Source of the DNA: Pelagibacterium nitratireducens
Lineage (GTDB): Bacteria > Pseudomonadota > Alphaproteobacteria > Rhizobiales > Devosiaceae
Length of the DNA: 64,000 nucleotides
NCBI RefSeq assembly: GCF_037044555.1
Contig: NZ_CP146275.1
Location: 2,956,501-3,020,500 of the forward strand
Direction: 5' to 3'
The notes under the pieces are model-generated. The model worked only from the letters and a program-made list of their open reading frames with translations. It did no database searches and was not told where the DNA came from. This document shows, piece by piece, positions 1-64,000 of the stretch; position 1 is the stretch's first letter, and each line of letters opens with the position of its first letter. The translations under genes were made by a program, and so were the position numbers.

Positions 1-177
1 CTGGGTCATGCTGTGTCCTTTTCATTTGTGTTTGCTCAGGACCCGTCGCCGCGTGCTCTCAAGGCGGCCTCAGGACAGGTCCAGCGAAGGCCCGCCGGGA
101 CGTACCCTGCGAACCACGGTCCCCAATGTAGGGATGGGGAACGAGATGTAAACCACGGGCCGGCTTTTGTTCGTCGG

Positions 178-366
178 CTAATATTTGGCCGTGGCATCGG
201 AAGCAGGAAAGGTCTCGTCAACGGCTTCATCGACGTCGTCCCAGCCCGACCTATCATCGCGGGTGGATTCGGCGCCGGCGTCGCGGACCTGCTGAACAGC
301 CCTGCCGGACCCCGGGAGCTTGCGTTCCTTGAAAGCGGGCGCGCGATCCCGCGTTTTGTCCTTCAT
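178..366 (-). CDS. Small conserved FPASD-motif protein
   Basis: A 62-residue highly charged protein. Its C-terminal half carries DDVDEAVDETFPASDAT, which matches the D-x-x-x-E-x-x-x-x-S/T-FPASD motif found at the end of many small soluble proteins of unknown function in alphaproteobacteria. A purine-rich ribosome site (AAGGAGCAGG) lies just before the ATG. There is no signal peptide or membrane segment. It stands alone, divergent from the next small gene. The family assignment rests on the motif; the role is unknown. Confidence 0.6.
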   Translation of the reverse strand: MKDKTRDRAPAFKERKLPGSGRAVQQVRDAGAESTRDDRSGWDDVDEAVDETFPASDATAKY

Positions 367-475
367 GGTCCTGCTCCTTTTTTCGGGCCAACGCCCGGTC
401 TTCTCCCTTCAATAACTGATGACACCCCTTGGAAGTTGCAGGGAACCCACGCTGCCAGAAGCGGTTGCGAAAGGG

Positions 476-799
476 ATGACAGCGCCAAAGGACACAATGA
501 TGGCTGGCAAGAGTCCTCCGAGAACAGCAGATGCCCTGCGTGATGCAATCGATTCAGGGAAAACCGGCGAAAAGACAGAGTGGCCGGACCCTGCCGCCGC
601 ACCACTGGGAACTGACGCCGAGGCAGCAGGCAGACCGCCCAATGCAGAGACGGTGGCCATGGCCACACCACGGCACACTGTTTCCACGCGGCTGGCGCGC
701 TTTCCCGCTTCGGTATTGATCTATGTTGGCCTTGCCATCGGATTGTTGTTTATCGGGCTGGCGGTCGGCCTTTGGGCGATGGGACCGGGTACATCATAA
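476..799 (+). CDS. Small single-pass membrane protein, conserved hypothetical
   Basis: About 107 residues from the ATG at 476, which follows GAAAGG; an upstream ATG at 419 is in frame but adds an unconvincing leader. The middle reads DAIDSGKTGEKTEWPDPAAA followed by LGTDAEAAG, a hydrophilic segment typical of a conserved alphaproteobacterial family. The last 30 residues are one hydrophobic helix (VLIYVGLAIGLLFIGLAVGL). It is probably an inner-membrane protein with a cytoplasmic N-terminal tail. No function can be assigned. Confidence 0.55.
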   Translation: MTAPKDTMMAGKSPPRTADALRDAIDSGKTGEKTEWPDPAAAPLGTDAEAAGRPPNAETVAMATPRHTVSTRLARFPASVLIYVGLAIGLLFIGLAVGLWAMGPGTS

Positions 800-806
800 G
801 ACAGTC

Positions 807-1955
807 CTATTGAGACCATGCCCATGTCCCAGCACCGAGCAAGGGTGCGGCGGCCTCAAGCGACAGCCGGCTGCGCGAGAAGCTTAGTGGCGTGCGCAGG
901 CCGGGGATGGCCTGGGGGGCAATCTTTAAGCCCCGCGCTACAATCTGGGGTTCGGAAAGGGCTTCGGCGACCGTGTTGATCGGCCCGCAGGGCACGCCGG
1001 CCATTTCGAGAGCTGCTATCAGGTCCGCCTTGATCCACAGACCAGTCGCTTCGGTCAGCAGACCGACGACAGTGTCGCGATTGGTTACACGGTCGGAATT
1101 GGTCATCGCGCGGGGATCGGTCGAGAGTGCGGGGAGATTGAGGGCGGCGCACAGGGAACGAAATTGCCTGTCATTGCCGCAGGCGATGATGACGTGTCCA
1201 TCTCGGACCGGGAACACCTGATAGGGGACGATGTTGGGGTGAGTGTTGCCCATGCGGGATGGGCTGGTACCCGAGACCAGATAATTCATCGCCTGATTGG
1301 CCAGAACCGCCACACCGACATCGAGGAGGGAAAGATCAATGTGCTGGCCCCTGCCCGAGCGCTGGCGCTCGGCCAGTGCCGCCTGCACGCCGATCACGCC
1401 GTAAAGACCGGTGAAGACGTCGATCCAAGCCACACCCACTTTTTGCGGCTCACCCGCCGGATCGCCGGTCAGATCCATGACCCCGCTCATGCCTTGAATG
1501 AGAAAATCATAGCCGGGCTGGCTGGCGCGCGGGCCGGTCTGGCCAAAGCCTGTGATCGAAACATAAACGAGACGGGGACTGATGGCGGCCAGTGTTGGAT
1601 AATCGAGGCCGTAGCGCGCGAGCCCGCCGAGTTTGAAATTTTCGACCAACACATCGGCGCCGGCAATCAGTGCCTTGAGCCGTTCAAGGTCAGCGGGATC
1701 GCGGAAATCGCACACGACCGAGCGTTTCGAGCGGTTGGCGGCGTGAAAATAGGCGGCAACCTTTTCTGTGCCACCCCTGCCGTCGTCGCGTTCGATGAAG
1801 GGCGGTCCCCAGCGGCGGGTGTCGTCACCTTCGGGGCTTTCGACCTTGATGACTTCGGCGCCGAGGTCCGCCAGCGTCTGGCCCAGCCATGGGCCGGCGA
1901 GAATCCGTGCGAGTTCGACCACGCGCAGACCGGTCAGCGGCGCTTCGGGCTGCAT
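807..1955 (-). CDS. CaiB/BaiF family CoA-transferase
   Basis: A 382-residue type III CoA-transferase. The N-terminus LTGLRVVELARILAGPWLGQ and the following LADLGAEVIKVE are the family hallmark, and the catalytic Asp is expected near VAWIDVFTGLYG. It moves CoA between an acyl-CoA donor and a free acid. Its start codon overlaps the stop of the glutaryl-CoA dehydrogenase gene (TGATG), so the two are translationally coupled. This pairing fits a glutarate or other dicarboxylate CoA-transferase that feeds the dehydrogenase. The exact acid is inferred from context; the family is certain. Confidence 0.88.
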   Translation of the reverse strand: MQPEAPLTGLRVVELARILAGPWLGQTLADLGAEVIKVESPEGDDTRRWGPPFIERDDGRGGTEKVAAYFHAANRSKRSVVCDFRDPADLERLKALIAGADVLVENFKLGGLARYGLDYPTLAAISPRLVYVSITGFGQTGPRASQPGYDFLIQGMSGVMDLTGDPAGEPQKVGVAWIDVFTGLYGVIGVQAALAERQRSGRGQHIDLSLLDVGVAVLANQAMNYLVSGTSPSRMGNTHPNIVPYQVFPVRDGHVIIACGNDRQFRSLCAALNLPALSTDPRAMTNSDRVTNRDTVVGLLTEATGLWIKADLIAALEMAGVPCGPINTVAEALSEPQIVARGLKIAPQAIPGLRTPLSFSRSRLSLEAAAPLLGAGTWAWSQ

Positions 1956-3151
1956 CAGAAAAACGCCTGCAGCCCGGTCTGCGCGCGCCCAAGGATGAGC
2001 GCATGGACATCGTGGGTGCCCTCGTAGGTGTTTACCGTTTCGAGGTTCTGGGCGTGCCGCATGATCTGATATTCAATCTGGATGCCATTGCCACCGTGCA
2101 TGTCGCGGGACTGGCGCGCAATATCGAGCGCCTTGCCGCAATTGTTGCGTTTGACGATCGAAATCATTTCGGGCGCGAACCGGCCCTCGTCCATCAGCCG
2201 CCCAACCCGCAAGGATGCCTGCAGCCCAAGAGCGATTTCGGTCTGCATGTCGGCGAGCTTTTTCTGGAAAAGCTGGGTCGCGGCCAGGGGCCGGTCGAAC
2301 TGCCTGCGGTCGAGGCCATATTGGCGCGCCCGGTGCCAGCAATCCTCCGCCGCACCCATGGCGCCCCAGGAAATGCCGTATCGCGCCCGGTTTAGGCAAC
2401 CGAACGGCCCGCTCATGCCCTCGACATCGGGGAGCAGCGCTTCGTCGCCCACTTCGACCCCATCCATGACGATCTCACCGGTGACTGAGGCGCGCAGGGA
2501 AAGCTTTCCGCCAATCTTGGGGGCAGACAGACCCTTCATGCCGCCTTCGAGCACAAATCCGCGTACCTTGCCCCCGTGCGCGGCACTTTTTGCCCAGACA
2601 ATGAAGACGTTGGCGATGGGGGAATTTGAAATCCAGGTCTTTGAACCATGCAGACGGTAGCCGCCATCGATCTTTTCAGAGCGGGTCTTCATGCCTCCGG
2701 GATCAGACCCAGCGTCAGGTTCGGTCAGACCGAAACAGCCGATCCATTCGCCACTGGCCAGCTTGGGCAGGTATTTTTTCTTTTGGTCTTCGGAGCCATA
2801 GGCAAGGATCGGATACATTACCAGCGAGGACTGTACGCTCATCATCGAGCGATAGCCGGAATCGACGCGCTCGATCTCGCGCGCGATCAAGCCGTAGGCA
2901 ACATAGGACGCTCCCAGCCCGCCATACTCTTCAGGTACCGTGGCGCCCAGAAGTCCCGCCGCACCGAAATCGGCAAAAATGGTCGGGTCGACCCGTTCTT
3001 CGAGGTAATCATTGGCGATGCGGGGTGCCAGCTTGTCGGCGGCGAACGCGGCCGCCGAGTCGCGGATCATGCGCTCTTCGGCCGAAAGCTGGTCTTCGAG
3101 CAGGAACGGATCGGACCAATTGAAGCCGTTGCGGGCAAGGGGTTCGGCCAT
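1955..3151 (-). CDS. gcdH: Glutaryl-CoA dehydrogenase
   Basis: A 398-residue acyl-CoA dehydrogenase. It contains the FAD-contacting segment [19 protein letters not shown], the C-terminal [20 protein letters not shown] with the catalytic Glu in YEGT, and the N-terminal [13 protein letters not shown] typical of GcdH rather than short-chain enzymes. It oxidatively decarboxylates glutaryl-CoA to crotonyl-CoA, passing electrons to ETF in the cytoplasm. It is transcribed with the CoA-transferase downstream and lies divergent from a LysR regulator, the usual gcdH layout. Length matches the family. Confidence 0.92.
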
Positions 3152-3253
3152 GATTTCTCCATGGGACTATATGGGTTTTGATCATTATAGGGCTGGACCG
3201 AACCTGGAAATAATCTTATTCGATGGAAAGTTGATGCATAAAGCGCATAGATA

Positions 3254-4141
3254 ATGAGCCGCCAACGCCGCTATCTTCCCTCAATCGGACAACTGGCCGC
3301 TTTCGAGGCCGTGCAGCGCACGGGATCGACAATTGCCGCCGCAAAAACGCTCGATCTTTCGCAGGGAACGGTATCTCGTCTTGTCGCCTCGCTCGAAGCG
3401 CAACTGGGCCGCCCCCTGTTTTTACGCCAGAGCAAGCGACTGGTGCCCACGCCGGCCGGCATCGACTACGCAGGAGATATCGCGGCGGCGCTCGATGCCA
3501 TCGAGCGCGCTTCGATGCGAACCGCTGCCGATCTGGGCGGGGGCGCCCTGTCGTTGGCGGTCTTGCCTGCCTTCGGCACGCGCTGGCTGGCGCCGCGGCT
3601 GGGCGATTTTCTTGCAGCACATCCGGGCGTCACGATCAATCTTTCCACCCGTATTCGGCTGGTCGATTTCACTGCCGAACGGTTCGATGCAATGATCTAT
3701 TTTGGCAATGGGGAGGCGCCCGACGCGGTGCACATGCGGCTGTTCGACGAGCGCGTCACGGCCTGCCTCGCGCCGCACCTGCTTGCCGACCACCCGATCG
3801 GCACCCCCGGCGATCTGGCCGGCCTGCAGCTTTTCCAGCTCGAAACCCGGCCCAGAGCATGGGATGCATGGTTTGCCGGGCAAGGAGCAATGCCCTTACC
3901 CGTTTCGGGCATGATGTTTGACCAGTTCGCCCTGATGATCGAAGCGGCCATTGCCGGTCTGGGGGTGGCATTGCTGCCCCACTACATTGCGCAAAGCGAG
4001 ATCGCGACGGGCCGGCTAAGCCCAGTGCTCGAACCAGCTGTCGCGGGCACCGGCTCATACTGGCTGGCCTGGCCGCCGGCCCGCGCATCCTACCGCCCCC
4101 TGGTCGCGCTGCGAGACTGGCTGGCAGCCGAGGTGCCCTAG
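3254..4141 (+). CDS. LysR-type regulator, probable glutarate-locus activator
   Basis: 295 residues. The winged helix-turn-helix spans residues 8-65 (GSTIAAAKTLDLSQGTVSRL), followed by the periplasmic-binding-protein-like effector domain, in the GcvA/AmpR-like subgroup. It is divergent from gcdH with about 100 bp between them, the standard position for a LysR regulator controlling the neighbouring catabolic unit. By analogy it may be a GcdR that senses glutarate or glutaryl-CoA. The LysR assignment is firm; the ligand is inferred. Confidence 0.88.
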   Translation: MSRQRRYLPSIGQLAAFEAVQRTGSTIAAAKTLDLSQGTVSRLVASLEAQLGRPLFLRQSKRLVPTPAGIDYAGDIAAALDAIERASMRTAADLGGGALSLAVLPAFGTRWLAPRLGDFLAAHPGVTINLSTRIRLVDFTAERFDAMIYFGNGEAPDAVHMRLFDERVTACLAPHLLADHPIGTPGDLAGLQLFQLETRPRAWDAWFAGQGAMPLPVSGMMFDQFALMIEAAIAGLGVALLPHYIAQSEIATGRLSPVLEPAVAGTGSYWLAWPPARASYRPLVALRDWLAAEVP

Positions 4142-4259
4142 CACCCCGGGATGGCATGTCGCCGCGCCGGCCCTTCAAACGCGCTACGACCTTCCCATGG
4201 CCAAGCCGTTCTCGAACCGATTGGCATTTTGCGGTTCAGAGGCAAGCAATCTTGCTGTC

Positions 4260-5297
4260 TTAAGCGCTGCCGTTCTCCTTGGACTGCAACGCGGAAATGA
4301 TCTCCTTGTTGGTGATTGCACCAACAGGTTCGCCCGCCTCAGTGACCCCGATTACCGAGGCCCCCTGGGATAGGGAATCGATGACCTCGGAAACCGGTGT
4401 CTCGAAATCGACTTGCGTGTCCGAATTCTCCGACAGAGCCGTGGTCATGACGTCGCCGGCCCGAAGGACGTTGAGGGGGTTCATGTGAGCGACGAAGTCC
4501 TCAACATATTCATTGGCCGGATTGGCAATGATTTCCTGGGGTGTGCCGCACTGGATAATCCGACCGCCTTCCATGATGGCGATGCGATTGCCGAGTTTGA
4601 AGGCCTCGTCGAGATCGTGGGAAACGAAAATGATGGTCCGCTTGAGCTTTTCCTGCAACCCGAGCAATTCGTCCTGCAGCCGCGCGCGGATCAGCGGATC
4701 GAGCGCTGAGAACGGCTCGTCCATCAAAAGGATAGGCGCCTTGGTGGCAAAGGCGCGGGCCAGCCCGACACGCTGCTGCATGCCGCCTGAAAGCTCGCTC
4801 ACCTTGTTATCGGCCCAGTCCGATAAGCCCACGAGTTCGAGCTCTTCGCGGACCTTGTCCTCGCGCTCGGCCTTGCCCATGCCGCCCAGTTCGAGCCCGA
4901 GCGCCACATTGTCGAGCACATTGCGCCAGGGCAGCAGGCCGAACTGCTGGAACACCATGGCCACGCATTCGCGGCGCAGTTTCAGCAACTCGTCGCGGCT
5001 GCAATTGGCCGGATCAACCGACCAATCGCCACTCCTCACCGTCACATTGCCGCGCACCACGGGGTTAAGCCCGTTAACCGCGCGCAACAGCGTGGACTTG
5101 CCGGACCCCGAAAGGCCCATGAGCACGACGATCTCGCCCTCTTCCACTTCGAGTGAGCAATCGTGGACGCCGAGAACCTGATTGGTTTCCTGCTGGATGT
5201 CGGGCCGGCTCATACCCTGGTCCATCAGCGGCAGCGCCGTTTCGGGCTTGTCGCCGAAGACGATATTGACCTTGTCGAAAATGACGGCCTTGCTCAT
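4260..5297 (-). CDS. choV: Choline/betaine ABC transporter ATPase
   Basis: 345 residues. Walker A GLSGSGKST is at 61-69, with signature LSGGMQQR, Walker B ILLMDEP and switch His in FVSHD. A C-terminal tail of about 70 residues resembles one CBS domain, the osmosensory appendage of ProV-type ATPases. It powers uptake of choline or glycine betaine through ChoW. Its start overlaps the choW stop (ATGA). It is third in the choX-choW-choV operon, divergent from the bet genes, which indicates choline as substrate. Confidence 0.92.
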   Translation of the reverse strand: MSKAVIFDKVNIVFGDKPETALPLMDQGMSRPDIQQETNQVLGVHDCSLEVEEGEIVVLMGLSGSGKSTLLRAVNGLNPVVRGNVTVRSGDWSVDPANCSRDELLKLRRECVAMVFQQFGLLPWRNVLDNVALGLELGGMGKAEREDKVREELELVGLSDWADNKVSELSGGMQQRVGLARAFATKAPILLMDEPFSALDPLIRARLQDELLGLQEKLKRTIIFVSHDLDEAFKLGNRIAIMEGGRIIQCGTPQEIIANPANEYVEDFVAHMNPLNVLRAGDVMTTALSENSDTQVDFETPVSEVIDSLSQGASVIGVTEAGEPVGAITNKEIISALQSKENGSA

Positions 5298-6136
5298 TGC
5301 TTGTTGTCCTGTCCGATCCGCAGCATGCGATCGAGAATGATCGCCACGACCACGATGATAAAGCCGCTCTCAAAGCCCAGCGCCGGGTTGACCTGATTGA
5401 GTGCGCGCACCACGGGCACCCCGAGGCCGTCGGCACCGACCAGCGCGGCCACCACCACCATGGACAGCGAAAGCATGATGGTCTGGTTGAGCCCCGCCAT
5501 GATCTGGGGCAGCGCGTAGGGTAGTTCGACCTTTATCAGCTTCTGTCCGCCAGTGCCGCCAAACGCTTCGGCCGCCTCGAGCAACGGGGTCGGGGTCGAG
5601 GAGACACCCAGATAGGTCAGCCGGATAGGGGCGGGCAAAACAAAGATGACAGTTGCAAACAGGCCCGGCACCATGCCGATGCCAAAAAACACGATGGCGG
5701 GGATGAGATAAACGAAGGGAGGCAGCGTCTGCATCAGATCGAGAATTGGCTGTAGCACCCGGTAGAGCCCCGGACGATGCGCGGCGGCAATCCCGATCGG
5801 CACGCCCACGGCCATGCACACGATACACGCGCTCAGGACCAGGGTCAGGCTCTCGGTCATTTCCTCCCAATAGCCCTGGTTGAGCACGAAGAGAAAGCCG
5901 AGCGCGACGAGCAGGCACGTCTTCCAGTTGCGCTGCAACACCCAGGTCAGGCCCACGAAAAGCGCGCCGATGACGAGGGGATGGGGCGTCTGCAACAGCC
6001 ACAGAAGCGCTTCGATCAGCCACTCGGCGCCCTCGGCCAGCCCGTCGATGACCCCGGAGAGATTGTCCCGAATCCAGTTGAAGAAATTGCTTGCCCAGGC
6101 TCCGACAGGAATCTTGTTCTCAGTCAGCCATTCCAA
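5294..6136 (-). CDS. choW: Choline/betaine ABC transporter permease
   Basis: 280 residues with an N-terminal amphipathic stretch and about six to seven membrane helices. The cytoplasmic EAA loop (EAAEAFGGTGGQKLIKVELP) contacts the ATPase. The LMQTLPPFVYLIPAIVFFGIG segment is diagnostic of the ProW/OpuAB/ChoW branch of binding-protein-dependent permeases. It follows choX after a gap containing a strong hairpin and overlaps choV by 4 bp. It acts in the inner membrane. Confidence 0.92.
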   Translation of the reverse strand: MEWLTENKIPVGAWASNFFNWIRDNLSGVIDGLAEGAEWLIEALLWLLQTPHPLVIGALFVGLTWVLQRNWKTCLLVALGFLFVLNQGYWEEMTESLTLVLSACIVCMAVGVPIGIAAAHRPGLYRVLQPILDLMQTLPPFVYLIPAIVFFGIGMVPGLFATVIFVLPAPIRLTYLGVSSTPTPLLEAAEAFGGTGGQKLIKVELPYALPQIMAGLNQTIMLSLSMVVVAALVGADGLGVPVVRALNQVNPALGFESGFIIVVVAIILDRMLRIGQDNKQ

Positions 6137-6172
6137 TGGCTTGTCCCCGCAATAATTGTAAAATCAGATAAC

Positions 6173-6197
6173 CGGCCCGGCTGGTTGAGCCGGGCCG
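6173..6197 (-). terminator. Intercistronic hairpin choX/choW
   Basis: Perfect 10-bp arms (CGGCCCGGCT and AGCCGGGCCG) with a 5-nt loop lie 15 bp past the choX stop and before choW. No T-run follows in the direction of transcription, so an RNA-stabilising or attenuating hairpin that lets choX be expressed above choWV is more likely than full termination. The proW/proX gap at 63716 carries a comparable hairpin. Confidence 0.6.
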
Positions 6198-6212
6198 TCT
6201 CGTGCGCCGGCC

Positions 6213-7142
6213 TTAAAGGTCGAGCGCTTCGCGCACCGCGGCCTCGGCATCGCCACCGTCGACGGTGGTCACGCCATCGAGCCAGCTCAGCGCCAGGTCG
6301 GGATTGTTCTGCATCCACTCCATGGTGGCCGCGTCAGGATCCATGCCCTCGTCGAGGATCATCCCCATGATCTGGTTTTCCATAGGCAGCGTGAAGCTGA
6401 GGTTTTCAAGGAAGGTGCCAAGGTTCGGGCATTCTTCGACAAATCCGGTGCGGGTGACGGTATAGACGTTGCCCTCGCCGCCGAAGAACTCTTCACCGCC
6501 CTCGACATAGCTCATGTCGAAATTGGAATTCATCGGGTGCGGCTCCCAGCCAAGGAACACGATGTCCTCGTCACGCTCGACGGCCCTCCCGACCTCCAGG
6601 AGCATGCCCTGTTCGGAGCTTTCGCGAACTTCGAAATCGCCAAGACCGTGGGCGCCTTCCTCGATCAGGCCAACCAGATAGGTGTTGGCTTCATTGCCCG
6701 GCTCGATGCCGTAGATCGTCGAATCGAGCTCTTCAGCAAAATCTGCGATGTCGTCATAGGTCTGCAGGCCCTTTTCATAGGTGTAGGTGGGGACTGCCAG
6801 ATTGTATTTCGTGCCCTCGAGATTGGCCGACACGGATTCGATTTCACCGCTGTCGAGATAGGGCTGGATAGCGGCCTGCTGGCTGGGCATCCAGTTGCCC
6901 AGAAACACGTCGACGTCGTCGCTCTCGAGCGAAGCAAAGGTTACCGGAACCGAGAGAACGCGGACGTTGACGTCATATCCAAGCGCTTCGAGCACCTGCT
7001 TTGTGGCCGAGGTCGTGGTGGTGATGTCGGTCCAGCCGACATCCGAAAACGAGACCGATGTGCACTGAGCCTGAGCGAACGCAGCGCTCGAGACCAGCGA
7101 AAGCGCGAGCGCGCTGGTCAGCGTAGCGGCGTGTTTGATCAT
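6213..7142 (-). CDS. choX: Periplasmic choline-binding protein
   Basis: About 309 residues from the ATG at 7142, chosen because AAGGAG precedes it; the longer frame begins upstream of this ribosome site. The Sec signal peptide ends in AFAQAQ. The mature part shows the OpuAC-type fold and aromatic-cage segments of choline-binding ChoX: SDVGWTDI, FLGNWMPSQ, YNLAVPTYTYEKG and FLGWEPHPMN. It delivers choline (weaker: betaine) to ChoWV. First gene of the operon, reading away from betI over a shared 100-bp promoter. Confidence 0.9.
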   Translation of the reverse strand: MIKHAATLTSALALSLVSSAAFAQAQCTSVSFSDVGWTDITTTTSATKQVLEALGYDVNVRVLSVPVTFASLESDDVDVFLGNWMPSQQAAIQPYLDSGEIESVSANLEGTKYNLAVPTYTYEKGLQTYDDIADFAEELDSTIYGIEPGNEANTYLVGLIEEGAHGLGDFEVRESSEQGMLLEVGRAVERDEDIVFLGWEPHPMNSNFDMSYVEGGEEFFGGEGNVYTVTRTGFVEECPNLGTFLENLSFTLPMENQIMGMILDEGMDPDAATMEWMQNNPDLALSWLDGVTTVDGGDAEAAVREALDL

Positions 7143-7174
7143 TACCATCTCCTTGGTGATGCGGTGTGAAATTG

Positions 7175-7194
7175 TTGATTGACTGGTCAATCAA
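7175..7194. promoter_or_regulatory. Probable BetI operator
   Basis: TTGATTGAC-TG-GTCAATCAA is a perfect 9+9 bp palindrome in the 102-bp gap between divergent choX and betI. The sequence style (TTGATTG/CAATCAA) resembles known BetI/TetR operators. One site here could repress both transporter and betaine synthesis until choline is present. Binding by this BetI is inferred from position and symmetry. Confidence 0.75.
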
Positions 7195-7244
7195 AAACAA
7201 AATATGAGGAGATGTAAACCCAGTTTCTGATATTGGTGGAAAAT

Positions 7245-7835
7245 ATGGCCAGCAAAGGCATGCCGATCCTGCGCAGAAAGGCTTTGATTTCGGCAACGAT
7301 TGCCGAGATTGGAGAGGCCGGAACGCTCGACGTTACTGTCAGCCAGATTGCAAAACGTGCAGGAATGTCTTCGGCCCTGGCGCACCATTACTTTGGTTCC
7401 AAGGATAAAATCTTTCTCGCCGCCATGCGCCATGTATTGGAGACTTTCCGGCTTTCGGTCGCCCAACGGCTGGAAACCGCAAAAGGTCCCCGGGAGCGGA
7501 TCGATGCGATCATCGATGCGAGTTTCGAGGAGAGCCAGTTCGAGCGCGAGATCGTCGCGGCCTGGCTGGCCTTTTACGTGCGCGCCCTGCAATCGAAGGA
7601 CACCCGCCGCCTGCTGCAGGTCTATGCCCGCCGGCTGCATTCGAACCTGGTTTTCAACCTGCGCCAACTGTTCGACGATGCGACCGCGCAGGCAGTAGCG
7701 CAGGGCCTGGCCTCCCTGATCGACGGCTTTTATATCCGCCACGCGCTCCAGGACGACGTTCCGGACCGTGGCGCCACCCGCGACATGGTCCGGGACTATC
7801 TCGACCTCTGGCTCGAACGGAAAGGACGCACTTGA
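7245..7835 (+). CDS. betI: TetR-family choline-responsive repressor BetI
   Basis: About 196 residues from the ATG at 7245; TTG at 7233 is an in-frame alternative. The N-terminal HTH (DVTVSQIAKRAGMSSALAHH, then YFGSKDKIF) matches BetI closely, including the unusual SSALAHHYFGSKD. The C-terminal helical domain senses choline. The stop overlaps the TTG start of betC, so the repressor is the first cistron of betI-betC-betB-betA. The palindrome at 7175-7194 is the expected target. Confidence 0.93.
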   Translation: MASKGMPILRRKALISATIAEIGEAGTLDVTVSQIAKRAGMSSALAHHYFGSKDKIFLAAMRHVLETFRLSVAQRLETAKGPRERIDAIIDASFEESQFEREIVAAWLAFYVRALQSKDTRRLLQVYARRLHSNLVFNLRQLFDDATAQAVAQGLASLIDGFYIRHALQDDVPDRGATRDMVRDYLDLWLERKGRT

Positions 7836-9352
7836 CGGCCCGCCCCAACATCCTCGTTCTCATGGTCGACCAGCTCAACGGGACCCTGTTTCCCGACGGC
7901 CCGGCCGACTGGCTGCATACGCCCAATCTCAAGGCACTGGCGCAACGCTCGGTGCGGTTTGCCAACACCTATACCGCGTCGCCTTTGTGCGCACCGGGCC
8001 GGGCGAGCTACATGTCGGGGCAGTTGCCGCGCGGCACGCGCGTTTACGACAACGCAGCCGAGTTCGCGTCCGACATCCCCACCTACGCCCATCACCTGCG
8101 GCGCGCCGGGTACCGCACGGCGCTCTCGGGCAAGATGCATTTCGTCGGTCCCGACCAGCTCCACGGGTTCGAGGAGCGCCTGACGACCGACATCTATCCC
8201 GCCGATTTCGGCTGGACGCCCGACTATCGCAAACCCGGCGAGCGCATCGACTGGTGGTATCACAATCTGGGCTCGGTGACGGGCGCCGGGGTGGCCGAGA
8301 TTTCCAACCAGCTCGAATATGACGACGATGTTGCCTTCCAGGCCGTCGCCAAGCTATACGATAATGCGCGGGGCAATGACGATCGTCCCTGGATGCTGAC
8401 CGCCAGCTTCACCCATCCGCACGACCCCTATGTCGCCCGGCGCAAATACTGGGATCTCTACGAGGACTGCGCCCATCTTGACCCCAAGGTGCCCGCCATT
8501 CCCTATGACGACCTCGACCCGCATTCGCAGCGGATCTTTGACGCCAATGATTGGCGATCGTTCGACATCGGGACCGACGACATCCGCAAATCGCGGCGCG
8601 CCTATTATGCCAATATCTCCTATCTCGACGACAAGATCGGCAACATTCTCGAGGTGCTGGACGCGACCGGCCAGACCGAAAACACCATCATCGTTTTTGT
8701 CTCCGACCATGGCGACATGCTTGGCGAAAAGGGCTTGTGGTTCAAGATGAGCTTTTTCGAAGGGTCCTCGCGCGTTCCGCTGATGGTTGCGGCGCCGGGC
8801 CTCGAGCCCCGCCGCGTCGATACGGCTGTCTCCACCCTCGACGTCACCCCAACCCTAGCCGATCTCGTCGGTATCGAACTGGGCGAAGTGACCCCGTGGA
8901 CCGACGGCGAAACGCTCATGCCACTGGCGCGGGGCGGCGTCCGCACGACCCCGGTCCGCATGGAATACGCCGCAGAGGCGTCCTATGCCCCGCTCGTCGG
9001 CATCGTCGAGGGCCGCTGGAAATTCATAAGCTGCGTGCTCGATCCCGATCTGCTGTTCGACCTCGAAACCGATCCGCACGAACTCACCAATCTCGCATCG
9101 GACCCCCGGCACGCGGAAACCTTGGCGTGCCTGAAATCCATGGCGTCCGAATTCTGGGACCTCAAAGCCTTCGACGCCGAGATCCGCCAGAGCCAGGCAC
9201 GGCGGCACGTTGTCTATGACGCGCTGCGCAACGGCACATACTTCCCGTGGGATTTCGAACCGCTCCAGCGCGCTTCGGAGCGCTACATGCGCAATCACAT
9301 GGACCTCAACCACCTCGAAGACTCCAAACGCTTTCCCCGAGGCGAACAATGA
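7832..9352 (+). CDS. betC: Choline-sulfatase
   Basis: 506 residues, starting at TTG in the overlap TTGA with betI. The sulfatase signature [14 protein letters not shown] places the formylglycine-forming Cys at residue 53, with metal-binding Asp at 13 and the later [13 protein letters not shown] segment. A C-terminal region of about 100 residues past the core is typical of BetC. It hydrolyses choline-O-sulfate to choline and sulfate in the cytoplasm. Its stop overlaps betB by ATGA. Confidence 0.93.
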
Positions 9353-10812
9353 TCAACGCTCAGCCCAAAGCCAGCCATTTTATCGACGGCGCCTATGTCG
9401 AAGACAATGCCGGCCGGCCCATCGACTGCATCTTTCCGGCGACCGGCGAGGTGATCGCCACGCTCCATTCGGCAACGCCCGCCATCATCGACAAGGCTCT
9501 CGAGTCCGCCCATCGCGCTCAAAAGCAATGGGCCACCCTCACGCCCGTGGCGCGCGGCCGCGTCCTGCGCCGCGCCGCCGACATCATCACGGCGCGCAAT
9601 CAGGAACTGAGCGAACTCGAAACCCTCGACACCGGCAAACCGATCCAGGAAACCCTGGTCGCCGATGCCACTTCGGGCGCGGAAGCTCTGGAATTTTTCG
9701 GCGGCATTGCACCGACGATCAATGGCGAAGCCATCCCTCTGGGCGATGATTTCGCCTATACCCGCCGCGAACCGCTCGGCGTCTGCGTCGGCATCGGCGC
9801 CTGGAACTACCCCACCCAGATCGCCGCCTGGAAGGCCGCCCCCGCACTGGCCTGCGGCAATGCCATGGTGTTCAAACCCTCCGAACTCACCCCGCTGTGT
9901 GCGCTGAAGCTGGCCGAAATCTTCGTCGAAGCCGGCGCGCCCGCGGGCCTGTTCAATGTCATCCAGGGCTATGGCGATGTCGGCGCGGCTCTCGCCACTG
10001 ACCCGCGCACCGCCAAGGTGTCGCTCACCGGCTCGGTCCCCACCGGACGCAAAGTTTATGCAGCAGCAGCCGAAGGCATACGCCACGTAACGATGGAGCT
10101 GGGCGGCAAGTCGCCCCTCATCGTGTTCGAGGATGCCGATATCGAAAACGCCGTCAGCGCGGCGATCAACGCCAATTTCTATTCCAGCGGCCAGATCTGC
10201 TCGAACGGCACGCGCGTATTTGTCCATGAGGCGGTTCACGACCAGTTCGTGGCCCGCCTTACCGAACGCACTGCCAGGGCGGTGATCGGGGATCCGCGAG
10301 ACGAAGCGACTCAGATCGGACCTCTCGTCTCCGCCGCCCAGCGCGACAGGGTTCTTTCCTATATCGAGATCGGCAAAGCCGAGGGCGCCCGACTCGAATT
10401 CGGCGGCAGCGTGCCGCGGGACTTCGCCGCCGCCGGGTTCTATGTCGAACCGACCCTCTTCACCGGCGTCACCGACGACATGCGCATCGCGCGCGAGGAG
10501 ATTTTCGGGCCGGTGCTCTCGGTTCTCTCGTTTGCCAGCGAAGACGAAGTGATCGCACGCGCCAATGGCAGCGATTTCGGTCTGGCGGCAGGTGTGTTCA
10601 CAAAAGACATCACCCGCGCCCATCGTACCGTCGCCGCGCTCGAAGCGGGAACATGCTGGATCAACACCTACAATCTCACGCCGGTGGAAATGCCCTTTGG
10701 CGGCGTCAAACATTCGGGCGTGGGCCGCGAAAACGCGCGCGCGGCTATCGAGCACTATTCGCAGATCAAGTCGGTCTATGTCGCCATGGGCGACGTCGAA
10801 GCCGCGTTCTGA
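9349..10812 (+). CDS. betB: Betaine aldehyde dehydrogenase
   Basis: 487 residues from the ATG that overlaps the betC stop. Catalytic motifs of the NAD(P)+-dependent ALDH superfamily are intact: [12 protein letters not shown] with the general-base Glu, and [14 protein letters not shown] with the nucleophilic Cys. [20 protein letters not shown] is characteristic of BetB. It oxidises betaine aldehyde to glycine betaine. Third gene of the bet operon. Confidence 0.95.
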
Positions 10813-10823
10813 GGGGGCCGGAC

Positions 10824-12485
10824 ATGCGTGCAGATTTCGTCATTATCGGCTCGGGCTCGGCCGGTTCGGCCATGGCACACCGCCTCAGCGAGGACGGCAA
10901 GCACAAGGTCATCGTGCTCGAATATGGCGGCACCGATATCGGGCCGCTCATCCAGATGCCCGGCGCCTTGAGCTACCCCATGAGCATGTCGCGCTACGAC
11001 TGGGGGTTCAAATCCGAACCCGAGCCCGGCCTGGGTGGACGCCGGCTGGCGACGCCGCGTGGCAAGGTGATCGGCGGTTCGTCCTCGATCAACGGCATGG
11101 TCTATGTGCGCGGCCATGCACGCGATTTCGACCATTGGGCCGAAGCCGGAGCAGCCGGCTGGAGCTTTGCCGATGTACTGCCCTACTTCAAGCGCATGGA
11201 GCATTGGCATGCGGGGGGGCACGGCGGTGATCCCGACTGGCGCGGCAAGGACGGACCGCTCCACGTCACGCGCGGCCGGCGCGACAACCCCCTGTTCAAA
11301 ACCTTCGTCGAAGCCGGCAAGCAGGCCGGGTTCGAAACAACCGACGACTATAACGGGCAAAAGCAGGAAGGCTTTGGCCCCATGGAACAGACGGTCTGGA
11401 AAGGCCGACGCTGGTCGGCGGCCAATGCCTACCTCAAACCCGCCCTCAAGCGCGACAATCTCGAACTCGTGCGCTGCTTTGCCCGCAAGGTAGTGATCGA
11501 GAATGGCCGCGCCGTTGGCGTCGAGATCGAGCGGGGCGGCAAGATCGAGACTGTCTTTGCCGACCGGGAGGTGATCGTTTCCGCTTCGGCAATCAACTCG
11601 CCCAAACTGCTCATGCTTTCCGGCATCGGCCCCTCCGCCCATCTCAAACAGCATGGCATCGATGTCGTCGCCGATCGGCCCGGCGTCGGCCAGAACCTGC
11701 AGGACCACCTCGAACTCTATATCCAACAGGCCTGCACTCAGCCCATAACGCTCTTCAAGCACTGGAACCTGCTGGGCAAGGCGCTTGTCGGCGCGCAATG
11801 GCTGTTCTTCAAGACTGGCCCCGGTGCCTCCAACCAGTTCGAAAGTGCTGCCTTCGTGCGTTCACGGGCCGGCGTCGAATACCCCGATATCCAGTACCAT
11901 TTCCTACCCATCGCCGTGCGCTATGACGGCCAGGCTGCCGCCGAAGGTCACGGGTTTCAGGCTCATGTCGGGCCGATGCGCTCGAAATCGCGAGGCTCTG
12001 TGACGCTCAACTCGGCCGATCCGGGCGAGGCCCCAAAAATCTTTTTCAACTACATGTCCGATCCCCAGGATTGGGCGGATTTCCGGCACTGCATCCGGCT
12101 GACCCGCGAGATTTTCGCTCAGCCTGCCTTCGATCCCTATCGCGGCAAGGAAATCCTGCCCGGTGAAACCGTCCAGTCCGATGATGCGCTGGACGCCCAT
12201 ATCCGCGATCATGCCGAAAGCGCCTACCACCCCTGCGGCACCTGCAGGATGGGCCAGGCCGACGATCCCATGGCCGTGGTCGATCCGCACTGCAAGGTGA
12301 TCGGAGTCGAAGGCCTGCGTGTCGCCGATTCCTCGGTCTTTCCGCGCATCACCAACGGCAATCTCAACGCACCCTCGATCATGGTCGGCGAAAAAGCGTC
12401 CGACCATATTCTGGGCAAGCCCGCGCTTGCGCCGGAAAATGGCGAGCCATGGATCAGTCCGCTTTGGGACGAGAGTGACAGGTAA
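10824..12485 (+). CDS. betA: Choline dehydrogenase
   Basis: 553 residues from the ATG 11 bp after betB. It is a GMC oxidoreductase with FAD-binding [16 protein letters not shown] signature 1 ([18 protein letters not shown]), signature 2 ([18 protein letters not shown]), and the catalytic region [10 protein letters not shown]. It oxidises choline to betaine aldehyde at the membrane. It is the last gene of the operon and the last host gene before the integrated element, which begins 121 bp downstream. Confidence 0.95.
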
Positions 12486-12606
12486 GAGATTTATCGATCA
12501 AAGCCGGAAAATTCCGCCGGTGTTATCCAGATTGCCGGACGGAACCCTTGAGCAGGCGGCGTTCCTCAAAGACTGCGCCGAAAATCCAAGATCGGCCTAT
12601 GAAGAC

Positions 12607-12647
12607 TGGAGCGGGTGAAGGGAATCGAACCCTCGTCGTAAGCTTGG
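12607..12647. repeat. attL: left 41-bp copy of tRNA-Gly 3' end
   Basis: Identical over 41 bp to 61059-61099 and containing the T-arm, acceptor stem and CCA end of a tRNA-Gly but no 5' half. The identity stops abruptly on both sides, as expected for an attachment-site core. It marks the left boundary between host (betA side) and island. Confidence 0.93.
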
Positions 12648-12718
12648 ACAATAAACAGTATGATACGTTTTCCACAACCTACGTGTAACACAATATTCCG
12701 CATTTTGTATCACAAAAG

Positions 12719-12946
12719 CTATTCGTCAAATTGGGATGAGGACCATTGTAGGGTGCGTTCCAGATGACGTTGCCCCCATCTTTTATCCAGCGTGACGTAG
12801 ACTCCGGGGGTTGTTTTGGCCCTGCTGAGCCTGGTGGAAGACGGGGGCTGGCGTGGAGCTGGCCATTGAGCGCAGCGCCAGGTCCCGTCATGGGGTAAAG
12901 GTGGTTGCGTATTCGGTTGGGGTGAGCCAGCCGAGCCGCGAGTGTG
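12719..12946 (-). pseudogene. IS3-family transposase C-terminal relic
   Basis: Read on the minus strand, the sequence next to the IS copy encodes HSRLGWLTPTEYATTFTP then stop, the usual C-terminal end of an IS3-family OrfB. The following DNA resembles the 3' tail of such an element. The rest of the gene is missing; the neighbouring IS starts at the breakpoint. It is an older insertion cut off by the newer one. Together with attL this fills 12607-12946; nothing else is seen there. Confidence 0.6.
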
Positions 12947-12985
12947 TGAGCTACTCCCCAATCGTTGGACAGCTTTTGGCGTAAA

Positions 12986-13861
12986 TTAAGCTACTCGTTG
13001 CACCTGCTGGTCGGGTTGGTTTTGGTCAATGCGCTGCCAATAGATCACGGCAGGCGGTTTTCCGCCAAGGGCGGAATGAGGGCGTCGGTTATTATAGAAG
13101 TCCACCCATTCGCGGACGCCGGCGCGGGCCTGTGACCCGGTCTCCCAGGCGTGCAGGTAGACGCATTCGTATTTGAGGGTTCTCCAGAGCCGCTCGACAA
13201 AGATGTTGTCGAGGAACCGGCCCTTGCCATCCATGGAGATGCGCACCCCCATTCGTCGCAACCGATCGGTCCAGGCAAAGGACGTGAACTGGCTCCCCTG
13301 ATCGGTGTTCATGATCTCGGGCGGACCGAACTTGTGGACCGCCTCGTTCAACGCCTCGATGCAGAAGTCTGCCTCCAGCGTGTTCGAGATGCGCCATGCC
13401 AAGACCTTGCGGGTGTGCCAGTCCATGATGGCCACCAGGTAGAGAAAGCCCCGGCGCATCGGTAAATACGTGATATCCGCAGCCCAGGCCTGGTTCGGGC
13501 GCTCCACCCTCAACCCCTTCAGAAGATAGGGCCAGATCTTGTGCCCCTTGGCTGGTCTCGAGGTATTGGGCTTCTGATAAATCGGCATCAGGCCCATGAG
13601 CCGCATCAGCCGACGCACGCGCTTCTCGTTTATCACGTGACCTTCATTGCGCAGGTGCCAGGTCATCTGCCGGACTCCGAAGAAGGGCGTCTCCAGGAAT
13701 TGCCCATCGATCCTGCGCATCAGGGCAAGGTTGATCTCGGTCTCGCCTTTCGGCGTGTAGTAGAACGAAGAGCGCGCGATCGACAGCAGCGTGCACTGTT
13801 TGCCAATTGAGAGCACGGGGTGATCAGGTTCTATCATCCCTCGCCTCACTTCCCGCCCCAA
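12986..13861 (-). CDS. IS3-family transposase OrfB (DDE catalytic part)
   Basis: 291 residues with an HTH_21-like N-terminus and an rve integrase core. The DDE residues are visible: Asp in WAADITYLP, Asp in MNTDQGSQFTS, Glu in FVERLWRTLKYE. The C-terminus GGKPPAVIYWQ is usual for this group. It overlaps orfA by 16 bp in a different frame and is normally made as an OrfAB fusion by frameshifting. The catalytic motifs look intact. Confidence 0.93.
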   Translation of the reverse strand: MGREVRRGMIEPDHPVLSIGKQCTLLSIARSSFYYTPKGETEINLALMRRIDGQFLETPFFGVRQMTWHLRNEGHVINEKRVRRLMRLMGLMPIYQKPNTSRPAKGHKIWPYLLKGLRVERPNQAWAADITYLPMRRGFLYLVAIMDWHTRKVLAWRISNTLEADFCIEALNEAVHKFGPPEIMNTDQGSQFTSFAWTDRLRRMGVRISMDGKGRFLDNIFVERLWRTLKYECVYLHAWETGSQARAGVREWVDFYNNRRPHSALGGKPPAVIYWQRIDQNQPDQQVQRVA

Positions 13862-14175
13862 GGCTTGAGCTTTCTGGACAAAAAATCGTTGGCGACGGCC
13901 AGCTCTCCGATCTTGGCATGCAGATCCTTGACCTGTTCATCGTCAATCTCAGGCCTTTTGCGCCCGCCGCGCTCGAACACACCCGATGCCCCTTCGAGCA
14001 ACGCCCGTTTCCATTGGTGGATCATCGTGGGGTGAATTCCGAACCGGCTCGCCAATTCCGATACCGTCTCTTCGCCCTTCAATGCTTCCAGGGCGACCTT
14101 CGCCTTGAACTCGGGCGAATGCTGCTTGCGTTTCGACATCTCTGATCTCCATCGTCGAAGACCAGCAGACAACAA
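13846..14175 (-). CDS. IS3-family transposase OrfA
   Basis: 109 residues. The N-terminal helix-turn-helix (KRKQHSPEFKAKVALEAL, ELASRFGIHPTMIHQWK) belongs to HTH_Tnp_1/IS3 OrfA and binds the IS ends. The C-terminal half is a coiled coil (DEQVKDLHAKIGELAVANDF) that mediates multimerisation with OrfB. It lies upstream of and overlaps orfB. Full length for the family. Confidence 0.92.
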   Translation of the reverse strand: MLSAGLRRWRSEMSKRKQHSPEFKAKVALEALKGEETVSELASRFGIHPTMIHQWKRALLEGASGVFERGGRKRPEIDDEQVKDLHAKIGELAVANDFLSRKLKPWGGK

Positions 14176-14296
14176 TTCCTAGCTTACGTCAGCGTCCCAT
14201 TTTCGGGGAGTAGCTCAGGGCGATAACCTACCAGTAAGAGATATTTATTAACGTCACTCGAACTGGAGCAACGAATCAAAAGCTAGATTACGCGTT

Positions 14297-14887
14297 GTGG
14301 GCTCGAATATAGCTCATGAATGCGGAAGCCGAGCCACTCCAACCGCTTTTCAGAGTGGAACTCCGAGGGACAAAGGCTCGACTGATGAGCAGAAAGACCA
14401 GAACGCTGTGGCTGGCAAAGCACCTCAAAACATCAAATTGCCTTTCGAGCAAAGTGTCGGCTACCAAGCTCGCCTTACTCATCGGCTTATACAGCGGCTC
14501 CTCCACCAGAAGATTGCGCCGTATGGGGTAACACCCGGCATGTGGTATTTTCTACGCGCCTTGTGGCACAAGGACGGGCAAACTCAGCGAGAATTGTCCC
14601 TTTTGGTCGGCACTATGGAGCCGACGACATTGAGCGCAATCAGAACGATGGAAGCTTCTGGATTAGTTCAGAGAAAGCGAAACGACGAGGACCGACGAAA
14701 AATAAATGTCTTTTTGACCGGTCGCGGACGCGAGTTGGAAAATATCCTTATGCCACTTGCGAAGGAGGTCGTAGATGCATCTGTTGAAGATTTCTCCATC
14801 AATGAACGTGGTCTCTTGCTTCAATATTTGAAATCAATTCAAAATAATATTTTGAAGCACCTCGACGAAGACGTCCATCTGGGTTAA
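14297..14887 (+). CDS. MarR-family regulator of the catabolic cargo (probable)
   Basis: Up to 196 residues; the first 45 or so are low-complexity and the true start is probably nearer KLPFEQSVGYQARLTHRL. The winged-helix core is clear (DGQTQRELSLLVGTMEPTTL, then SAIRTMEASGLVQRKRNDEDRRKINV with the wing). The DNA is more AT-rich than its neighbours. It is divergently placed at the edge of the phthalate-type cluster just beyond an IS. It is the best candidate to bind the TTAG-N4-CTAA sites in front of the cargo operons, probably released by an aromatic acid. Ligand and targets are inferred. Confidence 0.85.
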   Translation: MGSNIAHECGSRATPTAFQSGTPRDKGSTDEQKDQNAVAGKAPQNIKLPFEQSVGYQARLTHRLIQRLLHQKIAPYGVTPGMWYFLRALWHKDGQTQRELSLLVGTMEPTTLSAIRTMEASGLVQRKRNDEDRRKINVFLTGRGRELENILMPLAKEVVDASVEDFSINERGLLLQYLKSIQNNILKHLDEDVHLG

Positions 14888-14920
14888 CATCCCACTCTTG
14901 GCCTCCACCGCTCCCGAAGC

Positions 14921-15370
14921 TTACGGCGGACTGATTGTCCTCACAAATTCCTCGATCGACATGACCTCACGCGGGGGTATATCCTCGATTTCAGGCCCAG
15001 GATCGACGTCGTAGCTGAGCGTATCGCCATCCCAGAACCACCAATAGGCCACGTTCTCCCGCTTGCCCTCATGTTTGTCGAGTATCGACATCTTGAACTT
15101 GGGGAAAGCCTTCAGCGCGTCCGGTACGGGAGCGTTGCCCATCAGGCGCGCAGAAACGGATCCCATGTCGACGGCTGCGGCCAAGGGGATCATGGCGATA
15201 AAGCGCGTATCGAGCCTGGCAAGGGTGGCCGCATCCGCGCCCTGTTCGTATGGTCCGGCAAGAGCCCGCACCACCTCGGGGTAGGAGGGATGATTGTGGG
15301 TAACCTGGACATAGGCATGTCCACGCGGTGTTTCGACTTCGACTATGTCGCCTGGCACAAATTTCGTCAT
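14921..15370 (-). CDS. Conserved hypothetical, last gene of the phthalate-type operon
   Basis: 149 residues. It opens with TKFVPGDIVEVETPRGHAYVQV, a small beta-barrel-like start resembling Imm26-type or SH3-like folds, and ends in an acidic tail (DPGPEIEDIPPREVMSIEEF). There is no signal peptide, metal motif or recognised catalytic residue. It starts 4 bp after the decarboxylase gene and is surely co-transcribed with it. I do not recognise its function; an accessory to substrate handling is only a guess. Confidence 0.6.
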   Translation of the reverse strand: MTKFVPGDIVEVETPRGHAYVQVTHNHPSYPEVVRALAGPYEQGADAATLARLDTRFIAMIPLAAAVDMGSVSARLMGNAPVPDALKAFPKFKMSILDKHEGKRENVAYWWFWDGDTLSYDVDPGPEIEDIPPREVMSIEEFVRTISPP

Positions 15371-15373
15371 GGT

Positions 15374-16366
15374 TCAGAGACTGAAGCTTTCTAGGGTCGC
15401 AGGGTGAAAGAGCTCGTTCACATCGACCTTTCGGGGAGAGAGCCCCTGCTCATAGTGATAGCCGAGAAACGTCTCGAGGACCTTTCTGTTCTGATCGACG
15501 CCGTAGGACCATATATCGTTGCCCATCAGGTTGCGAGCGCGACGAAGATTGTCTTCGACGAACGGCATGGTGACCTTCGTTGCAGAAGTATCCGCCAGCG
15601 CAGCATCCGACATCGCCTTCGAGCGGGTGAAAGCCTTCAGCAGTGCTCCCGGCAGCCACGGATGCTCGTCTGCCAGACGGCGCCGCACACCCAGAACGTG
15701 CATGATGGGGAAGATGGCGGTGCGCCTGAAATAGTCCTCGGCCGCGCCGATCGAGTCGGTGAACAGGCGCCCCACATGCGGGTGTTCCTCGTCGTAGCAC
15801 AGAGGCGCGCGCGGCCCTATGAACCCGTCTATCTCGCCAGCGGCAAGCATGGCGTTCAGCGTGGCGCCCTGAGGGGCTTCCTCGACCTTCACGTTCGGCG
15901 GCAGGTCGACCTTGATCTTTTCGGGACGCCCCGCCGTATTCATGCCGCCGCGGACCCAGACGATGTCCTCGGCGCCGAGGCCGTACTCGTCCTTGAGAAT
16001 TCCACGCACCCAGACATTGGCCGATAGCTGGTATTCCGCGATTCCGATACGGCGTCCGCGAAGGTCCGCCGGCGTGGAAATGCCCTTGTCGGTGCGGATG
16101 TATATGGACGTGTGGCGGAACGCACGCGAGAGGAATATGGGAACCGCAACATAATGGGGCTCTCCGCGTGCGACCGAGATCGAATAGGAAGAGAGCGAAA
16201 GCTCGCTGATGTCGAACGCCTGGTGCCGGAATGCCCTGAAGAACATCTCCTCGGGCGAAAGCAGCATGCAGACCGGATCGACCCCGTCGATCTTCACCCG
16301 GCCGTCATAGATCGGCCGGGTCCGGTCGTAATCACCCATGGCAAGCGATAGATTGAGATTGCTCAT
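15374..16366 (-). CDS. pht5: 4,5-dihydroxyphthalate decarboxylase family protein
   Basis: 330 residues with a periplasmic-binding-protein-like fold but no signal peptide, as in Pht5/OphC decarboxylases. It opens with LNLSLAMGDYDRTRPIYDGRV, continues with FDISELSLSSYSISVARGE, and has GRRIGIAEYQLSANVWVRGI in the middle. It converts 4,5-dihydroxyphthalate to protocatechuate and CO2. It follows the dehydrogenase gene by 17 bp. Relatives decarboxylate other dihydroxylated aromatic acids, so the substrate rests on operon context. Confidence 0.82.
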   Translation of the reverse strand: MSNLNLSLAMGDYDRTRPIYDGRVKIDGVDPVCMLLSPEEMFFRAFRHQAFDISELSLSSYSISVARGEPHYVAVPIFLSRAFRHTSIYIRTDKGISTPADLRGRRIGIAEYQLSANVWVRGILKDEYGLGAEDIVWVRGGMNTAGRPEKIKVDLPPNVKVEEAPQGATLNAMLAAGEIDGFIGPRAPLCYDEEHPHVGRLFTDSIGAAEDYFRRTAIFPIMHVLGVRRRLADEHPWLPGALLKAFTRSKAMSDAALADTSATKVTMPFVEDNLRRARNLMGNDIWSYGVDQNRKVLETFLGYHYEQGLSPRKVDVNELFHPATLESFSL

Positions 16367-16383
16367 TTATTCTCCCCTCATTG

Positions 16384-17580
16384 TTATACGGGCACCTGCT
16401 CGACGAGGTCGACGAAAGTCCCTGTCTCTGCGGAACGGATGATGGCGTGGCAAGCTTCAAGGCTCGCCAGACCCCATCTGGCGGACTGTACGGCCGGATG
16501 TCCGTGCCGGACGGTCTGGACCAGCGCATCGATGACTTCGGTGCGCGCTGTCTCGAACGTCGGCGCGGGCACGAATTTCTGTTCAAAGTCGCCATAAACG
16601 TGCAATCCAGAGGGAACCAGGCGAATGTCCCCGCGATCGCACAGCACAACGATCGGTCCGAAATGTTCATACTGGTCCGCCGGCTTGGGTGCGTCGCCGG
16701 CACCGTATGTACGGGTCGTCTTGAGCGCAGCTTCCTGCTGCGCATCGAGCACCGTCGCCAGCGTCCTGCGCGCCGCGCCATAGCCCTGGGGCGATTTCCG
16801 TTGCCCGAGCTCTCCGATCCCGTCCATCCAGATGTCGCTGTCGAAATGCGCGTAACCCGAATATGTGAAGGTCGCGAAGCACCCGTTTTGAAAGCTCATC
16901 AAAGCGCTGTATGCGCCTTCGGTGGGACGATCGGGGTCCCAGGCGCCGGTCATCGCCGCCAGCCGGGTCCCCACGCCTCCGGCGAGGAACCTCACGACAT
17001 CGATCTGATGTACGCCTTGGCTGAAAATGACGCCCCCGCCTTCGCTTGTGCGCAATTCTTCCGGCCGCCGCGGCCGATAGAGGAAATCGGTGTAGTTAAA
17101 AGCTTGAATCATGCGAATCCGGCCAAGTTCGCCGCTGCGGATCAGTTCCCCCGCCTGTTGCACGGGACGATCAAAGCTGTGGCTGGGGCCGACGATCACG
17201 TCGACGCCCGCTTTCTCGGCCGCCTCGACGATGCGCCGTCCGTCCGCCATCTCCACGGCCAACGGCTTGTCTAGCAGGATATGTTTGCCGGCCGCGGCGA
17301 CCGCTACCGCATGGTCAGCATGCATCTGGTGCGGTGTGGCGATGTACACCACTTCCACCTCGGGATCGGCGCAGAGCCCCTCCACATTCTCGTAGACGCG
17401 GCCACCGAATTCCGCCTGAAAAGCACGCCGCGAGGCTTCTCGCGGCGCACAGGCGGCCACGAGGCGGATACGGGGATCCGAGCGAAAGGCAGGCAGCATG
17501 AGCATGAACGCCCGCCCCAGCCCTAGCACGCCCAGTCGGATGGGGTTCGAAATTGCTGGGGAATCAGAGGTCAACGACAA
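16384..17580 (-). CDS. pht4: Gfo/Idh/MocA dehydrogenase, probable phthalate dihydrodiol dehydrogenase
   Basis: 398 residues. The N-terminal Rossmann domain (LGVLGLGRAFMLMLPAF) is followed by the family signature ATPHQMHADHA...GKHILLDKPLA and a C-terminal alpha/beta domain. This matches Pht4/OphB, which oxidises cis-4,5-dihydro-4,5-dihydroxyphthalate to 4,5-dihydroxyphthalate with NAD+. It overlaps the upstream reductase gene by 17 bp and precedes the decarboxylase, the order expected for the pathway. Family certain, substrate inferred. Confidence 0.82.
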   Translation of the reverse strand: MSLTSDSPAISNPIRLGVLGLGRAFMLMLPAFRSDPRIRLVAACAPREASRRAFQAEFGGRVYENVEGLCADPEVEVVYIATPHQMHADHAVAVAAAGKHILLDKPLAVEMADGRRIVEAAEKAGVDVIVGPSHSFDRPVQQAGELIRSGELGRIRMIQAFNYTDFLYRPRRPEELRTSEGGGVIFSQGVHQIDVVRFLAGGVGTRLAAMTGAWDPDRPTEGAYSALMSFQNGCFATFTYSGYAHFDSDIWMDGIGELGQRKSPQGYGAARRTLATVLDAQQEAALKTTRTYGAGDAPKPADQYEHFGPIVVLCDRGDIRLVPSGLHVYGDFEQKFVPAPTFETARTEVIDALVQTVRHGHPAVQSARWGLASLEACHAIIRSAETGTFVDLVEQVPV

Positions 17581-18511
17581 GATTCCCGCTGTTTGCCCGG
17601 GACACGCAGATCATGATTGCTTTGTCCTTCTCCTCATCCATGAGCACCATGTCGCGATGGTCAACATCACCGGCAAGAAGGCGGGTCTTGCATGAGCCGC
17701 AGGTTCCGCTTTCGCAGGAGCTGACGGTCCGCACACCGGCGTCGCGTACGGCCTCGAGTATGGAACGATCGGCAGGAACGTGCACCGTCTTGCCCGACTT
17801 GGCCAATTCCACATCGAAAGCCACGTCGTCGGGGCGGACGATGTCGACGGGTTTGAAATCCTCGAAATGGACACGTCCCTCGGGCCAATGGCCCGAAATC
17901 GCCTTGATCTCCTCCATGAGCGGCTTCGGCCCGCAGCAATAGACATGTGTCGGCTGAGGTGTCTCGAAATGATCCCAGAAATCGTAGATTCGCTCGGGAT
18001 CGCCCTCGTCGTGATGGACGATCATCCGGTCCCCGAAGGCTTCGCGCATTTCGGCCAGATAGGCGGCATCCTGCGGGCTGCGGCTCACATAGATTATCCG
18101 GAACGGCTTGTCCTGCTCCTTGAGACGCTTGGCCATTGCATAGATCGGCGTAACGCCGATGCCTCCGGCGATCAGGAGATAGTCGGGCGCGGGACCGAGA
18201 GAAAACTCGTTCTCGGGGGGAGCGACCCGGAGCTTGCTCCCTTCAGCAACCTCATCATGCATGGATTGGGAGCCGCCGCGCGATTCCGGCTCCCGTTTGA
18301 CCGCGATCGTATAGGTGTTCGCCTCGCCGCCGACGAGGGAATAGCGGCGCATTGCCCCCGATGGGGTCTCCACCGTTATGTGCGCGCCCGGACCGTATTG
18401 GGGCAGGCTGATCCCCTCCTCCGGCTTGAGCACGAACTCCACGATACTCGGCGTCAGTTCGCGGCGCGAACTCACGGTCATCGTGATAAGATCGTCGTCG
18501 GTTATAATCAC
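17564..18511 (-). CDS. pht2: Phthalate dioxygenase reductase-type protein
   Basis: 315 residues in three domains: FMN-binding (RRYSLVGG, residues 20-100), NAD-binding (LLIAGGIGVTPIYAM, about 110-220), and a C-terminal plant-type [2Fe-2S] ferredoxin with CESGTCGSC plus a distant Cys (ICVSRA). This order is the class IA (phthalate dioxygenase reductase) arrangement. It passes electrons from NADH to the Rieske oxygenase encoded divergently. First gene of the minus-strand operon; its promoter region holds two TTAG-N4-CTAA sites. Confidence 0.9.
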   Translation of the reverse strand: MIITDDDLITMTVSSRRELTPSIVEFVLKPEEGISLPQYGPGAHITVETPSGAMRRYSLVGGEANTYTIAVKREPESRGGSQSMHDEVAEGSKLRVAPPENEFSLGPAPDYLLIAGGIGVTPIYAMAKRLKEQDKPFRIIYVSRSPQDAAYLAEMREAFGDRMIVHHDEGDPERIYDFWDHFETPQPTHVYCCGPKPLMEEIKAISGHWPEGRVHFEDFKPVDIVRPDDVAFDVELAKSGKTVHVPADRSILEAVRDAGVRTVSSCESGTCGSCKTRLLAGDVDHRDMVLMDEEKDKAIMICVSRANSGNLVVDL

Positions 18512-18544
18512 GGGAAAACCATCCAGCTTGCCTTTTTCCGTTCC

Positions 18545-18556
18545 TTAGCTACCTAA
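18545..18556. promoter_or_regulatory. TTAG-N4-CTAA operator 1
   Basis: TTAG-CTAC-CTAA lies 34 bp upstream of the reductase start, in the divergent reductase/oxygenase promoter. It is one of four exact matches to the same 12-bp palindromic pattern in this cargo region and is the site best placed to control the minus-strand operon. Confidence 0.65.
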
Positions 18557-18604
18557 CTAATTTCTGTCAATGCCTAGACTTCGCAACTGAGATGCACTAA
18601 ACTC

Positions 18605-18616
18605 TTAGCTTCCTAA
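18605..18616. promoter_or_regulatory. TTAG-N4-CTAA operator 2
   Basis: TTAG-CTTC-CTAA is 12 bp before the oxygenase start region and 60 bp from operator 1 (centre to centre). It sits where a bound repressor would block initiation or early elongation of the oxygenase gene. Confidence 0.65.
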
Positions 18617-18627
18617 CTTAATGAGGG

Positions 18628-19917
18628 ATGGAGACGATGCTTACTCCCGAAGAAAACGATCTTTTGTGTCGGGTATCGAACAACGCCCCGATGGGACGCC
18701 TGATGCGCCAGCACTGGACACCGGTCTGCCTTATCGAGGAGGTCGCCGAGCCGGATGGCACCCCGTTGCTGGTCGAGGCACTCGGGGAGAGGTACGTCGC
18801 CTTTCGCGACACCAATGGCCGCGTGGGGCTTCTCGATGAGCTGTGTCCGCACCGGCGTGCCTCGCTCGTATTCGGACGCAATGAGGAGTGCGGTTTGCGC
18901 TGCCTCTATCACGGCTGGAAAATGGATGTGGACGGCAAGGTCATCGCCATGTCGTCGGAGCCGGAAGGCAGTCCCCTCCTCAACAAGGTGAGCCACCGCG
19001 CCTATCCCGTCAAGGAATGGGGCGGATTCGTCTGGGCCTGGTTCGGCGACAAGGAAGATGTTCCTGAATTCGACCCGCCCGCCTTTGCTCCTACCGTGGA
19101 TACGCCTTTGGCAATCCTGAAGATTCGTGTTCCTGCGAACTGGGCGCAGATTCACGAAGGCCAGATCGACAGCGCGCATTCCTCGAGCCTGCACTCCTCC
19201 GATATGGTGCCGGCCAGGGTCGAGGGCGCCGCAGCCGACGACAAGTCGTGGTATCGCCCCTCGACGGACAAGTCGCCGCGCATGCAGACGCAGACGACGA
19301 GCTACGGGTTCCACTACGCGGCGATCCGCAAGCCGATCAAGAATGCAGCCACGCATGACTACCTGCGCATCACCGAGTTCATTGCGCCATATTACTCGCT
19401 GATTCCGCCCAACAGCTCCTACAATGTCGCCAGCGTCATCGTCCCTGTCGACGACGAGACCACGCATTTCCACTTCATCGCGTGGGGTGGCACGGCATGC
19501 CCCACCACCGAGGAGTGGCGCAAGTTCAACCATGCGGAGAAGGGAGTCGATCTGGACGAGAAATGGCGCTCGCGCCGCACGCTGGAGAACAACTTCCTCC
19601 AGGATCGCGAGCTGATGAAGCAGGGCAACTTCACCGGCGTTCTGGGCATTCCCAATCAGGACATCGTCATGTGGGTTTCCATGGGGCCGATCGTCGATCG
19701 CACCAACGATATCCTCGGGGCATCCGATCTCGCCATCGTCGAGTTCCGTCGTCTGATGGTCGATGCTGCGCGGAAGGTCGCCGAAGGCGGCAAGGCCATC
19801 GGCACTGAAGAGCCCCGGCTGCCGCATTCGCGGATCATGTCGCGCGAGGGCGTGTTCCCCAAAACGACTGATTGGCGCACTCTCGTCAATCATAATGAAA
19901 TGGTCGCGGCCGAATAA
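18628..19917 (+). CDS. pht3: Rieske non-heme iron oxygenase, phthalate 4,5-dioxygenase-type
   Basis: 429 residues from ATG 18628; ATG 18637 has the better-spaced GAGGG and may be the true start. Rieske [2Fe-2S] ligands are C73-P-H75 and C92-L-Y-H95. The mononuclear iron site is in QIDSAHSSSLHS (D181, H184, H189). The N-terminus LTPEENDLLCRV and the PMGRLMRQHWTPV segment match phthalate 4,5-dioxygenase oxygenase components (alpha-only). It dihydroxylates the ring using electrons from the divergent reductase. Related aromatic acids are possible substrates. Confidence 0.87.
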   Translation: METMLTPEENDLLCRVSNNAPMGRLMRQHWTPVCLIEEVAEPDGTPLLVEALGERYVAFRDTNGRVGLLDELCPHRRASLVFGRNEECGLRCLYHGWKMDVDGKVIAMSSEPEGSPLLNKVSHRAYPVKEWGGFVWAWFGDKEDVPEFDPPAFAPTVDTPLAILKIRVPANWAQIHEGQIDSAHSSSLHSSDMVPARVEGAAADDKSWYRPSTDKSPRMQTQTTSYGFHYAAIRKPIKNAATHDYLRITEFIAPYYSLIPPNSSYNVASVIVPVDDETTHFHFIAWGGTACPTTEEWRKFNHAEKGVDLDEKWRSRRTLENNFLQDRELMKQGNFTGVLGIPNQDIVMWVSMGPIVDRTNDILGASDLAIVEFRRLMVDAARKVAEGGKAIGTEEPRLPHSRIMSREGVFPKTTDWRTLVNHNEMVAAE

Positions 19918-19939
19918 GCCGCCCATCCCTGCCTCAAAA

Positions 19940-19970
19940 AGACCTTTCGGCCCGCGCGGCCGAAAGGTCT
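19940..19970 (+). terminator. Strong hairpin after the oxygenase gene
   Basis: Arms AGACCTTTCGGCC (19940-19952) and GGCCGAAAGGTCT (19958-19970) are perfect complements with a 5-nt loop, 23 bp past the oxygenase stop. Five A residues precede it, giving a U-run on the opposite strand. It probably ends the oxygenase transcript and could insulate in both directions. Confidence 0.75.
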
Positions 19971-20795
19971 GCTGGCATGTCGCAGCCTTGCGATTTGTAA
20001 CGACATATCTGCAAGCCGGCAGCTCTCCTCCCGCCACGACAGGAACGCAACCGCCCTTCCCGCCACATTTCTCGTTTCCTCGCGCACAGCCCGATGGAAG
20101 CGGACCGCTTCCCCTCACAATCCCGGTTCATGCGGAACCCCGGGCCGAAGTTAGGCAAAAGCGAAGGCCGCAGGAGCGAAAGATGGACGAGGCCGATTCT
20201 GCCAATCCAGAACAGCTCCATGAAGGCGATCGCCCAGAGTTCCCTTGCCTCGGAATTCGGCCAACGGGTGGCTTGACACATATAACTAAGTAAGCAAACT
20301 AATTAAATTGGCGCGAGGGGGGAACGCCGATCTGATCGTCACAGACCACTTCCGGAGGAGGGAAGTTCCATGTTGAATTTCAATTAATCGACAGCGCGGC
20401 GCCGGTGGAATGTCTTCACGGGCCTGCTGCTGGCAGCGTCCAGCCTGGTGCCTCTGGCCGCCACCGCCCAGGACCTGATCGAGTTCGATCAATGGCGACC
20501 GGGAGGTCGGGGCCTACAATCGCACATGGGTTCCAGGCGAATAATGCGAGACGCCCCCTTCTCTCCTTGTCGGCTCCGGGAGCCGGCAAGGACTGTGTCG
20601 AGACCCATGAGTCTTGGCTGCGTTGGCCTTATACACCCCCCCGGGGCGCATCACGGCCGGACCGCGGCGGATTTTGAAACCATCGCGCTTGACTGCTTAG
20701 GAAACTAACCATAACGTTGATCCTGCCGGCCGCGGAGCGGAGCTATCCGGCAGCGAGATTTCTGCAAAAGCTCAGATTTCCAATGGGAGGAACAG
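19971..20795 (+). other. Gene-poor stretch with a signal-peptide relic and operators
   Basis: I see no intact gene here. Around 20409-20480 an out-of-context frame reads RWNVFTGLLLAASSLVPLAATAQDLI, which looks like the Sec signal peptide of a lost periplasmic binding protein, with a ribosome site and ATG (20371) upstream in another frame. A near-match operator TAAG-CAAA-CTAA is at 20291-20302, and an exact one at 20697. The stretch reads as a decayed gene between two functional units. Confidence 0.5.
20697..20708. promoter_or_regulatory. TTAG-N4-CTAA operator 3
   Basis: TTAG-GAAA-CTAA lies 88 bp upstream of the TAXI binding-protein start. It has the same pattern as the sites at 18545, 18605 and 24171 and probably controls the TRAP transporter operon. 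Confidence 0.62.
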
Positions 20796-21791
20796 ATGCC
20801 ATTATCGCGAATTACCCTGACCGGACTATCCCTCGCCTTTATCGTGGCGCCGGTGCTGCCGGCGACTGCGCAGTCGCTCAATCTCACACTCGCGGGCGCC
20901 AGCCCCGGAGGACTTTGGACGCTTCTTGGCGCGGGTCTAGATGCCGTCGTGAAGGCAAACGATCCAAACTCGACGATTACCTACCAGACTACCGGCGGCG
21001 GATTTGCCAATGCCGCAATGATCAGCGAAGGAAGGGCCGAAATCGGACTTATCCACGACGCCGAGCTTGCTATCGCGGCACAGGGTGGCGAGCCCTTCAG
21101 TGCGCCGATCGAAAATCTACGCACGATCGGCTACCTTTACGACTGGGCACCCATGCAGTTCGTCACGACGCGCAGCTTTGCCGAAGAGCATGAAGTCGAT
21201 TCCGTGGACGATTTTGCTGCCGCGCAGGTTCCGGTGCGTATGACAGTAAACAGAGCCGGCAATATCACCGGCCAGATTGCGTCTGCCATCATGGCGGCGG
21301 CGGGCGCCGACGACGAAGCGATCGCCCAATGGGGCGGAGCAGTCGTTCAGGCCGGTTCGTCCGAGCAGGCCGGCCTGCTCCAGAACGGTCGTGTCGATCT
21401 CTACGCGAACGGTGTTTTCGTCGGTCACAGCTCCATCCGGGAAATCGAGAACGCACTCGACATCAAACTGCTGAGCATTCCGGCCGATGTCAGGGCGCAG
21501 ATCGCCGAGGAATTCTCGATCGCCGAGTTCACGATTCCCGCCGATTCCTATGAGAACCAGCCCGAAGCCATCGAGACCCTGGCTCTGGGTGCCGTTCTGA
21601 TCGCCAGCGCGGAGATGAGCGAGGAAGATGCCTACACGCTGACCAAGGCGCTGATCGACAATCTCGACTCAATACGCTCGGTCCATCCGGCAATGGCCGA
21701 CCTGGACACCACGCTGCTCACTCGGGAGACCGCAGTGCCGCACCACGATGGCGCCCTGCGGGCATACCAGGAAGCGGGCCTGATCGAATAG
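20796..21791 (+). CDS. TAXI-family TRAP transporter solute-binding protein
   Basis: 331 residues with a Sec signal peptide (LSLAFIVAPVLPATAQS). The mature start LNLTLAGASPGGLWTLLGAG and the motif TTGGGFANAAMISEGRAEIG are hallmarks of the TAXI (TRAP-associated extracytoplasmic immunogenic) family. It captures a ligand, probably an aromatic or dicarboxylic acid, in the periplasm for the fused permease that follows 35 bp downstream. The ribosome site is GGGAGG. Placement in the phthalate-type cluster suggests phthalate or a relative. Confidence 0.88.
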   Translation: MPLSRITLTGLSLAFIVAPVLPATAQSLNLTLAGASPGGLWTLLGAGLDAVVKANDPNSTITYQTTGGGFANAAMISEGRAEIGLIHDAELAIAAQGGEPFSAPIENLRTIGYLYDWAPMQFVTTRSFAEEHEVDSVDDFAAAQVPVRMTVNRAGNITGQIASAIMAAAGADDEAIAQWGGAVVQAGSSEQAGLLQNGRVDLYANGVFVGHSSIREIENALDIKLLSIPADVRAQIAEEFSIAEFTIPADSYENQPEAIETLALGAVLIASAEMSEEDAYTLTKALIDNLDSIRSVHPAMADLDTTLLTRETAVPHHDGALRAYQEAGLIE

Positions 21792-21826
21792 TTTCCGTTT
21801 CCAAGAACAACCGGAGGAGTGGGTAA

Positions 21827-23734
21827 ATGGCCTTGGCCAAACTCGTCGGAACCGGCCGCCGTCGATCTTTCGACGGCGTGCCGCGTCAAACCTTGACCGT
21901 TGCTGCCGCGATTTTTGCCGTCGGCGTTGTATATGCCAACATCTTTGCGCTGCCCGATGCGCTGCTGATCGGCATTCTGTTCGTCTGCGGCATTTATGCC
22001 CTGCTGTTTTTGACGGTCGGTCCGACCTCGACATCAACGGACCGGATCGGCATTGCCGATTGGGTCCTGAGCGGTGCGAGCGTCGCGTGCGGCATCTACT
22101 TCTTTACGATCAGGGCTGACCTGGCCAATCATATCACGCTCCTCCGGCCACTGCCCGGCGACCAGCTCTTCTTCGGCACGCTCCTGCTTGCCCTGACCAT
22201 CGAGGCGGCCAGGCGGACAACCGGCATCGGGCTTACGATCGTCCTGCTCATTTTCCTTGCCTACAACCTTTGGGGACACCTGATCCCGCCCCCGCTCGGC
22301 CATGGGTTCATCGACTTCGGTTCCTTTGTCGACGTTCTGATGTACACCACCGACGGCGTATTCGGCGTACCCATCCAGGTGGCAGCCAGCTACGTCTTCT
22401 TGTTCGTGATGTTCGGTTCGGTCCTGTCTCATGCGGGAGGCGCCGAATTCATGTTCCAGCTCGCAGCGGCGCTCACGGGCCGCTCGCCCGGAGGCCCGGC
22501 CAAGATCGCCGTCATATCGTCCGGCATGTACGGAATGATCTCGGGCAGTCCGACTTCGGATGTGGCGACCACGGGATCCATCACCATTCCGATCATGAAG
22601 CGGCTCGGATACTCCCCGCGTTTCGCGGGCGCTGTCGAGGTCGCGGCCTCGACGGGTGGAGCCGCCATGCCGCCCGTCATGGGATCGGCCGCATTCATCC
22701 TGGCCGAGTATACCGGCATCGATTATCGGAACGTCGTGCTCGCGGCGCTGATTCCGGCGATCCTTTATTATATCGGCGTCTATTTGCAGGTGCATTTCCG
22801 TGCCGTTCGCCAGGGACTGCAAGGCGTCAAGGACGTCGACCCGGTGCAGGAGACCCTGAAGACGGGATGGGTGTTCGTCATACCGCTCGTGGTGATCACC
22901 GTAGCCCTGCTGATGGGCTATACGCCCACCTACGTCGCCGTTTACGGCACGGTTGCCCTGGTTGTCGCGTCCCTGCTGACCAAGCGGACCCGGATGACGC
23001 CGCGCAAGATGCTGGAGGGGCTGGGCGAGGCGACCATCCGCATGTTGCCGGTGGCCGGCGCCTGCGCCGCAGCGGGATTGATCATTGGCGGGCTGACGAT
23101 GACCGGCCTTGCCCTCAAGACGTCGAGCCTTGTCCTGATGCTGTCGGGTTCGGGCCCCTTCGTCGTCCTGTTGCTCGCCGCCGGCATCGCGATTCTTCTG
23201 GGACTGGGGATGCCCACGCCCAGCGCCTATATTCTTGCGGCCGTGCTCGTCGGTCCGGCGTTCACGGTCGTCGGGCTGCCCCTGCTGGCCTCCAACATGT
23301 TCCTGCTCTACTTCGCCCTGCTCTCCGCCCTGACGCCGCCTATCGCGGTGGCAGCATACACCGCATCCGCAATCGCGGATGAAGACCCAATGAAGATTGC
23401 CGTCACGTCGGTGAAGCTGGCCGCCATCGGGTTCATTCTCCCGTTCTTCTTCGTATGGAACGAAGCCTTGCTGGCCCAGGGCAGTGCCTTGGAAATCGGT
23501 GTTGCCGCGTTGGGCGGCATCGTGGCCACGACTCTTCTGGCGCTTGCTCTGGAAGTCGAATTGAAGCCAATTGTGCGGGTGGTGATTCTGGCGGCCGCTG
23601 CGGCGGCGCTCTCTCCCTACCTTTTCCTTTCCATACCGGTGACCGTTCTCGCGATCGCGCTGGGCATATGGCGACGGACAGGGAAACTGGCCACAGATCC
23701 CGCGCACCAGGAGCGCACGATTTCACAACGCTAA
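21827..23734 (+). CDS. TRAP transporter fused permease (4TM-12TM)
   Basis: 635 residues and about 16-18 membrane helices. A short DctQ-like N-terminal part is fused to a DctM-like C-terminal part, the single-chain form that always partners TAXI proteins. Conserved DctM segments include SGMYGMISGSPTSDVATTGS, GGAAMPPVMGSAAFILAEY and GLGMPTPSAYILAAVL. It uses a sodium or proton gradient for uptake across the inner membrane. It follows its binding protein directly. Confidence 0.92.
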   Translation: MALAKLVGTGRRRSFDGVPRQTLTVAAAIFAVGVVYANIFALPDALLIGILFVCGIYALLFLTVGPTSTSTDRIGIADWVLSGASVACGIYFFTIRADLANHITLLRPLPGDQLFFGTLLLALTIEAARRTTGIGLTIVLLIFLAYNLWGHLIPPPLGHGFIDFGSFVDVLMYTTDGVFGVPIQVAASYVFLFVMFGSVLSHAGGAEFMFQLAAALTGRSPGGPAKIAVISSGMYGMISGSPTSDVATTGSITIPIMKRLGYSPRFAGAVEVAASTGGAAMPPVMGSAAFILAEYTGIDYRNVVLAALIPAILYYIGVYLQVHFRAVRQGLQGVKDVDPVQETLKTGWVFVIPLVVITVALLMGYTPTYVAVYGTVALVVASLLTKRTRMTPRKMLEGLGEATIRMLPVAGACAAAGLIIGGLTMTGLALKTSSLVLMLSGSGPFVVLLLAAGIAILLGLGMPTPSAYILAAVLVGPAFTVVGLPLLASNMFLLYFALLSALTPPIAVAAYTASAIADEDPMKIAVTSVKLAAIGFILPFFFVWNEALLAQGSALEIGVAALGGIVATTLLALALEVELKPIVRVVILAAAAAALSPYLFLSIPVTVLAIALGIWRRTGKLATDPAHQERTISQR

Positions 23735-24232
23735 GGTCCGCAGCGGAAGGATTGCGCATTGGCGAGGCCGTATTTCGGGAGACCCCGTTGCGGCCTCCGC
23801 TCCCGTTCCACCAGGGGACGCATTGGGACGAGGCGTTCCCCGGACAGTTTGGCATCATCGCCTCGCCCTCGAAGCCCAGTATGCACGGACCGCTGAATGA
23901 TGGATCGGAAAAAGCTATAACGACGCCTGTTTTAGGCTTCGATTATTGACACCCAACAACCGGGGATATCAAGGCAACCCTGGCCCCGCCATCGCATGAC
24001 ACGGCATGCAATCTGGAAAAGAGGATGTAATTCTCTCATCCGGAACCATATATTTTTGCAAAATACTATGAAGATTCCTACATATATTTATACACGAACT
24101 CCCCCCATTCAAAAATACAGAACGAGAACTGTCATTGACAGACTATCTTTTGAAAAGTAGTCTTGATTTGTTAGGAAGCTAAACGTTTTACCCCTCCGGC
24201 GGGGCGTTTGGCTCGTTCAGGAGGAAGATAAG
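23735..24232 (+). other. Intergenic stretch with AT-rich promoter region
   Basis: About 500 bp without a convincing gene. The first 200 bp remain GC-rich and may be gene debris. From about 24000 to 24180 the sequence becomes AT-rich, and operator 4 closes it just before the hydrolase ribosome site (AGGAGGA). It probably holds the hydrolase promoter. Confidence 0.5.
24171..24182. promoter_or_regulatory. TTAG-N4-CTAA operator 4
   Basis: TTAG-GAAG-CTAA lies 51 bp upstream of the GTG start of the secreted hydrolase. It is the fourth exact copy of the cargo operator pattern. Confidence 0.62.
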
Positions 24233-25651
24233 GTGACCTTTGACACGCTTGAGAAGAGCTATCGCAAATATCTGAAGAGCGGCACCGCGGCGTTCGCGTT
24301 GCTGGCAATGCTTGCCGCCAGTCCAGTGGCGCAAGCACAGAAAATCGAAGAGATAAGCGGCACCCTGCCCGACGGCACGGCCTGGCTGATCAGCGTGCCC
24401 ACCGACTGGAACGGCGTGCTCCTGCGCGATCTCGACTATGCGGCGAATTCGCAGACGGAGCGCTTTACGGATCTGCTGAGCAGAGGTTATGCCTTCGCGG
24501 GTCTGGCGCGCCATCCCATGCGCCCGTGGCAGTATGATCCGCAGCGGGAAATACATAACCTCGAAGCCGTTCAAACGATTTTCGAGGAGCAGTACGATCC
24601 CGAGTGGGTGCTGGCGTTCGGCTGCTCAGGAGCCGGATTCGTCAGTCTCGCCGCCGCCGAGGATTTCTCCGATCGCATAGACGGTGCGGTCGTTCTGTCG
24701 GCGCATATACCGGTGTGGATCATGAACAGCTACCTCGATGGCTGGTTTGCCATGCAGACGCTCCTCGCGGACGCGTATGAGGAAGCCGGCCTGGGCTCCG
24801 CGAGCGACCTTCGCATCGTCAACATGCCGAACGGCGCCGGCTCCGACGGCAGGACGATCGGCGACATCCAGGCCTCATGGCGCAGCGCGGTGGAGACATT
24901 GGGAGAGACTCCCGAGGGACGGGCGCGCCTCGCCCTTGCCTTCGCGATCGGCCAATGGTCCCCCTGGGAGGCTGCGGATCAGCCGTTCCCCGATCCGCTC
25001 ACCTCCGAAGCACTGTCCGATCAACTGGTGCCTTCGGCATTGCGGCTTACCGGCACCGTCGGCGGCCAATCGCGCGTGATGTTCGAGAATGCCGCCTCGG
25101 GCCAGCAGCTTTCAGGCAATGAGGGCATCGATTACGCAGCCTTCTACGATACGGCATCGCCGATCATGAAGGAGCTTGTCGAACATCTTTATGCCGAGGC
25201 GGGCCTCGATATCGGCGAGGACATCGAGCGCATCAATTCCGCGCCCCGCATCGCAGCGTCCGACTATGCGCTCGATTACTGGAGCCAGCCCGGAAGAACA
25301 GCGGACGGGGACCTGCAGGTGCCTACGATCCGCGTGCACAGCCTGGGCGACAACTCGATTCCCTATAGCCTGATGCAGGGCTATCAAGCGCTCGTGGAAG
25401 AGAAGGGCACGACCGATCTCTACCGTCAGTCGCTGCTCAAGTTCACCGACCATTGCGGCTTCGAGGCGTCCGAAACCACCGCTCTTGTCGAGGTCATGAT
25501 GGAGCGGCTGGAAACGGGCGAGTGGCCGGACACGTCGCCGGAGGCCCTGAATGCCGTCGCTGCCGAGCTCGATCTTGGCGAAGCCCGCTTCATGGAGGAA
25601 GACGGGTGGCGCGTTGAAGAGTACAATCGTACCTGGATAGCTGGAGAATAA
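24233..25651 (+). CDS. Secreted alpha/beta hydrolase, candidate ester hydrolase
   Basis: 472 residues from a GTG start preceded by AGGAGGA. A Sec signal peptide (FALLAMLAASPVAQAQ, cleavage near 36) is followed by an alpha/beta hydrolase with nucleophile elbow FGCSGAG (Ser132) and probable catalytic His407 in FTDHCGFEA. Probably periplasmic or extracellular. Its operator matches those of the oxygenase and TRAP operons, so hydrolysis of an ester such as a phthalate ester before uptake is an attractive role, but the substrate is inferred only from context. Confidence 0.75.
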   Translation: MTFDTLEKSYRKYLKSGTAAFALLAMLAASPVAQAQKIEEISGTLPDGTAWLISVPTDWNGVLLRDLDYAANSQTERFTDLLSRGYAFAGLARHPMRPWQYDPQREIHNLEAVQTIFEEQYDPEWVLAFGCSGAGFVSLAAAEDFSDRIDGAVVLSAHIPVWIMNSYLDGWFAMQTLLADAYEEAGLGSASDLRIVNMPNGAGSDGRTIGDIQASWRSAVETLGETPEGRARLALAFAIGQWSPWEAADQPFPDPLTSEALSDQLVPSALRLTGTVGGQSRVMFENAASGQQLSGNEGIDYAAFYDTASPIMKELVEHLYAEAGLDIGEDIERINSAPRIAASDYALDYWSQPGRTADGDLQVPTIRVHSLGDNSIPYSLMQGYQALVEEKGTTDLYRQSLLKFTDHCGFEASETTALVEVMMERLETGEWPDTSPEALNAVAAELDLGEARFMEEDGWRVEEYNRTWIAGE

Positions 25652-25739
25652 GCCTCCGGAGAACGATGCGGGGCATTTCCCCGCATCCATTTCCCCACGG
25701 CGCGATTTATCGATATTCGCGCCGTAGACGCCACGGGCC

Positions 25740-26656
25740 TCAATCGACCCGGCTGATCAGCATTCCTTTTTCCAGCGGCTTCACGCTTGTCTGCCCCGGA
25801 ACGAACGCCGCGGTTTTGTGGGGGCTGCTGCCGTCGACCCCGAACCGTGCGCGCCCCAGCCCCTCAATTTCGATCTCGAGGCTGTCTCCCACGTTTATGG
25901 GCTTGAGCCCTTCATGGTTGGTGCCGGTCGTGACGAGGTCCCCGGCGTGAAGCGTGGTGAACCGGGAGAGCCATTCGATCTGCTCGGGGATTCGATTTGC
26001 CATGGTATTCGTCGAGAAATCCTGGGCGATCACGCCGTTCAGCCACGAGCGCACCCGAAGCTCGTGCGGGTCGTGAATTTCGTCAGCGGTCGTGATCCAG
26101 GGTCCGCACAGCGCAAATCCGCGCTGACCCTTGGGGATGAACTGTCCCCTGCGATGCAATCCTCGCGCCGAGATGTCGAAGAACGGAACGAATCCGAAAA
26201 CCTTGCCCATTGCATCTCCGGCAGAGACATCCTGGACCTCGCTGCCGATAACGAAGGCAAGCTCCGCTTCAGCGTGGAAGACCACGACGTCGTCAATGTC
26301 CGGCAATGTGGTCCTTCCACCCGACCCAACCAGATCGTTGCTCTTGTGGAAGAACTCGTTCGGCAGGCGGTCCTTCGTGAACCCGAGAATGTCACGTAGT
26401 TCGCGAACGCCGAGAGACCTTTCGAGGGGTGATGAAGCGGCGCAAGAAGTTTCACGTCGGAAAGGGTCTGGCCGGGCGCCCTGGCGAGCAGATTCTCGAT
26501 TTCCGGTTTCAGCTCCTGAAAATTCGCGATCAGGAAGTCGAGAGCGCCCTGCGGACCGCGGACGCTGCGCATGGGGACGAGATCGCTGACATCGACCACT
26601 TCCGCTTTTGCATTGAGCACACCGATCTGATCGTCGTTGAACCTGAGAATCTTCAT
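25740..26656 (-). pseudogene. FAH-family hydrolase/isomerase, single-base frameshift
   Basis: The N-terminal part (MKILRFNDDQIGVLNAKAEV to LLAPLHHPSKGLSAFANY) and the C-terminal part (RDILGFTKDRLPNEFFHKSN to the end) form one fumarylacetoacetate-hydrolase-family protein of about 305 residues in two frames. Loss of one base near 26396 would explain the break; restoring it joins FANY to RDIL. The metal site region VVVFHAEAELAFVIG and GTNHEGLKPINVGD are present. Its ATG overlaps the MFS stop (ATGA). It may be a true mutation or a base-call error. Confidence 0.8.
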
Positions 26657-28194
26657 TTCACGTTTCCATTATATGCGTCTGGATCACGCCGGCGATCGAC
26701 CGGGAGCGGGATTTCCTTGAGGATGATGGACAGGCAAAAGGCCAGCACGGCAGCAACGGCCGTACAGAGAAAGATGGGATGGAGAGCACCGGTGAACGCA
26801 TCCAGGACCGTATCCCGCAAGGACGGAGGAAGCTCGGAGATGAGCTGGGGCGACATTGCGCGCAAACCCGTGTTTCCCGTATCGTTCAGCAGGCCGCCGG
26901 GGAGCCGGCTCGACAGCCCGGCGGCAAAAATCGCGCCGAAGATGGAGACCCCGACGGAACCGCCGATCATGCGGAACATCTGGGAGCTCGCCGTCGCGAC
27001 GCCGAGCGCCCCCGCGGGAACGGCATTCTGGATCGCGGCGACGCCGATGCTGTTGACCGGGCCGATCCAGATGCCCACCGTCAAAAGATAGAGGCCCAGG
27101 ATCCACACATTCGTGTCCGGGGTGATGGTTGCGAGCAGAAGCGCGCCGACCGCCAGCAGGGGCATGGACAGGATGGGCACTATTCTGTAGCGGCCCGTCC
27201 GGCTCATGAAGATGCCGGACAGGATGGACCCGCCGACGAATCCGAACATCAGGGGCAGCAACAGCAGGCCGGAAACGGTCGGGCTGTAACCTTTGACGAC
27301 CTGTAGGTAGAGCGGGATGAACGTTATCATGCCAAACATCGACATGCCGATGATGAAGCGCACGGCATTGGACACCACGAAATTGTTGATGCGAAACAGG
27401 CCGAGAGGCAGAATCGGCTGAATGGTCCGGGATTCGATGAACATGAACCCCAGAAAGCCCAAGCCGCAGACCACGCCCAGCGCAACGCTCGGCCAGGATG
27501 CCCAGGGAATGGCCGTGCCGCCAAGGCTCGCGAAGAGAACGATGCCGGTCAGCGTGATGGCGAGCAGAATGGCCCCGGGATAGTCAATTTTCTGCCGGCC
27601 GTGATTGCCGCCCTTGGGCAGCAGGAAAGTGATGCCGGTGAACGCCAGGACGCCGAACGGCAGGTTGATGAAAAGCACCCAGTGCCAGGAAAACTGCTCG
27701 GTCAGAAAACCGCCCAAAAGAGGGCCGAAGACGGTCGAAAATCCCAGGACGGCACCCACAACTCCCTGTGCCTTGCCACGATCGCGTTCGCGCAGAACAT
27801 CGGCCACTACGGTCATGGCAACGACGATCAGCCCCCCGCCTCCCAGACCCTGGATGAAGCGCCCGAAGATCAGCACCCCCATGCTGCTGGCCAGACCGCC
27901 GATTCCCGCGCCGGCAAGAAAGACGAGAATACAGGCCTGAAGAACGGGCTTGCTCCCGTAAAGATCGGCCAGCTTGCCCGAAATCGGCGCGCCGACCGTG
28001 GAGGCGAGCAGATAGACCGTCATGATCCAGGTGACGCTTTCGACGGACCCCAGATCGGCGACGATAACGGGAATGGCCGTGGCAATGCTCGTCTGGCTGA
28101 GAGACGCGAGCAGCAGGACGCAGGCCGCCGAAAAAATGATCAGTCGGATCGGCTGGCGGGGACTTGCCGTCTCGGAAGGTGTGGCAGCTGACAT
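26653..28194 (-). CDS. DHA2-type MFS transporter (EmrB/QacA-like)
   Basis: 513 residues and about 14 transmembrane helices. Motif A is GKLADLYGSKPVL, and motif C-like GAVLGFSTVFGPLLGG is characteristic of drug:H+ antiporters. It extrudes or imports a hydrophobic or aromatic compound across the inner membrane. It lies between a truncated hydrolase and the FAH gene in one minus-strand unit, so it may move pathway substrates or toxic intermediates; direction and substrate are unknown. Confidence 0.88.
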   Translation of the reverse strand: MSAATPSETASPRQPIRLIIFSAACVLLLASLSQTSIATAIPVIVADLGSVESVTWIMTVYLLASTVGAPISGKLADLYGSKPVLQACILVFLAGAGIGGLASSMGVLIFGRFIQGLGGGGLIVVAMTVVADVLRERDRGKAQGVVGAVLGFSTVFGPLLGGFLTEQFSWHWVLFINLPFGVLAFTGITFLLPKGGNHGRQKIDYPGAILLAITLTGIVLFASLGGTAIPWASWPSVALGVVCGLGFLGFMFIESRTIQPILPLGLFRINNFVVSNAVRFIIGMSMFGMITFIPLYLQVVKGYSPTVSGLLLLPLMFGFVGGSILSGIFMSRTGRYRIVPILSMPLLAVGALLLATITPDTNVWILGLYLLTVGIWIGPVNSIGVAAIQNAVPAGALGVATASSQMFRMIGGSVGVSIFGAIFAAGLSSRLPGGLLNDTGNTGLRAMSPQLISELPPSLRDTVLDAFTGALHPIFLCTAVAAVLAFCLSIILKEIPLPVDRRRDPDAYNGNVK

Positions 28195-28246
28195 CCGTCA
28201 GGTCCTTTCGCGTGAGGTTGGATGCGAGATGAGACCGGCTCGGCGA

Positions 28247-28890
28247 TCAGGTGCGCGAGATCAGGAACGAGCCGACAGATCGATTGAACCGCTCCGGCTG
28301 GTCGATCCACAGGAAGTGATTGGCCTTGTCGAAGATGTGCAGTTCCGAGTCGGGCAATGAGGAGAACAGGTCGATTCCCGACTGCATGCCCTTCACCGTG
28401 TCCTTGCCCCAGATGATGAGCGGGGCGGATTTGAGCTTGTGCAGGTGTTCGCGAAGATGGACGCCATCAAGCAGATATTGCTGCCTGTTTCTCACACCGC
28501 CGTCGGCCCAGAATGCCCGCCAGGGATCTTCCCATATGGGAAGCCAGTGTTTCGCCCTGCCGATACCGTAGGCGATGAAATCGTCCGGAACACTGGCCAT
28601 GTCGTGAACCATGGTGTGGAGCAGTCGGACCACGCTTTCCGCATCCGGTTTCAGGCCCTCGAGAAACATGGTGTTGGGCAGGAAAATCTCGTGATGGCGC
28701 TGCGCGACATTCGCGTGGTTCAGGCCGCCCTCGGGAAGCGTGAGACTTGCGCTGTCGACCAGCACCAGACCCTTGACCAGATCGGGGCGCGTGACGGCGA
28801 TGAAGGCCGAGATCCAGGCGCCCTGCGACTGTCCCACCACGTCAGCATCCTCGAGATGAACGGCGACAACTATCGCCTCGCGCAAAGCCG
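28247..28890 (-). pseudogene. Alpha/beta hydrolase lacking its N-terminus
   Basis: About 210 codons of an MhpC/BphD-like C-C bond hydrolase. The nucleophile elbow GQSQGAW, the acid region IIWGKDTVKG and the His segment KANHFLWIDQPERFN are intact. About 70-80 residues before the elbow, including the oxyanion-hole region, are missing: homology ends near 28880-28890, where IS110-type debris begins. A start codon at 28918 could give a shortened protein, probably inactive. Confidence 0.75.
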
Positions 28891-29527
28891 GGCACGAAAA
28901 ACCGCCAACCCTCACCAATAAGATCGCCGACGCTGCGAGCGGAAAACTCTGGTCGGGCTACGCCCTCCCGACGTTCCCCGCTCGCAGCAGCGCCAGTGGC
29001 CTGGTTTTGCGCCGCCCAATGGCCGGTTTTTGCTCCGCCGTTGACACCCATGCTGGTCTTTATGGCCGCGCGACGCATCAACACGATCAAAGCTGATGTG
29101 GTTCTGCTCGAAACGCGCCTAGCCGAAATAGTCGCCGCCGATCCCGAGATGGCCGACATCGACCGCCGCCTGCGCTCGGTGCCCCGCGTCGGCCCGTCCT
29201 AAGCTGGACACTTTTGGCCCATCTGCCCGAACTGGGCCGCCTCTCCCATGGCCAGATCGCCGCCCTTGTCGGGGTCGCCACCTATGATCGGCAAAGCTGC
29301 GCATTCAAGGGTCGCAGCACGATCGGGGGGCGGACGCTCCGCAGTGCGCAACGTCGCCCACATGGCCGTCCTCAGCGGCGCCAGCTTCAACCCAAGTCTC
29401 GCCGCCATGAAACACAGGCTCGCCGCACGCGGAAAGGTCATCCTGTCGCTCTGATCAACAAGCTCATGACCTGGCTCAATGCCATCATCAAAAACCAAAC
29501 CCAATGGCCCCCAAACACAAACTGAAC
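28891..29527 (+). pseudogene. IS110-family transposase remnant
   Basis: Pieces of the C-terminal half of an IS110/IS116/IS902 transposase are spread over shifted frames: RRINTIKADVVLLETRLAEI and DPEMADIDRRLRSVPRVGP, then LAHLPELGRLSHGQIAALVG, then AVRNVAHMAVLSGASFNP, then LINKLMTWLNAIIKNQTQW. The N-terminal DEDD domain is absent and frames are broken, so it is dead. It marks a rearranged edge of the catabolic cargo. Confidence 0.8.
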
Positions 29528-29538
29528 AACACAGTTGC

Positions 29539-30447
29539 TTATCCGACCGCGACCATCACCACGCCGACCGTTGCCAGCAGGGTCGCAAGAAGAATGCCGG
29601 GGGCCGGCATGCGCTCGGTCTTGAAGACGACGACGGCGAGGTAGGCGGCGATATAGATCTCGACCGAGTTGATCACGGCGACCTGCGTCACGCCGGTATA
29701 GGTCAGCGCGATGAATTGGGTGATCTGCCCGACGGAGATGCACAGGGCGGCGAGCAACTGCCAGGGATCGGGCCGCCGCAAGGCGTCGACCACAACCTTG
29801 CGGTAGTAAGGGCTGACGGCGCAGCCGGCGACGTAGTAGCCGAGCGCGGCGACCGAACCGACGAACGCGCCGAGATATGCGTCAGGCAGCGCCATGAGGC
29901 CGAATTTCCGGCCGATGTAGCTAGCTGCGTAGGATGCGGCGCAGATGATGCCAAACATGTAGCCGCGCGGGATGTCGGGCGGCGCGTTCGCGCCCGTCTC
30001 TTCCGCCATGCTCCTGTCGCGCCGTTCGATGACCAGCAGGGCGAAACTGACGGCCAGCAAGGCAATTCCCGCCCCCGTCAGCCCACCAATCGTCTCATCC
30101 AGGATGAGCCAGCCGAGAAGGGTCGAAAGGAAGGGCGTCAGGCGGCGAACGGTCGAGACGCGGATTACGCCGGCATTCTGGATCGCCTTGTAGAGCGTCT
30201 GCCTGCCCCAGACAGTGGCGAGAATGCCCGAGGCGAAGAACCACACCATCGCCATACCTGGTGCGTTCGCCACCGTTTCGAGCGGCAGGCCGACGACCAG
30301 CCATACCAACGCCGAAAGTAGGCCAGTGAGCAGCACCGACAATAGCACGCCACCTTCCCCGCTCGCGGCCGGATCGGCTCTCGCGATGGCGACGCTTCCC
30401 ACAGCGAAGGCGCAAGCGGAAAAGAGCGCCATCAGTTCGCCGATCAC
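29539..30447 (-). CDS. EamA/DMT-family transporter
   Basis: About 303 residues from the GTG at 30447, which is preceded by GGAG; a longer frame to 30477 is possible. Ten hydrophobic helices in two EamA repeats (GELMALFSACAFAVGSVAIA at the start; YMFGIICAASYAASYIGRKF opening the second) are separated by a charged linker RDRSMAEETGANAPP. Such proteins export or import small metabolites across the inner membrane. It is flanked by an IS110 relic and a broken aldehyde dehydrogenase, so it is an orphan whose substrate cannot be given. Confidence 0.82.
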   Translation of the reverse strand: MIGELMALFSACAFAVGSVAIARADPAASGEGGVLLSVLLTGLLSALVWLVVGLPLETVANAPGMAMVWFFASGILATVWGRQTLYKAIQNAGVIRVSTVRRLTPFLSTLLGWLILDETIGGLTGAGIALLAVSFALLVIERRDRSMAEETGANAPPDIPRGYMFGIICAASYAASYIGRKFGLMALPDAYLGAFVGSVAALGYYVAGCAVSPYYRKVVVDALRRPDPWQLLAALCISVGQITQFIALTYTGVTQVAVINSVEIYIAAYLAVVVFKTERMPAPGILLATLLATVGVVMVAVG

Positions 30448-30484
30448 GACGGGCTCTCCGACGGATGGTCGCGGCAAGCTGCCG

Positions 30485-31484
30485 TCATGGTTCTCGTTGT
30501 CCGTTCAGGCCGATGTGGATGTTCTTCTCCACGGTAAAGGTGGTCAGTTCGTCCAGACATTCCTCGCGGCCGATGCCCATATTCTTGACGCCGCCGAAAG
30601 CGGCGCCGAGAAAATGCTTCGCGACCTCGTTGATCCCGACGAAGCCAGCCTCTACGCGCATCGCGGTGCGGTGCACCTTGCTGATTTCGCGCGCGCCATA
30701 TCGAGCAGGTAAGGCCGTATTCCAGCGCGTTGACCTGCTCGGTCATCACCGCTTCGTCGTCCCAACGTCGCACGCCGAGGTCGGGGCCGAATATTTCCTG
30801 GCGCGCGATCCGCATCGACGGCGTCACGTCGGCGAAGATTGTGGGCTCGAGGTAATAACCGCCGGCCAGGCGGTCGTCGTCGGTCGCCTGGCCGTGTCGG
30901 GATGCCCGGCTTGACTCCGCCGGCGACTTCATGATCACCGAATTGCCGGCAGCCACCGGCGCGGCGATCTTGCCTGTGCAGAACATAAAAGGATGATTGA
31001 AGGCGATGATCCGCGCGATGAGGCCGAGCGGCTGACGCATGGAGAAATTCACCGCGTGCGGTCCCATCGGGATCGACGCGCCTTTAATCTCGGTCACAAG
31101 ACCGGCGAAGAATTCGAGTTGCGCTGCGACGATATTGGCGTCGGCGATCATCTCCGTCACCGGATTGCCGCAGTTTGCGACGTCGATCGTGGCAAGGTCG
31201 CGCGCATTCGCCCTAAGCAGTCGCGCGACCTCCTTGAGAATGCGTGCGCGTTCCAGGGGAGCGACGTCGCGCCAGACCGGAAATCCCGCCTTGGCCGCGG
31301 CGACCGCACGGTCGACGTCCGCATTCCTGGCCTCGGCGAGGCGGCCAGCACGATGCCGCGGCCGGGGTCGAACGTATCGATGGACGAACTGTGGAGTGGC
31401 GAATGCCAGTCGCTCCATAGAAGAAGGATCGATGCTCCGGCAGAATTTGGTCCAGAACTTCTCACGACGTCTCTTGCCGACCAC
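30485..31484 (-). pseudogene. Decayed aldehyde dehydrogenase
   Basis: Recognisable ALDH parts are present: ARILKEVARLLRANARDLAT, GLIARIIAFNHPFMFCTGKI and AAPVAAGNSVIMKSPAE, then directly GGYYLEPTIFADVTPSMRIARQEIFGP. The stretch that should hold the catalytic Glu and Cys (roughly 170 residues) is deleted. The N-terminus is out of frame, and the C-terminus (AAFGGVKNMGIGREECLDEL) is in another frame. At least three lesions make it a clear pseudogene. Confidence 0.85.
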
Positions 31485-31781
31485 CTTGCATGATGCGCTC
31501 CGCCCAGCTCCTTAACCTATCCCTAGAGTGTCAGCCTTCCGTTGTCGATAACATTGCGCATTCCCACCCGTTCCAATCGTTATGCGAAGAAATGATTAGG
31601 CTGCGAAGTATCTGCAATTCTTGAAGGAGCGTGGCGCTGCTTGCCTCGCACATCTGGTGGTTTGGCGTCTCCGAGTTAGACCGCTGAAGCAGTAGTTCGA
31701 GCAGTGGGGAATAACAGAACCGTTTCCGGCGACGCAAGTGTTCGCATATGTTCTCGCACGTTGTGTGCGAACGCGGTAGCC
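31485..31781. other. No gene seen between ALDH relic and IS
   Basis: About 300 bp before the IS5-type element. Open frames here run across the IS boundary and show no family features. I see no promoter, repeat or RNA gene worth naming. Confidence 0.4.
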
Positions 31782-32240
31782 TAGGCCCTGTTGACATAAG
31801 TCGGCATCCATAACTTCGCAGCGGCGAGAGCCAGGAAGCCCAGGAAAGAGACGGCGGTCTTGTCGTATCTGGTTGCGATACGCCGGAACTGCTTGAGCTT
31901 GTTGAACATGCGCTCGACGCGGTTGCGGTCCTTGTATGCCCGGAAGTCGCAGGTGATGGCCTGCTTGCGGTTGGCCTTTGGCGGGATGACCGGCAGTATC
32001 CCCTTGAGTAGCAGGCTGGCGCGGACGTCGTCGCTGTCATAGCCCTTGTCAGCCAGCATGAGCCTGGGCTTGGCAACCGGCAAGGCGATCAGGTCACCGA
32101 CCGCTTTGTAGTCGGAGGTCTCGCCGCCTGTGAGGATAAAGCCAAGAGGGCGTCCCTGACCGTCTGCGCGGGCGTGGATTTTGCTCGTAAAGCCGCCGCG
32201 GCTTCGACCAAAACCCTCCTTATGAGTCCCCCTTTTGCGC
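31781..32240 (-). CDS. IS5/IS427 transposase, second frame (OrfB)
   Basis: Continuation after the AAAAGGGGG slip: THKEGFGRSRGGFTSKIHA, LMLADKGYDSDDVRA with the second catalytic Asp, and YKDRNRVERMFNKLKQFRRI with the Glu, closing the DDE triad. The stop codon uses the flanking TA duplication. It is made as an OrfAB fusion. Confidence 0.85.
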
Positions 32241-32633
32241 TCGCTGCCTGAGAGTGGCCGCGCACTGTGGTGCTGTCGATCATGTGCTGCCAGTCGTCGG
32301 TGAGCCCGAGTTCGACCAGCGTTTCCAGCAAGGCATCCCAGACGCCTTGTTCGGCCCAGCGCCGGAACCGAACATAGACCGAGTTCCACTTGCCATAGCG
32401 CTCATGCATGTCGCGCCAAGGGCAGCCGACACGCAACACATAAAGCATGCCATTCAGAAAGCGGCGGTTGTCCTGGGCGGGTCGAGACCATCGACCGCGC
32501 TCGGACGGCAACAGCGCCCCCACCAGTGCCCACTCATTATCCGTCAGATCGCCACGAGCCAAAAATGCCTCCATGAAAGGAAGCCTTGAATCAGTCACGC
32601 GGCGATTTGGGAATCCCTTTTGTCAACAGGACC
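31784..32633 (-). mobile_element. IS5-family (IS427-type) insertion sequence
   Basis: 850 bp with inverted ends GGCCCTGTTGACATAA (left) and GGTCCTGTTGACAAAA (right, reverse complement), flanked by a TA on each side (31782-31783 and 32634-32635), as expected for IS427-group target duplication. Two overlapping frames encode one DDE transposase through slippage. It looks recent and complete. Confidence 0.9.
32228..32598 (-). CDS. IS5/IS427 transposase, first frame (OrfA)
   Basis: The start ATG is at 32598. The DUF4096-type N-terminal domain reads LTDNEWALVGALLPSERGRW, then RFLNGMLYVLRVGCPWRDM, and ends with MIDSTTVRGHSQAASAKGG containing the first catalytic Asp. On the coding strand AAAAGGGGG (32236-32228) is a slippery run where ribosomes shift into the second frame. 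Without slippage this frame continues to 32089 with unrelated sequence. Confidence 0.85.
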
Positions 32634-32981
32634 TAATTGTAGTCACTCAGCGAGAGCTGTGCTGCCGTTGAGAGGCGCTCTGCAGCCGGGTTCACATTTC
32701 GGCTTTTGCCAACATGACAAATTTGCCGAACCGCATGGTGGGCCGTGTCACACCTTCGCAGGTCGCCTTCGGTATCCGTCACGTCAGACGTAATGGCGAG
32801 GGGTCGACACCGATGATCCGGAGAGCCCGTATCTGTGCATGCGCCTCGAGCAGGCCACAGTGATTGAGACCGGATCAGCGAACTGCCATCAAGGCCATGC
32901 AGAAATCGAACGCTGCAACACAAAGGGCCGGACAGATGACCGCAGCGACCAAATGCTGTAATGTTCAGTCAAACCAGAGCA

Positions 32982-33013
32982 AAAGGTGTGGCACCTGCAG
33001 GTGCAAAGGTGTG
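32982..33013. repeat. AAAGGTGTG direct repeats around a 14-bp palindrome
   Basis: AAAGGTGTG (32982-32990), the perfect palindrome GCACCTGCAGGTGC (32991-33004) and AAAGGTGTG again (33005-33013) abut without spacer. The design fits a protein-binding site for a dimer with flanking contacts. Confidence 0.75.
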
Positions 33014-33100
33014 AGGTCAACAAAAATCAACTTTCGTCAACGTTTACCTTTGTTGACATTCGTTGACTGGTCCATCTGAAGTTACTGCTTCCCACCAAAG

Positions 33101-33118
33101 TTTTGGCAATTTTGTCAA
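33101..33118 (+). repeat. Tandem 9-mers TTTTGGCAA + TTTTGTCAA
   Basis: Two abutting 9-bp units of the island's TTTTGKCAR family. Related tandem units recur at 33189-33215, 35483-35500 (inverted) and 38171-38197, always upstream of backbone genes. Confidence 0.7.
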
Positions 33119-33188
33119 ATTGCCCAATGCGGGCCGGCATCTTTCTGTACCGAGACGACATCGACTAAAGTGAGATGCTCGCGCTCCA

Positions 33189-33215
33189 TTTTGTCAATTT
33201 TGTCAATTCTGTCAG
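33189..33215 (+). repeat. Three tandem 9-mers (TTTTGTCAA x2, TTCTGTCAG)
   Basis: Three abutting 9-bp units: two identical TTTTGTCAA and a diverged TTCTGTCAG. Same family as the arrays at 33101, 35483 and 38171. Confidence 0.75.
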
Positions 33216-33291
33216 CAGGCCATGAGCGGGATGACGCAGCCGGCTACAGTCCAAGAAAGAAGAAAAACCCCGGAAATGCCTTCGGCACGAG

Positions 33292-33316
33292 CTTAAGTAG
33301 GGGGGGTACCCGGAGG
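33292..33316 (+). promoter_or_regulatory. G-rich leader motif, copy 1 (upstream of DUF3987 gene)
   Basis: A CTTAAGT tract followed by GGGGGGTACCCGGAGG. Near-identical blocks occur at 38336-38361 and 41686-41711, each 50-100 bp before a backbone gene start. Function unknown; probably a shared promoter or operator element. Confidence 0.6.
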
Positions 33317-33410
33317 CGGGATTGTTTGCGCGGATACGAAGAGGACAGGCCCGACGAATCGCGCTGGGCCAGTGCTCTCGACCACGGATGGCGTGGAGAA
33401 AGAATGTATC

Positions 33411-35036
33411 ATGCGTAAGACCATCAAGAAGTCGGCCAGCAAAGCGGCGGCCGATACGGAATTGAGCTCGACGATCGAGAACGATCTGCCGCAGCAGTCG
33501 ACTGACGCACCGTCTCCGGTGCCGGCCGTGGCGCAGGCGCCCATCAGTCCGTTTGCGATCGCGGAAATGAACGACAATAAAGTTGAAAGTGTCGACTCGG
33601 ACGGCTGGGCGGTCGAAATCGACTGGAGCTTCCTTGATCCTAGCCGCGCCGCGCCGGCTCCCGTGTTTCCGATCGAGAAACTGCCCGAGCCCTTGGCAGA
33701 GCTCGTTGCCAAGCTGGCGCTGGCGCGGCGCCTGGTCGTGGACTTCGTCGCCTTCGCCATTCTGGCGGCCTTGTCCGGAGCCATTGGCAACCGTGCTCGC
33801 GTTCAGCTTTTCGATGGCACTCTTGAGCCCTTGGCCATTTACGTTGCCTTGGTCGGAGCGCCTTCGACGGGCAAGAGTCAGGCGATCGGCATGGTCGAGA
33901 CGCGCTTGCGCGCGTTGGACGGTGATCTGACAGCAAGCGTGAGCGGTGCGGCCATGGCCGCAAGCCACGCGGCTCTCGATCGCCTCAACGTAAAAATCCG
34001 TGCGAAGGTTGCGGAACGTTTGGCCGTGGAGTTCGAAGCGCCTGAAGATTACCGAGAGGGACCACGGGGTGGGAGGCTCTTGCTGACCGAAACGACCGGG
34101 CCGGGATTGATCGAGGAGTTGAGCGCCGACCGGTCCGGGCGCATGCTGGTCACTCATGAGCTCTCGGGCGCGATCGGTTATCTGTCATCGAGCCAGCCGG
34201 CCAGGTCGCGTGGACTTTTTCTGCAGGGCTTCGATGGAAATCCCGTCGTCGTGAGTACAAAGTCGGAAGGTCGGAAGCTGATCCCGGAGCTGCTGCTAAG
34301 CGTGCTGGGAGCTGTGCAGCCGGGCCGCTTGTCGTATCTCATGCGACACGGCGATGATGGCTTTGCCGCGCGCTTCTTCTGGGTCCATCCCGATGTTGTG
34401 CCCTCTGCGGCACTCGGAGATAATCCGGGTCCGATCGACGACTTGGCGGGCGTCCTCTCAGCTTTGCAGGGTATCCAGCCCGCGGCCAACGAACATGGGT
34501 ATTCGGCCGCGGTGCCGCTTGCGGCCGATGCTCGGGCGCCCTTGGAGATGGCCGCCAAGAAGTGGACAACTGACCAGATGTTCAGCAGCGAGTTGTTTTC
34601 CTCGGCATTGGGGCGTGGGCGACAGTATGCGCTCCGCCTGGCGGGTATCCTGCAGATCGCGACGCATGTGATGGAAGGGAAGTCCGGCCTACCGGATGTG
34701 GTGAGTGCCGACGCCATGACGAGCGCTATCGCGATCGTCGACACCTATATCCTGCCTATGGCGGAACGCGTATTCGCCGCCAGCGATACGAAACCTTCGG
34801 ACGCGGCCGCCCTGGCGCGTTTTCTCGCGCGTAGCGGAAAGCCGATGGTCAACGCTCGTGCGGATATCATGCGTGGTCGCGGCTCGCCGGTGACCCAGGC
34901 GCTGGCCGTGCGAGAGGCGATCGAAGAACTCGAACAGCGCGGAGTGTTAAGGCCGGCTCCGCAGCGCCCCGGGCGCGGTCGGCCCTCGAGCGACTGGATC
35001 GTCCACCCCGCCCTTCTGGCGATGGCGCGGAAGTAA
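33411..35036 (+). CDS. DUF3987-type P-loop ATPase (replication/primase-helicase-like)
   Basis: About 541 residues from the ATG at 33411; ATG 33372 is in frame but lies in leader-like sequence. The core matches DUF3987/YfjI-like proteins: Walker A VGAPSTGKSQAIG (about residues 147-155 from this start), a Walker B-like LVTHELSGAIGYL, and GFAARFFWVHPDVVPS. The first 75 residues are low-complexity. The C-terminal GRGRPSSDWIVHPAL looks like a small winged-helix end. Such proteins sit in replication modules of plasmids and integrated elements. No primase domain is visible. Confidence 0.75.
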   Translation: MRKTIKKSASKAAADTELSSTIENDLPQQSTDAPSPVPAVAQAPISPFAIAEMNDNKVESVDSDGWAVEIDWSFLDPSRAAPAPVFPIEKLPEPLAELVAKLALARRLVVDFVAFAILAALSGAIGNRARVQLFDGTLEPLAIYVALVGAPSTGKSQAIGMVETRLRALDGDLTASVSGAAMAASHAALDRLNVKIRAKVAERLAVEFEAPEDYREGPRGGRLLLTETTGPGLIEELSADRSGRMLVTHELSGAIGYLSSSQPARSRGLFLQGFDGNPVVVSTKSEGRKLIPELLLSVLGAVQPGRLSYLMRHGDDGFAARFFWVHPDVVPSAALGDNPGPIDDLAGVLSALQGIQPAANEHGYSAAVPLAADARAPLEMAAKKWTTDQMFSSELFSSALGRGRQYALRLAGILQIATHVMEGKSGLPDVVSADAMTSAIAIVDTYILPMAERVFAASDTKPSDAAALARFLARSGKPMVNARADIMRGRGSPVTQALAVREAIEELEQRGVLRPAPQRPGRGRPSSDWIVHPALLAMARK

Positions 35037-35083
35037 GTTTGAGAGGGGCGGCACCGCCCCCCTCGTATACCAAAGGTGCAATT

Positions 35084-35473
35084 ATGGCAGGACGATACGA
35101 CGAACTTCTCGTTGACTGGCCGGGTGACGTTCCCTTCGAACGGGTCGTTCGGCAACGCCTGGATGCCTTTGACAGCCTCGTAGCGCAGGGTGTCACGTGG
35201 CCATCTATTGCAGCGGCGCTTGCGCGTGCGGGAATTACCAAGAAGGACGGGGCCCCACTGTCTTGGCGTCAGGTCAATGCGGTGTATCGCCGAAACAAGG
35301 TGAAGCCGACCCGCTCACAGGCCTTGCCTAGCGCTTCTCCGAAGCCGCTTCCAATGCCTGCGCGGTCTGGAAATAGCACGGTCACGCACATGTCGACTTC
35401 TGGCAGGCTGGCAGACAGGCTCAGAGAAGCACGCAAATTCAATAAAAGCCCATCGGCCGAATACGAAGAATAG
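35084..35473 (+). CDS. Small possible DNA-binding protein
   Basis: 130 residues from ATG 35084, after AAAGGTG. The middle segment QGVTWPSIAAALARAGITKK followed by SWRQVNAVYRRNK has the shape of a helix-turn-helix found in small plasmid mobilization and regulatory proteins. The C-terminal third is basic and probably disordered. It follows the DUF3987 gene by 47 bp across a GC-rich hairpin (35044-35059). It is a candidate binder of the TTTTGKCAR arrays that flank it, but this is speculative. Confidence 0.55.
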   Translation: MAGRYDELLVDWPGDVPFERVVRQRLDAFDSLVAQGVTWPSIAAALARAGITKKDGAPLSWRQVNAVYRRNKVKPTRSQALPSASPKPLPMPARSGNSTVTHMSTSGRLADRLREARKFNKSPSAEYEE

Positions 35474-35482
35474 AAACCCATG

Positions 35483-35500
35483 TCGATAAAATTGCCAAAA
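35483..35500 (-). repeat. Inverted pair of TTTTGKCAR-type 9-mers
   Basis: On the minus strand TTTTGGCAA (35500-35492) abuts TTTTATCGA (35491-35483), just 11 bp before the start of the 554-residue gene and overlapping its leader. The first unit matches the family exactly; the second is diverged. Confidence 0.55.
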
Positions 35501-35510
35501 AGGACGCGCC

Positions 35511-37175
35511 ATGGATGCCACAGATATTTCTGATCTCATTCAAAACACGCCCCTCGCGAGAGGCGAGGCAGAGCACTTCGCTCAATACGCGACAGCGGTC
35601 TTTGAGGGAATGGGCCAGCATCGGCGCACGATGGGTCTTTCGCAAAGCTCGGATCTGCTCGCCACCTACATCGCGTCAGCGATTGACTGGAATCTTGCGC
35701 TTGAGCCCGCGGCCAAGGCTGAGAACGCCAAACTTGGTTCGCGACCGCGCGGTCGCTTTGGTGTGATCGAGCAGTTAGAGCGAATTGGCGAAATCCTCGG
35801 CTGGGATATGGTGCCCGGCAGCAAGCAGCCAAAACTCCGCGACCGTCCAATTACGAGCGATGTCATAAACGCTCTCGCACAAAAGGGCGCACTCGGCCCG
35901 GTTCTTGTCTCACATGTCGAGCCACCGGACGGTCGACAACGCAAGGACCTGAAGTTCCGCCCTTTGGGCGGCACGAACGTTGATCTGAATGAGGGCGTGC
36001 CTGAGGAGCATGACGAAACGGTATTCGGTTTTCACGATCCTTCCCATCTGACCGATGACGGAAAATCCAATGCACGAAAGCTCAAGCGGAAATTTGCTTT
36101 TGCGAGTAAGTTTGGAGCTCCTGCCGTTCTCCGCACCGATCCGGTCACCTGGCACCTGGACGATCAGCCGCGTAAAGCAATCGAGAATGCCGAACCTTTT
36201 ATGGGTGGAGTGTTTCAGAGCTTGCGATCTGTGAGAAATTTGCTGGCAGGCCAAGAAGGTGCCCGTAAGAACCTCGCGGTCACTGCACGCCGCGCTGCCC
36301 GCTTTCTCGAGATCGAGTTTGCCATGACGGATCGAAACAGAAACAATCAGTCCCATGAAACGATTGCCAGCTGGACCAAGCCCAATCCATTTGCAGAATT
36401 TGGCATTGCGCTGTTCGAGGTACTCGCACCGACCCGAAATGGCGAAAGCTTGCCCGATATCCTCATGCCCGACGACATAAAGGGCGATTTGAAGCAGGAG
36501 GCCGTAGACCTGGTTCTGGAGGGTGCTCAGCATGCGCGCCGGGTGTTCGGCATACTCCAAGGTCGGTTGCGTGCGCATGGCATTGATATTCCAGAAGCCC
36601 ATCTGGTTGATCCAGACGACGCAGATGAAGATCTTCCAGGGCCATTACAGGCGCATTACCTCGATCGCGGCTCGCCCGTTATGCGAATTTCCGAAGACAT
36701 TAGAGACACCACCGGTCGCCTCAACGAAGGGCGCCGCCGCACGCTGGAACAACTTTGGAGACTTCGCGACAATTCGGTGAAATTGCGTGCTCTCACCGAA
36801 ATGTTCTTTGCCTATCATGAGCAGTTGCTCGACCGCGGTGGCAATTACGGCCCATTAAGAAATGAAATGCTCGAGAAGATCGCCAATCCGACGCTCGACT
36901 GGTATCGCGAACTCGGTGCTCGATTTGATGAGGGCGTTGTTTACAAGTCCGACATCAAGCGACGATCTGGAGGATTGCCGAACGGCGTGCCCGATGTTCC
37001 GAGCGAACTCGAACGATATCAAATGAAGTTGCAGCATTATCCGGCGATAATGGCTTGGGGGGCTCAGCGCCACGACGCAGTCATTGAGGCTGTTCTCACA
37101 GCGCTCGATACATCGGGAGACGCTTGGCTGCTCTGGAAGACAGTGAGCGCTATTGTGAACGAGGACGCTGGATAA
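35511..37175 (+). CDS. Unrecognised 554-aa island backbone protein
   Basis: The ATG at 35511 follows AAGGA. The protein is soluble, mixed alpha/beta, without signal peptide, membrane helix, P-loop or visible metal motif. Its middle contains FGFHDPSHLTDDGKSNARKL and two Arg-rich helices (RKNLAVTARRAARFLEIEFA and EGRRRTLEQLWRLRDNSVKL). The C-terminal 80 residues are predicted helical. It occupies the space between replication-type and mobilization-type genes and has operator-like 9-mers at its start. I do not recognise the family; replication initiation, transfer accessory and defence roles are all open. Confidence 0.75.
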   Translation: MDATDISDLIQNTPLARGEAEHFAQYATAVFEGMGQHRRTMGLSQSSDLLATYIASAIDWNLALEPAAKAENAKLGSRPRGRFGVIEQLERIGEILGWDMVPGSKQPKLRDRPITSDVINALAQKGALGPVLVSHVEPPDGRQRKDLKFRPLGGTNVDLNEGVPEEHDETVFGFHDPSHLTDDGKSNARKLKRKFAFASKFGAPAVLRTDPVTWHLDDQPRKAIENAEPFMGGVFQSLRSVRNLLAGQEGARKNLAVTARRAARFLEIEFAMTDRNRNNQSHETIASWTKPNPFAEFGIALFEVLAPTRNGESLPDILMPDDIKGDLKQEAVDLVLEGAQHARRVFGILQGRLRAHGIDIPEAHLVDPDDADEDLPGPLQAHYLDRGSPVMRISEDIRDTTGRLNEGRRRTLEQLWRLRDNSVKLRALTEMFFAYHEQLLDRGGNYGPLRNEMLEKIANPTLDWYRELGARFDEGVVYKSDIKRRSGGLPNGVPDVPSELERYQMKLQHYPAIMAWGAQRHDAVIEAVLTALDTSGDAWLLWKTVSAIVNEDAG

Positions 37176-37237
37176 AGGCGTGCTATTGGCGTTGGCCGGA
37201 TCTTCGGGCCGCCCCGACGGAGCGGCCCTGAGTTGAT

Positions 37238-37558
37238 CTAGCTGGGCTTGCGGTTCGGGCGAGACCAGACGAGGCTGGCGGTAGCGCCGGTTTCATCATC
37301 GAAGAGATTTGCGAAAATCGGGGCGGCGAAGCTCGGATCGTCGATCTTGGCTGAAAGGTAGCTTCGGCCCTCGTTGGACTTTTTCGTCCACGCTGCCCCG
37401 ATCTCGACGCGGCCCGCAAAGAGGCGGTGCGAGGGGGCATCGTTGTTGGTCGAGGTGGTCTCGGGAACAATTTTTACGTTCTTGGCCTGAAGGTTCAGCG
37501 TAGCGATCTCACCGACGAACTCGGAGTTAGTCTTTTTGAAGGTACCGATGGTTGCCAT
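37238..37558 (-). CDS. DUF736 family protein
   Basis: 106 residues, beginning MATIGTFKKTNSEFVGEIAT and containing IGAAWTKKSNEGRSYLSAKI followed by DDPSFAAPIFANLF, the complete DUF736 pattern. The family is almost restricted to conjugative and integrative elements of alphaproteobacteria and has no proven role. It is transcribed opposite to its neighbours. Its upstream 850 bp are non-coding and carry signals for the divergent parA-like operon. Confidence 0.9.
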   Translation of the reverse strand: MATIGTFKKTNSEFVGEIATLNLQAKNVKIVPETTSTNNDAPSHRLFAGRVEIGAAWTKKSNEGRSYLSAKIDDPSFAAPIFANLFDDETGATASLVWSRPNRKPS

Positions 37559-38170
37559 TTGAAATCTCCTTGGTCTGGTTTCGGACCGCCTGATTGCGGC
37601 CTCGATGGCGATCTTGGGGACACGAACGACCGGCGACGCATCGCTTTGGCGACCGGAGTGAAACGGAGGACAGCGAGGACCGTCTTTCTTGCCTCGCGAG
37701 GAATGGCGGCATAGGCCGTCAGGGGAAGAAAGTCGGGCGGCGCAGTTGCGGCAAGACGGTCGAGGCGAAGCCGATTCGAGTCCAGATCAGGCCAGAAAGA
37801 GGACACATTCAGCCGGGTCGGCGGTAGAACAAGGATAATGTATGGGGCTCCCCCGGCTTTCAAAATCGCCACCGAGGTTTTTGGCAAGCGATTGCACGCA
37901 ACCGGAATTTTGGGCTCCGACGATTTGACGGAAGTAGTCGCAAGGCCAGGACACCTAAAATGCAGGCTTGAACGGGTTGGATCAATTTGGGGACATCGGA
38001 TCCATCCTATTTCGGGCATGGGGAACATCGCCGATATGGGGCGACATCAGGGTGCCAGTAGCAACAGCAGCTGGTCGTATCGGATAATTTGCGAGCCGCC
38101 GGGAAAACACCGTTTGCCTGCCATTGCCTAATTGCCTAGGCATATCTGACACTGACGGCGTTCGCGATAT

Positions 38171-38197
38171 TTTTGGTAATTTTGTCAGTTTTGGCAG
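38171..38197 (+). repeat. Three tandem 9-mers (TTTTGGTAA, TTTTGTCAG, TTTTGGCAG)
   Basis: Three abutting 9-bp units of the TTTTGKCAR family, 220 bp upstream of the ParA-like start. The third large site of this family in the backbone. Confidence 0.7.
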
Positions 38198-38335
38198 GGA
38201 GCTTCCCGCGCGGGGCGCGCCGGGTCCCCCGCAATGCCCCAGAAGACAATCTGGCGCGACACATGCAATCCCCTGATTCCGCAGCGTTCTGCCGCAAAAT
38301 TTGGAACAAAAACTCCTGACCCGAACACCCCTGAC

Positions 38336-38361
38336 GTTTAACTCGGGGGGGTGCCCGGAAG
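38336..38361 (+). promoter_or_regulatory. G-rich leader motif, copy 2 (upstream of parA-like gene)
   Basis: GTTTAACTC followed by GGGGGGGTGCCCGGAAG, 57 bp before the ParA-like start. Shared with 33292-33316 and 41686-41711. Confidence 0.62.
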
Positions 38362-38417
38362 AGACATTTTTCAGCGTGCTTTTCTCGTGGGCGTCATCAA
38401 CGCTCAAGGAGCAAATC

Positions 38418-39293
38418 ATGAGCAGCAAGAATACCACCGGCAAGCCGCCGGTCTCTCCGACCCAGGGCCAGACGGCATCTGCCGTCGAAGTTCCGACCGT
38501 CGCCTATTGCTTGGGCCCGAAGGGCGGAATCGGCAAGTCAACGGTCGGTCGCCTGGCGATCGACGGCTGCTTGGCCGCCGGACGTAATGTTTCGATCGTT
38601 CAGATCGATCGCGCGCCCACACTTCCGGCTCTCTATCCGGAGCTGACGACCACGATCGCGGCGCCATCGGCGGAAGACCTTCGCGCGGACCTGCTTGCGT
38701 CCGTGCGTGTTTTCGAACCGCTGGACCATAAGATTGAGGAGATCGTTGCCAGCAACGGTGTGCTGGTGGTTGATGTCGGCGCCGGCCATAACACAAGTGC
38801 ACTGCTCCATTTCGTCGCCCGCGCCCGCTTCGACCGTCATTTGGCCGACAAGGGCGTGAAAGTGGTGGCGCTGGCGGTAACGACGGCGGACAACAGCGCG
38901 ATGACGCAGACTGCGGCGATGATCGATGACCTGATTCAGGTCCATCCCGCGGCCGAGATCGTACCTGTCCTTAATGCATATGGCGGCAATTTCCGCTTTA
39001 CGACGACGAGCCCCGCCCACAAGACCTTCGCCGAGCGCATCCAGCCTGCCATGAAGGGCCGGCGCCATCTGCAGTTGCCGGCAGTGGCGGAAGGCGCCTG
39101 GCCGCTCTTCGAATCCGCCGGGATGACATTCATCGATGCGGTCATGGCGACCGACGAAGAACTGATGACGCGCCTCGGTTTGTCGCGCGCCATGGCTGTG
39201 GCGGTTCAGGCGGACGTCTCAGACTTCCTCGGATACGTCTGGCCGCGTCTGGGTCAGATTGTCGGCTTCGACGTGGAGAGGTCCAATGGCTAG
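38418..39293 (+). CDS. ParA/MinD-like ATPase (TraL-like)
   Basis: 291 residues from ATG 38418 with AAGGAG 8 bp upstream. The deviant Walker A is PKGGIGKSTVGRLAI (about residues 34-48), with VLVVDVGAG as Walker B. There is no N-terminal HTH, as in small ParA and in TraL-type proteins of transfer regions. Its stop overlaps the next start, and the coupling protein and relaxase genes follow, so a role in element maintenance or in recruiting DNA to the transfer machinery is likely. Confidence 0.8.
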   Translation: MSSKNTTGKPPVSPTQGQTASAVEVPTVAYCLGPKGGIGKSTVGRLAIDGCLAAGRNVSIVQIDRAPTLPALYPELTTTIAAPSAEDLRADLLASVRVFEPLDHKIEEIVASNGVLVVDVGAGHNTSALLHFVARARFDRHLADKGVKVVALAVTTADNSAMTQTAAMIDDLIQVHPAAEIVPVLNAYGGNFRFTTTSPAHKTFAERIQPAMKGRRHLQLPAVAEGAWPLFESAGMTFIDAVMATDEELMTRLGLSRAMAVAVQADVSDFLGYVWPRLGQIVGFDVERSNG

Positions 39294-39876
39294 CATCCCT
39301 GCCAAATTGATGGGGCGGATCGCCCGGAACGGAGCGCGCGGCAAGGCCGCGCGTCTCTTCCTGCGCCGGAACGTGTCAAGATTGTCGCCAGAAGAGATCG
39401 CCAAATTGCCAGCTTCGACGCTGAAGCGAATCGGTCGCGAGCTGCGCGCGGCGGCGATGGGGCAGGCGAACGAAACCGTCGGCGCTGCGTCTGGCCAGAT
39501 CACGCCCCCCGCGTCATCCAGTTCGAACAGGACCAAACGCATTCCCTCGCTCATCCAATTGCTGATCGAGGCTGTGATTTGCATCGTCGCCCTGACCGTG
39601 ACCGCTGTGGCCGTCGAACGTCCCGTCCGTTGGGGTCTTTATCACGTTGGCCTCTTCTCATCTGAGCAGATGGGCCTTTGCCAGCGTCTTGATCGCTGGA
39701 GCGATGGCTGCAGCTTTGAAGTTCGGACCGATGGTCTTGGCATTGATCAGGTTGCCGTGCTCGTGGACATGCCGCCGGCGGTGCTTGCCGCCGCCAACCC
39801 AACTCTTTTCCCCTACGAACCCCTGCCTAGGGGCACGCTCGTTCGTATTAGCCGTTCGGGAGGCAGTAATGAGTAA
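39286..39876 (+). CDS. Membrane-anchored protein with LysM-like C-terminus
   Basis: 196 residues from ATG 39286 within the overlap with the ParA-like stop. The N-terminal 80 residues are basic and helical (LMGRIARNGARGKAARLFLR). One transmembrane helix follows (LIQLLIEAVICIVALTVTAV, about 82-102), then a C-terminal domain ending VDMPPAVLAAANPTLF and GTLVRIS that resembles the second half of a LysM repeat. It overlaps the coupling-protein gene by 8 bp, so a helper of the coupling protein at the inner membrane is plausible. No named family recognised. Confidence 0.65.
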   Translation: MASIPAKLMGRIARNGARGKAARLFLRRNVSRLSPEEIAKLPASTLKRIGRELRAAAMGQANETVGAASGQITPPASSSSNRTKRIPSLIQLLIEAVICIVALTVTAVAVERPVRWGLYHVGLFSSEQMGLCQRLDRWSDGCSFEVRTDGLGIDQVAVLVDMPPAVLAAANPTLFPYEPLPRGTLVRISRSGGSNE

Positions 39877-41626
39877 CAAAGATCACGACCTCACGCCGGT
39901 GCCCGACGTTTGGCCGGGCCGTCGAGCCGCGTTTGGCGCTTCTGTCCTCATAGGCCTGATTGTCGCCGCTTTTTTATTCGGTGTCCTGCCGGTCTATGGC
40001 TGGAACTCGACAGCTGCCTCTATAATGGTCCTCGGCCATGAAGGCTTGTTGTCCATCATCGGTCTTGCCGCCATGGATGCGACTCCCAAACTTGCAGACG
40101 CCGCCAATCCTGTCGAGCGTCTGATAATGCTGCCGTTCAATGGTATGCTATGGCTCGCCTATCCGATCAGCTTTGTTCTGGCTTTGCCCGCTCGACTTGT
40201 TGAATGGGATTTGCTGGCCGATATTTCGCTCCGCTTGTCGGGCACGGCAGCGGCGAGCTTGGCGGCTGCAATCTTGGTATTCCGCCATGTGGTGAACCGG
40301 GCGCCCTATCGCCGCCGCGCGACCTGGGTCGACGGCCCGCAGGTGCGCTGGTTCAGTGATGCCGTCGCAGGCGCCTCCAATCATTTGCGCAGACTTGTCG
40401 CTGAGGCCGGTCGTGGTGTGAAATTGGCGCCGGGCCTTTTCCTGCCCCGGCGGGCGGAGCATGAATCGATGTTCATCCTGGGACTGCCGGGATCGGGCAA
40501 GAGCGTAATCGCGGAAGGGCTGATGCGGCAGGCGATCGAGCGCGGTGACCGGCTCCTCTGCGTCGATGTCAAAGGCAACCTCATCGATCGAATGGTGCGT
40601 CTTTTCGGCAAAACAGTGGCTAATGTCGTGGGCATGGAACCCGGTGGCGGCATCTGGGCTATCGGCGGGGATGTTACGAGCCGCATGACTGCATCGCGCG
40701 TCGCTGCCCTGCTAATTCCGGCGTCCAAGGATCCCGTTTGGTCTGCTGCTTCACGGCTGCTGCTCGCCGCCTTACTCGTCAAGCTGGTCCAGTCCCGGGG
40801 CAGAAGCTGGGGGTGGACCGAAATTAGACAGTCCATTTCTCGCCCGGTTGAAGAAATTGCCGCCGAACTCGCGCCGACCATGCGACAAGTTGCCGAAATG
40901 CTGCGCGGTCGCGATGGCGAGCCGTCGTCGATGGCACTCTCGACGCTCTTCAATATGGTTTCACATATTGATGATCTCGTTCAGACCTGCGCCGATCTGG
41001 AAGCCGAAGGCTGGCCAAGAGTGTCACTGAGAGCCTGGATTACGGGCAAGGGACGCCGCGTCCTTATCCTACGCCACGATCTGGGAAACCGCGAGCTTTC
41101 CGGACGCCTTCTTGCCGCCATGGTACGAGCGGTCTCGAGCGATCTGCTGAGCCGCCATCTCGAAGATAACATCGATCACGGCATATGGATATTTGCTGAC
41201 GAACTCCCGCGCATCGGTACCGCGGCCAAGGATGTTTCGGATCTGGCGTCGCTTGGACGGTCCCGCGGCATAAGAGTGGTAGCAAGTGCACAAAGCCAGG
41301 CACAGCTGGAAGAAAAAATGTCGCCTGCAGCGGCCGAAGCCCTGACCGAGAATTTTGGCAAAGTCATTGTCTGCAAGGTACGACCGGGCAAGAGCGCCGA
41401 GCGCATCTCCACCTCGATGGTGGGAAGCGCAACCTATGCAATCAGGTCAGGAAAGGATGAGACACAGACGCTTCATCAGGTCGCGGCGTTTTCCGCCAGT
41501 CAGATGACCAGAACGCTGGGGCTGACAATTGACTGGCGAGGCGGCAAATCGATCCGCGCTGCGGTCATTGGGCTCGACGATGTCTATGTTGTGGAATGGA
41601 AATTCAGCGATTGGCCTGGCCTTTAG
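39869..41626 (+). CDS. VirD4/TraG/TraD-type coupling protein
   Basis: 585 residues from ATG 39869 with GGGAGG before it; a longer upstream frame runs through the previous gene and is rejected. Two N-terminal membrane regions (FGASVLIGLIVAAFLFGVLP; AASLAAAILVFRHVV) precede Walker A LGLPGSGKSVIAEGL (about residue 208) and Walker B GIWIFADELPRIGTA. These type IV coupling proteins pump relaxase-bound DNA to a secretion channel. It is placed directly before the MobF relaxase. No mating-channel genes accompany it. Confidence 0.88.
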   Translation: MSNKDHDLTPVPDVWPGRRAAFGASVLIGLIVAAFLFGVLPVYGWNSTAASIMVLGHEGLLSIIGLAAMDATPKLADAANPVERLIMLPFNGMLWLAYPISFVLALPARLVEWDLLADISLRLSGTAAASLAAAILVFRHVVNRAPYRRRATWVDGPQVRWFSDAVAGASNHLRRLVAEAGRGVKLAPGLFLPRRAEHESMFILGLPGSGKSVIAEGLMRQAIERGDRLLCVDVKGNLIDRMVRLFGKTVANVVGMEPGGGIWAIGGDVTSRMTASRVAALLIPASKDPVWSAASRLLLAALLVKLVQSRGRSWGWTEIRQSISRPVEEIAAELAPTMRQVAEMLRGRDGEPSSMALSTLFNMVSHIDDLVQTCADLEAEGWPRVSLRAWITGKGRRVLILRHDLGNRELSGRLLAAMVRAVSSDLLSRHLEDNIDHGIWIFADELPRIGTAAKDVSDLASLGRSRGIRVVASAQSQAQLEEKMSPAAAEALTENFGKVIVCKVRPGKSAERISTSMVGSATYAIRSGKDETQTLHQVAAFSASQMTRTLGLTIDWRGGKSIRAAVIGLDDVYVVEWKFSDWPGL

Positions 41627-41685
41627 CGTGAGGAGCGATGCAGCTTATTTGAGGTGTGGCCGGGGATTTTGGTTTGCGGCTGCGC

Positions 41686-41711
41686 CGTTAAGTGGAGGGG
41701 GTGCCCGGAAG
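41686..41711 (+). promoter_or_regulatory. G-rich leader motif, copy 3 (upstream of relaxase)
   Basis: CGTTAAGTGGA followed by GGGGTGCCCGGAAG, 49 bp before the relaxase ATG. The copy at 38336 shares GGGGTGCCCGGAAG exactly. Confidence 0.62.
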
Positions 41712-41759
41712 CCAGGATTTCAGTCCCTCTAGTTTCGCCTGTGAAAGGGAGCAGGCGAA

Positions 41760-44423
41760 ATGGTTGCAACAATCGCGGCGGGCACCTCCGCCCAATATTA
41801 CACCGAGACAACTGAATACTACGTCGGTGGGCGGGAACCGGCAGGCCGGTGGATTCTCACCGCCGGGGGACTTTTGCTTTCGGTCGGCAGCATTGTTGAG
41901 TCCAAGCCTTTTGAGCTCTTGCATGCCGGCTTGCGTCCGGACGGTTCAGCCCTCCTGTCCACCGTCGGCGTCGGCGGCCCCCGTCGCCGCATCGGCGGAT
42001 ACGATGCGACGTTCTCGGCGCCCAAGAGTTTCGCCCTCTTGTGGGCGATGGCCGATGATGACTTTCGCGCCAGGCTGGAAGACGCCCAGGCCAAGGCAGT
42101 CGCTCAAGCGATCGAAATCGCCGAAAAATACGCTGCCTTTTGCCGGTTCGGACGCAACGGTGTCCACCGGGAAAAAACCCGCTTAACGGTCGCCAGCTTC
42201 CAGCATGGCGAATCACGTCCAGCCGAACACACGGACGGACGGGTTTTTGAGGACCCAAACCTTCATACGCATACCGTGATCATTAACGCCGGCCCGCGTC
42301 AGAATGGGGGCTTTGGAGCCCTCGACGGAACGGCGCTGTTTGCCTGGAAAATGGCCATGGGTGCTCAGTATCATGCCGTGTTGGCGTTCGAGCTCATGCG
42401 ACTTGGTTTCAAGATCGAGCTAACAGGCAAGAACGGCCTTTTCGAAATCCGCGGCGTTCCCGCCGATCTCATTAAATATTTCTCGGCGCGCCGGAATGAG
42501 ATTGCGGACGAACTTGCTGCCATCGGCATGCAGAGCATGGATGCGCCCTCGGTCGCGGCCTCAGTCGCACGCAAATCGCGCAAGATCAAGCAGCAGCATC
42601 AGGCCGAGGATCGGCATGTTGGCTGGCGCGACCGCGTTACCGAACAGGGATATGACGCAACTACTTTGATCGCGACGAGCCTCGCTCAGCCGGAACACAA
42701 GGAAAGCCTTGCGGACCGCCTTGCTCAGATTGCCGGAGCATTGACGGAGCACGAGTCAACGTTCGAACGGCGGAATCTGCATGCCGCAGTAGCGTCGGCT
42801 TACGTTGGCACTGGTGAGGACCCACGTCATGTGGCTGCCGAAGTCGATCGAATGATCGCTGAGGGGGAATATGTCGTGCTTGACCGTGACCGGTTCGGCC
42901 AGGAAATCCTGACCACCCCCGAAATGCTCCGGATCGAACGCGAGATCGGCCAGATGGTGCGCGAGCTGACTGCCATACCAGGCGCAGCGCTTGATGCCGG
43001 ACGCGTCGACGAGCTGGTGACCGAGCATGGACTCAATGACGAACAGGCAGCGGCCGCACGGGCAACCCTTACCGCGCAGGTCATCCATATCATCGAGGGG
43101 GCACCGGGGTCTGGCAAGACCAAATTGCTCGAGGCAGTGACCGAGGCTCTTCAGGAAACAGGCCATCGCGTCATCGCCGGCGCCACGGCCTGGCGAGTCG
43201 CCAATGCCCTACGCAATGATCTTGCGATCAAAGCCCGTGCCATCGACTCCTGGCTCGCCGTCGCCCGGACCGGTGGCGACTTCATCACCGCCGGTACGGT
43301 CCTCATCGTTGACGAGGCCGGTCTGCTCTCGAGCCGTCAGATGCACGCCCTGCTCAGAGCCTTTAGCGAGGCGCAGGCAAACGGCGATAGCAGCAGCCGT
43401 CTGATCCTGGTGGGGGATCGCGACCAGTTGCAGAGCGTGGGCGCCGGTTCTGGCTTGCGGCTCGTCGCCAACGCAATGTCGGGTTCGAAAGTCGATGAGA
43501 TCGTTCGCCAACACGAGCAATGGGCTCGCGATGCCATCACTCATTTTGGCAAGGGCCGCGCGCGCGAGGCGCTTGCGGCATATCGCGAACGAGGACTAGT
43601 CCTCGAAGCCGATGGTGCTGCCGCCACCGTCAAAGCCCTCGTCGATGCCTGGGAGCAGACCAGGGTCGGCGCGGGAAACGGTTCTGCACTGATCATTGCC
43701 AAGAGCAACGCGCAGGTCCGAGCGATATCGACTGAAGTGCGCAGGCGTCTACGCGACCGGGGCCAGATCGTCGGAGCCGAGTTGCTCCTGCCAGCTGTGA
43801 GCGCATCGCATCAGGAAGTAACCCTGCCGCTGGCCCAGGGGGATCGTGTGCGCTTCCTCACGCGCGCAACGCTGGACGGCGGTGAGATCGTCAACGGTAC
43901 GGAAGGCCGGATCGAATCTATTCGTAGCGGAACGCGCGTCGAATTGACCGTTGCGACCCAGAATGGCCGCGTCCGATTCTCGCCTGACGAAATCGCCGAC
44001 GAACAGGGACGCGCAAAGCTTGCCCACGCCTATGCCAGCACCATCCATCTCGCCCAGGGAACCACCGTCGACCAGGCTGTCGTCTGGGTGACGCCAGGCA
44101 TGGATCGCCACGACATCTATGTGTCCGCCAGCCGGGCCCGTGCCCAGACCCAGCTCGTCATCGATCGTAGGGCGGTCGAAACCAGTCTGAAGGCCAGCCT
44201 GCCACTCAGCGAGCGCAGACGAGGTGAGGCGAAAGAGTTCGATGAGCGTCTGGACTTTCTGGCGACGCAACTGGCGCGGGCACGACTCAAGCGCACCACC
44301 CAGGATTTCGCGCCGCAGATGGAGCCGCAGGTTCCGCTTCCCCTCCTGTCAGCGTCGCGGGAGCAAGCGCAACAGGATGACGCCAGAAAGCGCGTGCAGG
44401 TCAGGGAGATCAGCCTTGACTGA
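41760..44423 (+). CDS. traA: MobF-family relaxase-helicase (TraA/TrwC-like)
   Basis: 887 residues. The N-terminal TrwC relaxase domain has tyrosine pairs at YYTETTEYY (13-21), GGYDATFSAPKSFALLWA, and the metal-binding His triad H157, H169, H171 in HTDGRVFEDPNLHTH. A RecD-like helicase follows with Walker A EGAPGSGKTKLLEAV (about 446), VLIVDEAGLL, VGDRDQLQSVGAGSG and the C-terminal KLAHAYASTIHLAQGTT. It nicks oriT and unwinds the transferred strand. It ends where a paralogous C-terminal fragment gene begins. Confidence 0.92.
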   Translation: MVATIAAGTSAQYYTETTEYYVGGREPAGRWILTAGGLLLSVGSIVESKPFELLHAGLRPDGSALLSTVGVGGPRRRIGGYDATFSAPKSFALLWAMADDDFRARLEDAQAKAVAQAIEIAEKYAAFCRFGRNGVHREKTRLTVASFQHGESRPAEHTDGRVFEDPNLHTHTVIINAGPRQNGGFGALDGTALFAWKMAMGAQYHAVLAFELMRLGFKIELTGKNGLFEIRGVPADLIKYFSARRNEIADELAAIGMQSMDAPSVAASVARKSRKIKQQHQAEDRHVGWRDRVTEQGYDATTLIATSLAQPEHKESLADRLAQIAGALTEHESTFERRNLHAAVASAYVGTGEDPRHVAAEVDRMIAEGEYVVLDRDRFGQEILTTPEMLRIEREIGQMVRELTAIPGAALDAGRVDELVTEHGLNDEQAAAARATLTAQVIHIIEGAPGSGKTKLLEAVTEALQETGHRVIAGATAWRVANALRNDLAIKARAIDSWLAVARTGGDFITAGTVLIVDEAGLLSSRQMHALLRAFSEAQANGDSSSRLILVGDRDQLQSVGAGSGLRLVANAMSGSKVDEIVRQHEQWARDAITHFGKGRAREALAAYRERGLVLEADGAAATVKALVDAWEQTRVGAGNGSALIIAKSNAQVRAISTEVRRRLRDRGQIVGAELLLPAVSASHQEVTLPLAQGDRVRFLTRATLDGGEIVNGTEGRIESIRSGTRVELTVATQNGRVRFSPDEIADEQGRAKLAHAYASTIHLAQGTTVDQAVVWVTPGMDRHDIYVSASRARAQTQLVIDRRAVETSLKASLPLSERRRGEAKEFDERLDFLATQLARARLKRTTQDFAPQMEPQVPLPLLSASREQAQQDDARKRVQVREISLD

Positions 44424-45174
44424 GGCAAACGTGAAGCGCCGCAAGTCAGTATCGCCTATGGTCGAACGGTCCGCCCACGCGGACCGCTCAACCCTGATGA
44501 TGGCCAAGACCAACGCCAAAGTCCAAGCGATCAGTGCCTGCGCCCGCGAATCACTGTGCGCCAAAAACGAGCTTGGCCAGTCTGACCTGTGCCGGTCAGA
44601 TGCCGTATCCCCCTCGGGTCAAACCCATCAGCTCGCTCTCGCGGCGGGTGATCACATCCGATATCTCGCGCGCAAGGATGAACTCGGGGTCATCCATGGC
44701 ACGGCCGGGCGCGTGCTCGATGTCACGACCGATCTGACCGGAACGCTGATTGTGCGTGCCAAAGTGGAGGGTCGCGCCCAGCTTGCCCACGCATGCGCGA
44801 CCACCAGTTGCGGGTCTCAGGGCCTTACGACCGACCAGTCTTTTCTGATCTCTGATACATCCATGGACCGCCACGACATCCTTGTCGTGGCCTGCCGTCA
44901 CAGGCATGGGCTCGAGGTCTTTTTTGATGCCACAGAGCCCGATACCGGCGCAAAAGCGGCCCGTTTGCTCACCGATCGGGAGCGGCCGGTCCAGGACGGA
45001 GAGCGCCACGTCCTACTCGCCCAGATCCTGAGCCGCTCAGGGACGCGGGCTTCCACCCCCGACTATCTCCGCCCGTGTGCTCTCGAGCATGTTCAGGTGC
45101 CAGATCAGGGTGCCCACAAAGCCTGCCAGATATCTGCAGCGCGAGCCGCGCTAGGTCTCAGCCATGAGCGCTGA
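44416..45174 (+). CDS. Stand-alone paralogue of the relaxase helicase C-terminal domain
   Basis: About 250 residues; TTG at 44416 overlaps the traA stop, and ATG 44457 is an alternative. It aligns by eye with the last third of TraA: MMAKTNAKVQAISACARESL with IIAKSNAQVRAISTEVRRRL, AQLAHACATTSCGSQGLTTD with AKLAHAYASTIHLAQGTTVD, and MDRHDILVVACRHRHGLEVF with MDRHDIYVSASRARAQTQLV. The Walker A half is missing and catalytic residues are changed, so helicase activity is unlikely. It could modulate the relaxase or be a decaying duplicate. Confidence 0.7.
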   Translation: MTEANVKRRKSVSPMVERSAHADRSTLMMAKTNAKVQAISACARESLCAKNELGQSDLCRSDAVSPSGQTHQLALAAGDHIRYLARKDELGVIHGTAGRVLDVTTDLTGTLIVRAKVEGRAQLAHACATTSCGSQGLTTDQSFLISDTSMDRHDILVVACRHRHGLEVFFDATEPDTGAKAARLLTDRERPVQDGERHVLLAQILSRSGTRASTPDYLRPCALEHVQVPDQGAHKACQISAARAALGLSHER

Positions 45175-45448
45175 TGACGCAAAGCTTAGGCCCAACAATC
45201 CGCCGACCAAAACCATCCCCCGTGATGTTGACCATTGCGAACGATATCTTGACCGCCTTGCACTGGTCGTGGAACGGGCCGGCAGAAATGCCGCAGCCTT
45301 TGTCCCCATCGTGCGCCGGCTCGAAAGGGAGCTCGCCGAGGCCAAGGCGGATGAGGAAGTGCTCGCCAAACTTAGGGCAAGGTTGCGGGCCGGATCAGCA
45401 AACACACGACAAACCAACCCACAAGACATAACCGGAGACAGCGAATGA
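45164..45448 (+). CDS. Small coiled-coil protein of the mobilization operon
   Basis: 94 residues, with ATG overlapping the end of the previous gene by 11 bp. It is charged and mostly helical; DVDHCERYLDRLALVVERAG and FVPIVRRLERELAEAKADEE form a probable coiled coil. No enzymatic motif or signal. Tight overlap on both sides argues that it is real and co-translated. Function unknown; an accessory of relaxase or coupling protein is possible. Confidence 0.6.
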   Translation: MSADDAKLRPNNPPTKTIPRDVDHCERYLDRLALVVERAGRNAAAFVPIVRRLERELAEAKADEEVLAKLRARLRAGSANTRQTNPQDITGDSE

Positions 45449-46182
45449 CCCTCACCTTTGCCCTGCCAAGATGTCCATTTCCGCTTGTAGACATGCCGCC
45501 GAAAGTTTCGCCCCTCGATTACGAACGGTTTCGCCCGAGAAGGTACTGTGCCGATGAGCGCTATGTTTATCGAGTCGACTACCTTCATAGCTTTGGAGAC
45601 TGGCTTCCGGACCGCATTAAGGCTGACGGTCATGGATACAGAATCCCGCTGGACAATATTTTGCGTCACCGTGACGCCAACAAAGCGTATATCGATGCGA
45701 TCATGGAAAAGCTCGATCGCATGACGCGCACCGGGTCGAGCCTTCGCGCCATCTATTTCTGGGACAATCACAATCTGGTGCGTGAATTCCAGCTCACCCA
45801 TATCCGGGACTTTTCCTACATGGAAATGGATCATGCCCGAAATGTTACCGGTGAGCTAAAGTCGTACGAACTGAAACATATCCCGGTGATCTCACGCGTA
45901 CACCGCTCGCACTTGCCCTTAGGCACTATAATTCCCGACCTCAATCCCCAGCTTACCCCTTTCGGACTGGCCCACGTTGTCGCGCTTGCCTCGGGAGAGC
46001 ACGTCAGCATCCCTTCACAGCACATAGAGTTCTGGTATCGCAACCAATGGACCGATATTGCCAATATTGACCCCGACATGCTGCAAGCCCAATGCGCCCA
46101 GGGATCGCTGCGATCCGTCGTTCCAGCGATTCCGCAGTATCTCCTTGGCGGCGACCGGGGTCGTTCTCGTGTCGACCGATGA
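45445..46182 (+). CDS. Unrecognised 245-aa protein, last gene of the mobilization operon
   Basis: ATGA overlap with the preceding gene. Soluble, rich in His and Tyr (YVYRVDYLHSFGDWL; IYFWDNHNLVREFQLTHIRD), with no P-loop, HTH or membrane helix. Many His residues could suggest metal binding, but no standard motif is visible. Convergent with the ardC 3' piece 137 bp downstream. Probably a mobilization accessory; family not recognised. Confidence 0.65.
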   Translation: MTLTFALPRCPFPLVDMPPKVSPLDYERFRPRRYCADERYVYRVDYLHSFGDWLPDRIKADGHGYRIPLDNILRHRDANKAYIDAIMEKLDRMTRTGSSLRAIYFWDNHNLVREFQLTHIRDFSYMEMDHARNVTGELKSYELKHIPVISRVHRSHLPLGTIIPDLNPQLTPFGLAHVVALASGEHVSIPSQHIEFWYRNQWTDIANIDPDMLQAQCAQGSLRSVVPAIPQYLLGGDRGRSRVDR

Positions 46183-46319
46183 GGGCAAAATGGAATACGG
46201 TGCAAGATTGCATATGCAATGACCTTGGCAATGTTGTTGACTGTCCTGCAGCCTAACCATTCCAGAGGCAAGAGCCCGGGAATGGAATGGCGCAGGGTGC
46301 CCGACTGTGATGCAAGGGG

Positions 46320-46592
46320 TTATCCCGCCTGGCCATGCACCAAGAGCCAGTTTGCAGCCTGGGATGCCTTGGCGGCAGCCGAAAAGATCGCCTTCTTGTC
46401 GTTTTTGAGAATGGCCAGCCAGCATTTGATATAACTGGCATGATCGGCGCGGGGCGTGGGCGTCAGTCCCAGATCGGCACACAGAAATGCTGCACCAAGT
46501 TCGGCAATCAGCTCTTCGGCAGCATAGGCTTCCTTGCCAAAGCGACCTGAAAGATCCCGATCGAGTCTGGATTTTGCGCCTGACCAGTGGAC
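46320..46592 (-). pseudogene. ardC: ardC 3' half (cut by the RIT element)
   Basis: Reading minus strand from 46592: VHWSGAKSRLDRDLSGRF, then GKEAYAAEELIAELGAAFLC, ending NWLLVHGQAG and stop, 90 codons. This is the C-terminal third of an ArdC-type antirestriction protein, continuing the HELV of the 5' piece at 52539-53168. It has no start codon. Joined, the two pieces give about 299 residues, the normal ArdC length. Confidence 0.9.
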
Positions 46593-46615
46593 CTTATGCC
46601 GATATCGGCATAAGG
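46592..46615. repeat. 24-bp perfect palindrome at the outer left RIT end
   Basis: The sequence between ardC codon gtc and the left inverted repeat is a perfect 24-bp palindrome built from TTATGCCG and its complement around ATAT. The same octamer makes up the terminal repeats. No equivalent lies outside the right end. Confidence 0.85.
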
Positions 46616-46617
46616 CC

Positions 46618-46644
46618 CATTATGCCGGAAGTGGGATTATGCCG
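46618..46644 (+). repeat. RIT left terminal inverted repeat (27 bp)
   Basis: Exact reverse complement of 52512-52538. It contains two direct copies of TTATGCCG 17 bp apart (46620 and 46637). An inverted copy of the core (CGGCATA) follows about 50 bp inside (46695), mirrored at the right end. Confidence 0.92.
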
Positions 46645-46702
46645 CATGGCCGAGTGCGGTGGCTGGTTTGCCGAGGTTCGGCCATGCAGCGGTTCGGCAT
46701 AT

Positions 46703-47695
46703 TCAGAGCGATTCCAGGAAGGCGAGCAACTCGTCGTTAGGACGATACCGCCCCGGATGCGTTTCCGGGTTGGCGACCTGAGCGAGCGCTTTTTCCTTCA
46801 GCCGCATGTCGGCGTGGATATAGATTTGAGTGGTCTCCACGGATTCATGCCCGAGCCAGAGGGCGATTACAGACTGGTCGACGCCATGGTGCAGCAGTTC
46901 CATCGCAGTGCTGTGGCGCAGCGTGTGTGGCGTGACTCGCTTGCCGGCGAGGCTCGGGCAAGCTCGTGATGCCGTCAGGCAATGCTTCCGCACCAGATGC
47001 TCCAAAGCATCCCGGCTGAGTTGCTCGCCTCGGATTGACGGGAACAATGGCCCGTCGCTGTCGCGGCGTTCGCCTACCCAGACCTGGATCAGTTTCGCCG
47101 TATCGCGACGAAGGGGTGTGCTTCGTTCTTTTCGCCCCTTGCCGATGCAGCGGATGTGAGCGCCGGTGCCGAGAACCACGTCTTTGCAGCGCAGGTTGAC
47201 CAGTTCGGACGCCCTTAGCCCGGTCTGGAGTGCAAGCACCAGCAGGACGTGATCTCGCCGCCCGACCCAGGTCGTTCGATCCGGCGCGGCCAGCAGCGCC
47301 GCTATCTCATCAGCGTCGAGGAATGTGACGCTGCGCTTCACATATCGCTTGTTCGGCATGGAGAGAATGCGCTGGCAATGAAGCAACCAACCCGGGTCGG
47401 TCAATGCGACGTATCGGAAGAATGACCGGATGGCTGCAAGACGCGTATTGCGGGTGCGGGCCGTGTTGCCGCGCGCCGTTTCCATATGGGTCAGGAAGTC
47501 GGCGACGAGATCGGCATCGAGATCTTCGATCGTGAGCTTTGTGGGCGGCTTTCCACATCGTGAACTTGCATATCGGACCAGCAGCCGGAATGTGTCCCGG
47601 TAGCCAGCGACGGTGTGGCGGCTCGCTTCCATTTGCGTGCAGAGCCGGTCAGTGAAGAAGCGCTGGATCAGCGTGGGGAAGTTGGTCGCCTTCAT
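46703..47695 (-). CDS. ritC: RIT tyrosine recombinase C
   Basis: About 330 residues from the ATG that overlaps the ritB stop (ATGA). Phage-integrase N-terminal SAM-like domain (FFTDRLCTQMEASRHTVAGY), then catalytic domain with Arg in LQTGLRASELVNL, HTLRHSTAMELLHHG (H-x-x-R), WLGHESVETTQIYIH with the Tyr nucleophile. It is third in the recombinase operon and ends 58 bp from the left inverted repeat. All catalytic residues look intact. Confidence 0.9.
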   Translation of the reverse strand: MKATNFPTLIQRFFTDRLCTQMEASRHTVAGYRDTFRLLVRYASSRCGKPPTKLTIEDLDADLVADFLTHMETARGNTARTRNTRLAAIRSFFRYVALTDPGWLLHCQRILSMPNKRYVKRSVTFLDADEIAALLAAPDRTTWVGRRDHVLLVLALQTGLRASELVNLRCKDVVLGTGAHIRCIGKGRKERSTPLRRDTAKLIQVWVGERRDSDGPLFPSIRGEQLSRDALEHLVRKHCLTASRACPSLAGKRVTPHTLRHSTAMELLHHGVDQSVIALWLGHESVETTQIYIHADMRLKEKALAQVANPETHPGRYRPNDELLAFLESL

Positions 47696-48633
47696 CGACC
47701 TTCCTCCGCCGCCGCGCCTGTTATTCGAGCGGAGGCCAGTTCCAGCAGTTCCGGGACCGCTTCCAGATACCAGTATGTGTGGGCGGTGTTTGCATGACCG
47801 AGCCATGTCGTAAGCTTGATCATCTCGCGACCGACGTCTTTGCCCGACCGATACCAACTCAGCATGGTCTGCACCGCGAAGGTGTGACGAAGATCATGGA
47901 TGCGCGGGCCACGGCCGTGCCGAAGATAAAGCTGCCGCTCTCGCAGCCCGATCTTCTGGCATACATGTGCGAAGTTGTAGCGCGCACCGCAGTCGCCAAG
48001 ACGACGCCCCTCACAGGTCACGAAGAACGCTTCCGGCCTGCGCCCGAGCAGCCGGTCCCGCTCGCGACTATAGCTTTCCAGCCGTTCCACGACGCTCGGG
48101 TCCAGCGGCAGCAACCGCTCCTTGCCGAGCTTGCCCTGCCGGACATGAAGCACACCGGATTCGACATCGAGATCGGCAGGATCGAGACCGAGAGCTTCGC
48201 TGATGCGGAGCCCCGTCACGGCGATCAGACCGAACAGCGTCGAGCACGTCAGGCCGCGCATCCCGTAGGTCGATGGCAGCGATCGCGCATGCTCGATGAT
48301 CGCAACGATTTCGGCGTCACTATAAATATATGGATGCACACGTTGAACGCGACCGGGCACCAATCCCCGGGGCGGGGCCTCGTGCCTGGGATCCTGTCCA
48401 TGCAGCCACTCGGCGAACTGGCGGGCCACCCTGAAGCGTGTTGCCCGTGTTCCGGGACTTGCAGAGGGAAGGCTTTCGAGCCAGCGCATGATCAGGTTGG
48501 CGCTGACGTGCAGCGCGCCGTCGCTGTCGGCGAAGGTGACGAAGCGGCGTAATATCCGTCCATCCGTGGTCATTGCAGTGCCGAGCTGTCGTCTGACGGT
48601 CAGATAGCAGTCCATTTCGGCAAGGAAGCTCAT
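47692..48633 (-). CDS. ritB: RIT tyrosine recombinase B
   Basis: About 313 residues from ATG 48633, preceded by GGAGG and overlapping the ritA stop by ATGA. Catalytic Arg in AVTGLRISEALGL, RIHDLRHTFAV box, and WLGHANTAHTYWYLEAVPEL with the nucleophile Tyr. It is the middle gene of the trio, clearly diverged from A and C, as expected for RIT elements whose three recombinases belong to different subfamilies. Confidence 0.9.
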   Translation of the reverse strand: MSFLAEMDCYLTVRRQLGTAMTTDGRILRRFVTFADSDGALHVSANLIMRWLESLPSASPGTRATRFRVARQFAEWLHGQDPRHEAPPRGLVPGRVQRVHPYIYSDAEIVAIIEHARSLPSTYGMRGLTCSTLFGLIAVTGLRISEALGLDPADLDVESGVLHVRQGKLGKERLLPLDPSVVERLESYSRERDRLLGRRPEAFFVTCEGRRLGDCGARYNFAHVCQKIGLRERQLYLRHGRGPRIHDLRHTFAVQTMLSWYRSGKDVGREMIKLTTWLGHANTAHTYWYLEAVPELLELASARITGAAAEEGR

Positions 48634-49847
48634 CGTGCCACCTCCGCAACAGGCCAAGGCTGGGCAATGGAGCGCAGCCCGTCCGTATCGAGCTTGGCGT
48701 AGATCATCGTCGTCGCCCGCGATCGATGCCGCAGCAGATCGCCGATCTCTTCCAATGACGCACCGGCGCGAACCATGTTCGTCGCCAGGCTGTGGCGCAG
48801 AACATGCGATCCCACATAGGGTGTCGGGGGCTTCACGCCCGTCGCCGCGAACGCCTCCTTCAATATCGTGTTGATGACCTGGCTGTCCTTGAACGGACGG
48901 TTGGGCGCTCGATGCGTCACGAACAACATGCGCGTGGTCGCTGAAGTTCGCTCCTCCTGTAAATACCGAATGATGGCTTCGCCGACGTCCGGCGGGATTG
49001 GCAACCGGTCATGTTGCTGCCCTTTTCCACGAACCATCAGTTCGCCGGCGCGCCAGTCGATGTCATCCAACTGGATCGCGATAATCTCCGGCGCACGCAG
49101 GCCGAGACGAGCCATCAGCAACAGCATGGCGTAGTCGCGGGCACCACGCCGCGGATTGGTGCGCACCGACGCGACGACGGCCTCCACCTCATCAGGCGAC
49201 AGATAACGAGGGAGCCTCGCGCCCCAAGGTTTGTGGACTCTGGGGACGCAGAGCGAGAGGTTGGTCGTCGTGAGGCCCTGGGCGAACAGATACTGGAAGA
49301 AGCTGCGCAGATGCGTGGCCGGCGTCTTGTCGCGGAACGGGCGCTTGCGTGAGAGAAGGTGCTCCATGAACGCCACGACATCCCGCACGTTCAGCGCCGG
49401 CAGGTCGAGCACATTGTCGCCGAAGCGATGGTCGAGAAAGCGATCCGCGAACCGGAGCACGTGATAGATCGTACGCGGGCTGAGACCGCGTTGCCGCAGA
49501 AGATAGGTTTCGAAGTTGCTCAGCAGCTCTGCGCGCTCGGCCTGCGCAGGTGTCAGCGGCGGTCGTGTCGCCACGCCGATTTCAATCAGATGCGCGACGA
49601 ACAGCCTGGCAAGATTGGGAACCTTGATCTGGCTCTGCGGTGTCGCTGGCAATCGACATCCCAATTCAACAGCAAGATCTGGCGTCAACGCCGACGGTGC
49701 AATGGCCTCGTCATCGAGCAAGCGACCGAAGCGTCGAAGCAAATAACGATAATTTTTCAGCGTATCCGGTTTGTAGTTTCTGGACGCAAGGCTTTCTTCG
49801 AATGATGCGAGATACTGATCAAGGCATGTATGATCGGATTTTTCCAT
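48630..49847 (-). CDS. ritA: RIT tyrosine recombinase A
   Basis: About 405 residues from ATG 49847 (GGAG 7 bp upstream); the frame extends to 49943. The N-terminus has two SAM-like helical segments; the catalytic domain has LGLRAPEIIAIQLDDIDW, SHVLRHSLATNMVRAG and LRHRSRATTMIYAKLD with the Tyr. First gene of the recombinase operon, divergent from chrB across 252 bp (49848-50099) that must hold both promoters. Confidence 0.9.
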   Translation of the reverse strand: MEKSDHTCLDQYLASFEESLASRNYKPDTLKNYRYLLRRFGRLLDDEAIAPSALTPDLAVELGCRLPATPQSQIKVPNLARLFVAHLIEIGVATRPPLTPAQAERAELLSNFETYLLRQRGLSPRTIYHVLRFADRFLDHRFGDNVLDLPALNVRDVVAFMEHLLSRKRPFRDKTPATHLRSFFQYLFAQGLTTTNLSLCVPRVHKPWGARLPRYLSPDEVEAVVASVRTNPRRGARDYAMLLLMARLGLRAPEIIAIQLDDIDWRAGELMVRGKGQQHDRLPIPPDVGEAIIRYLQEERTSATTRMLFVTHRAPNRPFKDSQVINTILKEAFAATGVKPPTPYVGSHVLRHSLATNMVRAGASLEEIGDLLRHRSRATTMIYAKLDTDGLRSIAQPWPVAEVAR

Positions 49848-50099
49848 TTCTGTGCTCCATGTTGGTGGAGCAATGAACTTCGCGCCAAATCCCCGCTTTG
49901 TGACCAGTCGATCTTCATCTGAGGGCACGTGCGGCCAAGACAATATTTCGACGTCACCTCTTCAACGCTGACCCGCATATAGAGTTCTTGACGTGGCTGC
50001 CCGGACTTTCGTATCTAAAATTATGGGGATTGCGAGCTCCCCACGAGGCGCCAGCCGAAGATCGCGTTCCTGTTCAACCCCGGCCACGGAGGAACGCAC

Positions 50100-50921
50100 A
50101 TGCCTGCGCCCAATGCCATTTCGTTCGATAAACTCACCCGCATCATCGGAACCCCTCGAGCGCCGCTCTTGCTCGACGTGCGGTCCGAGGAGGATTTCGC
50201 GACCGATCCACGGTTGCTCCCTGGCGCCGCCCGGATCGATGACCAGGCGCTCGCCGCGCTCGCGTCACAACTCGGTGGGCAGCCGTCCATTGCCGTCTGT
50301 CAGGCCGGCCACCGGCGCAGCCAGGGCACGGCTGCCTGGCTTCGCGCCGAAGGCTGCTCCTCGGAATATCTCGAGGGCGGGTTCGATGCTTGGCGAGCGG
50401 CCGGACTCCCGTTGATCGATCCAGGCAAGTTGCCGGCGCGCGATGCGCAGGGCCGTACCATTTGGGTCACCCGCTCCCGCCCCAAAATCGACCGCATCGC
50501 CTGTCCTTGGTTGATCCGGCGCTTTCTCGATCCCCGTGCGATCATCCTGTTCGTTGCCCCCGCCGAAGTGGTGGGCGTCGCCGAGCGCTACAATGCCGCG
50601 CCCTTCGACATCGAGGGCGTGTTCTGGAGCCATCGGGGCGAGCTCTGCACCTTCGATGTGATGCTGGCCGAGTTCGGCCTAGGCATTCCCGCCCTCGACC
50701 GCCTGGCCGCCATCGTTCGCGGAGCCGATACCGCTCGGATGGACCTCGCACCCGAAGCCGCCGGTCTGCTTGCCGCTTCGCTCGGCCTGTCGCGGATGTA
50801 TTCCGACGATCTGGAACAACTAGAGGCCGGGATGCTCCTCTATGACGCCTTTTATCGATGGGCACGGGACGCGACCGACGAGACCCATAACTGGCCCACT
50901 AACAAGCCGAAGGCAGAATGA
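50100..50921 (+). CDS. chrB: Rhodanese-ChrB fusion, chromate resistance protein
   Basis: 273 residues. An N-terminal rhodanese-like domain (LLLDVRSEEDFATDPRLLPG, active-site Cys in AVCQAGHRRSQGTA, about 5-110) is fused to a C-terminal ChrB domain (WVTRSRPKIDRIACPWLIRR and CTFDVMLAEFGL, about 120-265). ChrB domains act in chromate-responsive regulation or chromate handling; the rhodanese part may link sulfur chemistry to it. It overlaps chrA by ATGA. This fused form differs from ChrB proteins without rhodanese. Confidence 0.9.
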   Translation: MPAPNAISFDKLTRIIGTPRAPLLLDVRSEEDFATDPRLLPGAARIDDQALAALASQLGGQPSIAVCQAGHRRSQGTAAWLRAEGCSSEYLEGGFDAWRAAGLPLIDPGKLPARDAQGRTIWVTRSRPKIDRIACPWLIRRFLDPRAIILFVAPAEVVGVAERYNAAPFDIEGVFWSHRGELCTFDVMLAEFGLGIPALDRLAAIVRGADTARMDLAPEAAGLLAASLGLSRMYSDDLEQLEAGMLLYDAFYRWARDATDETHNWPTNKPKAE

Positions 50922-52288
50922 TGCAGGACCGCGCATATCCAACCCTTGGTGCGGCCACCCGCATCTGGGCCCGCATTGGCCTGCTGAGCTTTGGCGGCCC
51001 CGCAGGACAGATCGCGCTCATGCATCGCATCCTCGTCGAAGAACAGCGCTGGCTGGGTGAGAAGCGGTTCCTTCATGCGCTCAACTACTGCATGCTGCTG
51101 CCGGGGCCGGAAGCCATGCAACTCGCCGTCTATATCGGCTGGCTGATGCATCGCACCCTCGGCGGCATCATCGCGGGCGTCCTCTTCGTGCTGCCGGGCG
51201 TCGTGGCGATCATGGCACTCAGCTGGGTCTATGCGCTTTACGGCAATGTCGGGCCAGTCGAAGCTTTGTTCTTCGGGCTCAAGGCCGCGGTGCTGGCCAT
51301 CGTGGTGCAGGCGGTCATCCGGATCGGCTCGCGTGCACTGAAGAACGGGGCGATGGTCACCATCGCCGCCGCCGCCTTCGTAGCGATCTTTGGCTTCGCC
51401 ATCCCTTTCCCGCTCATCATCCTGATTGCTGGCTTGATCGGGTTCTTCGGCGCCCGTGCGGGTCTGCCTGCATTTCATGGTGGCGGCGGACACGGCAAGG
51501 TGGGCAAGGTCCAGGTCGATGACGCCGACACCCTCCTCGGCGAAGAATCGCCGGCTCACACGCAGGTCAACCGAGGGTGGGCGTTTCGCGTCTCGGCAGC
51601 GTTCCTCGTGCTCTGGTTGGTCCCGGTCGCCCTGCTGTTCGCCGTCTTCGGTCCGGCCAACGTTTTTGCCCAGATCGCAGGCTTTTTCAGCGTCATGGCC
51701 GTGGTGACCTTCGGTGGCGCTTATGCGGTCCTTGCCTATGTCGCGCAGGAGGCAGTTCAGAACTACGGCTGGCTCGCCCCCGGCGAGATGCTGGACGGGC
51801 TCGGCATGGCCGAGACTACGCCCGGGCCCCTAATCATGGTGACGCAGTTCGTGGGCTTCATGGGAGCCTTCCGCGATGCGGGCGGACTGTCGCCGTTGAT
51901 GGCGGGAACGCTGGGCGGGCTGCTGACGACATGGGTTACGTTCACACCCTGCTTCCTCTGGATATTCCTAGGTGCCCCGTTCATCGAGCGCTTGCGCGAC
52001 AACAAAGTGCTGACAGCAGCCCTGACGGCGATCACGGCCGCCGTCGTGGGGGTGATCATGAATCTTGCGGTCTGGTTCGGTCTGCATGTTGTTTTCGATG
52101 AGGTGCAGACGATCACGTCTTTCGGCCTCGATCTCGATGTGCCCGTCTGGTCCACAATGAACCTGTCTGCTGCGGCGTTGGTCCTTGCCGCGCTTGTCGC
52201 GGTTTTCCGCTTCAAGCTCGGCCCAGTGACGGTTCTCGCCGGGTGCGCAGCGGCTGGTCTGGTTCTTGGGGTGGCCAACATTGCATAA
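50918..52288 (+). CDS. chrA: Chromate efflux transporter
   Basis: 456 residues with two homologous CHR domains of about six helices each. The N-terminal motif IGLLSFGGPAGQIALMHRIL is repeated in divergent form in the second half (VVTFGGAYAVLAYVAQEAVQ, MAETTPGPLIMVTQFVGFMG). A charged linker lies near residues 195-215. It expels chromate across the inner membrane and is the chromate-resistance determinant. It is translationally coupled to chrB and ends 223 bp before the right inverted repeat. Confidence 0.93.
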   Translation: MMQDRAYPTLGAATRIWARIGLLSFGGPAGQIALMHRILVEEQRWLGEKRFLHALNYCMLLPGPEAMQLAVYIGWLMHRTLGGIIAGVLFVLPGVVAIMALSWVYALYGNVGPVEALFFGLKAAVLAIVVQAVIRIGSRALKNGAMVTIAAAAFVAIFGFAIPFPLIILIAGLIGFFGARAGLPAFHGGGGHGKVGKVQVDDADTLLGEESPAHTQVNRGWAFRVSAAFLVLWLVPVALLFAVFGPANVFAQIAGFFSVMAVVTFGGAYAVLAYVAQEAVQNYGWLAPGEMLDGLGMAETTPGPLIMVTQFVGFMGAFRDAGGLSPLMAGTLGGLLTTWVTFTPCFLWIFLGAPFIERLRDNKVLTAALTAITAAVVGVIMNLAVWFGLHVVFDEVQTITSFGLDLDVPVWSTMNLSAAALVLAALVAVFRFKLGPVTVLAGCAAAGLVLGVANIA

Positions 52289-52475
52289 CGGTGATCCGCT
52301 CTCGCGATCCAAGTGAGAGCCAAAGGGCCCATGACGAGATTGATAAGGGGACAACGCCGCATTTCGTCAAAGCCCCACCCGGACAATCGGATCGTGGGCA
52401 CGCTAACCCCTAACCGAATTCCTCAGCTCCCTTGAGTTTCGTTTGGGCGTCGGTTTATGCCGAGCGCAAAGAGGA

Positions 52476-53168
52476 CTATGGCCTGCAATTACAGCAGAGC
52501 GCTTGCGAAGTCGGCATAATCCCACTTCCGGCATAATGTACAAGCTCATGGCAAAGCGTCGCGTAAAAGGCCTCGCGTGCCCCACTTGTATTTGTGCCCA
52601 CAAAGCGCTTGCGATCCGGCATTCGGATCAGGTCATAGCCGGGAATGTAGCATGCATGTTCGCCACCCTCGTCGATGACTGCACCGGTGGCGGCAACGAA
52701 CTGCTCTGCCTTCTCGATCGGATCGAATAGCGGTCCGTCTGGAAGTGTCTCTGGCGCACATTCAAAGCCCTCAACCTGTGCTGCGTTGAACACGGAGCTG
52801 GCCCGGGCAATGAACCGCTCACCGACTTGGGTTTCGCCGGTCTCCTGGTTGGTCTCTTCAACCGACAGAGTCTTATGAAAGACCACGAGCGCGGATTTCT
52901 CGCCGCGGCGGACCTGGCAGCCCTTGTCCTGCCATTGCCGATACGTGCCCCAGATGTTGGACGGGTATTCAGCAACAAACGCTGCGACCCAGAGGCTGAC
53001 GATGTTGACGCCATTGTAGGGGTTCTTCGAAGCGATGTTGACGGGGCGGGCAAAGCTGCCGGCCGTGCTTTTGATCCATGGGAGCCGGAAGTCTTCGGCG
53101 GTCTCGATCGCATCGACGATGCGGTTGGTGATCTCCTGATGGACATCGAATTTTTGGGTGCGTGGCAT
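52476..53168 (-). pseudogene. ardC: ardC 5' part, truncated by the RIT element
   Basis: ATG 53168 follows AAAGGAGAG. The first 210 codons are a normal ArdC N-terminus (MPRTQKFDVHQEITNRIVDA, NIWGTYRQWQDKGCQVRRGE) reaching FYATLCHELV of the HExxH zinc motif. The element's end supplies the final His codon, and the frame then runs 20 residues into the element to a stop at 52476. Intact ArdC protects incoming single-stranded DNA from restriction; this copy should be inactive. Confidence 0.9.
52512..52538 (-). repeat. RIT right terminal inverted repeat (27 bp)
   Basis: Perfect inverted copy of 46618-46644, with CGGCATAA at 52512 and 52529 and the opposed TTATGCCG at 52455, the same spacing as at the left end. 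The interval 52289-52511 between chrA and this end holds no gene. Confidence 0.92.
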
Positions 53169-53550
53169 GGGTCTCTCCTTTCGTTGCCTGGAGCCGCGAT
53201 CGGCGCGGCCTGATGGCGACCGAAGAGGCTGAGCCAGACGGCCCTTGCACCCCGAAAGGGGCGGGCGAAGCGAAAAGACGGCGCATGCCGTTGCGAGGGC
53301 GGAGGGTTCGGCCAGGAAAGCCACGAAGGAAGGCCGCGACACACGCGGCGGTCAGACGGAAAGCTGGAGAGAGAAAGCGACGCCCATGAAGATGAATGCA
53401 GCGCAATCGAGCACACCCAGCATGATCCGGCAAATGTTGAAGCGTCCGGATTCAGCGCGAGGACGGCGCCCCCTCCCAAACTATTGACTAGAACCTAGTT
53501 ACAAGGTACTACTAATCGCATCAGTGCAAAGAGGATGGTGTGCTACTGTG
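53169..53550. other. Upstream region of ardC and the winged-helix gene
   Basis: 382 bp between divergent genes with no convincing coding frame. It contains the ardC ribosome site at its left edge and presumably both promoters. No repeat of the backbone 9-mer or G-rich leader families is seen. Confidence 0.4.
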
Positions 53551-54009
53551 ATGCCCGTTGTTCGAATTTCCGACGCCACCTGGGACCGGTTGAAGAGGTA
53601 TGCGCGTCCCTTAGAAGATACGCCCGATGATGTGATCCGGACCGCCTTGGATGCATTGGACAAAACGCTGGGCAAAACGCCGCCTAAGCCAATCCGGGCA
53701 GCGCCCAAGCCCAGGGGCAAGAAGACGCCGCAACGCGAATTCCGCAATCCTCTGATGCGCGTTCTTCTTGATTTAGGAGGGGCCGCATTCAGCAAGGATA
53801 TCCGCGATCGGATGGAACCGGAGGTGCGCTCTATGCTTGGAGCGGCCGATCTCGCACCAGTCTCATCAGGCGATCCACGGTGGTGGAACGCTGTGTGCTG
53901 GGAAAGAAATGACCTAAAGAAAGAAGGGCTGATGCGCAGCGATTCCGATCGTGGAATCTGGGAGCTGAGCGAGGACGGCTTGCGGGAGGCGAGACGGCTA
54001 TCAGAGTAG
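53551..54009 (+). CDS. Winged-helix (Mrr-N-like) protein
   Basis: 152 residues from ATG 53551; a longer frame to 53524 is possible. The N-terminal 40 residues (VVRISDATWDRLKRYARPLE, TPDDVIRTALDAL) look like a ribbon-helix-helix or small DNA-binding module. The C-terminal part resembles an Mrr N-terminal winged helix (LLDLGGAAFSKDIRDRM, WWNAVCWERNDLKKEGLMRS, GIWELSEDGLREAR). The nuclease domain of Mrr is absent. It lies opposite the restriction/toxin block and may be a regulator of it. Confidence 0.65.
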   Translation: MPVVRISDATWDRLKRYARPLEDTPDDVIRTALDALDKTLGKTPPKPIRAAPKPRGKKTPQREFRNPLMRVLLDLGGAAFSKDIRDRMEPEVRSMLGAADLAPVSSGDPRWWNAVCWERNDLKKEGLMRSDSDRGIWELSEDGLREARRLSE

Positions 54010-54030
54010 AGCTGAGCCTTTCAAGGAAGC

Positions 54031-54567
54031 CTAGCTATCGAAGTCCATGGCAGTCTGCGGGTCTTCGGGGGGCAGATCAAGGTCGGCTGTTCGGTAGGCT
54101 CTCAACCCAGCCTGCTCCGCATATCTCACAACATCGGTGTCGTCAGAATAGACGGTTGTCGCCCCTTCGGCTTTCGCGATGGCCACGATCTGGCGGTCGA
54201 ATTTGACCTTACCGCGCGTGACCTCAGGATCAGCAGAATCGATACGAATTCCTCCGCGTCTAAGCGCGTCGCCGATCGCTAACGCTGCCTCGATGGCGGC
54301 CTTTTGATCAAAGTTTGCAATGCGGAAGACGGCCTGCCCATTCAGGGCATCAAGATAGTGATTGGTTGCCTCACCCGAATGGACCAGGATTTCACTCAGC
54401 ACCGGCGTTGGCACGATGATCTTTTCACTGGCGTCGGACAGTACAGAAACAAGATGCTCTATGCGGGCAGCAGCGTTTTCGACCGGCAAACCGGTCGCTG
54501 GATCAATCGGGGGCTTTGCCTTTGGCTCGATGAGCAGCAACAGAACGGAGGTATCGAAAACCACCAT
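54031..54567 (-). CDS. PIN-domain protein (VapC-like)
   Basis: 178 residues. Starts MVVFDTSVLLLLIEP with the first acidic residue, then VPTPVLSEILVHSGEA and KFDRQIVAIAKAEGATTVYS followed by DDTDV, the acidic pattern of PIN ribonucleases. Slightly longer than classical VapC. Its ATG overlaps the stop of the upstream 251-residue gene (TGATG). No VapB-type antitoxin is adjacent; the upstream protein would have to fill that role. Confidence 0.78.
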   Translation of the reverse strand: MVVFDTSVLLLLIEPKAKPPIDPATGLPVENAAARIEHLVSVLSDASEKIIVPTPVLSEILVHSGEATNHYLDALNGQAVFRIANFDQKAAIEAALAIGDALRRGGIRIDSADPEVTRGKVKFDRQIVAIAKAEGATTVYSDDTDVVRYAEQAGLRAYRTADLDLPPEDPQTAMDFDS

Positions 54568-55322
54568 CAGTGAAGGCCATCCTTGCCGTCCCGCAACTCA
54601 TCAAGCGCCGCGATCGGATCGTCCATTTCGGCCCAATGGCTGCCCTGCGCGGCCCGCAGATCTTCAACAGCCTCCGCAAGGTCGTGATTCTTGAGGATAG
54701 CAAAGGTGGCAACTCGGAAACGCTTCAGCGTCCAGATGCCGTCTTCTTCTCGCATCCATCTCCCGCTTCCATGGAGTCGGATTGGCTCGAACAGGTGATG
54801 CCCGAGTCGGCGCGCTGTTTCTCGGTCTGTTTCAATGCCGGTATACTTCAACTCGCCATTCTGTAGCTGAAGGTGGATTGTCTGGTCAGCACCCGTCACG
54901 CTGATCAGAATACCATCAATCGACCCCTCCTGCGTGAAAGGCCCGTATTTGACCGGCTTTGGCCGTTTGACACCCGGAAACTCAATGATCTGGGCCGTGG
55001 GACTTTCACCCTCGTAGACATAGCCGGTGGCATTGTCATCGGCGAGAAGCCGGTCGATTTCGTTCCACGCCTTCAGAGCGTCTTGGCCAGCTTCCCTACG
55101 ACGGACACGCTCAAGCTGCTCATCCACTTTAGGGATTTCTTCGCGATCAATGCGACTGACAAGCTGCGTGCTGCCCGGCTTGAGCTGGTCAAAATGAACC
55201 CCATGTTCGTTGCCCAGCATGGCAGCAAATGCCTGCATGTACTTCGCCAGACGCCCCATGGGAATGGTTTTTGGCGAATAAGCTTTGATGTAGAGCGTGA
55301 GTGTTTTTTCGTCCGCCTTCAT
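54567..55322 (-). CDS. Unrecognised partner protein of PIN gene
   Basis: 251 residues. Opens with KTLTLYIKAYSPKTIPMGRL and has KPGSTQLVSRIDREEIPKVD, a beta-rich middle (GSIDGILISVTGADQTIHLQ) and an acidic helical C-terminus. No known domain recognised, no membrane segment. It is coupled by overlapping codons to the antitoxin upstream (ATGA) and to the PIN gene downstream (TGATG), so all are made from one message. It could be the PIN inhibitor or an effector of a four-gene system. Confidence 0.7.
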   Translation of the reverse strand: MKADEKTLTLYIKAYSPKTIPMGRLAKYMQAFAAMLGNEHGVHFDQLKPGSTQLVSRIDREEIPKVDEQLERVRRREAGQDALKAWNEIDRLLADDNATGYVYEGESPTAQIIEFPGVKRPKPVKYGPFTQEGSIDGILISVTGADQTIHLQLQNGELKYTGIETDRETARRLGHHLFEPIRLHGSGRWMREEDGIWTLKRFRVATFAILKNHDLAEAVEDLRAAQGSHWAEMDDPIAALDELRDGKDGLH

Positions 55323-55606
55323 GGGCTCACCGCTCGCTCCAGGCTAATCTTCAGCCGCGAACCCGTCGCAGCAGCATAGCGTTGTAGCGCCTTCATCGAG
55401 GGACTGACCCGTCCACTTTCGAGCTTGGCGATATAGGACTGCGAGGTATGCATCCGCTCGGCCAGTTCCGTCTGCGTCAAGTCTGCCTCGCTCCGCGCAC
55501 GGATCAGCGCCTCCGCGATCGAGAACTCCTCGGCGAGAGATTCATATTCAGCGCGCACATCGGCACGCTTCAGCAGATCCTTTTTCAGCTCGTTCAAGCT
55601 TGTCAT
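55319..55606 (-). CDS. HTH antitoxin (HigA/XRE-type)
   Basis: 95 residues from ATG 55606 in an ATGA overlap with the toxin stop. The Cro/C1-type HTH is clear: SEADLTQTELAERMHTSQSY followed by IAKLESGRVSPSMKALQRYA. The N-terminal 30 residues are helical and acidic. Toxin-first order is the HigBA arrangement. It probably represses its own operon and neutralises the RelE/HigB-like protein. Confidence 0.88.
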   Translation of the reverse strand: MTSLNELKKDLLKRADVRAEYESLAEEFSIAEALIRARSEADLTQTELAERMHTSQSYIAKLESGRVSPSMKALQRYAAATGSRLKISLERAVSP

Positions 55607-55956
55607 CTCACATCCTTCGCTCGCTTCAGGGCGAGCTCGATTTCGCGGCGTGGGGTCTTTTGGGATTTCTTCACGAAGATCCTGACCACCACTACGCGCT
55701 TTGGTCTGGCAACGACATACAGAGCGCGGGATATGCCGTCCCTGCCCTTCATCCTGATTTCCCAAAGCGGCCCTTCCAGGTGCTTCACGTGGGGCTCGCG
55801 AACGCGCTCCAGCCCCAAAGACTGGATCAGCTCACCGATCCGCAGGAAGCGGGCAATCTGGTCAGCCGGCAAAGCTTCAAGCTCCGCCCGCACCGTGTCA
55901 CTCAGGATTTCAATCTTCCATGAAATCAATATATCAAATCTGACGTAATAATGCAA
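55603..55956 (-). CDS. RelE/HigB-like toxin
   Basis: 117 residues; the true start may be a few codons inside. It contains EPHVKHLEGPLWEIRMKGRD followed by GISRALYVVARPKRVVVVRI and FVKKSQKTPRREIELALKRA, the phage Gp49/HigB-type toxin pattern with conserved Arg and Lys residues. Expected to cleave mRNA at the ribosome. It starts 9 bp after the end of the restriction-methylase gene, so the whole block may be one operon. Confidence 0.86.
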   Translation of the reverse strand: MHYYVRFDILISWKIEILSDTVRAELEALPADQIARFLRIGELIQSLGLERVREPHVKHLEGPLWEIRMKGRDGISRALYVVARPKRVVVVRIFVKKSQKTPRREIELALKRAKDVR

Positions 55957-55965
55957 GGGTGCTCA

Positions 55966-58900
55966 TCAGATGCTAGACTCCAACAGCTCGATCTCCTCAC
56001 CAGTCAAATCGAAAAGTCCATACACCAGCTCGTTGATACGGCGCTCATTGGCCTGGATCTCGGACGAAAGGCGCGCAATTTCTGCCTTGTCTCGGGCGAT
56101 CCAGTCTTCCCAGTCGCTACGCTCGGACAGGGGGATATCTGCCTTCAGACACCTCTTGACCTCAGACCGGAATGCAGCGAAATCCGGCAAAAGCCACCAC
56201 TTCTTGAGCTTGTTTGAAAGATTCGTGAACGCTCCAATAGGAGCGATATCCGGTATACGTCGTGTTGGGGCACGCTGCAGGACGTGGCGTCTTTCCGCTG
56301 CCGCTTGACAGGACTCAGCGATCGCGGCGATTTCGTTTTTCTGAGATTCAGAAGCAAGTGGAATAGGAAGCGACCTCAGATATTGGCTCTTCATCCGGAA
56401 GTATCCGCCCCTAGCTATTGTTGTTTCGCTCGTGAGTGCAAACCAAAGTACGTTGGAGCCGAGTAAAGCGGCCTCATAGTGGGAGGCGCCTTTCAAGCAA
56501 AAACACGTCATGTCGATGTAGCTTCCGCTATCAACGGAAAAGCTAGGACGGTTGGCGATGTCCCGGTACACAACTTTCGTGCCTGCATAAGTAGATTCAA
56601 ACGCTGCTTGCGCCTGCTGCAGCTCAAACCATTCCTGCTTAGCAGCCCGCTGTTCCAGTCTAGACTTGAATTGGGAGAGTCGCTCTAGGATTGCGGGGTA
56701 TTTTAGGACATCGATGGTTGACTTCGGGATGTATATAATGAAGCGTTCAGCCGACGCTACGTGCCACTGCTCCAACTCATTGCCAAAAATAATGGGCTTA
56801 ATGAGGTCCGCAGAGTTCGGATCGGCGGCGACAAGCCGGTTTCTTTCTGTGCGGTCGATGACAAACGCCTCGTTACGCCCAGTTTTTATGCCAGCATACG
56901 GATCACCGTAAACATCACCCAATCGCTCCCGCCCTGTCCGGATCTTGCGCCGCAGCGACTGCAGCCCAGCCTCTTCCAGAGACCACGACCCAGAGGAAAG
57001 TGAAGACTGCGGATAAGTGGCCGCCCCTTTCTCAAAATTCGCACGAAAGTTAGATTCTGGTAGCGTGTCGACCGTCCAAAAACGAAGCGTGTGATCTTTT
57101 AAAGGGGCCTCGCGCCGCATGGTGAGGATGGCGGGATAGGTGGTCACCCCCTCAAAAACTTGCAGATCGCCAAAATAAACTACGGTTTCAATCGTTGCCT
57201 TCTGGCGCAGAAAATCGCGTAGCGGCCTACCAGAGCCCGTTTTGAAGAAAGACGATGACGAGATGTATCCAAGCCGACCTCCAGGCTTCAGCAGGTTGAG
57301 CCCGCGCTCGAAAAAGTAGCAGTAGAGATCCGCCCGATCCGACACCACCTCGAACCGTTTTTCTAGGTAAGGCTTCATCAGCTTAAGGTGCTCCATCCGC
57401 ACATAGGGCGGATTGCCGAGCACGATATCGAAGCCACCTTCGGCCATGATTTGGGGAAAGGCGCTCGCCCAGGTAAACCCGTGCGAGAGATAGGCGAAAT
57501 TGGAATCTTCGATCAGGCTGTCGCCCACCTTCAGATTGCCACCAAGACTGTCAAGCGGCTTGCCGCGACGAGCCGTTTTCACCCAAAGCGAAAGCTTCGC
57601 GATCTCGATGCTTTCGGCGTTCACATCGACGCCGAACAAATTGCTGGTGAGGATCTCACTGTCGGGGACGTAATTGAGAAGATCGCCCATATGCTCAGCC
57701 CTGGGCGCCAGCTCCTTGATCTTCTCATTCACGCGCAAGAGCTCGGCCTTCATGTAGTCGAAGGCCATCACCAGAAAAACGCCCGACCCGCAGGCTGGAT
57801 CGACGATGCGCAGCGACTTCAGCCGGTCCCGATAGGCCTGCCATGCTTCCAGTTGCGCGCTCTTACGCTTCCACTTGATCGCCTCGTAATCAGCAAGGCT
57901 CGATCCCTTCTGCGCAAATTGCCTGACGATGCAGGCAAAGATCTCTTCCAGGTGCGTGCCGAGCGTTTGCTCGACGATGAAGCGAGCAATGTAGTCTGGA
58001 GTGTAGACGACACCGTCGCGCTTGCGGCGACCACTCGTTCCTGTTTTCTTTTCAGCTTCGACCTCATCACCGCGTGCTTCGGCTTGGAGACGTTCCACAT
58101 CGGCGATCGATTGCTCAAAGATGTGCCCCAGAACGGTGACCGAGACTTCCGAGCTGAAGTCGTAGCCGCCGATATCTTTGAATTTCTCGCAAACCGCGTC
58201 GGGGATGTTGAGCTGATCGACGATGGGATCAGGGGCAAACAGTCCCCCATTGTACGGCGGGACATTCAGCTGATGATTGCCCTTGTCGATTGAGGTGAAG
58301 AGCCCTTTGAAATTATCCCAGATTGGGCGAGGATTGAAAGGATCGGAATGCTCGAATGCCTTTTCGAGAATGTGGCGTGGCAGGAGCCCTGTGTCCTCGG
58401 CAAAGGCCGTAAAGAGGATGCGGTCTAGGATGGTCTGCGCCGCTGCGATCGCGCTCAGACCGTCGAGAGATGGTAGTTCCTGGCGCACTGCCGCGATGAG
58501 GTCGCCGCGCAAGGATTTGTAGTCCGAATAAAGCGCGTCGGTAATGTCCTGGTCTTCGCGGCGGCTCTCCTTGAGCAGCGCGGCCGTTTGGCCGCTCAGC
58601 AGGTTCTCCGCCCCGAGCAGAAGCATAAATCGAGCATAGTGAGCCGGCTCAGTCAGCTTGGCGAGCTCGAAGTGCTCATAGGCTTGCGTGCCTTCGCCGA
58701 AGCCGTAGAGCCTGAGCTCAACATAGTTCGACACGACGACCCATTTCACACCGGGCGCGTTTGTGGCGTACTCCCACGCCTGCTGCACCGGACTCTTTGC
58801 CCGGCCAGGCATAATGGCATCGAGATCCTTGGTACGCGCTCCCTTGAGCTCGAAAGGTGCAAGGATCTGGGAACGCTGCGGCCCAAAATGACCAAGGGCC

Positions 58901-59157
58901 AGATCGACAGAACCGCTCAGGATCGACTGTTCTGAAGTCACCGTGTGGTCAGGGGACACGACGGCGCTGACATAGCCAAGCACACCCTCCACAATCTTGG
59001 CCTTGAAGTCGCCGTGAAGGGCCGTCTCCTTCAATCCGGTGATACGGCCCGAGCGGATGAGCTCACTCCACTCTTTCAGCAGGGCCTCGTGACTGGCAGG
59101 AAGACTGTCCGGGTAAGCAATATGGCGATCGAGCGTTTTGGGATTGAAGAGATGCAT
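55966..59157 (-). CDS. Type IIG-like restriction-methyltransferase (Eco57I class)
   Basis: 1063 residues. N-terminal PD-(D/E)xK-like nuclease: Asp85 in SGSVDLAL and E103-x-K105 in PFELKG. The gamma-class N6-adenine methylase has the SAM motif DPACGSGVFLVMAFDY (about 453) and catalytic NPPYVRM (about 580). The C-terminal 350 residues hold a TaqI-like specificity domain and a terminal coiled coil (LSSEIQANERRINELVYGLF). One protein should both cut and methylate. Beside the integrase, it protects the element and excludes competitors. Confidence 0.87.
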   Translation of the reverse strand: MHLFNPKTLDRHIAYPDSLPASHEALLKEWSELIRSGRITGLKETALHGDFKAKIVEGVLGYVSAVVSPDHTVTSEQSILSGSVDLALGHFGPQRSQILAPFELKGARTKDLDAIMPGRAKSPVQQAWEYATNAPGVKWVVVSNYVELRLYGFGEGTQAYEHFELAKLTEPAHYARFMLLLGAENLLSGQTAALLKESRREDQDITDALYSDYKSLRGDLIAAVRQELPSLDGLSAIAAAQTILDRILFTAFAEDTGLLPRHILEKAFEHSDPFNPRPIWDNFKGLFTSIDKGNHQLNVPPYNGGLFAPDPIVDQLNIPDAVCEKFKDIGGYDFSSEVSVTVLGHIFEQSIADVERLQAEARGDEVEAEKKTGTSGRRKRDGVVYTPDYIARFIVEQTLGTHLEEIFACIVRQFAQKGSSLADYEAIKWKRKSAQLEAWQAYRDRLKSLRIVDPACGSGVFLVMAFDYMKAELLRVNEKIKELAPRAEHMGDLLNYVPDSEILTSNLFGVDVNAESIEIAKLSLWVKTARRGKPLDSLGGNLKVGDSLIEDSNFAYLSHGFTWASAFPQIMAEGGFDIVLGNPPYVRMEHLKLMKPYLEKRFEVVSDRADLYCYFFERGLNLLKPGGRLGYISSSSFFKTGSGRPLRDFLRQKATIETVVYFGDLQVFEGVTTYPAILTMRREAPLKDHTLRFWTVDTLPESNFRANFEKGAATYPQSSLSSGSWSLEEAGLQSLRRKIRTGRERLGDVYGDPYAGIKTGRNEAFVIDRTERNRLVAADPNSADLIKPIIFGNELEQWHVASAERFIIYIPKSTIDVLKYPAILERLSQFKSRLEQRAAKQEWFELQQAQAAFESTYAGTKVVYRDIANRPSFSVDSGSYIDMTCFCLKGASHYEAALLGSNVLWFALTSETTIARGGYFRMKSQYLRSLPIPLASESQKNEIAAIAESCQAAAERRHVLQRAPTRRIPDIAPIGAFTNLSNKLKKWWLLPDFAAFRSEVKRCLKADIPLSERSDWEDWIARDKAEIARLSSEIQANERRINELVYGLFDLTGEEIELLESSI

Positions 59158-59167
59158 GCGCTTCCGA

Positions 59168-59518
59168 TCACAACAGCCTTGGCTGTGGTTTGTTCCGGCC
59201 CGGGCTGATAGCGAGGCACCAAGATCTCGCCTTCGCGCGCGCGAGCTTGGGCAATATCACAATCGCACTGTATGTACATGAGCTGGGCGACGCGCGGCCA
59301 TTCAGAAAAGCCGAAAATGCGGCGCGGATGAACCCAATCGCCTCGGCCGCCAGGGTCACGGACAGATCTAGTCGATCGAGCGCCAGCGCCCGGATGTAGT
59401 GCCCCAGGCAGCCCGGCCGCGCCAGCGCGGTTTCAGCACGAATTGCCACTATGTCCCTCCTGATGGGTGAATCACCTCTTGAAAGCATAGCTTTGGGGAA
59501 GCTGACAACATAGCCCAT
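59168..59518 (-). CDS. Possible small protein of unknown function
   Basis: About 116 residues from ATG 59518; the frame extends upstream to 59620 into the integrase C-terminus. Composition is Ala/Leu/Arg-rich with no recognised motif. It fits neatly between the integrase stop and the methylase start, but codon quality is unconvincing and it may be spurious. Otherwise this interval of about 390 bp is non-coding. Confidence 0.3.
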   Translation of the reverse strand: MGYVVSFPKAMLSRGDSPIRRDIVAIRAETALARPGCLGHYIRALALDRLDLSVTLAAEAIGFIRAAFSAFLNGRASPSSCTYSAIVILPKLARAKARSWCLAISPGRNKPQPRLL

Positions 59519-59550
59519 GTCAGCAACGGCGTGTTCCAGGGAGTCGGCGC

Positions 59551-60921
59551 CTAGATCGAGCGCGACAAAATCGAGGGTTCGAACGGTAAAACCATCCGCT
59601 CGAGAAGTGACCGACGCCACTCCAGAGCGCCCCCTGACCCATATTCCTGGCGTGAACGACGATGGCCAAAAAAGATTTCGCGCATTTCCCCGTCAATACC
59701 GGCTTCTTTCATCCGGTCTTCAAACGAGTGACGGATGCTGTAGAGGGTGTGTTTTGACGTTGGGACGAGGCCGTTCTCGCGCAGATACTTATTGATTGCA
59801 GCGCAGGCAGCTTCTTCCTTCTCCCGATAGCGGGGAAAACCGCTTGGATACATTTGAAATGCCAACAAAGCAGCGCCGACCAGCGGAATCTCGCGAATGG
59901 AGGCTGCGGTCTTCAATTCACGTGGCGCCTCCGGATCATCGCGCTCCACAAAGCTAATGTAGGGCACTGGGCCATCAAGGTGGATGTTGCTGGCATCGAG
60001 ATTACAGGTCTCGCTCGGCCGCGCCCCCGTTTCGATGGTGACCAAAAGGATGGCCCGCGCCTCCTCGTTCAAGCCTTTGAGAGCGTCGGCTTTCAGAATC
60101 TTGTCCCGGATCCAGGCGGTCGGGAAAGGAGGCCGCTTGGCTTTCTTGCGCTCCTCAAAACTTAGTCCTGCGAATGGGTTGAGCTTGTTCTCCGCGCCCA
60201 TGAAGGCATGATACTCGCGATAGATCTTTCGCAGCTCACCAATCTGCCGGTTGCCCGATGATGCAGTATGGGTTGGCTTCTTGCCTTTGTCGGCTGGAGC
60301 GATGCGCGCCAGCCAATAGCGATAGAATTTGTGCGCGTCGTCGCGGGTGATGTGCGAAATCGGCTTGTCCCCGACGATCTCGACAAAGTTGCGCACAGCC
60401 CGCTCGGGAATGACCCGCCATTTCCGCCTTTGCTGCGGCGACTTCGTCACCAGCTGAGATGCAGCAATATCGTTGATATAGACTTTAAGCGCTTGGGTCA
60501 GCGTCACGCTGGGCGTTGGCTCTCCACCCAGCACCGCCGTTTCGACTGCATGGGATGTCCGCGTATCAAGAATTGCCTCCATCCGCTCGGCCAACTCCTG
60601 CCAGCTTGCCTTGGCTTCGAGCTCGCCTGCAGGACGATAAGCAAAGCCGAGCGCCGCTGCCCGACGCACGGCGGCCTTGTGGCGCTTCAGAGCCGCTGAC
60701 TCTTCCTCATCGCACAGAAACGATGCCCACAGGTCGTTGTCCGCCTTTTCCAAGGCATCGCGCATGACGCGGGCGACCGCCAAGTCGTGGGTCTTGAGCG
60801 AACTACGGATAACTGGAGCCCGCTCATCCTGCTCAGCCACCATGGCGGGAACGCGCCGAACATACTGCCAGCGGTCCCCGCGGCGCTGCAAAAAACGGTC
60901 GAGTTGAGAACCCCTGGGCAC
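59551..60921 (-). CDS. int: Tyrosine integrase of the island
   Basis: About 456 residues from GTG 60921 (AGAGGA 6 bp upstream); TTG 60936 is an alternative. An N-terminal arm-binding region and SAM-like core-binding domain precede the catalytic domain: Arg in ETGARPSETCNLD, LYSIRHSFEDRM as box II (Tyr replaces the usual first His), GHRRSRQEYGSGGALEW with the nucleophile Tyr. It lies 138 bp from the intact tRNA-Gly and should catalyse recombination between the 41-bp att sites. Confidence 0.92.
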   Translation of the reverse strand: MPRGSQLDRFLQRRGDRWQYVRRVPAMVAEQDERAPVIRSSLKTHDLAVARVMRDALEKADNDLWASFLCDEEESAALKRHKAAVRRAAALGFAYRPAGELEAKASWQELAERMEAILDTRTSHAVETAVLGGEPTPSVTLTQALKVYINDIAASQLVTKSPQQRRKWRVIPERAVRNFVEIVGDKPISHITRDDAHKFYRYWLARIAPADKGKKPTHTASSGNRQIGELRKIYREYHAFMGAENKLNPFAGLSFEERKKAKRPPFPTAWIRDKILKADALKGLNEEARAILLVTIETGARPSETCNLDASNIHLDGPVPYISFVERDDPEAPRELKTAASIREIPLVGAALLAFQMYPSGFPRYREKEEAACAAINKYLRENGLVPTSKHTLYSIRHSFEDRMKEAGIDGEMREIFFGHRRSRQEYGSGGALEWRRSLLERMVLPFEPSILSRSI

Positions 60922-61058
60922 GCCATTCCTCTCCAATGTATCACGTTATAGGATCAAAATGTGTCACGAATTTCCGGGCAAGACAACCCAAAGTTGGCTG
61001 TGTACACCGAATTCCTTGGCCGTTACAGCGACATAGCAATTTTGCAAAGCTGGGAAAA

Positions 61059-61099
61059 TGGAGCGGGTGAAGGGAATCGAACCCTCGTCGTAAGCTTGG
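61059..61099. repeat. attR: 41-bp repeat within tRNA-Gly 3' part
   Basis: Exact match to 12607-12647. It comprises the CCA end, acceptor 3' strand, T-arm and part of the anticodon arm of the tRNA gene. The island lies to its left; the tRNA is whole because the element re-creates the 3' end. Confidence 0.93.
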
Positions 61100-61132
61100 G
61101 AAGCTTCTGCTCTACCATTGAGCTACACCCGC
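61059..61132 (-). tRNA. tRNA-Gly (anticodon CCC)
   Basis: 74 nt including encoded CCA. Minus-strand acceptor GCGGGTG pairs with CACCCGC; D-arm GCTC-AATGGTA-GAGC; anticodon loop TTCCCAA, giving CCC; T-arm GAGGG-TTCGATT-CCCTT. It closely resembles the E. coli glyU (CCC) tRNA. The first pair of the anticodon stem is a G-A mismatch. It is the integration target of the island. Confidence 0.93.
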
Positions 61133-61511
61133 ACGCGTCGGCGCTGATCGAGCGCTTGTGTGCTGCAAATCGGGACAATCGTCAAGGCAGATACGCTGGC
61201 CACTTCAGTGCCGGCTCCGATCTCCCAAAAAGTTTACCTTGGCGCTTTTCCAGTCATTTTAGCGCCTCTCGCCGCAATCCGATGAGCGATCTGATGATCT
61301 CGCAACGGCAATTGCGGCAAAAAATCGGCGCCGCGCTGTTGATATCGCGCTCTTGGGGGCCTATTGTCTTGATCAACATTCAATCTCTGCACGATGACCG
61401 GCCAGCCTTGATGTCGATTCTGGCCCGGTGTCTTTTTGTGTTCAACAGCTAAAGTGCGAATACAAAACGATATTTACAGTCTTCGCGTGCAAATTTTCAA
61501 CAAGGAGACAC
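61133..61511 (+). other. Upstream region of tRNA-Gly and proV
   Basis: About 380 bp with no convincing gene. It should hold the tRNA promoter (minus strand) and, nearer 61430-61500 where the sequence turns AT-rich, the proVWX promoter. No BetI-like palindrome such as the one at 7175 is seen here. Confidence 0.45.
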
Positions 61512-62771
61512 ATGGCAGTCAAATTATCGGTACGAAACGTCTTCAAGGTCTTCGGTGAAAAAACCGACGCCGCTCTCGAACTGCTCGAGAAAGGCAACTC
61601 CAAGGAAGACATTCTCGAGCAGACGGGCGCCACGGTGGGCGTGCAGGATGCGAGCTTCGATGTGGGCGAAGGCGAGATCTTCGTCGTCATGGGACTCTCG
61701 GGCTCCGGCAAATCGACCCTGGTGCGTATGCTCAACGGCTTGATCCCACCCACGTCGGGCTCGATCATGATCGATGGTGCGGACGTCGCCAGCTGCTCAC
61801 AAGACGAGCTTCGCCGCATAAGGCGCGAAAAAATCACCATGGTGTTCCAGCACTTCGCTCTGTTTCCTCACTGGTCGGTGGCCGACAATGCCGCCTATGG
61901 ACTGAAGGTGAAGGGAACCAAACCTGCCGAACGCCGCAAAAGAGCGCTCAAGGCGCTTGAACAGGTCGGGCTTACCGCTTGGGCTGACAGTCTGCCTGCC
62001 GAGCTTTCGGGCGGAATGCAGCAGCGCGTTGGCTTGGCGCGCGGTCTTGCGAACGGCCCTGAGGTGTTGCTGATGGACGAGCCATTCGGCGCGCTCGATC
62101 CGCTCATCCGCCGCGAGATGCAGGACGAACTGATCGAGCTTCAAAAGACGCTGAAGAAAACCATCGTCTTCATCACGCACGATCTGAACGAGGCTCTGCT
62201 GCTTGGTGACAAGATCGCCATCATGAAAGATGGCCGGTTCGTCCAGGTCGGTACGGCGCAGGAAATCGTTTCCAATCCAGCCGACGATTATGTCGCGGCC
62301 TTCGTGGCCGACATCGATCGCGGCCGCGTCTTCACCGCAGAGGACGTCTCGAACGATCCCGCGGCCATGAAGCTGGGCACCGACACGGCTGAGGACGCCA
62401 TGCGCGCCATGGAGGATCTCAACCGCAACGCCCTCTACGTGGTCAACGACAAGAACATGATTGCCGGCGTGGTGACCTATCAGGATCTGGCTGCGGCGAC
62501 GCTGAATCTGGAAGAACCGAATCCGGTTCTGGAAAAGGTCATGCTGACCGAATATCCCACCGTGGATGCCGATGTGCAGCTCAACGACCTGTACGGCGCG
62601 GCAAGCGGTGGACTTCCGATCGCCGTGACGGATAGCAAGGACCGCCTGGTCGGTGTCGTCGAACCGGAGGCTGTGTTCGCACAACTTTCCGGCGATGATG
62701 AAACCGTCCTCTCCGAGGCATCCGAAGCACCCCCGGCGCAAGATTCTGAAAAGGAGAGCGCAAATGTTTAG
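61512..62771 (+). CDS. proV: Glycine betaine/proline ABC transporter ATPase
   Basis: 419 residues from ATG 61512 with AAGGAGA 3 bp upstream. Walker A MGLSGSGKSTL, Q-loop VFQHFALFPHW, signature LSGGMQQRVGLARG, Walker B VLLMDEPFGALDP, then tandem CBS domains (EDAMRAMEDLNRNALYVVND; LVGVVEPEAVFAQL) that sense ionic strength in this family. It differs substantially from choV at 4260-5297. It overlaps proW by 8 bp. Confidence 0.93.
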   Translation: MAVKLSVRNVFKVFGEKTDAALELLEKGNSKEDILEQTGATVGVQDASFDVGEGEIFVVMGLSGSGKSTLVRMLNGLIPPTSGSIMIDGADVASCSQDELRRIRREKITMVFQHFALFPHWSVADNAAYGLKVKGTKPAERRKRALKALEQVGLTAWADSLPAELSGGMQQRVGLARGLANGPEVLLMDEPFGALDPLIRREMQDELIELQKTLKKTIVFITHDLNEALLLGDKIAIMKDGRFVQVGTAQEIVSNPADDYVAAFVADIDRGRVFTAEDVSNDPAAMKLGTDTAEDAMRAMEDLNRNALYVVNDKNMIAGVVTYQDLAAATLNLEEPNPVLEKVMLTEYPTVDADVQLNDLYGAASGGLPIAVTDSKDRLVGVVEPEAVFAQLSGDDETVLSEASEAPPAQDSEKESANV

Positions 62772-63696
62772 TCCCGGCGACCTCCTCATTATCCCTTTCG
62801 ACGACTGGATCAATGATTTCGTCCGCGGCTGGCTGGTGCCGAACTTCCGGCCCTTGTTCCGCGCGGCGCAGGTTCCTATCACGCTGGTTCTCAACGCATT
62901 GGACGATTTCTTCAATTTCGTCCCCATGCTTCTGACCACCGCAGTCTTCTCCCTCGCCGCCTGGAAATGGGCTGGCAAGGGCATGGCAATTTTCACGATC
63001 ATCGGCTTTTTCTTCATCGACATGATCGGTCTCTGGCCGGAAACCATGACGACGCTGGCCATGATCCTGACGTCGGTTTTCTTTTGCACGATCATAGGGG
63101 TGCCCGTCGGCATCCTGGCAGCCGGCTCGGACCTGCTATGGAAAATCGTGCGTCCGATTCTCGATATCATGCAGACGATTCCCTCCTTTGTGTACCTCGT
63201 GCCGATCGTCATGCTGTTCGGCGTCGGGATGGCGCCGGGGATCATCGCCACCATCATCTTCGCCCTGCCCCCGATCATCCGGCTGACCAATCTGGGCATT
63301 CGCAATGTACGCGGGGATCTGGTCGAGGCGGCTCATGCTTTCGGCTCCACACGATGGCAGATGCTGACTGATCTTCAGATTCCGCTGGCCTTACGCACCA
63401 TAATGGCGGGCCTGAACCAGACGCTCATGCTCGCACTCTCGATGGTCGTTATTGCCGCCCTTATCGGCGCAGGCGGTCTCGGGCTCGTGGTCAACACCGG
63501 TCTTGGCCGGCTCGATGTGGGCGGTGCCACGGCAGGCGGCGTCGGAATCGTCATCCTCGCCATCGTACTGGATCGCATTACCCAGGGCCTCGGCGAGCAG
63601 AACCAGACCAACACCGTTTCGTTGCGCCAGGTACTCTCGAACCTGCTTCGCCTTCAGGGCAGCAAGCAGGCCGAACCAACCCGCAAGGCGGCCTGA
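62764..63696 (+). CDS. proW: Glycine betaine/proline ABC transporter permease
   Basis: 310 residues from ATG 62764 inside the proV end. About six to seven helices; EAA loop EAAHAFGSTRWQMLTDLQIP and the ProW-type segment DIMQTIPSFVYLVPIVMLFG. The C-terminus is basic (RLQGSKQAEPTRKAA). It forms the inner-membrane channel for betaine uptake with ProV. Confidence 0.93.
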   Translation: MFSPGDLLIIPFDDWINDFVRGWLVPNFRPLFRAAQVPITLVLNALDDFFNFVPMLLTTAVFSLAAWKWAGKGMAIFTIIGFFFIDMIGLWPETMTTLAMILTSVFFCTIIGVPVGILAAGSDLLWKIVRPILDIMQTIPSFVYLVPIVMLFGVGMAPGIIATIIFALPPIIRLTNLGIRNVRGDLVEAAHAFGSTRWQMLTDLQIPLALRTIMAGLNQTLMLALSMVVIAALIGAGGLGLVVNTGLGRLDVGGATAGGVGIVILAIVLDRITQGLGEQNQTNTVSLRQVLSNLLRLQGSKQAEPTRKAA

Positions 63697-63715
63697 GCTG
63701 CCGTTACCCAATGAC

Positions 63716-63736
63716 GCGGTGGCTATGCGCCACCGC
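63716..63736 (+). terminator. Intercistronic hairpin proW/proX
   Basis: GCGGTGGC and GCCACCGC, perfect 8-bp arms with a 5-nt loop, lie 19 bp past proW and before proX. A short TTCT follows. It is probably a partial terminator or message stabiliser, similar in position to the choX/choW hairpin. Confidence 0.5.
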
Positions 63737-63818
63737 TTCTATCGTCCGGACTTTTCTGGACTTCGCAAGGCGGAATAATCCGTCGATTAAAACCAAAACC
63801 AAAGGAGACAAAAACATC

Positions 63819-64000
63819 ATGTTCAGTCTCAAGAAAACTCTCGCCGGTCTGACTGCCGTTGCCCTTATGGGCGCTGCACCGGCTGCTGTCGTCGCCCAGG
63901 ACATGCCGGGCGAAGGCGTTACGGTCAATATGGCTCAGGCGACCTGGGATACCGGTTGGTTCCACGCCGAAATCTATCGTCAGCTCATCTCCGAGCTGGG
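63819..64000 (+). CDS. proX: Glycine betaine-binding protein (partial, runs off the window)
   Basis: The first 60 residues only, from ATG 63819 with AAAGGAG 11 bp upstream. A Sec signal peptide (LAGLTAVALMGAAPAAVVAQ) is followed by VTVNMAQATWDTGWFHAEIY, the mature N-terminus of OpuAC/ProX-type betaine-binding proteins. It completes the proVWX importer. Confidence 0.88.
   Translation, partial: MFSLKKTLAGLTAVALMGAAPAAVVAQDMPGEGVTVNMAQATWDTGWFHAEIYRQLISEL

Follow-up and report, generated by a model that had tools for sequence, protein, structure and literature searches.

A cargo-bearing Recombinase In Trio transposon in ardC and a proposed spacer record of its movements

Recombinase trios and comparable mobile elements

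Chromate-resistance genes are mobile on Tn3-type transposons such as TnOtChr, which use a DDE transposase and a resolvase and have no tyrosine recombinase trio. The element described here lies in a 64,000-nucleotide stretch of the Pelagibacterium nitratireducens genome (contig NZ_CP146275.1; hereafter the window) and has mobile chr genes in common with these transposons, whereas the recombinase trio is its own. Its closest described relatives are the Recombinase In Trio (RIT) elements. Their archetype (Cupriavidus CH34/pHG1) shares with the window unit three ATGA-coupled tyrosine recombinases with RitA, RitB and RitC homology, paired half-sites in the inverted repeats and a palindrome just outside one end of the element (PMC3414803, PMC2864759). 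Published accounts give a length of about 3.5 kb (PMC3414803), three coding regions with 34-bp repeats (PMC10214605), and a RitA with two CB domains beside a RitC whose C terminus has an additional helix (PMC8138268); the 2012 family survey found the need for three recombinases hard to see (PMC3414803). Compared with this usual, though not strictly defining, arrangement of three genes in about 3.5 kb, the window unit measures 5,921 bp, has chrBA as cargo, inserts into ardC and falls within a clade of cargo carriers. Its 27-bp perfect repeats and 20-bp palindrome fit the family pattern of inverted repeats of about 28-34 bp with a palindrome nearby.

Strand-biased circularizing elements (SEs) and Tn554 follow a similar 6-bp spacer logic, with the target's bases on one side and carried bases on the other (PMC10214605). 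Their footprint is carried from donor to new site, a pattern that the spacers described below appear to fit on comparison. The window unit differs in having equivalent inverted-repeat ends, a palindrome that seems to serve as the partner half-site, and three spacers rather than two. The open reading frame listing leaves no room after ritC (58 bp to the repeat) for the accessory gene of these systems (Srap/TnpC; Tfp in SEs), and in the cargo region it kept no frame of at least 70 aa besides chrA, chrB and one 78-aa frame overlapping the start of ritA; the gap between ritA and chrB is 252 bp. GInts also combine three recombinase-like genes with variable cargo, and those of pseudomonads share one target gene; they differ in having a ginABCD operon of four genes, cargo that ranges from 2.5 to at least 70 kb and imperfect direct end repeats (PMC5385486). 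No four-gene operon of this kind is present in the window unit, where the three recombinase genes give way to the terminal repeat 58 bp past ritC. Among the papers listed in literature searches, none was seen to describe cargo-bearing RITs or ardC as a RIT target; an earlier description is possible, and the novelty of a cargo-bearing, ardC-targeting RIT is provisional. The cargo role of RITs is easily missed, because rit genes are labelled merely as tyrosine-type recombinases.

Anatomy of the element and its cargo

The RIT unit of 5,921 bp consists of ritABC and divergent chrBA between 27-bp perfect repeats. On the minus strand lie ritC (46703..47695, 330 aa), ritB (47692..48633, 313 aa) and ritA (48630..49847, 405 aa), whose products are 53, 36 and 35% identical, over nearly their full length, to RitC, RitB and RitA of pHG1. 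All three match PF00589, and a motif scan found the R-HxxR-H-Y catalytic motif in each, with an alignment to XerD for RitC only. RitA matches SAM-like N-terminal domain models at 14-48 and 112-192 (profile matches, not predicted structures), and sequence alignment shows the tail of RitC to be conserved with that of pHG1 RitC. The plus strand carries chrB (50100..50921), encoding a 273-aa chrB-type sulfurtransferase/chromate-resistance protein with Rhodanese and ChrB_C matches (named after the annotation in the relative L003), and chrA (50918..52288), encoding a 456-aa chromate efflux transporter with a Chromate_transp match. ATGA overlaps join ritC, ritB and ritA, and also chrB and chrA; an earlier, sequence-only reading had described three ATGA-coupled tyrosine recombinase genes with divergent chrB-chrA, and both the overlaps and the profile matches agree with it.

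The same reading had the unit enclosed by 27-bp perfect inverted repeats, as is borne out here: the repeat at the ritC end (46618..46644, plus strand) and that at the cargo end (52512..52538, minus strand) are 100% complementary, and they are the only two matches in the 3.85-Mb genome at up to 3 mismatches (reversed-pattern control, 0). Each contains two TTATGCCG half-sites, direct octamers spaced 17 bp apart (46620/46637, and 52512/52529 reversed), so this part of the proposed matching of the ends stands. The inner inverted octamer, previously placed about 50 bp inside, lies some 57-58 bp further in, and is perfect on the right (52455) but matches at 7/8 positions on the left (46695, CGGCATAT). 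The left limit formerly given, 46592, falls outside the repeat and takes in a separate palindrome (46594-46613), itself part of the mobile unit.

The cargo slot lies between ritA and one terminal repeat (approximately 49889..52450); it is variable among related elements and empty in cargo-free ones. Relatives were drawn from a genome scan, of which the best 80 of 154 were kept, and from 569 plasmid records matching RitC, of which 19 loci with a RIT were taken besides pHG1; this sample is therefore close to the query, and the cargo proportions apply to such a sample. Judged by length, 35 of the 68 related units in it (near-copies counted) contain cargo, and the genes found beside ritA include an arsenic cluster and SulP, nitrilase, KdsA-like and FMN-oxidoreductase genes. 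A tree of the units contains a supported clade of 23 rows, every one cargo-bearing. These comparisons support reading the window unit as a cargo-bearing RIT transposon. The suggestion of a resistance-carrying RIT holds for chrBA inside matched ends, but understated the matter: cargo of diverse sorts is present in roughly half of the related units, and the element is site-specific. In several alphaproteobacterial groups RITs are seen to transport metal resistance along with other traits.

Does chrBA move inside the element? The 5,921-bp unit recurs with identical ends in Paracoccus (L011, 99.98%) and Glycocaulis (L012, 99.97%), and at 86% identity in L003 and L015. The complete Glycocaulis copy occupies a different ardC, in the opposite orientation to the window, an occurrence in another target of the kind that the sequence-only reading had proposed looking for. 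The same unit in these organisms, in another ardC and turned round, indicates that chrBA travels inside the element. It could instead be supposed that chrBA came to lie beside a RIT by chance, the outer repeat being the end of a second, solo RIT and the unit a one-off composite. Some plasmid records (e.g., H21-H24) match the chr part only, and chrBA modules seem to circulate without a RIT; yet chrBA lies within ends of the same type, with the same boundaries, in five copies (window, L003, L011, L012 and L015), three of them nearly identical across organisms, and the cargo-sized relatives are numerous. A lone composite was rejected on these grounds and is the least probable of the alternatives considered. 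Among 105 loci ChrA and ChrB turned up in these five copies and otherwise only in L002, the window's own locus, which shows ChrA alone; in that set chrBA is thus no common feature of DNA beyond RIT ends, and a right end between ritA and chrB finds no counterpart in the five copies. The other possibility raised earlier, that chrBA belonged to the original ardC neighbourhood, was likewise rejected on this confinement and on the empty ardC genes described below.

The ardC target and the palindrome

The unit splits an ardC gene of the minus strand at its HExxH codons. The 5' part (52539..53225 as scanned, the gene start not being fixed) matches ArdcN and MPTase-PolyVal profiles and ends ...CHELV within the start of the zincin domain; the 3' part (46320..46592) runs from VHWSGAKSRLDRD... 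to the stop and encodes 90 aa. Insertion inside another gene, as first read, is confirmed by these parts on either flank and by three uninterrupted ardC genes (L092, L093 and L094), all of which read straight through the insertion site. In relatives, ArdcN and MPTase-PolyVal were matched in 10/10 five-prime flanks scanned (picked from 47 ardC rows). With L030 left out as a second row of the L029 insertion, HE codons stand on the side opposite the palindrome in 47/52 palindrome-bearing rows, the remaining five being other targets, and on the palindrome side in 0/54. Of 46 readable ardC insertions, 28 face plus and 18 minus. Comparison of these copies shows an insertion that is, as judged from sequence, site-specific: the element enters antirestriction genes of the ardC type at their HExxH codons and may face either way.

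A 20-bp perfect palindrome, TTATGCCGATATCGGCATAA, lies at 46594..46613, on the ardC 3' side. Could it be resident in the target, or left over from an older insertion, rather than part of the mobile unit? That it stands beyond the 27-bp repeats, and that all 46 readable insertions have it on one and the same side of ardC regardless of element orientation, would suit such an origin. Against this, the palindrome is absent from the three empty ardC genes, which read straight through, and it accompanies the element in non-ardC targets (L035, L050, L062, L068 and L071), while the archetype RIT of pHG1 has its own palindrome variant in a similar layout at one element end. Resident DNA was rejected as its source and is highly improbable. 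In evenly sampled genomes the exact palindrome turned up seldom (1/384 others in the class, 1/296 others in the order), and no further pairs came from them. L099 and L104 have no palindrome beside the element by the expression used, which would miss strongly divergent palindromes.

Three spacers and a proposed route of movement

Three 6-bp spacers separate these parts. Spacer A (TGTACA, 52537..52542), at the ardC 5' junction, would be the target's own bases; spacer B (GGCCCA, 46614..46619, plus strand) lies between palindrome and element end; and spacer C (GGTCCA, 46588..46593, minus strand), between palindrome and ardC 3' part, was probably brought by the element. For the spacer count, 16/69 units were dropped (contig end, no palindrome beside the element, or a missing end, L101), as were L030 (the same insertion as L029), five other targets and L020, whose 3' junction is displaced by 3 nt, leaving 46. 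Read in the ardC frame, spacer B encodes no residues other than G, V, T, S, I, A, L and C in 46/46, and spacer A draws on this set too. Were the rows independent (near-copies are not), the chance of such an outcome from random DNA would be about 1e-11 for 38 rows. Within copies, A=B in 8, A=C in 13 and B=C in 9 of 46, compared with shuffle means of 1.6-1.9. All three spacers seem to be ardC-codon-like, A being the target's and B and C apparently carried from earlier sites.

The mechanism that we regard as quite probable is a cargo-bearing RIT with site-specific ardC insertion, a circle with two equivalent crossover sites and a spacer memory; comparison among copies has shown its anatomy, cargo and target, and we infer the circle and strand steps. 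The mobile unit, as comparison shows, is the element E (5,921 bp) with a 6-bp spacer and the palindrome. RitABC would pair the ardC-5'/E junction with the palindrome/ardC-3' junction, giving a circle, predicted to be Tn554/SE-like, in which E and palindrome are joined through two 6-bp spacers. Given the inverted repeats at the two ends of E and the symmetry of the palindrome, both joints would share the form palindrome-NNNNCA-E end, and either could recombine with ardC. The joint used would set the orientation of E, the palindrome going to the ardC 3' side regardless. The target's own 6 bp would stay at the 5' junction and the spacer of the used joint would pass to the 3' junction, while the other would stay buried between E and palindrome, so that earlier ardC sites would be remembered. 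No preference for the target-matching joint is shown by the 46 copies (A=C in 13 versus A=B in 8).

The polarity of the spacers rests on eight pairs of insertions in closely related ardC genes, three of which share one ardC allele and among which L009/L044 may be a single insertion whose element has flipped: spacer A is identical in five and one base off in three, and C is identical in none. Two 100% identical copies in R. anhuiense T24 fit a single step, B and C of L096 being A and B of L095. Of six pairs of elements at least 99.8% identical, in different ardC genes and with complete spacers, a single step fits three (L006/L019, L026/L055, L095/L096) and half-fits L097/L098, while L009/L044 and window/L012 need extra steps. 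Taken by themselves, the pair data would also fit a mirrored spacer rule, and the order from donor to recipient has no independent anchor.

A broader formulation, towards which we lean with less assurance, is that of a two-part RIT (E and a half-site-donating palindrome) with interchangeable crossovers and a three-spacer record of the present and up to two earlier targets, one clade of which would be a general cargo carrier addressing the HExxH codons of ardC. Such a clade would ride conjugative plasmids and islands via ardC, and resistance spread would follow, since ardC is often located on them. The material supplies the ardC target, empty sites and true ends and suggests what the palindrome may do; one junction sequence suffices to read off what the model predicts.

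Plain cut-and-paste site-specific integration, followed by in-place inversion of E by RitABC with the palindrome as a passive accessory site, is an unlikely substitute for the circle. It would account for the two common orientations and the excess of A=B over shuffles, but leaves unexplained a buried spacer with ardC-type codons, often unlike both ardC junctions, and the fixed exchange of A, B and C between copies at different sites (L095/L096, L026/L055). Inversion may act in addition to the circular route. L009 and L044 hold one element in opposite orientations, in ardC genes that are close relatives, as inversion would produce, and could be a single insertion with the element turned round. 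L023 and L046 have ardC 5' sequence on both sides of the element, and in L046 the two flanks are identical, as if assembly had merged two orientations.

A chromate-resistance unit with RIT ends

The components named in the sequence-only reading are present in the window: three tyrosine recombinase genes joined by ATGA overlaps (ritABC), a divergent chrB-chrA pair beside them, and a perfect 27-bp inverted repeat at either end (46618-46644 and 52512-52538). The repeat has no further match elsewhere in the genome with up to three mismatches allowed. By the features tested, this 5,921-bp element (hereafter E) is a RIT (Recombinase In Trio) element. It interrupts ardC, a plasmid antirestriction gene, within the HExxH zincin motif: the 5′ part, which ends in CHELV, covers ArdcN and the beginning of the zincin domain, and the 3′ part picks up at VHWSG.

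A RitC scan of 84,980 species genomes gave 154 relatives. The analysis used the best 80 of these, in 78 loci, and set unit boundaries by the inverted repeats. A copy of the 5,921-bp unit at 99.98% identity lies in Paracoccus halophilus (L011), on a contig that starts exactly at the element's first base and leaves the ardC 5′ side outside. Glycocaulis profundi (L012) has it at 99.97%, facing the other way and in another ardC. A Novosphingobium plasmid (L003) and Pseudochelatococcus (L015) carry versions that are 86% identical, the latter on a contig barely longer than the element. Taken together, the copies show chrBA to be within the mobile unit, which bears out the proposal of a resistance-carrying RIT transposon. 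Apart from these copies and the window's own locus, ChrA and ChrB are absent among the 105 loci.

Cargo in related RITs

Both ends were identified in 68 units (58 plus 11 more, with L101 dropped; near-copies counted). Taking a length of at least 3.6 kb as the criterion, 35 of the 68 bear cargo, and the remainder measure ~3.0-3.4 kb. Cargo lies between ritA and the far repeat; the sequence shared by E and its close relatives begins ~40 bp upstream of ritA, spans ritABC and runs on to the ritC end. On the RitC tree, all 23 rows of the window's clade (support 97/91) are cargo-bearing, and cargo presence needs 6 changes vs 22.7 with shuffled labels. Cargo has probably been captured from a free pool, since some plasmid records match the chr part alone.

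Pfam matches in the cargo include a carbon-nitrogen hydrolase (L004), NlpC/P60 (L005), a SulP permease (L006), methyladenine glycosylase with FMN oxidoreductase (L010), a LysR regulator with a weak ABM match (L013), an alpha/beta hydrolase (L016), a DAHP/KdsA-type synthase (L018), a histidine kinase (L033) and a DDE transposase (L045). Two of the 20 scanned cargo proteins (L014, L025) gave no Pfam match, and the large units L008 and L063 hold unnamed or decayed-looking cargo. A 10.4-kb RIT in a Hyphomicrobiales MAG (L021:659-11075) carries NhaA and an arsenic-resistance-like cluster (ArsR-type regulator, MFS, ArsH-type FMN reductase, ArsC, ACR3-type SBF-family protein, GNAT). A two-gene cargo (~145-165 and 215-225 aa) recurs in the first 1.3 kb of the element in L022, L025, L026, L028, L039, L043 and L055; the L025 protein without a Pfam match is the one scanned from it.

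The ardC target and the palindrome

A palindrome and a readable 5′ flank are present in 53 units. In 48 of them the HE codons stand at the junction, and five have other targets; L030 repeats L029 and was dropped, leaving 47 ardC rows. All ten 5′ flanks scanned (10 of the 47) hold ArdcN and MPTase-PolyVal. Uninterrupted ardC reads through the insertion site in L092, L093 and L094. In Methylocystis rosea the spacer of the empty plasmid allele (L093), GACGCA, is also found at both ardC junctions of the occupied allele in another strain (L004).

A 20-bp palindrome lies beyond one repeat. All 46 fully readable ardC insertions have it on the ardC 3′ side, with E facing one way in 28 and the other in 18, and HE codons are on the palindrome side in 0 of 54 sides examined. 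The pHG1 archetype shows the same layout at an element end, with a different palindrome beyond it, and the 2012 RIT survey mentions an overlapping palindromic sequence (PMC3414803); the palindrome itself is thus not new. RIT cargo, ardC targeting and the proposed memory of earlier sites in the spacers (below) were not found in the literature searched, and their novelty is provisional because that search did not reach the main RIT papers.

The exceptions are L023 and L046, where ardC 5′ sequence flanks E at both ends, perhaps through assembly merges, and L099 and L104, where the palindrome is gone. At L046:2239-5581 the same ardC 5′ sequence stands on each side in inverted order, from either a merge or an in-place inversion of E. 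In L099 and L104 (Sinorhizobium), other DNA starts directly at the spacer on the cargo-end side; an IS91-family gene is annotated near the L099 element. At the L020 right junction the spacer after the palindrome is 3 nt out of step with the ardC reading (TAACGTCCACTGG), and around position 1500 of L090 the exact palindrome adjoins a decayed-looking RIT end. In Tardibacter plasmids pHSL4 and pHSL3 (L097, L098), a second trio of large integrase/hypothetical genes adjoins the RIT, and ardC-type (zincin) genes lie alongside. Several recombinase elements may be drawn to ardC.

Three spacers and a proposed circular intermediate

The junctions divide into three 6-bp spacers: A (ardC 5′/E), B (E/palindrome) and C (palindrome/ardC 3′). 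In ardC insertions the last two bases of all three are CA, with which the histidine codon begins. Related RITs in targets that lack the ardC motif (L035, L050, L053, L062, L068, L071, L074) have TA, CT or GT in place of CA as their terminal dinucleotide, which matches the last two bases of C where readable (L035, L050, L062, L068, L071). Spacers coincide within a copy more than shuffled ones do, and the buried B gives solely small residues seen at that ardC position in 46/46 (chance ~1e-11 for 38 rows, assuming independence).

Eight insertion pairs in closely related ardC genes were compared. Three of them have one ardC allele in common, and the pair L009/L044 could be a single insertion whose E has reversed. 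Two more listed pairs, apparently single insertions passed on by descent, were set aside. A agrees fully in five pairs and differs by one base in three, and no pair has the same C. The target's own spacer is therefore most likely A, with C brought in.

We infer a circle made of E and the palindrome, whose two joints are alike in form. Since either joint could recombine with ardC, the orientation of E would be set by the joint used, and the palindrome would come to the ardC 3′ side. In R. anhuiense T24, two 100% identical elements in opposite orientations have A, B and C as TTGCCA, GACGCA, TTCACA (L095) and GACGCA, TTGCCA, GACGCA (L096). One step would explain this pattern: the circle takes the donor's A, enters via the other joint and turns round. 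The same single step does not fit L009/L044 or window/L012; it half fits L097/L098 and also fits L026/L055 and L006/L019.

A footprint rule matching this pattern of A and C is reported for strand-biased circularizing elements (SEs) and Tn554 (PMC10214605). The spacer logic works alike, but the ORF lists of the window element hold no accessory gene, and it is therefore not classed with them.
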